A program made the position numbers and the translations under genes. From a virus, in IMG/VR virus record IMGVR_UViG_3300011253_000512, positions 1-29,481 of that record: a stretch of 29,481 nucleotides of DNA, one strand, 5' to 3'. Below the pieces are notes generated by a model, which was not told where the DNA came from, did no database searches, and saw only the letters and a list, made by a program, of their open reading frames with translations. Positions 1 to 29,481 of the stretch are shown piece after piece; the stretch's first letter is position 1; each line of letters begins with the position of its first letter.

Positions 1-187
1 GATAACCTCCATAATTAAACATCGGGTCGTTGTTGACCACGTTTCTTTTTGGCGTTTTAGTATTGGATGAAACTCTTTTAATAGGCTTTAAATATTCAAT
101 TGTTGTATCATTATACAAAGGTATAATTACATCCGGTGCGGTTAATAAAACATTTTCAACCAAAGTTTCCTTGTAAACCCCATCCTT
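1..187. repeat. Terminal overlap, left copy (identical to 29294-29480)
   Basis: The first 187 bases of the window are found again, base for base, at 29294-29480. The base after the right copy (29481, t) differs from position 188 (g), as expected for an error at a contig edge. The overlap falls inside one open reading frame that continues without interruption across the join. This means the molecule is circular, circularly permuted or terminally redundant. It could be a genuine short direct terminal repeat or just an assembly overlap; sequence alone does not decide. Confidence 0.95.
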
Positions 188-265
188 GTCGTATCTCTTG
201 AATTGGATAAATTCCTGACCTGAGTTCCTTAATAAGTCTAATTGTGCGTTTCTAATCGTTCCCAT
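1..265 (-). CDS. Distal tail/baseplate protein, N-terminal part (continues at 29293-28260)
   Basis: This is the start of a 432-residue protein whose remainder lies at the other end of the window. The ATG is at 265-263 and overlaps the TAA stop of the upstream tail gene by one base (TAATG), so translation of the two is probably coupled. The frame stays open to base 1 and joins in register with the piece at 28260-29480. The first residues (MGTIRNAQLDLLRNSGQEF) are followed by a charged stretch. Its place at the end of the tail operon, after the tape measure and a large tail protein, suggests a baseplate or tail-tip component. I do not recognise a named domain, so the function is inferred from position only. 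Confidence 0.8.
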   Translation of the reverse strand, partial: MGTIRNAQLDLLRNSGQEFIQFKRYDKDGVYKETLVENVLLTAPDVIIPLYNDTTIEYLKPIKRVSSNTKTPKRNVVNNDPMFNYGGY

Positions 266-2151
266 TATTCACTTGCAAATTGATAGCGTTCGACAACAAG
301 GTCATTTTCTATTCTGACCGTAATAATATAATCTTGTCCAAAGTTACTAATTACATCCTTCAAGTCTTGTGGGTAACTACTCGTTGAAGTATATCTTGGA
401 ATCGTTGAACCAATTGGTTGACCTAGGGCAGTTTCATATCCATTTTTTATGAAATCCATATTTACTGAAGGATTAAATTTATTTAAAAATGGAACTTGTT
501 TGAATGAATAATAGCCGTTTTGTAAACTAAAAACTCCATTTGCGGAGTCGGGTGTTCTTGCAAATTGATTTTGGAAATATCCAATTTCGGGGTCAGTATT
601 GTTGTTTGATGCATAATAGCCATATCCTCCAATATATTGAGGGACAAGCATCCACACCATCTTAGTTCCTCTTTGCGCCCATCTCCAAGTACTTTGAAAA
701 TTACTATTTGATTGCCCTGCACCCATTGACATCGCAATATCATAAAGGGGGTTATATCTTGATGAATTGTATTTTGGTTGTTCTCCTATTTGAGAAAGAA
801 TATATTCTTTGTCTGTTCTTCCGTAATTTAAACTCCCTCCTTTTAGTCTTGAAACAGATTGTTCTATTGTTTGACCAAAGAATAATCTTGCAGTCCAAGC
901 GTTATATGGTGCGGCAATTGGTAAAATACCAGTTGGAATAGTCGCCGCCGCTTGTACAACTGTAATGGTAACAAATGCTGCCGCTGAAGTGTTTGTTCCA
1001 TTATTTGCCGTAAAATAGAATACATCTTGACCGACATAATCCGTTGTGGGCGTATAGGTGACCGTAGAGCCACTCAAACTCGTTGAACCATTATCGACAT
1101 CATCTGTGATGGCAAAAGTCAATGACAAGCCATCTGCATCGAATCCATTGAGTTCTATTGTTGCGGCAATGTTTTCAGTTGTGGTGATGTTTATATTTTG
1201 AACAATCGGAGTTGAAATCGCCGTTTCTTGAGATTCAATAATTCTATTGTCAATTAAGTTTGAATTTGAAATGACATACCAACGCCCTTGACTTTGGAAA
1301 ATTCTTGAATTTGTCATTTGCAAAATCTTCGTCAATAATTCTTTTGCGTTTAATCTTTTAAAATTGTTTTTCAATAGTCCATATTCGAACGCCTGAATGT
1401 CGTGGAACAAAGTTTCATTTGCAGAGCCGCTTGAACCTCTGATCAAGTTTCCAATGTATAAATCAAGATCTAAATCTGTATTTTTTAATATCTCGACTAA
1501 GTAGTGAAACAACCCATCAAAATTTGATTGACTTCCGCTTGTAGTGTCGGGATTTGATCCACTCAAAACCACATTGGAATAAGGGGCATCAAATCCGGCT
1601 AACGTTCCAAGACCATCGGATGCAATTAATTTTATTGGATATGGTGGGGATGTAAACATTTCACGATAAGAATCATTTACAATAAACCCCTCCCAATAAA
1701 ATTCAAATCCTTGGCTTGTAGGGTCATCCCAATCAACGGCGGATGTTTGCCATTGGTTGTCGGTCGCATCCCAAAGTGGTGAGCCACTTATGTCACCAGT
1801 TGAAATTTGCACTTTATACTCACGCTCATCGGCATCATACCAATCATCGTAATTCGTTCCGGATTCGCCGGTTGTTTCATTCCATAGGACTTCGCTCAGA
1901 TTCCAATTTTCATCAAGTTCATCCCAAGCAGTTCCACCGGCGGTTTCGGTTACAAAAAGATTTATTTCACAAGTTGACCCAATTATAGGGTTGTAAACAT
2001 CATCTTTATTGTGCCATTTAATTATAACCGGGTCGTCAGTTCCAATCAATGGCAAAACCGCACCCGAATAGTTTTTTTGTAGAATCGAAAGTTTCCGTGG
2101 ATTATTATAAACATCGGAAAATTGCAAAGAAAATTTCTCGCCGTATGCCAT
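265..2151 (-). CDS. Large distal tail protein with Trp repeats and an inserted Ig/cadherin-like domain
   Basis: A 628-residue protein directly after the tape measure gene, overlapping it as TAATG at 2151 and overlapping the next gene as TAATG at 265. The N-terminal third has two sets of tryptophans spaced exactly seven residues apart (W76-W83-W90 and W127-W134-W141). Residues about 150-300 (WEGFIVND, IKLIASDGLGTLAGF, then NSRIFQSQGRWYV) look like a conserved tail-tip core often seen in phages of Bacteroidota. Residues about 312-400 form one Ig/cadherin-like beta-sandwich repeat (D-A-D-G-L-S-L, V-T-Y-T-P, G-Q-D-V-F-Y-F, V-T-I-T-V), a typical surface-adhesion module. The remaining C-terminal part continues the tail protein. 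Its position fits a tail-tip or baseplate protein that contacts the host, but the precise role is not established. Confidence 0.75.
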   Translation of the reverse strand: MAYGEKFSLQFSDVYNNPRKLSILQKNYSGAVLPLIGTDDPVIIKWHNKDDVYNPIIGSTCEINLFVTETAGGTAWDELDENWNLSEVLWNETTGESGTNYDDWYDADEREYKVQISTGDISGSPLWDATDNQWQTSAVDWDDPTSQGFEFYWEGFIVNDSYREMFTSPPYPIKLIASDGLGTLAGFDAPYSNVVLSGSNPDTTSGSQSNFDGLFHYLVEILKNTDLDLDLYIGNLIRGSSGSANETLFHDIQAFEYGLLKNNFKRLNAKELLTKILQMTNSRIFQSQGRWYVISNSNLIDNRIIESQETAISTPIVQNINITTTENIAATIELNGFDADGLSLTFAITDDVDNGSTSLSGSTVTYTPTTDYVGQDVFYFTANNGTNTSAAAFVTITVVQAAATIPTGILPIAAPYNAWTARLFFGQTIEQSVSRLKGGSLNYGRTDKEYILSQIGEQPKYNSSRYNPLYDIAMSMGAGQSNSNFQSTWRWAQRGTKMVWMLVPQYIGGYGYYASNNNTDPEIGYFQNQFARTPDSANGVFSLQNGYYSFKQVPFLNKFNPSVNMDFIKNGYETALGQPIGSTIPRYTSTSSYPQDLKDVISNFGQDYIITVRIENDLVVERYQFASE

Positions 2152-4175
2152 TAAGCAAATCTTTTATTATTTCTGTTGGCTCGTTCTAAAGCTAAAATTA
2201 AGTCTTGACCATCCAATCTGAATCCGCCTGTGACATTTACATTTGTTTGACCTCCGCCAATCATTGATTTTAATTTATCAAGGGGGGCGATTACTTCGGG
2301 GTTTGACCTTGCACCGGGATATTCACCCATTAATCCAAGAGTTGGTGACGATACAATTCCGCCGTTAGCGAACGCCGTAACGCCTCCTGAACCAATTTGA
2401 CTTGCCCTATTCGAAACAAACGAACCCAATGCCACCAATGCAACACCGGCGGCAATAGCAACTACCGGATTAAGTGATTTCAAAGCAGTTTTAATTCCTT
2501 TTATTCCAATACCCACTGCAATCGCCATTTTACCCAATTGAGTTGCCATCGTGCCAATTGTTGACAATAAACTTTGAGCAAAGTTTTTTCCTGAATCTGT
2601 AATACCCGACAATGATTGACCAATTGATTCACCCATACTTACTAAAATATCGGTAAATCCGGTATTTATTATGTCAGATGCCGCTTGGTTTATTCCATTA
2701 ATAAACTCCTTTCTCTTTTTGTCTATCTCTTCAAACTTTTTAATTGAAGAATCAATGCCTTTATTTAATGATAAAAATGTTGTGTTTGCTTTTGAGTCTG
2801 CACCAACATCAAAAGAAAAATTCATTCCGTTTCCGAAAATATTGTTTAAATCTTTTATGGGTTTTACCATTGCTGATGCCGCACCTTGAGTTTTGAAAAA
2901 ACCTTTTGTTAATTCCTTTAATTTCCCTAAAAGAACATCAATTGTTGGTGGTAAATCATTTGTTTCTTTTCTAAGTTCAGCGAATTTTTTTATTAAATCT
3001 TGTTGTTCCTCTGCGTTTTCCCTTATTTTGTCGGCTTGTTCATCGTATTTTTCATTTATACTGTCTAAATCAGATGAAAATCTTTTGGTAATTAGTTCCT
3101 TCATTATCGCACCAAATCGACTTAAACTGTTCATCAGTAATTTTACTTTTTCAATTGACTTGCTTATTGCCAATTGAAAAACCATTTTAAGGGTCAATGT
3201 AAAATCATTAACTACATTTGAAATTTCATTAAATTTAAGTAGCAACAAAACAAGTGCTGCAACCGCTAATCCTATTGGAGAAACAATTGCACCGATAACC
3301 GTAATAAAAGAACCAATTACAATTAATAAAGGCGGTAAAGCGGCGGCAAGACCGGCAAAAACAAACCCCATTTGAACAATTTCGGGATTAAGGTTTTTCA
3401 ATGACTTTATTAAATTGTTTGCCTTGACTACTAATTTGGTGAAAAATGGCAAAATTAATTCCCCAAATTGACTTCCAAGTTCTTTCAATCCTTGGCTAAA
3501 CATCCTCATTTGGTTTGCCGCACCACCGGATGTCCTCGCAAAATCACCTTGAGAATTTGCCGTTTTAGCAATTATATATTCATAACGCAAAGCAACCTTT
3601 TCGGCTTGATTCATCTTCTTGATGCTCTTGGTCATTCCTTTATCCAAAGCGAATTGTTGCAAATTCACTTCGGTCATAACAATCCCAAGTCTTTTTAAAG
3701 ATTCCGTTTCACCGGTAAACACACCGGCTAATGCCGTAGTGACTTCTTCAATGTTTATGTTTTTAAAAGATGCTAAATCACCGGCAAGTCCGGTCAGCGA
3801 TATTGACATTTTAGCCGCCTCGGCAGTTGACAATCCCATTGATGTGGACATATCTCCAAAAAGTGCCGCCATATCCAACGCCTGACCTCTTGCAATACCA
3901 AAACTTTGGAGGGTAGTTTTTGCAAAATCCCTGACCTCTTGTGAAGAGCCTTTAAAAGCAACATCAACTTTGTTTAACGATTCATCGGTGTCAGATGCGA
4001 GTTTTATCATAGCCGCACCGGCAAGACCAATGGGTAAAGTTAATCTTGTTGAAAGCCGAGTTCCAATGTCGGTGGTTTGCCTCCCAAATGCTTTTAATTT
4101 CGATGATGCTGATGAAAGTGATTTATTTAATCCTTTTGCATCCCCATTTATTATTACTTCTAAAATGTTTGCCAT
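2151..4175 (-). CDS. Tail tape measure protein
   Basis: 674 residues, the longest tail-module protein apart from the LamG fibre protein. Tape measure proteins span the tail lumen, set tail length and help DNA ejection. The N-terminus (MANILEVIINGDAKGLNKSL) and the following TRLTLPIGLAGAAMIKLASD match the usual opening of phage TP901-type tape measures. A strongly hydrophobic stretch lies around residues 270-320, a charged coiled-coil-like segment around 370-400, and a Gly/Ala-rich region near 540-590. The C-terminus (GLMGEYPGARSNPEVIAPLDKL, then a LDGQDLILALERANRNNKR motif) is typical for tape measures of phages of Bacteroidota. It follows the gpG/gpGT chaperone pair, the canonical order. A TAAATTTG box at 4187-4180 precedes the ATG by only 4 bases, so I do not count it as a promoter. 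Confidence 0.93.
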   Translation of the reverse strand: MANILEVIINGDAKGLNKSLSSASSKLKAFGRQTTDIGTRLSTRLTLPIGLAGAAMIKLASDTDESLNKVDVAFKGSSQEVRDFAKTTLQSFGIARGQALDMAALFGDMSTSMGLSTAEAAKMSISLTGLAGDLASFKNINIEEVTTALAGVFTGETESLKRLGIVMTEVNLQQFALDKGMTKSIKKMNQAEKVALRYEYIIAKTANSQGDFARTSGGAANQMRMFSQGLKELGSQFGELILPFFTKLVVKANNLIKSLKNLNPEIVQMGFVFAGLAAALPPLLIVIGSFITVIGAIVSPIGLAVAALVLLLLKFNEISNVVNDFTLTLKMVFQLAISKSIEKVKLLMNSLSRFGAIMKELITKRFSSDLDSINEKYDEQADKIRENAEEQQDLIKKFAELRKETNDLPPTIDVLLGKLKELTKGFFKTQGAASAMVKPIKDLNNIFGNGMNFSFDVGADSKANTTFLSLNKGIDSSIKKFEEIDKKRKEFINGINQAASDIINTGFTDILVSMGESIGQSLSGITDSGKNFAQSLLSTIGTMATQLGKMAIAVGIGIKGIKTALKSLNPVVAIAAGVALVALGSFVSNRASQIGSGGVTAFANGGIVSSPTLGLMGEYPGARSNPEVIAPLDKLKSMIGGGQTNVNVTGGFRLDGQDLILALERANRNNKRFA

Positions 4176-4192
4176 AATGCAAATTTAACAAT

Positions 4193-4914
4193 TTAAAAAA
4201 CAACCTCCCTTGGAATGTCTTTCATTGATTCAAGCAAATCTTCAAATTCTTTTAATTTCTGTGGGGTTGACCTTGGAACGTTCTTTTTGAGATAAACATC
4301 TTGCGGCAAAGGAAATAAATCCGGGGGTTTTATCGTTTGACTTTTCTTAGTGCAATTTACGTTGTGGATAAGAGTTGCCAAATATCTCAAACGTTCCCAT
4401 TCAAGGTTTTGTTTGATGATATGGCTTTCACCCAATAGTTGATTTTCCTTCCAAGTGTTTAACCAAAAATCACCCGGTGGAATACCGCATTGCCCAATAA
4501 AATAATCAGCTAATGAATCCCAAGTTATTTGCTCGGGTTCGCTTGTGTTTTTTTTTCCTCGGTTGGGTTTCTTTGAATCCCCATATTTAAATCATTCCCA
4601 AGGATTCGTGATTCAGTCATCGCTCCAACAATCTTTTCAAGTTCATTGGCATCAACATCCTCAAGCCACGCACCGACTTTAAATTTGTTATAGTCGATTT
4701 CATTGCCTTGTTCTTGGTCGTTTGCCAATAAGCCGCAATAAATGATTTCTCTAATAACGCTCAATGATATTCCACCTTCGAAGATGTCCCCTAATTGGTC
4801 AAGTGAAATGTTTAATTCATCGGTTAATGCACTCCAAAAGTTCATTGAAAAGTGCATAGTCCTATTTTTACCACCAATTTTAAGGTCGTGGTAACCCCTC
4901 CTTTTGTTCCCCAT
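4193..4914 (-). CDS. Tail assembly chaperone gpGT, made by programmed -1 frameshift
   Basis: The gpG frame and a second open frame (no ATG of its own at the right place) join if the ribosome slips back one base on a run of nine A in the mRNA (window 4556-4548). Before the slip the product matches gpG for 122 residues. After the slip it reads NTSEPEQITWDSLADYF and runs 118 residues to a stop at 4193, giving about 240 residues. The minus-one frame is free of stops from the slip site to its end. In lambda-like siphoviruses the G and GT proteins chaperone the tape measure during tail assembly and are made in this way, directly upstream of the tape measure gene, exactly as here. Frameshift efficiency cannot be judged from sequence. 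Confidence 0.88.
4525..4914 (-). CDS. Tail assembly chaperone gpG
   Basis: A 129-residue protein lying between the tail tube protein and the tape measure gene, the standard place of the lambda gpG-type chaperone. It is mostly helical and acidic in its middle part (DLKIGGKNRTMHFSMNFW at the start, then DQLGDIFEGG and VGAWLEDVDANELEKIV). The last in-frame residues (EEKKTQANPSK) are encoded across the A9 slippery run, after which the zero frame stops at 4525. It gives the normal short product of the gpG/gpGT pair, expected to be in excess over gpGT and to coat the tape measure protein before tail tube polymerisation. It starts 12 bases after the tail tube stop. Confidence 0.85.
   Translation of the reverse strand: MGNKRRGYHDLKIGGKNRTMHFSMNFWSALTDELNISLDQLGDIFEGGISLSVIREIIYCGLLANDQEQGNEIDYNKFKVGAWLEDVDANELEKIVGAMTESRILGNDLNMGIQRNPTEEKKTQANPSK
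4547..4557 (-). promoter_or_regulatory. Slippery sequence for -1 ribosomal frameshift
   Basis: In mRNA sense the site reads G-AAAAAAAAA-C (nine A at 4556-4548), in the zero frame GAA AAA AAA ACA. It contains A AAA AAA heptamers of the X XXY YYZ type. The zero frame ends 8 codons after the run, while the -1 frame stays open for 118 codons and encodes the T-like extension. No strong downstream stem-loop is obvious to me by eye. Confidence 0.85.
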
Positions 4915-4926
4915 TATGTATTAAAA

Positions 4927-5349
4927 TTACGAGTTAACCGCAGTTGTGATTGAGCCGGTAGTAACGATTGTACCTGAATAGGTAACCGCACTTTCCATTT
5001 CGCCGCTTGTTTCAATTGAAGTGATAAATCCTTCGCCTGAAAAAACAGTATCACCGGTTATGGTAGTTCCAAAAGACCAATCGATTTTTGACCGGTTTTC
5101 CATAAGCGTAGCCATTGCCGGGACATTTTGGGTGTCTGTATAATCAACAAGACCTTCAAAGCTAATTTCTCCACTTCTAAGTCCGGCGATTACCTCTTGA
5201 TAACCTGCTGAATCTTTGCTTGTCGCTTCCGGGGCATCCATAGACAACGAAAGAGATGCACTTGTTGAGTGACCAATAGTTGCTAAAGTACCGCCATCAG
5301 CGATAAATTTTAATAATAAATTTGTTCCGTTATAAACAGTAGATGCCAT
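4927..5349 (-). CDS. Major tail (tube) protein
   Basis: 140 residues, of the phage major tail protein 2 type that polymerises into the tail tube of siphoviruses. The sequence starts MASTVYNGTNLLLKF and shows the features of the family: a small beta-rich protein, SASLSLSMDAPEATSKDSAGYQEV, then RSGEISFEGLVDY and a C-terminal half alternating Gly/Thr/Ser with VFSGEGFITSIE. It is the first gene of the tail assembly set, followed by gpG/gpGT and tape measure. A TAnnTTTG box (5373-5366) stands 16 bases before the ATG, so the gene may have its own promoter, in keeping with the high amount of tube protein needed. Confidence 0.88.
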   Translation of the reverse strand: MASTVYNGTNLLLKFIADGGTLATIGHSTSASLSLSMDAPEATSKDSAGYQEVIAGLRSGEISFEGLVDYTDTQNVPAMATLMENRSKIDWSFGTTITGDTVFSGEGFITSIETSGEMESAVTYSGTIVTTGSITTAVNS

Positions 5350-5365
5350 AATTCTTTATTTTTTA

Positions 5366-5373
5366 CAAATATA
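5366..5373 (-). promoter_or_regulatory. Candidate -7 box for the tail tube gene
   Basis: The mRNA-sense octamer TATATTTG fits the Bacteroidota -7 consensus TAnnTTTG and lies 16 bases before the ATG of the tail tube gene, in the 47-base gap after gene 5397-5696. The bases that follow (TTTGTAAAAAATA) are shared with the candidate promoter at 9257. No good TTTG is seen at the -33 distance, so this is a moderate call. Confidence 0.45.
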
Positions 5374-5396
5374 ATACTTTTTAATTTTTCCGATTA

Positions 5397-5696
5397 TTAT
5401 CTTATTTTATAAAATAGCCAAGCCTTTTCATCTCTTGGTTTACATACTACCATAGTTTCATTTCCTACATAGTAACAAAGCGTATAGTTGTCTAAGGTGT
5501 CTTTTCTTATTATAAACATCTCTTGCTCTGTAACCTCTATTATGCCTTTTGCTAATGTGGTTTTGTCTTTGGTGAATCTCTTAAAGATGTTCTCTGTTAT
5601 ATTTACATACTCCCCCTCTTGGCTAATCCACAAACCTGAAACATCTTGTTGGGCAAATGTTAAAGTACTAAGCAGTATAAAAATTAGTTTCTTCAT
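5397..5696 (-). CDS. Small secreted protein of unknown function
   Basis: A 99-residue protein with a clear Sec signal peptide: Lys-Lys, a hydrophobic core (LIFILLSTLTF) and a likely signal peptidase I cut after A15 (TFA-QQ), a style common in flavobacteria. The mature part of about 84 residues starts with DVSGLWISQEGEYVNI and looks beta-rich; it has a faint resemblance to small lipocalin-like secreted domains, which I cannot confirm. Its ATG overlaps the TAA of the LamG fibre gene (TAATG at 5696), so it is translated with the fibre gene. A secreted host-type protein among tail genes is unusual. It might act in the periplasm, for example in superinfection exclusion or surface modification, but this is a guess. 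Confidence 0.7.
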   Translation of the reverse strand: MKKLIFILLSTLTFAQQDVSGLWISQEGEYVNITENIFKRFTKDKTTLAKGIIEVTEQEMFIIRKDTLDNYTLCYYVGNETMVVCKPRDEKAWLFYKIR

Positions 5697-8074
5697 TACT
5701 TAAATGCCATATAGATAAATGTAACCTCACTATTGTTTAAGTCACTAGCTGTTGTATTTAATGTAAATCCATTTGAATTTAAAACCACATATGTACCTGT
5801 TAATTCAGCTCCTGCACTATTTGCTATTAACTGGTCGCTATAAGGTGATGTTAATCTCTTGTCATCAAACATATACCAACTTGCTGAAGCAGATGAAGCT
5901 TTAATCATTACAAAAGAAGGCTGAAAACCTCCACTACCAGTTGATGTGTCATCATCAGTAACGTATATAGTATGACCAGCAACACCTGTTCCTAAATAAC
6001 TCCCTATCTTACTATATCCGCTTACTGAATGGAAGCAGTAGGCTATCATAGTATTTCCACTACCATTAGCTACACTTGCAGAACCAACAGAAAAAACGCT
6101 ACTTGTGGGGTCTGTATTGTTGAATGCTGTACTTGCGGTTTGAAAATCATCAGTTAGATTTAATTTTCCATACTTTGTAGCACCCACACTACTTGAATAT
6201 ACAGTCCAGTTTTTAACAGCACTTGCATTCTTAATTATTATTAATTCTGGTGTATCTATTCCGTGTCCAATAGTAGCATTAGCCTCTGTACCAGTCCATT
6301 TAACAATACTAAATCCTGCAGATGGGTTCGCACTCACATCTGAAGATATTGAAGGAGTAGAGCCTGTAATAGAATTTACTCCGATATTAACCGCATCGCC
6401 TCCGCCTTTCCAACACCACCCTACGTATGAATCTCCGTTTCTATTGGTAAAATTATTATTATTTGTTAAAGAAAAACCGTTAGAATCAAAACTTGTAACA
6501 TCAGAGCCGCTATTTTCTGCGTTTGTTGCATTAGAATACAATATTTGACTTGAGCCTCTTACAGAGTCCATAAGTCCGTGCCACTCTGCTACAAATCTAT
6601 CTTTTATCCAAACCAAATCAGGTTGGAATCCTACATTAGAAATATATTGCGTACCACCATTCCCCTCATACAACACCGCCTTAAAGTTAGATGTATCTAC
6701 TTCAGGTTTTTCGTTGTATAGTTCTGTTACTTGGCTTGATGAAAGGGCAGCATCGTAGATTCTTACTTGGTCTATTGAACCATCAAAAAATTCTAAATTA
6801 GAGGCAGTATAAGAAAATTGACCTATCCAAGTTGGCCGTGTAGCTGTTCCTGTAAATGATTGAGAACCTGTCAATACAGGTGTTGTATTTCCGTCTATAT
6901 AAACATTATATGAGCCATTATTTAATGTCATAACTACGTTATGCCAGTTTCCATCTGCATAATTAATTGTACCATCAACACTAGCACTTAAATTCAATCT
7001 TATATATCCATTAGAAGTTAATCCTAAAAAATAACCTGTTTCTCCGCTATTTGCACCGCCATTATTTATTAAAGCAGCAGTACCACTATGTCCTGCTGTT
7101 TTAAACCATAAAGAAACACTTATAACAGATGAATTATTTGAGGAATTATTTCCTAAATCTATCTTACTACTACTCCCATTAAACACCGCCGCTTGACCAA
7201 AACGCCCAAACCTGTATTCTATATTATATTCAGTACCATCATTTGTTCCTTTAGAATCCTCTGCTGAATTATCTAATTTGTAGTATGCAGCATTTGTTGT
7301 AGGATAATCACTATCAGTCGTAGTTGCAGTATATACACAAGCGGTTTCTGCGAAAAGAGCAGACACTTCTCCATTTGTTGTTTCATTTAACGCTTTAGAG
7401 AATATTCTTACTTGGTCAATTTCCCCTAGCCAATTGTAATTTGCCCCTGCACTGTAATTTAAATCTCCAATTACACCCGTTGCACCTGAGGGGTAAGAAG
7501 ATGAAACCGATACTGTTTCCGTATCTTGTAAAGAACCATTAATATAAAACTTAGTTACATTAGTAGAATCATCTCTTGTAAAACAAACGTGATACCAAGT
7601 TGATTGAGTTAGTGTATAGGTGTGTGTTAATACATTGGAATTAGATGAAGTACCGTTCCCACTTCTGACCTGCCATTCTCCATTACTAGGTTTATAATAA
7701 ATTGATAATGTTCCTGCATATCCATTTGCATCTGTATTAATTTCTATAAACCTTATTCTATTTGAAGTTGTTGTATTTCCTAAATTAACCCATCCTGAAA
7801 CAGACACATCGGCAGTCAATCCTGTAAGTTTAGGCAATGCTATCCGACTACTACTCCCATTAAATCTCGCTCCATAGTTTATTTGACCATCTACTCCGAA
7901 GTCAACGTCAGTAGGGCTGCCTGAATAGTCAGTACCATCAGGGGCAGTACTTGCATCGTAGTCAAGATTGTAAAGAGCAACACCACTTGAATCGCCAAAT
8001 GGGTCTGTGGAATCAGTACTACAAGCCGCTGCTGCTGCCGCACCGGTACTAATTAATCTTTTATTTAAACTCAT
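5696..8074 (-). CDS. Fibre/appendage protein with two LamG-type domains and a C-terminal phage domain
   Basis: 792 residues. After a short Ala-rich leader (ISTGAAAAAACSTDSTDPFG) come two concanavalin A/LamG-like jelly-roll domains, about residues 35-240 and 250-455. Each has the hallmark FNGSSS near its start, W-Y-H/N-W-H-N-V in the middle and DQVRIF or DQVRIY at the end. The C-terminal 335 residues (from about 455: NVGFQPDLVWIKDR, GYVGWCWKGGG-like pattern, VKWTGTEANATIGHG, TFIYMAF) resemble a module widespread in fibre proteins of marine phages. LamG folds bind glycans, so receptor or polysaccharide binding is likely. Codon choice looks poorer in GC than in the neighbouring tail genes, which hints at separate acquisition together with the next gene. 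It starts 1 base after the stop of gene 8076-8633. Confidence 0.82.
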   Translation of the reverse strand: MSLNKRLISTGAAAAAACSTDSTDPFGDSSGVALYNLDYDASTAPDGTDYSGSPTDVDFGVDGQINYGARFNGSSSRIALPKLTGLTADVSVSGWVNLGNTTTSNRIRFIEINTDANGYAGTLSIYYKPSNGEWQVRSGNGTSSNSNVLTHTYTLTQSTWYHVCFTRDDSTNVTKFYINGSLQDTETVSVSSSYPSGATGVIGDLNYSAGANYNWLGEIDQVRIFSKALNETTNGEVSALFAETACVYTATTTDSDYPTTNAAYYKLDNSAEDSKGTNDGTEYNIEYRFGRFGQAAVFNGSSSKIDLGNNSSNNSSVISVSLWFKTAGHSGTAALINNGGANSGETGYFLGLTSNGYIRLNLSASVDGTINYADGNWHNVVMTLNNGSYNVYIDGNTTPVLTGSQSFTGTATRPTWIGQFSYTASNLEFFDGSIDQVRIYDAALSSSQVTELYNEKPEVDTSNFKAVLYEGNGGTQYISNVGFQPDLVWIKDRFVAEWHGLMDSVRGSSQILYSNATNAENSGSDVTSFDSNGFSLTNNNNFTNRNGDSYVGWCWKGGGDAVNIGVNSITGSTPSISSDVSANPSAGFSIVKWTGTEANATIGHGIDTPELIIIKNASAVKNWTVYSSSVGATKYGKLNLTDDFQTASTAFNNTDPTSSVFSVGSASVANGSGNTMIAYCFHSVSGYSKIGSYLGTGVAGHTIYVTDDDTSTGSGGFQPSFVMIKASSASASWYMFDDKRLTSPYSDQLIANSAGAELTGTYVVLNSNGFTLNTTASDLNNSEVTFIYMAFK

Positions 8075-8075
8075 A

Positions 8076-8633
8076 TTATTCTATTTCATCAGATGGTGGG
8101 AAAAATCTTTTGTCATATTGTAACAAGTCAGCATAGGATGCCAACGCATTAACTTCCAATTCTTTTCTGTCAAGTTCTGTCAATATGCCCGACCTTTCCG
8201 TTTGTGTATCTGAATCAATATCGATGTCCCTTTCGAATTTCCTTACGACTTGCCAATCACTTGGTTGTAATAATTGATTTGCTTTTTGTTTCAGTTCCGA
8301 CAAAATGCTTGATTGTAAATCTGAAACTTTGTATCTCTTTTCTGTTTCACCTGTTGGTTCGCCATCTTCATCTAAAATATCGATGTTTTGGTCAAAATCA
8401 ATGTCAGTCACTACGTTTGTAAAAACATTGTTTTCTGAATCAAACTGAATCCCACCCTTTGTTTGGGTCAATGAATTAAAACTTGGCTTTACAACATTGT
8501 AAAAACCCTCTGCCTCAATAGTTTCAGCATCGGCATTTCTAAAGTTTAAAATAACAGTTCCATCATCTTTGGTATATTCAGATGGTAAAGATTTATAAAT
8601 TTTTATTTGACCGTTTTCAGTTCTTGCTTTCAT
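8076..8633 (-). CDS. Fibre-associated protein, possibly an assembly chaperone
   Basis: 185 residues starting MKARTENGQIKIYKSLPSEY. I prefer this ATG, 1 base after the upstream stop, over a longer frame beginning at 8702, because the extra 23 codons would lie inside the upstream gene. The protein lies between a fibre-like gene and the LamG fibre gene. The C-terminal third (LLQPSDWQVVRKFERDIDIDS, then LTELDRKELEVNALASYADL) is reminiscent of tail fibre assembly chaperones, in which a residue pattern like DW plus helical tail recurs, but this is a weak resemblance. The middle part is acidic (DIDFDQNIDILDEDGEPTGE). Confidence 0.6.
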   Translation of the reverse strand: MKARTENGQIKIYKSLPSEYTKDDGTVILNFRNADAETIEAEGFYNVVKPSFNSLTQTKGGIQFDSENNVFTNVVTDIDFDQNIDILDEDGEPTGETEKRYKVSDLQSSILSELKQKANQLLQPSDWQVVRKFERDIDIDSDTQTERSGILTELDRKELEVNALASYADLLQYDKRFFPPSDEIE

Positions 8634-8634
8634 A

Positions 8635-9243
8635 TTATTGTGGTTGTGCCGATGTATAAGTGGCAATTGAATAGTGATATATTTTTGAACCCGGCGTGTC
8701 ATCCGTGCAAACTATTTGAATCAAATTTGTCGCTGACCCATCGTAAGTGGTTGAACCTACCCGGTTAAAAGTTGAGCCGGTTTCTGCAAATGTAATGGCA
8801 TAATTACCAACACTAAGTATCAAGTCAACAACCTGACCTTGAACGGCGTTTGAAAAAGTAAAAGTTGCCGCACCGGATGCGGTTGCCGTAAATGTACAAC
8901 CGTTTAAAAAATTAAGGGCAAAAGATGTTCCACTACCAAGTGCCGAAAGTTCCGAATATCGATTCTCTAATTTCGCAAAGGTAACCGAATCATCCGCTAA
9001 AAATCCACTACTAAGTGAAGTCGCAACCGTACCATCTGCCAAAAGAATTTGGCTCGATGTTCCACTTGTTTTTACAAATGTTGCTGCCTCTAATCTTCCG
9101 GTGGTGTCAACTTGAATATTTAAGTCGTTTCCCAACCCATCAGTCAGTTCTTTCGTTGTTCCGGTTGCACCGGAATTATCTGTTAATTTTATAAGACCTT
9201 GATAGGTGTCTTTTATTTTTAATCCCGATAGTGATGTACCCAT
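8635..9243 (-). CDS. Tail fibre-like structural protein
   Basis: 202 residues, Thr/Ser/Gly-rich and without charged clusters, typical of a beta-structured phage fibre. The segment KTSGTSSQILLADGTVATSL is a repeat motif common in fibre and head-fibre proteins of flavobacterial phages, and the C-terminal part (GTSFALNFLNGCTFTATASGAATFTFSNAVQGQVVDLIL) is the sort of small domain found at the ends of fibres. It lies in a run of appendage genes behind the lysis cassette. Two overlapping TAAATTTG boxes lie just upstream (9257-9273), so the fibre set may have its own promoter. Confidence 0.72.
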   Translation of the reverse strand: MGTSLSGLKIKDTYQGLIKLTDNSGATGTTKELTDGLGNDLNIQVDTTGRLEAATFVKTSGTSSQILLADGTVATSLSSGFLADDSVTFAKLENRYSELSALGSGTSFALNFLNGCTFTATASGAATFTFSNAVQGQVVDLILSVGNYAITFAETGSTFNRVGSTTYDGSATNLIQIVCTDDTPGSKIYHYSIATYTSAQPQ

Positions 9244-9256
9244 AATATATTTTTTA

Positions 9257-9273
9257 CAAATTTAACAAATTTA
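9257..9273 (-). promoter_or_regulatory. Candidate promoter with two tandem TAAATTTG boxes
   Basis: TAAATTTG occurs at 9264-9257 and again at 9273-9266 in mRNA sense, 13 and 22 bases before the ATG of the fibre gene. Both fit the TAnnTTTG -7 consensus of Bacteroidota. The upstream box overlaps the stop codon of gene 9271-9525. TTTGTAAAAAATA follows the box, as at the tail tube gene. Confidence 0.45.
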
Positions 9274-9525
9274 TATTTCATCCCATAATTCAGTTTCCGC
9301 ATTCCAATTTTTATTTAAAACCTCCCAAGTTTCCGGCAACCTTTCATTGTATCTGTCCCATACTTCATTGATGGAATCCCAAGTAAGTGGAATTACATAA
9401 TTATAGGATTGCCATCTGTCCTCTGTATTATTCCATAAATCTTCAAGATTATCTAAAAGATGTTTTTTTAATATCTTCTTTGTTTTTTTTGCTCTTGAAA
9501 TTATATTAAAAGAAAGACCAAGCAT
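9271..9525 (-). CDS. Small tail-appendage protein with 18-residue Trp repeats
   Basis: 84 residues. After a basic N-terminal segment (AKKTKKILKKH) the protein contains seven tryptophans at 31, 38, 49, 56, 67, 74 and 81, so the spacings are 7, 11, 7, 11, 7 and 7. This is an 18-residue repeat with two tryptophans per unit, mostly written W-D/N-x5-W. The same seven-residue Trp spacing occurs in the large distal tail protein (265-2151). The start codon follows the previous stop without a gap (TAAATG). Function unknown; its position and shared motif suggest a structural part of the virion that packs against the tail or fibre. Confidence 0.65.
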   Translation of the reverse strand: MLGLSFNIISRAKKTKKILKKHLLDNLEDLWNNTEDRWQSYNYVIPLTWDSINEVWDRYNERLPETWEVLNKNWNAETELWDEI

Positions 9526-9819
9526 TTATTTTGGCTTTCTTAAATAGCAAATAACCTGACCTTGACTGATTGATACATCGGTAAAATTACCATATATAAT
9601 ATGCCCTTCCTTGATTGAAAAACTTGAAAGTCCACTATCCCCCCCGGATGTATCGTTTGTAAGTGTAATAGTTGAGTTTTCTGTGCATTCTATTGAACCA
9701 AAAAATTCACCACTTGGCGTTGATGAATTGCCGTGTGTATTATCCAAGACCCGAAATCCATAATCACCGAATGACATTCGATAGAAATTATTTGCTGAGT
9801 ACAAGTCACGAGTTGCCAT
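9526..9819 (-). CDS. Small virion-type protein of unknown function
   Basis: 97 residues beginning MATRDLYSANNFYRMSFGDYGF. The protein looks beta-rich: GSIECTENSTITLTNDTSGGDSGL, then IKEGHIIYGNFTDVSISQGQVICYL, a pattern common in small phage decoration or fibre-base proteins. It starts 2 bases after the stop of the 42-residue basic gene and is followed directly by the Trp-repeat protein, so these three form a compact set. I do not recognise a family with certainty. Confidence 0.65.
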   Translation of the reverse strand: MATRDLYSANNFYRMSFGDYGFRVLDNTHGNSSTPSGEFFGSIECTENSTITLTNDTSGGDSGLSSFSIKEGHIIYGNFTDVSISQGQVICYLRKPK

Positions 9820-9821
9820 AA

Positions 9822-9950
9822 TTATCTTTTTTTACCTTGACCACGAGATTTCTTTTTCCACCCTTTTTTATTTATTGATGCATTCTTTGAATGAACACCG
9901 GGTCGTTTTCTTTTAATCTCTTTTACAAAATTAGTGATATTTTTCGCCAT
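9822..9950 (-). CDS. Short basic protein (42 residues)
   Basis: ATG at 9950-9948 overlaps the stop of the upstream holin-like gene (TAATG), and TAA is at 9824-9822. The product starts MAKNITNFVKEIKRKRPGVH and ends SKNASINKKGWKKKSRGQGKKR, so nearly half of it is Lys/Arg. Short, very basic proteins ending in a K/R-G-Q-G-R-type tail and containing GVHSK are common small genes in flavobacterial phages. It may bind nucleic acid, but no function is known to me. The tight overlap with both neighbours supports that it is real. Confidence 0.7.
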   Translation of the reverse strand: MAKNITNFVKEIKRKRPGVHSKNASINKKGWKKKSRGQGKKR

Positions 9951-10360
9951 TATTTGTGGAGTTTGTTTCCAAACACCTTTTCAACTCCACGAGAACCAAA
10001 ATATCCTCCAAGGATAACTTGCATCAGCCCTGTAATTGTTGTTAGATCATAGTCCATATACCATCCAATGATGTAAGAAATTGTAAAAAAACACAATGTC
10101 AAAGGGCGGACATTTTGTGCCAACCATCCACTTCTACTATCTGCCACCCACCTTCGGGTCACCCCATCCATTTCGGCTCGTTCTAATCGAAGTTTTTCCA
10201 AAGCCAATTCCTTGTCCTCTGCTGACATATCAGAACCCCCTATAATAGCTTCAATTATGTTTCCTACTGGCGTATCTTCGGCAATCGCACCGACTACCTT
10301 TGGAATCTTTTGAAGTAGAAAAGAACCTACTGCCGTGTCTTTAAATTTCTTTTTAGGCAT
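9950..10360 (-). CDS. Holin-like membrane protein (GTA_holin_3TM type)
   Basis: 136 residues. An amphipathic segment (residues 11-40) is followed by a charged helix (50-72) and the pattern W-V-A-D-S-R-S-G-W-L-A-Q-N-V-R-P-L, which is the signature of the 3TM holin family known from gene transfer agents and many phages. Two hydrophobic helices follow at about 86-102 and 106-122. Together with the upstream M15 peptidase it forms a lysis cassette. An AGGGAG sequence about 9 bases ahead of the ATG (near 10370) is one of the few Shine-Dalgarno-like sites in this genome. It may make membrane lesions that let the endolysin reach the cell wall. Confidence 0.75.
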   Translation of the reverse strand: MPKKKFKDTAVGSFLLQKIPKVVGAIAEDTPVGNIIEAIIGGSDMSAEDKELALEKLRLERAEMDGVTRRWVADSRSGWLAQNVRPLTLCFFTISYIIGWYMDYDLTTITGLMQVILGGYFGSRGVEKVFGNKLHK

Positions 10361-10378
10361 ATCGTGCTCCCTACTGTA

Positions 10379-10759
10379 TTAGCTATATAACCATAAAACG
10401 TTGGGGTCTTTGACACCATCGGGAAAGTCAGTTCCATCCGAGTCAACGTGAATGAAGGTTTTACCCACGCCAAACCTATTGAATCCGGCTTGTTGAAGTG
10501 CTGACAAAATGATTCCTCTTTCCCTTGAATTTTTAACGGCAATGTCAACCGCTTTTCCAACGATATGGCTCGAACCCGGTTTTCCTCCAACCTCTTGATT
10601 GTGTTCAATTGTTCGCCATCCTGAGTTGATTTTAAAGGGTATCCTCGCAATTTCACGAGCATTGTCGAGCATTGCCAAAAATTCAGCATCCATATAGCGA
10701 CCAGAATTAGGGACATCCGGCGAATCAAATTCCTCATATTTAAAATACTTTAAACTCAT
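10379..10759 (-). CDS. Endolysin, M15-family zinc peptidase
   Basis: 126 residues, a full-length single-domain Peptidase_M15 type enzyme. The zinc ligands of the family are visible: H65 and D72 in [13 protein letters not shown] and H104 in TFIHVD, with the conserved SGWR at 46-49. Enzymes of this kind cut peptide cross-links of peptidoglycan (D-Ala-D-Ala or L-Ala-D-Glu carboxypeptidase/endopeptidase), releasing progeny. No signal peptide is present, so a holin should be needed. The ATG overlaps the stop of the upstream membrane protein gene (ATGA at 10759), and the holin-like gene follows after 18 bases, which makes a lysis cassette inserted between neck and appendage genes. Confidence 0.9.
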
Positions 10760-11136
10760 TTTTTACAGTCGCATTTGTTATCGTATTTCATTGCCTTGTT
10801 TAGAAGTAGCCTGTCGATTGTGTCATCTTGTACTTTTATTAACATTTCTTCCAAGGTGTCTTTGGCTTGTACAAGCATTTCTATTTTCATCTCAAGATTT
10901 GAAATCTTCTTTTTGGCAGCATCTAAATCATCGGGGTTTCTCCCAGTAATACTTGCAATGACCATCGCAATCGATGCCGCTATCATACCTATTAAAGTGT
11001 TTACTATTTGAGCATTTTCACTTGGGATTTGATACTTTGTTAAATAAAACAAAATCAAAACGACTAAGAAAAAAACTAAAAGACTTCCTGCAAAATGTCT
11101 TATATCTTTGGCAACTCCGTTTGTAGGCATTTTCAT
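10756..11136 (-). CDS. Membrane protein with two TM helices and a coiled coil (lysis cassette)
   Basis: 126 residues. Two hydrophobic helices lie at about 17-33 and 44-63; between residues 70 and 105 is a heptad-like charged stretch ([26 protein letters not shown]), and the C-terminus is Cys/Lys-rich (NKCDCKK). It overlaps the upstream 47-residue membrane peptide gene and the downstream endolysin gene by four bases each (ATGA). Its place makes it a likely lysis accessory protein, either a holin or a spanin-like connector. Sequence does not distinguish these. Confidence 0.7.
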
Positions 11137-11276
11137 TTTTTAAATTTTTGGGTTATGTTAATGACTGTATAAATAAGCGATGCCAAAAGTACAAGAGTCT
11201 GAAGTATTGGATTTACATCCGACAAGGATAAAAATATCGCTCCCATATTTATTCCGTAAATTTTAAAATCACCCAT
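11133..11276 (-). CDS. Small membrane protein (47 residues), lysis cassette
   Basis: ATG at 11276-11274 overlaps the stop of the tail completion gene as TAATG, and the TGA at 11135-11133 overlaps the next ATG as ATGA. The 47-residue product starts [16 protein letters not shown] and contains a single hydrophobic helix (about residues 23-42: [18 protein letters not shown]), ending in ITQKFKK. The coupling to both neighbours and the absence of any gap make it a real gene. Likely a holin or antiholin-type peptide, by position and topology only. Confidence 0.72.
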
Positions 11277-11713
11277 TATATTTTTTCTATTTTATTAGAT
11301 ATTTCGACAATGGCTCGGAAATAGGTTTTATCCTCCAAGTCATCCTGAAAATATGTTACGCCTCCATTTGTGCAAGTTATCACATTGAATCCATCACTTG
11401 ATAAGTCATAGTAACCACTCGACCTTGTGCGAACTAAATTTAATATTTCACTTACAATCTGATTAGACTGCAATTCGCCACCTGAATCAGAATCAAACGC
11501 CGTTACGACTTCCAATCTTGTAACGCATTCAGAAATAAAACTTGTGGCATTGAAATCGCTTTCGTTATTACTTACGGAAAACACCTGTACATATGGTTCA
11601 GATGCATCAGATGGGACTCTATTATAAATTGGGACATAACTACCACCAATTGAAATTGCGTTCGTTAAACGTGTTAAAATCGCTTTTCTTATAAATTGAA
11701 GTGCCTCGTTCAT
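11276..11713 (-). CDS. Tail completion/terminator-type protein (DUF3168-like)
   Basis: 145 residues. The run VPIYNRVPSDASEPYVQVFSVS, with the P-Y-V/I motif, then TRLEVVTAFDSDSGGELQSNQIVSEILNLV, fits the DUF3168 family of tail terminators (gpU-like), which cap the tail at the head-proximal end. It lies after the connector and HK97 gp10-like genes, the normal order of the neck module. The start codon overlaps the stop of the gp10-like gene (ATGA at 11713). The lysis cassette begins at its stop codon (TAATG). Confidence 0.82.
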   Translation of the reverse strand: MNEALQFIRKAILTRLTNAISIGGSYVPIYNRVPSDASEPYVQVFSVSNNESDFNATSFISECVTRLEVVTAFDSDSGGELQSNQIVSEILNLVRTRSSGYYDLSSDGFNVITCTNGGVTYFQDDLEDKTYFRAIVEISNKIEKI

Positions 11714-12156
11714 CGTGTTAAATTATTTAATCTTCTGTCAAGCCTATCCATCAGGGTTTTTAGTTCTACCCTAATTGATGAAAAGAAAAATGGTCGTGCG
11801 TTTTGATTGGTTTTCTTTTTCAATGGACTTGCCTTGAATTGTTCGGCATAAGATTTCGGAATTCCGAGTTCCAACATATCATCAAATTTCATATTTCCAT
11901 CCCTTGTTCCAAATTCAACATAAGGCGAATAAAAAGCCTTGGAAAATACCCTTGCCATTTTACCCATTCTACCGAATCCAATGCCTTGTTTTAAAGCCGC
12001 TTTATCAGTCGGAACACTTTTTTGCATTCTTGCCGCCGAAAAAGCAGCAGTATCGCCAATCTCTTTTGAAAGTCCCTCCTTGGAAAAACTTTTGAGTTGA
12101 TTGAGTTTTCGGTTCAAATCATTTAAATCGCTCTGTTTGATTTTTACACTAATCAA
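11710..12156 (-). CDS. HK97 gp10-like neck protein (tail-head joining)
   Basis: 148 residues with the family signature YSPYVEFGTR near residues 77-86 and NARPFFFSS near residue 120. Proteins of this type form part of the neck between connector and tail. The frame opens with TTG (12156-12154) and reads TTG ATT AGT GTA; no in-frame ATG lies close enough to give a full-length N-terminus, so TTG is the most probable start, overlapping the stop of the head-closure gene by 8 bases. The downstream gene overlaps by 4 bases. Confidence 0.85.
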   Translation of the reverse strand: MISVKIKQSDLNDLNRKLNQLKSFSKEGLSKEIGDTAAFSAARMQKSVPTDKAALKQGIGFGRMGKMARVFSKAFYSPYVEFGTRDGNMKFDDMLELGIPKSYAEQFKASPLKKKTNQNARPFFFSSIRVELKTLMDRLDRRLNNLTR

Positions 12157-12475
12157 TTTTTGTGGCTTTTATGGTTGTGTAATATTTATATCCAGATTCA
12201 AATTTACCGTTGATACGGTATTCACCGGAAACGTTTTCGATTTTCAAAAGGTCGGTGTTTAAAATATCATCGGCGGTTTTTTTACGCACTACCAGTTCAA
12301 TATCAAGTTCACGCCTACGCTTTCCGTTCTCTTGGCTTATATCACCACTTATTTCCCTTTTATATGCCCATATAGTGGAGGCAGTTGCCGTTGTGGAGGT
12401 ATATCCCCCAAAAGTGTCGGCAGTCTTTGTTAATCGCCTTACCTCAACCCTTGTATCAAGTTTCCCGGCATCCAT
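12149..12475 (-). CDS. Head closure protein (SPP1 gp16-type head-tail joining)
   Basis: 108 residues, the usual length for the phage head-tail joining family. It begins MDAGKLDTRVEVRRLTKTAD and contains GGYTSTTATASTIWAYKREISG, with the family G-G-x3-x-T and W-A positions. SPP1 gp16-type proteins close the connector after packaging. It overlaps the upstream connector gene by one base (TAATG at 12475) and lies in the standard order between connector gp6 and gp10-like protein. Confidence 0.85.
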   Translation of the reverse strand: MDAGKLDTRVEVRRLTKTADTFGGYTSTTATASTIWAYKREISGDISQENGKRRRELDIELVVRKKTADDILNTDLLKIENVSGEYRINGKFESGYKYYTTIKATKID

Positions 12476-13032
12476 TAAATAAATACGGTTTTATAAGATG
12501 ACAATAAATTTCTTGTGCTTGTTTTTATTTCTTGCACTATTGTTCCGGTTACAAAGTCAGACCTATTGTCATAATAGGTCGTTACCATTTGCAATAACGC
12601 TTCTTTTAAAAACGAATCATCAAGACCGGTGGTGATGTAAGTTACCTTTACTTCTTTTGCAGGGAGTTCATTCAATTCAATTATTTCATTGTCCAATCCC
12701 TTTGCCGTATAACTTGCAGCAGTTCCATCAACTGTTGCCGATGAAATAGATGCAACCGGGGCGAAAGGTAATGCGATTCTTGTGTTGGCAAATGGCAAAT
12801 AGTAAGTTCTATTTTTTGCCACAATATCTTTTGAGATATAATTTTCTGCCACGATTCTCGCTTGGGTGATCATCTGCCCGATAATGGTATCATCTGCCGT
12901 GGTGTCAATTCTTGCAAAATCCTTCACATTTGCCGCCGTAATGATTTCACTTCCGGTTGTGGAATTGATTTTCATTTGCGGTTGAAACGTAATCGGTGGG
13001 TCGCTGAAATAAGTGTTTCGAGTGTAGGGCAT
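12475..13032 (-). CDS. Head-tail connector protein (HK97 gp6-like)
   Basis: 185 residues. The pattern VKDFARIDTTADDTIIGQMITQARIVAENYIS is the helical start of the gp6-like connector family, and the middle (TYYLPFANTRIALPFAPVASISSATVDG) with the C-terminal LLQMVTTYYDNRSDF also fits. The protein sits as a ring below the portal. It overlaps the preceding small gene as TAATG at 13032. It is first in the neck set (connector, closure, gp10-like, terminator), all coupled by overlaps. Confidence 0.85.
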   Translation of the reverse strand: MPYTRNTYFSDPPITFQPQMKINSTTGSEIITAANVKDFARIDTTADDTIIGQMITQARIVAENYISKDIVAKNRTYYLPFANTRIALPFAPVASISSATVDGTAASYTAKGLDNEIIELNELPAKEVKVTYITTGLDDSFLKEALLQMVTTYYDNRSDFVTGTIVQEIKTSTRNLLSSYKTVFI

Positions 13033-13241
13033 TATTTGCTTCTTTTAGTGGTGCGTTTTTTTGCCACCTTGTTTTCCTTTGTTTCTTTTACTTTTTTTTC
13101 CTCTTTTACCTCCTCGATAAATTCAACACCGATTCCTTTTTTGATGTAATCCGATGCAACCTTGTTGTCAACATCGTAAACCTTTTCCTCCCAACGCCAA
13201 CCCTCAGAGGATAAAACGCTTTTTTTCATTAATATTTTCAT
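13032..13241 (-). CDS. Small Lys-rich protein ahead of the connector gene
   Basis: 69 residues: MKILMKKSVLSSEGWRWEEKVYDV, then a very basic/acidic alternating tail (EEVKEEKKVKETKENKVAKKRTTKRSK). The N-terminal half resembles the small proteins often located just after the capsid gene in HK97-type clusters (a short beta-like domain followed by DYIKKGIGVEFIEE), and the tail may bind DNA or packaging proteins. It opens the neck operon after a terminator, preceded by a TATCTTTG box. Function unknown. Confidence 0.68.
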   Translation of the reverse strand: MKILMKKSVLSSEGWRWEEKVYDVDNKVASDYIKKGIGVEFIEEVKEEKKVKETKENKVAKKRTTKRSK

Positions 13242-13256
13242 AATATGTTATTTCTA

Positions 13257-13264
13257 CAAAGATA
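13257..13264 (-). promoter_or_regulatory. Candidate -7 box (TATCTTTG) of the neck operon
   Basis: The mRNA-sense octamer TATCTTTG matches TAnnTTTG and stands 15 bases before the ATG of the small Lys-rich gene, immediately after the T-run of the terminator at 13264-13296. A new promoter is needed there if the terminator works, so position supports the call. The -33 region would fall in the terminator hairpin. Confidence 0.5.
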
Positions 13265-13296
13265 AAAAAAAAGGGTAACACTTAAATGCTACCCTT
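13264..13296 (-). terminator. Rho-independent terminator after the PD-(D/E)XK gene
   Basis: In mRNA sense the hairpin AAGGGTA (13296-13290), a 12-base loop, and TACCCTT (13277-13271) is followed by an unbroken run of T (nine T at 13272-13264, the first two overlapping the stem). It lies between the nuclease gene (ends 13344) and the neck operon (starts 13241). Confidence 0.85.
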
Positions 13297-13343
13297 AATT
13301 AACCAAACTTATCAAAACAATTCACAAAACAATTAAAAATGAA

Positions 13344-13739
13344 TTATCTATGGGATTGAGAATCCCTTTCAAATACAAAGTTATTAAAATTTTTGGAATA
13401 TTTACCCACAAGCGACAATCTTACTGACTGCATATTGCCATTGTTTTTGAATATAAAAAAGCCATCAAAATGGTAAACGTACACGGCAAAATAATCGACA
13501 TTGTCTTTACTATAAACCCTTTTTGAATTTTGTAATGGAACTTGTATCGTGGTAATGGTATCTTTTACCGGTAGTTTTATCGTGGATTTGATTTGAATTT
13601 TGAACAGATTTTCTCCATTATCAACGATACAATCATAAACCGATGCATCGGACAAAGGCATTGAAATATCATATCCCCTTTTTATGCACTCAGTCGCAAA
13701 AAGGTATTCACTAAAACACCCTCTTTGATTATTATTCAA
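13344..13739 (-). CDS. PD-(D/E)XK nuclease, PDDEXK_5-like (stand-alone)
   Basis: 131 residues. The order E11 (GCFSEYLFATECIKRGYDI), D36 (VYDCIVD), then Q49-x-K51 (FKIQIKS) matches the PDDEXK_5 endonuclease pattern, a family that includes an intron-encoded homing endonuclease. The frame starts with TTG at 13739; the nearest ATG upstream (13744) is out of frame, so TTG is the only start that keeps the N-terminal catalytic Glu. The gene sits alone between two terminators (13764-13795 and 13264-13296) in the head/connector cluster, so it looks like a separately transcribed cargo gene (moron) or a free-standing homing-type endonuclease. Substrate unknown. Confidence 0.75.
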   Translation of the reverse strand: MNNNQRGCFSEYLFATECIKRGYDISMPLSDASVYDCIVDNGENLFKIQIKSTIKLPVKDTITTIQVPLQNSKRVYSKDNVDYFAVYVYHFDGFFIFKNNGNMQSVRLSLVGKYSKNFNNFVFERDSQSHR

Positions 13740-13763
13740 TTCATTGGTTTAATGTAAAGGTAT

Positions 13764-13795
13764 AAAAAAATGCCCACCAAGTGAATGGCGGACAT
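13764..13795 (-). terminator. Rho-independent terminator before the PD-(D/E)XK gene
   Basis: In mRNA sense AAATGTCCGCCA pairs with TGGTGGGCATTT (two G-U pairs) around the short loop TTCACT, followed by a T-run of 7 (window 13770-13764). It closes the small-gene unit that starts at 14431 and isolates the nuclease gene downstream. Confidence 0.85.
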
Positions 13796-13822
13796 TTCCC
13801 AACAATTATCAAACAAAAAAAA

Positions 13823-13906
13823 CTATCTTAATTTTTTCACTAATTTATTAAATTTTTTAATATTAACAATATTTTGATTTATGTTAATGTGCCGATGGAT
13901 ATGCAT
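13823..13906 (-). CDS. Possible 27-residue basic peptide
   Basis: ATG at 13906-13904, TAG at 13825-13823. The product MHIHRHININ plus QNIVNIKKFNKLVKKLR is basic with a His-rich start. AGAAAAGGA lies just ahead of the ATG and could serve as a ribosome site. The start lies inside a perfect 14-base palindrome (GGATATGCATATCC, 13910-13897). It is placed between gene 13921-14181 and a terminator. Short AT-rich frames arise by chance, so confidence is low. Confidence 0.35.
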   Translation of the reverse strand: MHIHRHININQNIVNIKKFNKLVKKLR

Positions 13907-13910
13907 ATCC
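13897..13910. repeat. Perfect 14-base palindrome GGATATGCATATCC
   Basis: GGATATGCATATCC equals its own reverse complement and lies 10 bases beyond the stop of gene 13921-14181 in an otherwise AT-rich gap. It may be a dimeric protein-binding site or an RNA stem, or a coincidence around the start of the possible 27-residue peptide. No second copy was noticed. Confidence 0.5.
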
Positions 13911-13920
13911 TTTTCTTTAC

Positions 13921-14181
13921 TTAGGAAATTATCTTTTTCATCCATATTATTATATCAATTAAAAATATTTCAATGTGAAAGTTATTCCACCAATCGATGA
14001 TGGTTTCTATATTTAAAAGCAAATTGGTGAACAACCATACTGCAATGAAAAATCCCGACAATAATATTGCAAAGGATTTCAATGCCTCAATGATGTTTTT
14101 GCGGTTTTCTTCGGATGTGATTTGTTTTACCATTTGATATTCAATTGAATCTTGTATTCTATTTTCTTTCTGATTTCTCAT
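13921..14181 (-). CDS. Small membrane protein of the accessory unit
   Basis: 86 residues. A charged N-terminal helix (KENRIQDSIEYQMVKQITSEENRKNIIE) is followed by hydrophobic segments at about residues 36-56 (FAILLSGFFIAVWLFTNLLL) and 68-82 (HIEIFLIDIIIWM). It looks like a two-TM inner membrane protein with a short amphipathic link (IDWWNNF). I know no family. It is the second gene of a unit with gene 14237-14431, downstream of the GC-rich hairpin, and could be a host-takeover or superinfection-exclusion protein; this is only a guess. Confidence 0.62.
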   Translation of the reverse strand: MRNQKENRIQDSIEYQMVKQITSEENRKNIIEALKSFAILLSGFFIAVWLFTNLLLNIETIIDWWNNFHIEIFLIDIIIWMKKIIS

Positions 14182-14204
14182 AATTTAATTTTTGGTTATA
14201 CAAA

Positions 14205-14237
14205 GGGGGCGGCAACGCCCCCGGTTGGTTTTATTTT
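14205..14237 (-). promoter_or_regulatory. GC-rich hairpin element, copy 1
   Basis: Plus-strand sequence GGGGGC, six variable bases, GCCCCC, then GGTTGGTTTTATTTT. The same arrangement with a different loop is found at 27792-27824. In mRNA sense the stop codon of the preceding gene and AAACCAACC come first, then the hairpin, then CTTTGTATAACC with only a weak T-run. It may attenuate transcription, stabilise the upstream mRNA 3' end or be a processing site; it is not a strong classical terminator on the minus strand. Confidence 0.7.
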
Positions 14238-14431
14238 TAGACTTTAGAAAAGCAAGGATGATTGTGTTTTAAGTAAGAATAAGCATCCTTAATAGTTTCA
14301 TTTCTTGATGGATTGACTAAATTGTTATTATCACACAAACTATGTGCTACATCTCTAAAGCCATTAGGTGTCAAGTGATTGATATTAAGACATTTTAATA
14401 TGATGTCATCTGATAAAAAAGTATTTTTCAT
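14237..14431 (-). CDS. Small protein of unknown function, first gene of the accessory unit
   Basis: 64 residues: MKNTFLSDDIILKCLNINHL, then TPNGFRDVAHSLCDNNNLVNP, and a C-terminal AYSYLKHNHPCFSKV. No known domain is recognised. It is mainly polar with several Asn, typical of early phage regulators or host-takeover peptides. It follows its own promoter (14463-14503) and ends exactly where the GC-rich hairpin begins, the same arrangement as the first early gene (27818-28105), although the two proteins do not look alike. Confidence 0.6.
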   Translation of the reverse strand: MKNTFLSDDIILKCLNINHLTPNGFRDVAHSLCDNNNLVNPSRNETIKDAYSYLKHNHPCFSKV

Positions 14432-14462
14432 AATAATTGTTTTTAAATTGTTAATTATGGTT

Positions 14463-14503
14463 CAAATATATATAATTTATTTTATAATATAAAAAATATT
14501 ATA
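14463..14503 (-). promoter_or_regulatory. Promoter, copy 1 of a shared promoter region
   Basis: In mRNA sense TATAATATTTTTTA (14503-14490), a 19-base spacer containing TATAAAAT, then TATATTTG (14470-14463), a perfect TAnnTTTG box, 31 bases before the ATG. The stretch TATAATATTTTTTA is identical in the early promoter at 28170-28157, and TATAAAAT occurs in both spacers. It follows the capsid gene terminator directly. Confidence 0.65.
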
Positions 14504-14522
14504 TGTTTTTTTTCTTAAACCC

Positions 14523-14551
14523 AAAAAGGGCAGTCGATATGACCACCCTTT
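14523..14551 (-). terminator. Rho-independent terminator after the major capsid gene
   Basis: In mRNA sense AAAGGG, T, GGTC, loop ATATC, GACT, G, CCCTTT (14551-14525) gives a stem of about 10 pairs, followed by TTTTT (14527-14523). It lies 24 bases after the capsid gene stop and ends the packaging/head operon. Confidence 0.8.
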
Positions 14552-14574
14552 CAAGTTCAAAACTAATCGTTAGA

Positions 14575-15792
14575 TTAAGGAGTTTCAAGTGCCGTTTTAG
14601 CAGTTGAGAACGTACCTTGTACGATTGCATTTGGAGAATAGTTTGTAAGTGCCACACGCTCTTGCGCTCTAACAGTAACAAATCCATCTCTAAAGTTGGT
14701 TGAATCTTCTCTTGAAAATTCGATACCAAGTCCATCACGCACCCACAATTGAGATGCTTGAGCCAAGTTACCAACAAGGAATTTACCAGCAGTCACGGCG
14801 GTGTTCAATGTAATTGGAACGCCATTGATTGCGGGTTGAATACCTTGAACAATTTGATTTTTCAAATATTCGTTGGCAGTAGATTTCAATAATACGATTT
14901 TATGGAAATCAGTAGGATTCAAAAGAATCGTGTCGGCTTGATAGTTAGAAAGTGCCAATTGGTTCAACGCGGCAATAAGAACATCAAATTCATTTGCTGA
15001 TTCAACACTTTGATAAAATGCACCACCTGAACCAGTTACAAAAGCAGCACCATCGGTGAAAAGACCATCAAGGTTTGGCGAAGAACCATCTCCATTAAGG
15101 ATTTCGGTATCCTCAACAGACAACACTTTTCCGGGTACTCTTGCCGATAGGTAAGAAGATAGTCCGGGAGTATCGTTTAGCATTTCCTCAGTTATTCTCA
15201 TAAAAGTGCCGATTTTCTCAACATTTACGCTTGTGGCGGTAATGTCAAAATCAGATGCACCAAGAGTTGAACCTTGAGCAGTTGCAGCGGCACCATCATC
15301 ATAGGCAGATTCTTTAGGGAATCTAATTGTTTGAGCATCGGTGTTTCCGATAGGCAACAAAGTTCTGATGTGAACGCTTCTTGAAGGGTCGAATTTGAAG
15401 TCTGTAATTACAGTTTCTCCAGCAACAACACCAGTATAAGCATTCGCCATTGTCATATCACCTGCCTTGATTTCAAATCTTGCGGCGTTGGTGTTACCTT
15501 TTACAAGTGCTTCGATTGCACCATCTTTGATGGCAGCTTCGATTTGACCTTTAAAGGTTTTTGTGTTTACTCCTGAAAGCGTTTTTTTGCTTTCCATTTC
15601 GATGGCATCCATTCGCTTTGTAGCGGCTTCCATCTTGTCATTGTACTCGTTAGTCAAATTTGTGATTTCGCTTTTCAGAGATGATTCGACTTCACCTTTT
15701 GCATTTTCTTGCGCTTGGTTGAAAGCCTTTTCAATCTTTGAATCTACGATGTCACCGATTTGATCTAACTGATTTTTTACTTCCTCGTTCAT
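14575..15792 (-). CDS. Major capsid protein, HK97-fold, with N-terminal scaffold domain
   Basis: 405 residues. About the first 100 residues are charged and coiled-coil like (KNQLDQIGDIVDSKIEKAF and KMEAATKRMDAIEMESKK), as expected for a delta/scaffold domain removed by the protease. The rest carries the HK97 capsid signature pieces: TLLPIGNTDAQTIRFPKES, EEMLNDTPGLSSYLSARV, ILNGDGSSPNLDGLF, then ILLNPTDFHKIVLLKS and a C-terminal FRDGFVTVRAQERVALTNY. The gene follows the prohead protease by 4 bases, the classic order portal, protease, capsid, and is terminated by the hairpin at 14523-14551. Confidence 0.93.
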   Translation of the reverse strand: MNEEVKNQLDQIGDIVDSKIEKAFNQAQENAKGEVESSLKSEITNLTNEYNDKMEAATKRMDAIEMESKKTLSGVNTKTFKGQIEAAIKDGAIEALVKGNTNAARFEIKAGDMTMANAYTGVVAGETVITDFKFDPSRSVHIRTLLPIGNTDAQTIRFPKESAYDDGAAATAQGSTLGASDFDITATSVNVEKIGTFMRITEEMLNDTPGLSSYLSARVPGKVLSVEDTEILNGDGSSPNLDGLFTDGAAFVTGSGGAFYQSVESANEFDVLIAALNQLALSNYQADTILLNPTDFHKIVLLKSTANEYLKNQIVQGIQPAINGVPITLNTAVTAGKFLVGNLAQASQLWVRDGLGIEFSREDSTNFRDGFVTVRAQERVALTNYSPNAIVQGTFSTAKTALETP

Positions 15793-15796
15793 TTTG

Positions 15797-16489
15797 TTAT
15801 TTTTTAAGGATGTTAAACAAATAGTTAAATTCTTCAGTTGAATCTCCTTTCACGACTTCCGGCTTCGTAACCTCAATATCAGTTGGCGAAGTGGTCATAT
15901 TCATAAAAATAGATTTCAATTTTAATATTTCCGCCTCAAGAGTATATCCAAGTTCATCAGATATATTCCCTTTGCGGACTAATTTTGCAATATTATCATA
16001 TCGCTTAATTACTTTATTTGGGTCAACGTTGCCCTTGACATCCAAAATCATTGCTTGGTCATTGGCGGCAAGTGTAACGGCAGAAACTTCGTAGAGTTTC
16101 ACCTCGTTAATCTCACGCCTACCATTTACCATTTCTTTTTGAATGGGTAGAATCCCGACACTATTTTCGGTAATCACCCCGGCTTTGATTAGTTCAATGA
16201 CATCCATTCCCAATTGGGTTTTGGCAATCTGAGCCTCAAAGACAAGACCTTTCTCATCTTCCTCCAAATGAACCATTTTCCCGATAGGTTTGTCCATATC
16301 GTGTTGGTAAAGGTACTTAACCCTTCTACCGTTTTCGGCAATGGTTTTTTTGTATGCCCCGGATTTGATTATATCATTATCAGAATCAACGTTGTTAAAC
16401 ACCGATGCGTAACCTTTTACGATTCCCGCTTTTTCATCGGCATCAATTAGTTCCCCCATTGGGGACTGCTTAAATATAATATTATTCAT
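15797..16489 (-). CDS. Prohead protease (HK97 U35 family) with extra C-terminal segment
   Basis: 230 residues. H63 in YLYQHDMDKPIG and S110 in ENSVGILP are the catalytic pair of the U35 family, with the common GYASVFNNVDSDNDII at 26-41. The protease domain covers about 1-155; the C-terminal 70 residues are helical and charged and may act in scaffolding. The protease trims the capsid N-terminus during maturation. A TATCTTTG stretch ends 4 bases ahead of the ATG, too close to be a promoter. Confidence 0.9.
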   Translation of the reverse strand: MNNIIFKQSPMGELIDADEKAGIVKGYASVFNNVDSDNDIIKSGAYKKTIAENGRRVKYLYQHDMDKPIGKMVHLEEDEKGLVFEAQIAKTQLGMDVIELIKAGVITENSVGILPIQKEMVNGRREINEVKLYEVSAVTLAANDQAMILDVKGNVDPNKVIKRYDNIAKLVRKGNISDELGYTLEAEILKLKSIFMNMTTSPTDIEVTKPEVVKGDSTEEFNYLFNILKK

Positions 16490-16501
16490 ATTGCAAAGAT
16501 A

Positions 16502-17353
16502 TTAAATTTCATCAATAACATTTTGTGCCGCAATTTCCCCAGCCAATCCAAATGCCAATCCTTCAAGTTGTGTTGTGGGTTGTGCATCCGGTTTGGGTAA
16601 GTGTGCAACCGCACACCGGCAGTTGACAACATTTCTTGCCGAACCCCTTGGGTCACCCGGCATCATTAGCAGTTCACCACCTACATTGAACGGCTTGTCC
16701 ATATCCACGACTTGACCGTTGGTTGATCTATGTGATGCCCGTTCACGCCCATCAATGGAAGTCAACCATTCTTTTTGCAGACCACCCGAACCAAACATAT
16801 CAAGGGCAGACCTTTCAGCACCAAGATTCGCCGCATAAGTTGCCTCAGTTCGCACAATCCTTTCCGCTTGGTATGCAGATAGTTTATTAAACCTTGAACG
16901 TAAAATGCGACCCCTTTGGTCAGCACCCAAGGTCATAAACTCCGGGTCTTGCATTAATCGTTGTAAATTTTTTATAATTTCCGCCTTAGCAGTTCCTTGT
17001 AATAAAACAATACGTTGACCGGCAACCTTTCGACCGGCTTCGGCAAATCCCTCACTCCATACATCATCAAACCCGGAAACATCTTGTCGTTTGGATATTA
17101 AGCGGTCATAAGTCTTGGCGTACCACTTAGCAAATCGTAACCCGATATTGGTATATAATCCAACGTAAAGATTTTCAAGTTCTCTTGGTTTGAATAGATT
17201 ATCGCCACCTCTTGGATTGTTGTCCAATAGAAAACCATCAACGGCGGTTTTGTACTGTTCATTGTAATATCGTTTGAATTTCGCAACCTCGGATTTTTCT
17301 CCAATATCGAGTTGTTGGGAAAATTCATTTCTCCAAGTTTCCCTATCGAACAT
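16502..17353 (-). CDS. MuF-like minor head protein
   Basis: 283 residues. The Mu-F domain is clear from about residue 165 to 250: AERIVRTEATYAANLGAERSA, then KEWLTSIDGRERASHRSTNG, and the terminal GDPRGSARNVVNCRCAV motif with its paired cysteines. The N-terminal part (FDRETWRNEFSQQLDIGEK) is helical. Such proteins stay near the portal inside the head and may be ejected with DNA or stabilise the portal. It follows the portal gene with a gap of 2 bases. Confidence 0.88.
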   Translation of the reverse strand: MFDRETWRNEFSQQLDIGEKSEVAKFKRYYNEQYKTAVDGFLLDNNPRGGDNLFKPRELENLYVGLYTNIGLRFAKWYAKTYDRLISKRQDVSGFDDVWSEGFAEAGRKVAGQRIVLLQGTAKAEIIKNLQRLMQDPEFMTLGADQRGRILRSRFNKLSAYQAERIVRTEATYAANLGAERSALDMFGSGGLQKEWLTSIDGRERASHRSTNGQVVDMDKPFNVGGELLMMPGDPRGSARNVVNCRCAVAHLPKPDAQPTTQLEGLAFGLAGEIAAQNVIDEI

Positions 17354-17355
17354 AT

Positions 17356-19653
17356 TTAATCGTTTTCAGAAATCCGCTTTGCCCAAGATACCATTGCAGC
17401 ACCACCCCAAAGGTTGTAGGCAACATATCCCCGGTCTTTCCACGGCTCATCTTTATATTGTGGGTCAATCTTTGCGTTGTCTTTGTGCCTTGCTAAAAAG
17501 CTATTTACACGCCTTACGGTATCCAACGACAATGCCTCACGACTTGCAAGTTGATTGGCTCTTTCCCAACCGACCCTTGTTCCGCCTTTTACAACATCAC
17601 GACCATACTTCTCACGCCATTCCAGCATTCGCTTGGCGTTATTAGTTGCGCCTTGCGGGTAGTCTGAATAAGTTTCCGCCTTTTGGCTTTTTTTGTCTGA
17701 TGACAATGGATGTTCTTCAGGTAGTAAATCCGTATCGTATGCCCTTCTCTTGAATTTGCCTGTTCTAAGTGCGTAAAGCAATCCGTTGACCCTACCCAAT
17801 GCCCATTGATCTTCACTTGATACATTTGGTCGAACCGATGATGGGTTTGTGCGATATGCACCGATGCCCCTTACAAATGACCTCGCTAACATTGAATAGG
17901 TTGCCCTTTTTGCCGGGTTGTCACCATATTCATCATTATGGTCTTTTACTTTGTTCCGCAATGCCGTTTCCATTGCGCCTCTAATTTGTGGTGCTTTTTG
18001 GATTATTTCTCCCCCATCTTGGTCGGTATCTTCATCATCATCATATCGACTATCAAGTTCGAAATTGTAGTCAAAAGAATCGGCATCCATTTCGCCGTAA
18101 AATTCATCAAGGCGATTGTCTTTTGCCGCCTCATATTCCTCGTGGGTTTCAAATGGCATATAAACGGTATAACCATCATAAGTGTGTTCGTGGTAACCTT
18201 CACCGCCCATTTCGTTTGCTCTTTGTTGTGCCTCACTAATTGTTGTAAATATATCGTTCATCCCCGGCACTTGTCTTTTTTCTGCCGGTTCAATATCTAT
18301 TTGTTGGGGTGTCATATCGGGCATATCGGAATCACCAAGTGGCAAAAGATTCGCCGGGATGTAATATTCATCCATTCTTTCGTTCTCTTCATCCTTACCA
18401 TAAGACATCGCCGCACGTTTCTCGTTTGGTGTCAGCCACCACGCTTGGGACATCTGAGCGACAACCTTATCGGTTTCCTCTTGCAGTTCCGGGATAGTGG
18501 TATAATCAAAATCAATAAACACCTTTTCCCCATACTTGGGTGCCAACCAACGATTCAGTTCATCCCTTATTTTCATAAGTTCGGGAATTACCGCATTGGT
18601 ATAAAGCATTTTTCGTGCCTCTTTTATATTGTTGTACGTTGCCGATTCAACATTGTTAAGTAACACCGCCGGGACATTGTAAACGTTGCATAGGTCTTTG
18701 ATTGTGCCGTTGTACTGTTCAATCAAGGAAAGGTCGGCAGCGTTGAGTCCGAAGTTGACCCACGACAATTTCTTGGGGGTAATGATAACATCCCCGGCAT
18801 TGCCTGAACCTTGATATTGTTGTCTGAATTTCTCCTTGAGTTGCTTGGCTTGTACTTCATTCAAATCCCCTTCCTCAGACATAAGAACACCCCTTGCCGT
18901 TTGGTTTTGTAAATATTTGACCCCGGTAGTAAGTGCCTCATTGTTGGCATCCATAGAACGCAATCCCGCCCTAAGTGGGGACATTCCATAAAGATTTTGT
19001 CCTGACCCATCGAAATAAGGATTGAAATCTTTTATGTGGCAAACATCATCCGCATCGATTTGAAACGTGCCATTGTATTCCAAAGTGTAATGGTCAACCG
19101 GTTTCATAAAGCCACCGGAATGGATTTCCATCGCTTGACTTGGTAGAACGTAAAGTTCACCATACTTGGATTGGTTTGCACCCCTCTCCGGTGTAATTCC
19201 GTAGATATAACGGTTTCCGGTCAGTTTACCAAATGCAATGACCTCAGACAAAAAAGATGCGTAAGATTGCGCCGGGTTTGGTCTGTTTAATAGTTCGTGG
19301 ATTTCAGTACCCTCCAATTCAATCATCGAGTTCTTTAAAATCACTTGAGATTTATGGACTGCATTGGCATCGAATCCGTTTGATGTTAGTGCCTTGTATC
19401 TTTTTAGTGAATTTTGACTTTGCACCTCATAGACTTGAAACGGCACCGTTGATGCCGCCTTTGTTATAAGGTTGACAATCGAATAAACGGTTGAATTAAA
19501 GCGATAACCCTTGTTTATATACGAATCATCATTCTCAGCACTCGTAATTATTGTATCGCCTAAAAAGTTATATATCGCCCGATTAAATTGTGAATTTGTG
19601 GCTTGACTGTTTTTTGTCACGAGCCTTTTGAAATTATCGAATATTGATGCCAT
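17356..19653 (-). CDS. Portal protein fused to three C-terminal phage modules
   Basis: 765 residues, far longer than the 400-500 usual for HK97-type portals. Residues about 1-450 are the portal core (GNRYIYGITPERG, LYGMSPLRAGLRSMD, and VPAVLLNNVESATYNNIKEAR). Then come a short module (472-512: SEAQQRANEMGGEGYHEHTY and YMPFETHEEY), an acidic linker, a helical domain (558-655: ETALRNKVKDHNDEYGD, FVRGIGAYRTNPSSVRPNVS, QWALGRVNGLLYALRTGKFK) and a last domain (664-760: NNAKRMLEWREKYG, GWERANQLASREALS, LWGGAAMVSWAKR). I have seen similar modules attached to various phage head proteins, but I do not know their function. A TATTTTTG box (19678-19671) lies 17 bases ahead of the ATG. Confidence 0.88.
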   Translation of the reverse strand: MASIFDNFKRLVTKNSQATNSQFNRAIYNFLGDTIITSAENDDSYINKGYRFNSTVYSIVNLITKAASTVPFQVYEVQSQNSLKRYKALTSNGFDANAVHKSQVILKNSMIELEGTEIHELLNRPNPAQSYASFLSEVIAFGKLTGNRYIYGITPERGANQSKYGELYVLPSQAMEIHSGGFMKPVDHYTLEYNGTFQIDADDVCHIKDFNPYFDGSGQNLYGMSPLRAGLRSMDANNEALTTGVKYLQNQTARGVLMSEEGDLNEVQAKQLKEKFRQQYQGSGNAGDVIITPKKLSWVNFGLNAADLSLIEQYNGTIKDLCNVYNVPAVLLNNVESATYNNIKEARKMLYTNAVIPELMKIRDELNRWLAPKYGEKVFIDFDYTTIPELQEETDKVVAQMSQAWWLTPNEKRAAMSYGKDEENERMDEYYIPANLLPLGDSDMPDMTPQQIDIEPAEKRQVPGMNDIFTTISEAQQRANEMGGEGYHEHTYDGYTVYMPFETHEEYEAAKDNRLDEFYGEMDADSFDYNFELDSRYDDDEDTDQDGGEIIQKAPQIRGAMETALRNKVKDHNDEYGDNPAKRATYSMLARSFVRGIGAYRTNPSSVRPNVSSEDQWALGRVNGLLYALRTGKFKRRAYDTDLLPEEHPLSSDKKSQKAETYSDYPQGATNNAKRMLEWREKYGRDVVKGGTRVGWERANQLASREALSLDTVRRVNSFLARHKDNAKIDPQYKDEPWKDRGYVAYNLWGGAAMVSWAKRISEND

Positions 19654-19670
19654 TAAAGTCTATATTTTTA

Positions 19671-19678
19671 CAAAAATA
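19671..19678 (-). promoter_or_regulatory. Candidate -7 box of the portal gene
   Basis: TATTTTTG in mRNA sense fits TAnnTTTG and is 17 bases before the portal ATG, in the 29-base gap between the terminase and portal genes. TTTGTAAAAATA follows the box, as at 5366 and 9257. A matching -33 element at the right distance is not obvious. Confidence 0.4.
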
Positions 19679-19682
19679 ATAA

Positions 19683-20879
19683 TTAAATAACAAAGAAGTC
19701 ATTTCGCTTGGAGTATTGCGAATAAACTCCGTATCGTAGGCAGTCCATCTGATGATTCAGCCGATCTTGTGGCTTGTTTATTATTGTGCCATCCTTGAGT
19801 TGTTCCCAATAGTATCCATTGTATTCCTTGAATATGTTTTTTGATTCTTGGCTTACAATGACATCAAATTCTTTTAAAAGGGAAATACCAGCGGTGATTG
19901 ACCCTTGACCTTTGATTGCCGGTTTGCATATTATCCCCAACCTTCGGAGTTCCTCCCCGGATTTAGGTTCAGCACTATCGTAGAACGTTAGTACTTGGTC
20001 ATATCCATTGGCCTTGAAGTATTCAGCAATATCACCGTTTGTCATCCCGGTGTTGTATAATATTTCGTGAACGTACAATTTATCTGATTTTCGGAAAATT
20101 ATCGATGCCGCCGAGGGATCGTTGCTGAAACCAAAATCCAATCCAATTACCGCCTCGGTATGCAAATCAAATTCAGGGAAGTCCTTGTGGGGAATAAAGT
20201 TCCAATTATTGAATATCTGCCGGGCAGAAAAGATTGCCTTTTGCCCTTCGCCAAACACTCTCCAATAGTCCGGGTCACGCTCACGCATCCTTTCAATCTC
20301 ATAAACAAGGTCATCGGACAAAAACATATTATCCTTGTATGTAGTAATCCAAGTATCACAATCCTCCCTTGGGATGATGTCATCATATATCCAATGCACC
20401 GGGTCGGATGGGTTGAAATCCATAATGATGTTGTCGGTGGTTCGCATATTGATTTGGCGAAAGTCCTCAAGTAATAATTCATTTGCCTCATTTAATACGG
20501 CGATGTTTCTTTTTCTCCCTCTTATTTTTTGATTGTCATCAACCGACAAAAACTCCACAAGGTGTTTGCCATATCGAAAAGTGTTCTCTGCTTTATTGTG
20601 ATTGCCATCAAAATACATTCCGGTCTGTTCTAATATAGAAATAAAGTCCCTTTGAATAGAGCCTTTTAACGCCGGTAATGTTTTTCTTATAAGGGAAATG
20701 GTCAATGGCTCTTTTGCAGTCGTTAAAACGTACGCTATGTACTGACAAATAGCGTATGTCTTGCCACTCCGGGTTCCTCCTTGTAGAACTTTGAATCTTT
20801 TATCTGAATTTATTAAATCGTAGAATTGTCGATTACACTTCTGCTCTACGACTCCGATTCCCTTTTTGCCGGTTTCCAT
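19683..20879 (-). CDS. Terminase large subunit (Terminase_3/PBSX type)
   Basis: 398 residues. The ATPase has Walker A GGTRSGKT (34-41) and Walker B with catalytic E131 in IAVLNEANEL; the coupling motif DFNPSDP is at 154-160. The RNase H-like nuclease domain has D248 in VIGLDFGFSNDPSA, D301 in FYDSAEP and D379 in NHQMDCLRYG. It powers DNA packaging and cuts the concatemer. The start chosen overlaps the small terminase by 34 bases and preserves a full N-terminus (METGKKGIGVVEQKCNRQF). Confidence 0.95.
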   Translation of the reverse strand: METGKKGIGVVEQKCNRQFYDLINSDKRFKVLQGGTRSGKTYAICQYIAYVLTTAKEPLTISLIRKTLPALKGSIQRDFISILEQTGMYFDGNHNKAENTFRYGKHLVEFLSVDDNQKIRGRKRNIAVLNEANELLLEDFRQINMRTTDNIIMDFNPSDPVHWIYDDIIPREDCDTWITTYKDNMFLSDDLVYEIERMRERDPDYWRVFGEGQKAIFSARQIFNNWNFIPHKDFPEFDLHTEAVIGLDFGFSNDPSAASIIFRKSDKLYVHEILYNTGMTNGDIAEYFKANGYDQVLTFYDSAEPKSGEELRRLGIICKPAIKGQGSITAGISLLKEFDVIVSQESKNIFKEYNGYYWEQLKDGTIINKPQDRLNHQMDCLRYGVYSQYSKRNDFFVI

Positions 20880-21214
20880 TCAATTAGTGTTGACTTGATT
20901 CCGCCATCGTGTTTTATTTCTTGCCTTGTTCCGTTTAATCTGTGCGCCTCGTGTTCCTCAGAAATCATTTTCATCGCCGCAATTTGTAGTGATGGCGTTT
21001 CAGAATCAATCCAATTGGAAAGCATTTTGGTTTTTTTAGAAACTCGCATTTCCTCAACCGCCTTTTTTATAGAGTCCGATTGGTTCAATTCAAGGTCATA
21101 AAAAGTGGTTTTTGAACAAGGCAAAAATGCCACGATATGCTCCATAAACATCAGTTTGTGTTTTTCGATAGCAATCAACGCCTTTTTTTCAAGTTCTTTT
21201 TTATCGTATGCCAT
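20846..21214 (-). CDS. Terminase small subunit
   Basis: 122 residues, with the N-terminal helix KKALIAIEKHKLMFMEHIVAF and the HTH-like LPCSKTTFYDLELNQSDSIKKA, typical of small terminases in phages of Bacteroidota. A second helical part (NWIDSETPSLQIAAMKMISEEHEAHRLN) follows. The protein recognises packaging sites on the DNA. It overlaps the large subunit gene by 34 bases and the preceding small gene by one base (TAATG). Confidence 0.88.
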   Translation of the reverse strand: MAYDKKELEKKALIAIEKHKLMFMEHIVAFLPCSKTTFYDLELNQSDSIKKAVEEMRVSKKTKMLSNWIDSETPSLQIAAMKMISEEHEAHRLNGTRQEIKHDGGIKSTLIEWKPAKRESES

Positions 21215-21375
21215 TATTTATCAATATACCAATTAATGTTGAATCCAAATATTCCAATGAACACTTGAATGGTGTGTTTAAAATCCTTTTCCTCATCTAT
21301 TTCTAAAAGGTCATCATTAGAATAATTAAAACCAACCGTAAAACCGTAGAGGGGAAAAAATTCAATTTCAAACAT
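21214..21375 (-). CDS. Small protein of unknown function (53 residues)
   Basis: I place the start at ATG 21375-21373 (MFEIEFFPLYGFTVGFNYSN), which overlaps the stop of the previous gene by 8 bases; a longer frame back to 21426 would lie inside that gene. The rest (DDLLEIDEEKDFKHTIQVFIGIFGFNINWYIDK) alternates hydrophobic and charged residues and looks like a small beta sheet or membrane-contacting peptide. No known family. Confidence 0.55.
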   Translation of the reverse strand: MFEIEFFPLYGFTVGFNYSNDDLLEIDEEKDFKHTIQVFIGIFGFNINWYIDK

Positions 21376-21577
21376 CTTTAAATTTTTTGTAAAGGTAAAT
21401 ATAAAATTCTTTACACTTAGTGTCATATTCTTTTTTGGAATATGTTTTGCCGGATGTTTTAGGGTCGCCGTTTATCTCATAAACCAAAATAAACTCTCTG
21501 CCTTTAGGTTTTGGATAGCATCGGATGGAATTGTTTTCACACCAACGGAACGCATCAAAATACTCGTTTAGATTCAT
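21368..21577 (-). CDS. Small protein of unknown function (69 residues)
   Basis: MNLNEYFDAFRWCENNSIRC, with a C-terminal KKEYDTKCKEFYIYLYKKFKD. It is rich in Tyr and Lys and may be a small DNA- or protein-binding factor. The ATG overlaps the stop of the HNH gene as TAATG at 21577, and the next ATG lies in its last codons. The tight coupling supports expression. Function unknown. Confidence 0.6.
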   Translation of the reverse strand: MNLNEYFDAFRWCENNSIRCYPKPKGREFILVYEINGDPKTSGKTYSKKEYDTKCKEFYIYLYKKFKDV

Positions 21578-22047
21578 TAAAATAGTTTTAGTTGGTTTTT
21601 GTTTTTTAATTTGTAATGATGCAAACTATTTTCGGATGCAGTTGACCACTCTAAATTTTCTAATTTATTATTTAAGGGATTTCCATCTAAATGGTTAACC
21701 ATTCTGTAAATATTTTTATCGGGATTATTTAAAAAAGTACAAGCAACAATTCTATGGACATAAAAATTTTTATAACCCATTCTGTTTTTTTTACTCCAAT
21801 GCCTTTTTGATTGATAAATCATTTCTTGAGTTGTAATGGCATTTTTTAAAGCGACTTGACAATAATTACCACGATGATTATTAGGTTGTACTTTTTTAAA
21901 TCTATTTAATTTTACACTCCAAACTTGACCAAGGCGATTGACTAAATAATCATCAAAACACAATTCAATTAAATCATTTCGCCAAACCTTAATTTTAACA
22001 AGTTCTTTATCTACTTTATTATCAAATAAATCTAATTGTCTATTCAT
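21577..22047 (-). CDS. HNH endonuclease with NUMOD4-like N-terminus (homing-type)
   Basis: 156 residues. The N-terminal part shows FDDYLVNRLGQVWSVKLNRFK, a NUMOD4-like layout. The HNH_3 core reads YVHRIVACTFLNNPD, then VNHLDGNPLNNKLENLEW and STASENSLHHY, with the catalytic His in the first and the Asn/His cluster in the second. I place the start at ATG 22047, overlapping the helicase stop (TGATG); a TTG three bases upstream would add one residue. Such genes are usually free-standing homing endonucleases. It is embedded in a coupled chain between helicase and small genes, so its insertion has kept the chain intact. Confidence 0.88.
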   Translation of the reverse strand: MNRQLDLFDNKVDKELVKIKVWRNDLIELCFDDYLVNRLGQVWSVKLNRFKKVQPNNHRGNYCQVALKNAITTQEMIYQSKRHWSKKNRMGYKNFYVHRIVACTFLNNPDKNIYRMVNHLDGNPLNNKLENLEWSTASENSLHHYKLKNKNQLKLF

Positions 22048-23720
22048 CAAAAAGGTATTGTGTCTTTTACGACTGTAATTCTGTTTTTCTTTTCATCGAT
22101 AGGTTTATACACCCCACCATTTTTAAAATCAGGTGCCACGGTGAAATATCCTTGTTTTCCGTTTTCTTTTCTTTTTACCTTTTGGATATGTACTTGCACC
22201 GAATCGGATTCATATTTTGTCATTTCGCCAATTGACCGGTAAACCGTTAAGCAATTATAAGACTTATTAAAAAAGTCAGATGAACCACTTATATCATAAG
22301 GTGTTGGTATTTTGAAAATGCCATTGTCGGATTCCATTTTTCTTGGGTGTGCAACCAAAAAAAGATGTGTGTTTGTTTGTTGTACAAATTGGGTAATTTC
22401 CGAAAGTACCCGACCGACATAGGAATGGTCTTTTTGTGCCGAATGGTCAAGCATATTCCAAGGGTCTATTGTTAAAACGTTGACCCCTTTTTGAAATACG
22501 AGTTCCCGGAATTTATCAAGTATTGATTTTAGTGTTAGATTTTGAAGGTCTATTTTTACAAAATAAAAATGCTCTTCAATAAAGTTTTTTGTTCGGTTAA
22601 GGTCATCAGTTGTGCAATGCTTTTCATTTAGTTTGTTTGCCAATCGTTTTATATGGCTTTCATATGGAAATGATTCAGGGGAAAAGTATGCCGTTCTAAA
22701 TCCATATTTAAGTGCAAGATTGCAAGATATTTGATCGACAAAATCCGATTTTCCCGAATTGGGTATTCCGGTAATGGTTGACCACTCCCCAAAAGCCATT
22801 TTAAACCACTCATCCGAGTCTGCAAGTTGAATTGAATAATTGACTATCCCTTTTTCATTATAGTTGATTACATCTTGCCAAATGTCGTTGATGTTTATCA
22901 CCCCCTCAAGAGGAAATGATTTGGTTTCTTTTAATATTGACCGAAGTGTTTCAGCACCTTTTTCCGTTAATACCTCGTTAGCATCTTTATACTCTCCAAA
23001 GTCAACATATTTACAACGGTAATTTCCAAACCTTCTTGCGAGTTCATTTCTAAGTGATAAACCGGCATCATCGTTGTCGGTGCATAATACTATTTCTTTT
23101 TTGTCTGTAAAGTATTCAAAACAGTTGTCAAGATACTCAAGGCGTTGGTTTCCTTTAGATGCACCATTGGGAACACTACAAACGGAATAAATCCCTGCCT
23201 CCGATAGCGACAATGCATCCATTTCCCCTTCAACGATATAAATAGTGTCCATTTCTTTGATGTTGTCAATGCCGTAAAATATCAGTTCTGCACCGCTTAC
23301 CATTTTAAAATTCTTTTCACCATCCCGGAATTTGGTGTTTATCAGTTCGCCATTTCTATGGTAATTGAAATTTATAGCTTTTCGCCTTTTATCTACTTGG
23401 GGAAAATATTCGGTTGATTCGCCAATTTTCCAATGGAATAGTGTTGCCGTAGATATACCCCTTTTAGAAAACCATCCGATTGTCCGATCAGATAATTCAA
23501 TTTTTGTTTCAACCGGTTTTATGTATTCCTTTTTCGGCTTGAATTTTACATTGCCCGACCAATTACAATGGTGGCAATTGTAAACCCCTTTTTCAATATT
23601 TACCGACAAACAAGGGTCGGATTTGTTTTTTCTTGTGTGAGAACACTTTGGACATTTTGTTTTTTGTACGTTGGCGTTGGATTTAAGTTCAATGCCAAGA
23701 CTTAGAAATTCATCAATCAT
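22047..23720 (-). CDS. Primase-helicase (TOPRIM primase fused to DnaB-like helicase)
   Basis: 557 residues, resembling T7 gp4/Twinkle-type proteins. An N-terminal zinc ribbon uses C23/C26 and C49/C52. The TOPRIM domain has VEGEMDAL at 163-170 and DNDDAG at 215-220. The helicase has Walker A GIPNSGKS at 318-325, Walker B VLTIDPWN near 414-422 and LVAHPRK at 455-461. It primes and unwinds DNA at the fork. The last residues (VVKDTIPF) resemble the acidic-hydrophobic tail of bacterial SSB. Start ATG overlaps the upstream nuclease gene by 8 bases. Confidence 0.93.
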   Translation of the reverse strand: MIDEFLSLGIELKSNANVQKTKCPKCSHTRKNKSDPCLSVNIEKGVYNCHHCNWSGNVKFKPKKEYIKPVETKIELSDRTIGWFSKRGISTATLFHWKIGESTEYFPQVDKRRKAINFNYHRNGELINTKFRDGEKNFKMVSGAELIFYGIDNIKEMDTIYIVEGEMDALSLSEAGIYSVCSVPNGASKGNQRLEYLDNCFEYFTDKKEIVLCTDNDDAGLSLRNELARRFGNYRCKYVDFGEYKDANEVLTEKGAETLRSILKETKSFPLEGVININDIWQDVINYNEKGIVNYSIQLADSDEWFKMAFGEWSTITGIPNSGKSDFVDQISCNLALKYGFRTAYFSPESFPYESHIKRLANKLNEKHCTTDDLNRTKNFIEEHFYFVKIDLQNLTLKSILDKFRELVFQKGVNVLTIDPWNMLDHSAQKDHSYVGRVLSEITQFVQQTNTHLFLVAHPRKMESDNGIFKIPTPYDISGSSDFFNKSYNCLTVYRSIGEMTKYESDSVQVHIQKVKRKENGKQGYFTVAPDFKNGGVYKPIDEKKNRITVVKDTIPF

Positions 23721-24156
23721 TTAATTTAAGTTTTAATAAGTTTAGTTGGTGGTGAAAATTAATAATTTCTTTTCGAATTTTTATATCTGAATGCGGAAAA
23801 TCTTTTGATGTTTGTTTATTCATTCGGATTCGCTCTATTTTTCCCATCTGAAAAATATCATCAACCTTGAAAAGAAATCCATCATTTCCAACGACAATCA
23901 TCAAATATATCCTGAGCGGGTCTTTTGTTTTATGTTTTAATTTTCTGAGATTGTCAATCTTTTGTTTTTCGATATACCATCGATCCCACATTTCAGATCG
24001 TTCCTTGACCTCCACAATCGTTTTGACATTGTTTGTGTATCCATAAATATCAAAGGGCGAAAACTCATCATCTGACATCTTAAAATCGCCATATTTTGAA
24101 AGTGCATCCAAACACCTTTTTTCAGTTTCCCTTGTTTTATTTTTATTGTAATGCAT
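23713..24156 (-). CDS. PD-(D/E)XK-like nuclease (E-V-K motif), possibly a resolvase
   Basis: 147 residues from ATG 24156 (MHYNKNKTRETEKRCLDA); a longer frame from 24174 would add six residues inside the preceding gene. E12, D36 in SPFDIYGYTNN, and E49-V-K51 in TIVEVKERSE give the E/D/E-x-K layout of the PD-(D/E)XK fold. The order and length suit a small nuclease such as a Holliday junction resolvase that resolves concatemers before packaging, but the identity is not proven. It lies between the initiator and the helicase and overlaps both. Confidence 0.68.
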   Translation of the reverse strand: MHYNKNKTRETEKRCLDALSKYGDFKMSDDEFSPFDIYGYTNNVKTIVEVKERSEMWDRWYIEKQKIDNLRKLKHKTKDPLRIYLMIVVGNDGFLFKVDDIFQMGKIERIRMNKQTSKDFPHSDIKIRKEIINFHHQLNLLKLKLND

Positions 24157-24841
24157 CAAATTCCCTTCCTCCAAGCTTTTGAATCAGTTGTTCTAATTTT
24201 GGAAGTTTACCCTCTTTTGATTTTCTTAATTCCGGAATGCTTAAAACATTTTTTTCCCAAAATGAATCTTTTCTTGCTTTATTCACTATCCACCAAAGTT
24301 GCCTTGGGTTGCAATTATCTTTTTCATCTGCCAATCTAATAGTATCAAGCCATTTAATTTTTTGTGCCGTTGTTTTTGGTCTTGTTCTTTGAGGAAACAA
24401 TTCAATTATGGCATCATAACATTTAATATAGTTGTCCGCAAAATCAGACACTTTTTTGCTTGTTTTTGATTTGCGGTTATTAATATTTATAATATTATTA
24501 CTATTTACTATACTATTATCTAGGACATTTTTGTCTATACCCTCCCGACAATTTTGTCGTGACCTCCCGACAATTTTGACTATACGTTCAATGATTTTAT
24601 TTTCTGAATCTCTTTTAATTGTTACTGTTATATAATTACAGTTTTTAAGGTCTGTAATCCATCTTGTAATTGTTCTTTTATCTACTTTATACAACTTAGC
24701 GAAATAATCATTTAATGCCCAACATTTGCCATTCTTACCTGATAGGGCGGTAATTTCACCATAAAGCAATTTGGAGTTTGGAGTCAATCGGTCATCATAC
24801 CGAACATCTGCCGGTATAATTGCATAATAGTTTGGTTTCAT
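24143..24841 (-). CDS. Replication initiator/replisome organiser with winged-helix domain
   Basis: 232 residues. The N-terminal HTH (YYAIIPADVRYDDRLTPNSK, then LLYGEITALSGKNGKCWALND, and KRTITRWITDLKNCNYI) is of the helix-turn-helix type used by phage initiators. The linker is Asn/Ile-rich (DNSIVNSNNIININN), and the C-terminal part (about 130-232) is helical, like a helicase-loader domain. Its coding sequence contains three 22-23 base repeats (24522-24580) beside an AT-rich stretch, as in phage lambda O and lactococcal initiators that bind in their own gene. It probably recruits the host or phage helicase. Confidence 0.8.
   Translation of the reverse strand: MKPNYYAIIPADVRYDDRLTPNSKLLYGEITALSGKNGKCWALNDYFAKLYKVDKRTITRWITDLKNCNYITVTIKRDSENKIIERIVKIVGRSRQNCREGIDKNVLDNSIVNSNNIININNRKSKTSKKVSDFADNYIKCYDAIIELFPQRTRPKTTAQKIKWLDTIRLADEKDNCNPRQLWWIVNKARKDSFWEKNVLSIPELRKSKEGKLPKLEQLIQKLGGREFDALQ
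24470..24580. other. Candidate replication origin inside the initiator gene (iterons plus AT-rich zone)
   Basis: CCTCCCGACAATTTTG occurs at 24541-24556 and 24563-24578, each followed by GTC or GAC, and a degenerate third unit (AGGACATTTTTGTC) is at 24522-24535. In mRNA sense the units are GTCAAAATTGTC, GACAAAATTGTC and GACAAAAATGTC, starting at 24580, 24558 and 24535, so 22 and 23 bases apart (about two helical turns). Each has a palindromic core. An AT-only stretch (24476-24522) flanks them and could unwind. Confidence 0.6.
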
Positions 24842-24843
24842 TT

Positions 24844-25098
24844 TTATTCCTCAGTTATGTCTTTAAGTTGGTTTGAAAAACTTCTAAGTTCAACAAAAAT
24901 ATCACGAAATTGTTTTATTGTGATTTTATCATCGTCAAAAAGTTCAAAAAGTATTTCAAGAAAAAATTCAAATTCGGCTTCTGTCATCCTTCCAACGTAA
25001 TCATACCGGATGGAAATATCATCCATTGATGTATTGGTTCGCCAAACTCGTTGGTCGATTTCGTTCCAAAAAACGTTTTTAAACTCGTGAATACTCAT
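24844..25098 (-). CDS. Small acidic protein of unknown function
   Basis: 84 residues: MSIHEFKNVFWNEIDQRVW, then TEAEFEFFLEILFELFDDDK and a C-terminal LKDITEE. The protein is acidic and helical, perhaps an inhibitor or DNA-mimic, which is a guess. It overlaps the stop of the 29-residue membrane peptide gene (ATGA) and precedes the replication initiator by 2 bases. No known domain. Confidence 0.62.
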   Translation of the reverse strand: MSIHEFKNVFWNEIDQRVWRTNTSMDDISIRYDYVGRMTEAEFEFFLEILFELFDDDKITIKQFRDIFVELRSFSNQLKDITEE

Positions 25099-25184
25099 TT
25101 GCTGAACATTAAAATTAAAACTGCAACACTCATAATCAAAGCATATATACCACTAAAATACTCAAATGTTTCCAAAATATTCAT
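25095..25184 (-). CDS. Tiny membrane peptide (29 residues)
   Basis: ATG 25184-25182 lies within the last codons of the VRR-NUC gene and TGA 25097-25095 overlaps the next ATG (ATGA). The product MNILETFEYFSGIY plus ALIMSVAVLILMFSK is a single-pass hydrophobic helix of about 17 residues with a short polar N-terminus. Perfect fit between two neighbours supports it as a real gene, although no function is known. Confidence 0.55.
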   Translation of the reverse strand: MNILETFEYFSGIYALIMSVAVLILMFSK

Positions 25185-25530
25185 CTATTAAATTTTTACA
25201 GTCATCAAAATCATAAGAAATGCTAGTTTTCCAATTCTTATTTTCAAGCGTTTTAAGACACTTTTGTTGGTTTTCGGTAGGCTTGTTTGGCTTTATCTTT
25301 AATTCGATCGCTAAACCATTAAAATCGGCATTAGAATCAAAGCAAAGGACGTCAGGGACACCAGCAACCCCTCCAAGTTTTTTAAACTTAAATCTTTCAT
25401 ACGGTGTTCGCTTTCCCTCATTTGGACAATGAATCACAAATGCATCCGGGTATTGCAGTTTAAAATAGTTCATCACGGCGTTTTGAAATATGTCCTCTTT
25501 AGTTAAATATTTATTGAAATTATTGGGCAT
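25162..25530 (-). CDS. VRR-NUC domain nuclease
   Basis: 122 residues covering a whole VRR-NUC domain: IHCPNEGKRTPYERFKFKKL, then GVAGVPDVLCFD with the catalytic D60, and AIELK with E76 and K78, followed by ENQQKCLKTLENKNW. This family acts in DNA junction resolution and repair in phages and hosts. It overlaps the upstream DnaA-like gene by 11 bases and the downstream membrane peptide by 23 bases. Confidence 0.9.
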   Translation of the reverse strand: MPNNFNKYLTKEDIFQNAVMNYFKLQYPDAFVIHCPNEGKRTPYERFKFKKLGGVAGVPDVLCFDSNADFNGLAIELKIKPNKPTENQQKCLKTLENKNWKTSISYDFDDCKNLIDEYFGNI

Positions 25531-25888
25531 AATATTTCCTCATATTTTTTTGATTACAAACAATCATTTGGGTTCGAATAGCACTTGCATCAGTTGACAA
25601 ATATTTAATGCTTTTTAGCCTCAAAAGCAATGTATTATAATAATCAATTAATTCAGGGTCTTGATTGTATTTTATTATATTTTGAAATTGCTTGTTGCCG
25701 TGCAAAACAGTAGCGTGATTTTTTCCTAAAAATCTACCAATAACAACCGATGAACAAAATGGACTTAATTCTTTTGCTAATTTGTAAAACAAAAAACGAC
25801 CATATACATATTGTCTTTTTCTTGTGTTTTTTTGAATGTCAATATTTAAAAACTCATTGACCTCATTTAAAATAATTTTTAATTTCAT
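25520..25888 (-). CDS. Stand-alone DnaA C-terminal (domain IV)-like DNA-binding protein
   Basis: 122 residues. The run RKRQYVYGRFLFYKLAKELS, VVIGRFLGKNHATVLHGNKQ matches the DnaA domain IV signature, with the helix-turn-helix ending in GxxHATVLH. The rest of DnaA (ATPase domain) is absent. Such a protein might bind DnaA boxes in the host or phage origin and compete with host DnaA, or regulate transcription. The end overlaps the VRR-NUC start by 11 bases and it follows the RecE-like gene by 3 bases. Confidence 0.8.
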   Translation of the reverse strand: MKLKIILNEVNEFLNIDIQKNTRKRQYVYGRFLFYKLAKELSPFCSSVVIGRFLGKNHATVLHGNKQFQNIIKYNQDPELIDYYNTLLLRLKSIKYLSTDASAIRTQMIVCNQKNMRKYYAQ

Positions 25889-25891
25889 AAT

Positions 25892-26659
25892 TTATAGTAT
25901 TAAAGAACCATCTTTTGCCATTTCACTCGTTCCATAGCCATTTGCGATTCCAGTTTGTAAATATTCATTCCAATCCTCAAGTGCGTTTTGATATGCAAAA
26001 CGACCCCTTTCAATCATTTCATCGCTTAGTCCATACACAACAACCGAAAACGGATGCTTTGTTTCAATTGCGATAAATCTAAAAGTCTTTGGGTCGAATC
26101 CTAATGCATCGGAATAAAATGCAGCTTGTAAGTGATACCCATAATTGTAAACATCCCTTAAAAACGCTCTTGGCGAATTATCTTGACACGTTTTGATGTC
26201 GCTGATCCAACCATTACCCTTAACATCGGGTCGAACACGAACCGGAACACCATAGTGGAGTCCGTAATGCGATAATTCAATCTCACCCTTTGTGTAATAT
26301 ATTGCCAAATCATTTTGCATAAATTGGCGTTTTATGTTTAAAATAATATTTCCCGGTTGCTCTTTGTCATTGCTGATGTATAAAAGTTCCCTCCCCTTGT
26401 GTTCTTCTTGTTGCTCTTTTCGCTTTTTCATATACCCTTCCCCTCTTGGTATATAATCAACAATGGCATATTTTTTATCAAATTCCTTTGGCTCAAGAAG
26501 TGCCTCGTGTACTGCCGTACCAAGTGCCAATGAATCACTTGAAAAAGGTCTTTGATTTAAATAATGATAAACCGATTTTTTGTGAATTGTTTTTAGACCC
26601 GATGCAGATATTTCAGGTCGGGAATGATAGTTATCGTTTGAGTCCTTTTGTGTTTTCAT
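25892..26659 (-). CDS. RecE-like/PD-(D/E)XK exonuclease
   Basis: 255 residues. The family features are ISASGLKTIHKKSVYHYLNQ, LGTAVHEALLEPKEF with H51, VRVRPDVKGNGWISDIKT with D145 and D154-I-K156, and GYHLQAAFYSDA with Q178. It is the exonuclease partner of the ERF-type annealing protein, forming the phage recombination pair and probably used in concatemer formation. It overlaps the preceding coiled-coil gene by 4 bases (ATGA). Confidence 0.88.
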   Translation of the reverse strand: MKTQKDSNDNYHSRPEISASGLKTIHKKSVYHYLNQRPFSSDSLALGTAVHEALLEPKEFDKKYAIVDYIPRGEGYMKKRKEQQEEHKGRELLYISNDKEQPGNIILNIKRQFMQNDLAIYYTKGEIELSHYGLHYGVPVRVRPDVKGNGWISDIKTCQDNSPRAFLRDVYNYGYHLQAAFYSDALGFDPKTFRFIAIETKHPFSVVVYGLSDEMIERGRFAYQNALEDWNEYLQTGIANGYGTSEMAKDGSLIL

Positions 26660-26847
26660 TTCTTAGATTGTAATATAATAAGTTTGGTATTTAACTTTGC
26701 ATTTTCAGTTTTCCAATAGTCAACCCGGCATTCCAAGTTTTCTATTTTTTCATTTTTATGCTTAATGGTTTTTTCAAGGAATTTTATCCGTTCTTGCATA
26801 AATGATATGTCTGATTCAGGTGTTTCATCAATAATAAAATGCATCAT
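26656..26847 (-). CDS. Small coiled-coil protein
   Basis: 63 residues, MMHFIIDETPESDISFMQER, then a regular heptad stretch (IKFLEKTIKHKNEKIENLEC and WKTENAKLNTKLIILQSKK). The gene starts after a strong terminator and overlaps the exonuclease gene (ATGA). No known function; perhaps an accessory subunit of the exonuclease. Two adjacent ATG codons (26847 and 26844) are possible starts. Confidence 0.6.
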   Translation of the reverse strand: MMHFIIDETPESDISFMQERIKFLEKTIKHKNEKIENLECRVDYWKTENAKLNTKLIILQSKK

Positions 26848-26850
26848 AAT

Positions 26851-26878
26851 AAAAATAAAAGCACCCCCGAAGGGGTGC
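26851..26878 (-). terminator. Strong rho-independent terminator in the early block
   Basis: In mRNA sense GCACCCC-TTCG-GGGGTGC (26878-26861) is a perfect 7-bp stem with a UUCG tetraloop, followed by TTTTATTTTT (26860-26851). It separates the SSB-like gene from the coiled-coil/exonuclease set, so the later replication genes need readthrough or another promoter. Confidence 0.88.
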
Positions 26879-26887
26879 GGTTAGTGT

Positions 26888-27163
26888 TTAAAATGGTAAA
26901 TCGTTTTCCTCTTTTACCACTTCTGTTTTTGCTTCCCCACCCTTATAGGTGTCTAATTGAAAATAAAGTCCCTTGTCCCCCACCTTTATGTCAAATGCCA
27001 ATTGCTTTTGACCGTTGTAGTCCTTGTAATACTCAGATTGAGTTTTTGCCCACTCTACAAATTCATTCAAGGTAATTATCATTTTACCTTTTACAAATTC
27101 CGGTGCGTTTTCCCTTGGTGGGAATGTGATTAAACCTTTTGGATAAATCTTCTCGTTGCTCAT
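26888..27163 (-). CDS. SSB-like single-stranded DNA-binding protein
   Basis: 91 residues starting MSNEKIYPKGLITFPPRENA, then MIITLNEFVEWAKTQSEYYK, NGQKQLAFDIKVGDKGLYFQ, and a C-terminus VVKEENDLPF. The acidic tip ending in D-L-P-F is the protein-interaction tail of bacterial SSB. The body is too short and different to assign confidently to the classical OB family. It directly follows the ERF recombinase, its expected partner, with a gap of 2 bases. Confidence 0.75.
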   Translation of the reverse strand: MSNEKIYPKGLITFPPRENAPEFVKGKMIITLNEFVEWAKTQSEYYKDYNGQKQLAFDIKVGDKGLYFQLDTYKGGEAKTEVVKEENDLPF

Positions 27164-27165
27164 AA

Positions 27166-27588
27166 TTAAAATATATTAGTGTTAGAATTAAAATTTGATT
27201 TTGGTGTTTGGGGTTTTTTTCTTGATGCTGAATTGCCATCATCATCATCGGATTGTAATGCCAATAAACTTACTAAAGTGTAACGCCTGAAATATGTTAT
27301 TTCTGAGCCTTTCTTTTGGGCATCTAACCCTTGGGATAGTGGAATGGATGAAACCTCCTCCTCGCCGGTTTCTATGCATCTGATAACGGTTTGAACCTCA
27401 TCCTCAACAATGGGTTGTAGTATGACAACCTGATTCTTTTGAAGTATCGGCAGTATATGGTCTAATAATTTATTTATGTCAAAATACTTTGAACCGTAAA
27501 AATTATTTTTTCCATCTTTTGAAATCTTGCCAATTTCCTTTTGAATTTGGAATAGCTTTGTTGTAATCGATTTGTTTTCACTCATCAT
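27166..27588 (-). CDS. ERF-family single-strand annealing recombinase
   Basis: 140 residues. The family features are IQKEIGKISKDGKNNFYGSK, ILPILQKNQVVILQPIVED and the C-terminal core SEITYFRRYTLVSLLALQSDDDDG. ERF proteins anneal complementary strands in phage recombination. Together with the RecE-like exonuclease and the SSB-like protein it forms a recombination set. The start overlaps the HTH gene (ATGA at 27588); a second ATG lies three bases in. Confidence 0.9.
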   Translation of the reverse strand: MMSENKSITTKLFQIQKEIGKISKDGKNNFYGSKYFDINKLLDHILPILQKNQVVILQPIVEDEVQTVIRCIETGEEEVSSIPLSQGLDAQKKGSEITYFRRYTLVSLLALQSDDDDGNSASRKKPQTPKSNFNSNTNIF

Positions 27589-27776
27589 AAGTTTAGTGGT
27601 TTTAAATTAATGTTTAGTTTTTTGAGTTTGTTGATATCATCAACGGTGAACCTCCCCGGTTCTTTTATCTTAGAATTTAGCGTTGGCAATGTAATGTCAA
27701 GACATTCCAAAACATCCAATTTGCGGATATGCAAACGCTTTATTTCGTTGATAAAATGAATTTCAAATTCGTTCAT
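27585..27776 (-). CDS. Small HTH-like DNA-binding protein
   Basis: 63 residues. IKRLHIRKLDVLECLDITLPTLNSKIKEP reads like a Cro/XRE-type helix-turn-helix (L-x3-L-D-I-T-x-P-T-L), followed by GRFTVDDINKLKKLNI. It could be an early transcription regulator. It is preceded by the second GC-rich hairpin (27792-27824) and overlaps the ERF gene. No obvious second HTH gene or divergent promoter is seen, so a full lysogeny switch is not evident. Confidence 0.68.
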   Translation of the reverse strand: MNEFEIHFINEIKRLHIRKLDVLECLDITLPTLNSKIKEPGRFTVDDINKLKKLNINLKPLNL

Positions 27777-27791
27777 ATAGAATATTTAAAT

Positions 27792-27824
27792 GGGGGCATC
27801 TCTGCCCCCGGTTGGTTTTATTTT
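27792..27824 (-). promoter_or_regulatory. GC-rich hairpin element, copy 2
   Basis: GGGGGC, six variable bases (ATCTCT), GCCCCC, then GGTTGGTTTTATTTT on the plus strand, the same as at 14205-14237 except for the loop. In mRNA sense it begins at the stop codon of the first early gene and ends 15 bases before the HTH gene ATG. The following ATTTAAATATTC is not a strong T-run, so partial termination, attenuation or mRNA protection are possible roles. Confidence 0.7.
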
Positions 27825-28105
27825 ATTATATCGCTATTGTTATGTGCGTCAATTATCTCTTTTTTCATAAACTTTCCTGTGGTTTGAAATATTTCCTCAA
27901 CATCATTTCCCCAATGGTCTTTAACAATTTTGTATCCTATTAACTTCATTTCATTGATATGTGTTCCAACAAATTGTCCTATTTGAAACCAGAAATCTTT
28001 TGGTGATAATCTATCGGTTAGTAGAATTTGGTTTGGGTTTTGTCTTGACTTAACTGACCAAATGTAATATTTGTGGGGGTTTTTAAGCGTGTAATTAGTT
28101 TCCAT
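27818..28105 (-). CDS. First early gene, small protein of unknown function
   Basis: 95 residues: METNYTLKNPHKYYIWSVKS, PKDFWFQIGQFVGTHINEMK, GYKIVKDHWGNDVEEIFQTT, ending NNSDIIK. It is basic and aromatic, with no recognised domain. As the first gene of the early transcript, behind the promoter at 28132-28170, it may be a host-takeover factor. Its 3' end runs straight into the GC-rich hairpin. Confidence 0.65.
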   Translation of the reverse strand: METNYTLKNPHKYYIWSVKSRQNPNQILLTDRLSPKDFWFQIGQFVGTHINEMKLIGYKIVKDHWGNDVEEIFQTTGKFMKKEIIDAHNNSDIIK

Positions 28106-28131
28106 TGTGTTATTGTTTTATGTTTATGATG

Positions 28132-28170
28132 TAAATATATAATAAATTTTATAAACTAAAAAATATTATA
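28132..28170 (-). promoter_or_regulatory. Early promoter, copy 2 of the shared promoter region
   Basis: In mRNA sense TATAATATTTTTTA (28170-28157), a 17-base spacer with TATAAAAT, then TATATTTA (28139-28132), close to TAnnTTTG, 26 bases before the ATG. The 14-base upstream part is identical to that at 14503-14490. It lies just beyond the late operon terminator and drives the early block. Confidence 0.65.
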
Positions 28171-28193
28171 CTAAATAATTTAAAAAAAAGTTT

Positions 28194-28231
28194 AAAAAAA
28201 CCCCCCACGATTCAAGCGAACCAATGAGGGG
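28194..28231 (-). terminator. Terminator of the late/tail operon
   Basis: In mRNA sense CCCC (28231-28228), then GGTTC-GCTT-GAATC (28222-28209), then GGGG (28206-28203) form a two-part stem, and GG is followed by seven T (28200-28194). It lies 28 bases past the stop of the last tail gene and separates the late operon from the early promoter. Confidence 0.82.
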
Positions 28232-28259
28232 AAGGAAACAAAAGGGGACTTTTTATTCT

Positions 28260-29481
28260 TTAATCAAAGTTTATTCTGACATCACTTGGAATGTCGTTGT
28301 CTTGATTTGGTTGATGGCAAACTATTTTGTATTCATTTTTTTTGACCGAGTAAGTCATATTATCAATCATCGCCGAAACCGGTTCTTGATTGGTTTGAAA
28401 GTTAATCCATAATTTATTATGCAATGAAATCGGTATTGGTTCGGGATTTGTATTGAAAAACGTTCCTTCGAATCTTTTTGAATAATCTCTAAAATCATTC
28501 AACTTTTCTTTTGTGATAAGATTTTCAAGAGTCGTTGTGGTAGATGAACCATTTTTTGAAGTGTAAAAATCATCCAAAACTCCTTTATCTGAAATAGTTG
28601 TGCCAAGTTCATTTGAAAGAATTACGTCTTTCATTTCTATGTCACCGGTTAAAACCTCACTTCCTGATCTTGTGTTTTCAAAAAATATGTCATTAGTATC
28701 TTCAATATAATTTGCGACAAATATATTATCAAAAAATGTCTTATTATGCGATATACTTCCGGTATAATTTGAATAAATAATTTCCCTTGCCTTGACCTCA
28801 ATTTTATTTGTTGGGTGCAATAAAGGCGGGAATTTTTTACTGAAGTTTTGCCATTTACCAAATACACTATTTCTTATCAAAAAGAAATATTTCGCATCAT
28901 TTTGAAATCCTCCTAAAGATGTGGGAGTAAAATGCCAAACCTCATCTTGAAAATCCCATTGTCGAAAACCGGGAGTTCTGCCGGTTTCATCTTGTACTTG
29001 CGTAACTTGAATTGCAATAAAATAATCATATAGGGTTGAATCACTATCAACATAATAACTGAATCCGACCTCAAGACTATTGGTGTTTAATACAATACAA
29101 AAATCTTCATCAGTTGACCAAGAAAAATCCAAGGCGGTTAATTCTGAACCGGTTGGCTCTGATGTTGTAATGGTATTTTTTTCATTGCTTTGCAACATCC
29201 TATCCCCCGAAAGTGATTGTGGACTTGTTGCTAAATCAGTATAACCCGCAACGGTTTCATTTGTCACAACCGTTGAAGTTTCTTCATTGAAACGATAACC
29301 TCCATAATTAAACATCGGGTCGTTGTTGACCACGTTTCTTTTTGGCGTTTTAGTATTGGATGAAACTCTTTTAATAGGCTTTAAATATTCAATTGTTGTA
29401 TCATTATACAAAGGTATAATTACATCCGGTGCGGTTAATAAAACATTTTCAACCAAAGTTTCCTTGTAAACCCCATCCTTT
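28260..29481 (-). CDS. Distal tail/baseplate protein, main part (N-terminus at 265-1)
   Basis: The 3' portion of the 432-residue protein whose start lies at 265. It is cut by the window edge; the frame continues in register at position 188 onward after the overlap. The text includes SLSGDRMLQSNEKNTITTSE, a middle part with GFRQWDFQDEVWHFTPTSLG, FFLIRNSVFGKWQNFSKKFP, and a C-terminal half with IPISLHNKLWINFQTNQEP. It looks beta-rich with many Ser/Thr/Asn, as in tail tips. It is the last gene of the late operon. Any start codon inside this piece would truncate the protein; the true start is the ATG at 265. Confidence 0.78.
   Translation of the reverse strand, partial: KDGVYKETLVENVLLTAPDVIIPLYNDTTIEYLKPIKRVSSNTKTPKRNVVNNDPMFNYGGYRFNEETSTVVTNETVAGYTDLATSPQSLSGDRMLQSNEKNTITTSEPTGSELTALDFSWSTDEDFCIVLNTNSLEVGFSYYVDSDSTLYDYFIAIQVTQVQDETGRTPGFRQWDFQDEVWHFTPTSLGGFQNDAKYFFLIRNSVFGKWQNFSKKFPPLLHPTNKIEVKAREIIYSNYTGSISHNKTFFDNIFVANYIEDTNDIFFENTRSGSEVLTGDIEMKDVILSNELGTTISDKGVLDDFYTSKNGSSTTTTLENLITKEKLNDFRDYSKRFEGTFFNTNPEPIPISLHNKLWINFQTNQEPVSAMIDNMTYSVKKNEYKIVCHQPNQDNDIPSDVRINFD
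29294..29480. repeat. Terminal overlap, right copy (identical to 1-187)
   Basis: Exact copy of bases 1-187 at the right end of the window. Joining the two copies gives a closed unit of about 29,293 bp and restores one continuous tail gene. The last window base (29481) differs from its partner at 188. Confidence 0.95.

Follow-up and report, generated by a model that had tools for sequence, protein, structure and literature searches.

A segment inside the replication initiator gene of a marine phage most probably constitutes a self-contained iteron origin, with an unwinding zone of its own and bound by the initiator that the same gene encodes; we put the probability of this reading at roughly 0.85. 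The DNA analysed (hereafter the window) is the whole 29,481-base virus record IMGVR_UViG_3300011253_000512, which carries the terminase, portal, capsid and prohead protease genes of a tailed phage. The features of the replication region are as follows.

24143..24841, minus strand: replication initiator gene, 232 codons, encoding an HTH_36 winged-helix N-domain, a disordered linker and an O-like / DnaD-like C-domain.
24674-24676 and 24662-24664, minus strand: codons of Arg56 and Arg60, the two residues that predict iteron letters, from mutual information.
24641..24679, minus strand: recognition helix, codons 55-67, from an AlphaFold2 model.
24569..24580, minus strand: iteron 1, GTCAAAATTGTC, with its mRNA-sense start at 24580, encoding VKIV.
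24547..24558, minus strand: iteron 2, GACAAAATTGTC, with its mRNA-sense start at 24558, the perfect consensus, in a shifted frame encoding RQNC.
24524..24535, minus strand: iteron 3, GACAAAAATGTC, with its mRNA-sense start at 24535, encoding DKNV.
24477..24520, minus strand: AT zone, the likely DNA unwinding element, judged by composition and by conservation in kin and across iteron types.
24146..24454, minus strand: C-domain with O-like matches to phrog_391 and phrog_277, presumably the helicase/primase-loading part.
22047..23720, minus strand: primase-helicase (Toprim + DnaB-like), matching phrog_239 (E 1.4e-88) and Toprim_2.

The 232-residue initiator matches HTH_36 (PF13730) with an E-value of 1.8e-13 and 50.5 bits against a curated cut-off of 25, and its best matches are phrog_19658 and phrog_270 (replication initiation protein). 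The C-terminal part (residues 142-207) matches phrog_391, an O-like C-terminus, with an E-value of 1.4e-11, and phrog_277 with 2.9e-5; these two matches identify an O-like C-domain as in the lambda O family. The linker encoded by the repeats is Asn-rich and is disordered in the AlphaFold2 model, with pLDDT < 50 for residues 93-127. The primase-helicase, transcribed downstream of the initiator, is its likely partner. Two small nuclease-like genes flank the initiator gene (25162-25530 and 23713-24174, both on the minus strand), with VRR_NUC-like / phrog_824 and weakly Hjc-like matches. A complete recombination pair lies upstream, formed by an exonuclease VIII-like gene (25892-26659, minus strand, phrog_412) and an ERF single-strand annealing gene (27166-27588, minus strand). 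A 792-residue protein encoded at 5696-8074 (minus strand) combines Laminin_G_3 / concanavalin-like repeats with DUF7483 (E 4.5e-89) and is probably a tail or receptor-binding protein.

The sequence-only reading had described palindromic cores starting at 24580, 24558 and 24535, 22 and 23 bases apart, beside an AT-only stretch and within the linker of a winged-helix initiator gene. All of this held on closer analysis: the starts and the spacing are exact, positions 24477-24500 are strictly AT-only, and the HTH_36 match together with the modelled disorder of residues 93-127 places the cores in the linker. The likely replication origin proposed in that reading, by analogy with phage lambda O and lactococcal replisome organisers that bind iterons in their own genes, is supported as well. 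The iterons are three 12-bp near-palindromes; the first two have an identical 16-nt stretch in common, CAAAATTGTCGGGAGG, and copy 1 is one arm base off the dyad. When all 29,481 bases are searched with at most one mismatch to GACAAAATTGTC, exactly three places are found, namely the iterons, and there is no second cluster in the window. With at most two mismatches, 7 places are found against 6.6 expected genome-wide, which is chance level, and therefore the signal lies in the clustering and quality of the copies and not in the bare word. Taking copy 1 as the reference with at most one mismatch gives no cluster, since copy 3 departs from copy 1 at 2 positions. The 24-nt AT-only run lies inside a 60-nt stretch of 83% AT, compared with 68% for the whole gene. 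At least three direct repeats inside the initiator's own coding sequence and an adjoining AT-rich zone, conserved across iteron types, are thus both present, as in an in-gene iteron origin. The AT zone itself reads as successive trinucleotide-like TAA/TAG units (TAATAGTATAGTAAATAGTAATAA), similar to those in the AT zones of other HTH_36 genes; these units recall the DnaA-trio elements of bacterial oriC and may merely reflect Asn codons. By GC skew, no origin signal appears in the window, where the cumulative curve just falls because the main genes all occupy the minus strand.

The repeats are held at the DNA level, regardless of the encoded protein. The three copies are read in two reading frames, giving the peptides VKIV, RQNC and DKNV, and are therefore DNA repeats and not peptide repeats. 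Among nine distinct close-kin sequences with 92-97% protein identity, the 25 synonymous sites of codons 87-126, the span of iterons and AT zone, are free of synonymous change, whereas the rest of the gene shows 66 codons with a synonymous change per 114 sites (Fisher p 1e-8). Since synonymous changes are absent there and frequent elsewhere, iterons and AT zone alike are constrained as DNA. Repeat decay among close kin, which had been named beforehand as evidence that would count against an origin here, was accordingly not seen, while the flanks vary.

We surveyed 214 HTH_36 initiator genes of <93% identity, drawn from viral and genome collections, with a protein-blind dyad detector (a six-base arm, an A- or T-rich four and a six-base arm, in at least two similar copies). 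At least two sites were found in the linker of 95 of the 214 genes (44%), compared with 3.8% in synonymous shuffles of the same genes, and at least three in 45 genes, compared with 0.4%. The same detector found sites in the HTH-coding part of 0 of the 214 genes. With this strict detector two sites were not detected in about half of the relatives, some of which have imperfect or single sites. Neighbouring sites are spaced 22 (39 cases), 23 (39) or 24 (33) bases apart, and 30% of the spacings are divisible by 3; from these near-equal numbers it follows that the reading frame is irrelevant and that about two helical turns are relevant. The 60 nt past the last iteron are 75% AT, compared with 63% for the gene, a value that they exceed in 87 of 94 genes, with Asn codons AAT and AAC in a ratio of 509:27 there and 970:481 elsewhere. 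A group of genes with the helix KTKTTISKW and an unrelated C-domain (L044-L052) carries two long sites in inverted orientation (TTAAAGGGGG... / ...CCCCCTTGTCAAAAAGTTAAAGG) instead of three direct repeats. HTH_36 initiators also occur on two archaeal-binned contigs, from MAGs labelled Euryarchaeota (L103) and Borrarchaeum (L160), the latter with the same TTAAAG-AAAT-CTTTAA iterons; these could be either true archaeal elements or mis-binned phage contigs.

Two residues of the initiator largely predict the letters of the half-site, which we number from h1, adjoining the A-rich centre, out to h6. Ranked by mutual information, the top two of 72 N-domain columns are residue 56, paired with h4 (Z 17.8), and residue 60, paired with h2 (Z 15.7), and the third-ranked column reaches only Z 7.8. 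The two residues are one turn apart, and both lie within the predicted recognition helix (residues 55-67 of the AlphaFold2 model). Arg60 goes with C at h2 in 41 of 45 genes, and genes lacking it mostly have A. At h4, Arg56 goes with G (24/24), Glu56 with G (11/11) and Val56 with A (19/24). The combinations of residues 56 and 60 are freely mixed: R/K56 with R60 gives GAC (21/23), R/K56 without R60 gives GAA (15/18), V/I56 without R60 gives AAA (18/22) and E56 with R60 gives GAC (10/11), while V/I56 with R60 is weakly predictive (AAC in 2/5). The window, with R56, R60 and the half-site GACA, matches the rule. When named phages, plasmids and additional genomes were brought in as a fresh test, 12 genes were usable, and in these the rule was correct for h2 in 8/12 and for h4 in 8/11 (permutation p 0.011 and 0.037), the value for h2 being taken at face value with L500 (Staphylococcus phage 77) aligned one residue off. 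Read in register, C stands at h2 in 7/7 genes with R60 and 1/5 without it. Exceptions among the named phages are L499 (K56, T60) and, for h2, L503 and L504. By covariation, then, the iteron letters are tied to the initiator's own recognition helix, and physical binding of the iterons by the initiator is strongly implied. It seems probable that one rule operates in HTH_36 initiators of phages and prophages across many bacterial phyla: residue 56 would set h4 and residue 60 would set h2 of an arm-AAAA-arm in-gene iteron, each gene would hold a protein together with a record of its cognate site, origins and the compatibility of replicons would be predictable, and specificity would have changed repeatedly, through point changes and cassette exchange.

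Such an exchange has left its mark between the window and four relatives (L012, L013, L015 and L016). Their DNA shares 90-95% identity with that of the window in the C-domain, 88-94% across the AT zone and 90-93% over the opening 60 nt, and only 50-60% from around codon 40 through the iterons. Within this divergent part they carry the helix VSKVSISKW and iterons of the AAAGAAAAGTT type, compared with VDKRTITRW and GACAAAATTGTC in the window. At the protein level, residues 1-33 and the C-domain of L012 are 94-97% identical to the window, and residues 34-92 are closer to other lineages. A further group, L040-L043, has another C-domain, yet its helix type and iteron type are those of L012-L016. 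On these patterns of identity, the HTH reader domain and the iterons have been exchanged jointly; as neighbours in one gene, the reader domain and the DNA that it reads can move as one cassette and switch specificity together.

It is improbable, in our judgement, that the sites are operators through which the initiator limits its own transcription while the origin lies elsewhere. The covariation speaks for binding by the encoded protein and not by itself for origin function, which suits such a role; however, the sites lie some 260 nt into the coding sequence, well away from any promoter of the initiator gene, the adjoining AT zone is equally conserved and stays unchanged when the iteron type is swapped, arrays of 3-5 regularly stacked sites are typical of origins, and a second site cluster is absent from the window. 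Common descent could also produce residue-base correlations as a by-product, with no direct reading, and the 95 genes are not independent because they form 16 linkage clusters at 70% identity. Nevertheless, when the relative closest in sequence outside the helix was used to predict h2 and h4, 51% and 46% were correct, compared with 88% and 80% for the residue rule, which prevailed 33:2 and 37:4 where the two disagreed (binomial p 4e-8 and 1e-7, respectively). The remaining variable N-domain columns score much lower, and we consider descent a very unlikely source of the rule. Every copy is a short inverted repeat, as would be expected if the initiator mRNA formed hairpins or held a translational signal there, but the folding of the segment is unexceptional (z -1.28, with 23/200 shuffles as good), the best fold pairs different copies, and a hairpin leaves unexplained both the arm letters that track residues 56 and 60 and the 22-24 bp phasing; an RNA-level element is thus extremely unlikely. 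Selection on a repetitive disordered linker, with the DNA repeats merely following, fits the Asn-rich disorder encoded here and is refuted as the main cause, with a negligible chance left to it, since copies encode unrelated peptides in different frames (57 of 99 multi-copy genes use more than one frame), synonymous shuffling abolishes the repeats and the kin lack synonymous change.

The reading as an in-gene origin agrees with well-studied systems. The origins of lambda O, SPP1 gp38 and pSK41 Rep lie inside the initiator gene (PMC7466680, PMC6316719, PMC5703833). In pSK41, the winged-helix N-domain of Rep binds four Rep boxes central in the rep gene, the origin encodes the linker, and there is a distinct C-domain for the host replisome (PMC5703833). 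Among the top fold matches to the window initiator are the pSK41-type Rep structures 4pql, 4pt7, 5kbj and 4pta, which cover residues 1-93 with Z-scores of 9.7, 9.5, 8.6 and 8.0, respectively; the best is 4pql_B (rmsd 2.5, 87 aligned), 5kbj_H (Z 8.6) is a Rep-DNA complex, and the RepA_N fold is thus recovered, although the fold alone is not decisive for RepA_N membership because many other winged helices score nearly alike. RepA_N (PF06970) is absent among the Pfam families matching the initiator at E <= 0.1, a sequence search of the PDB found no initiator relatives, and Foldseek by itself gave no match with E < 0.001, so that the fold assignment relies on the Z-score comparison. Unlike pSK41, which belongs to RepA_N and is a plasmid, the window is a phage whose initiator has only HTH_36 in Pfam, with a lambda-O-like / DnaD-like C-domain. 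It shares the O-like C-terminal profile with lambda O but differs in its HTH_36 N-domain, its arm-AAAA-arm sites and the phasing of 22-24 bp. The likeness to SPP1 gp38 and oriL is one of anatomy, with no sequence relation claimed, and SPP1 has a second origin, oriR, whereas none was seen in the window. In the Vibrio cholerae PLE satellites, the RepA_N domain of RepA and the iterons of the origin vary in concert next to a constant C-domain, as is shown with genetic proof, and replication requires cognate RepA-ori pairs (PMC8263062). The same modular exchange is seen between the window and L012-L016; unlike in the window, the PLE iterons lie outside the repA gene, and the PLE study is not known to give a residue-level rule. 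Closer at hand, gp41 of Cellulophaga phage phi39:1 is an HTH_36 initiator whose gene contains three sites, ACGACAAAATTGTC, at spacings of 21 and 22, with the same half-site as the window and Arg at both key positions; clear similarity to the window is limited to the N-domain (59% over 83 aa), and a DnaB-type helicase gene follows.

Collectively, the comparisons of related genes establish DNA-level selection on the iterons and AT zone, covariation with two helix residues and joint exchange. The anatomical likeness to lambda O, SPP1 gp38 and pSK41 Rep, together with the conserved AT zone, would locate the origin at this segment, and unwinding, helicase loading and origin activity are expected by analogy with the same three systems. 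In the proposed mechanism, the N-terminal winged helix would occupy the three dyad-symmetric sites, each consisting of a six-base arm, an A-rich four and a six-base arm, and the 22-23 bp spacing, about two helical turns, would let the bound winged helices, as dimers or in a stack, line up on one face. The most likely base contacts are those of Arg60 with the G opposite C at h2 and of Arg56 with the G at h4. Once bound, the initiator may destabilise or distort the AT zone alongside, and its C-domain may recruit the phage primase-helicase encoded downstream.

In-gene iteron origins and the co-variation of RepA_N proteins with their origins are already known; in the open-licence literature we found no published in-gene HTH_36 origin or recognition rule, and an earlier description is possible. 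Such origins can be located and tested from sequence alone, through two residues from which most of the DNA letters can be predicted. With the reader domain and its site together in one gene, thousands of natural protein-DNA pairs could be harvested without experiment. The two-residue rule would predict the origin sequence, the compatibility of origins between phages or between phage and satellite, and the exchanges that preserve a replicon. As the window and L012-L016 suggest, a single recombination step can switch the origin specificity of a phage.
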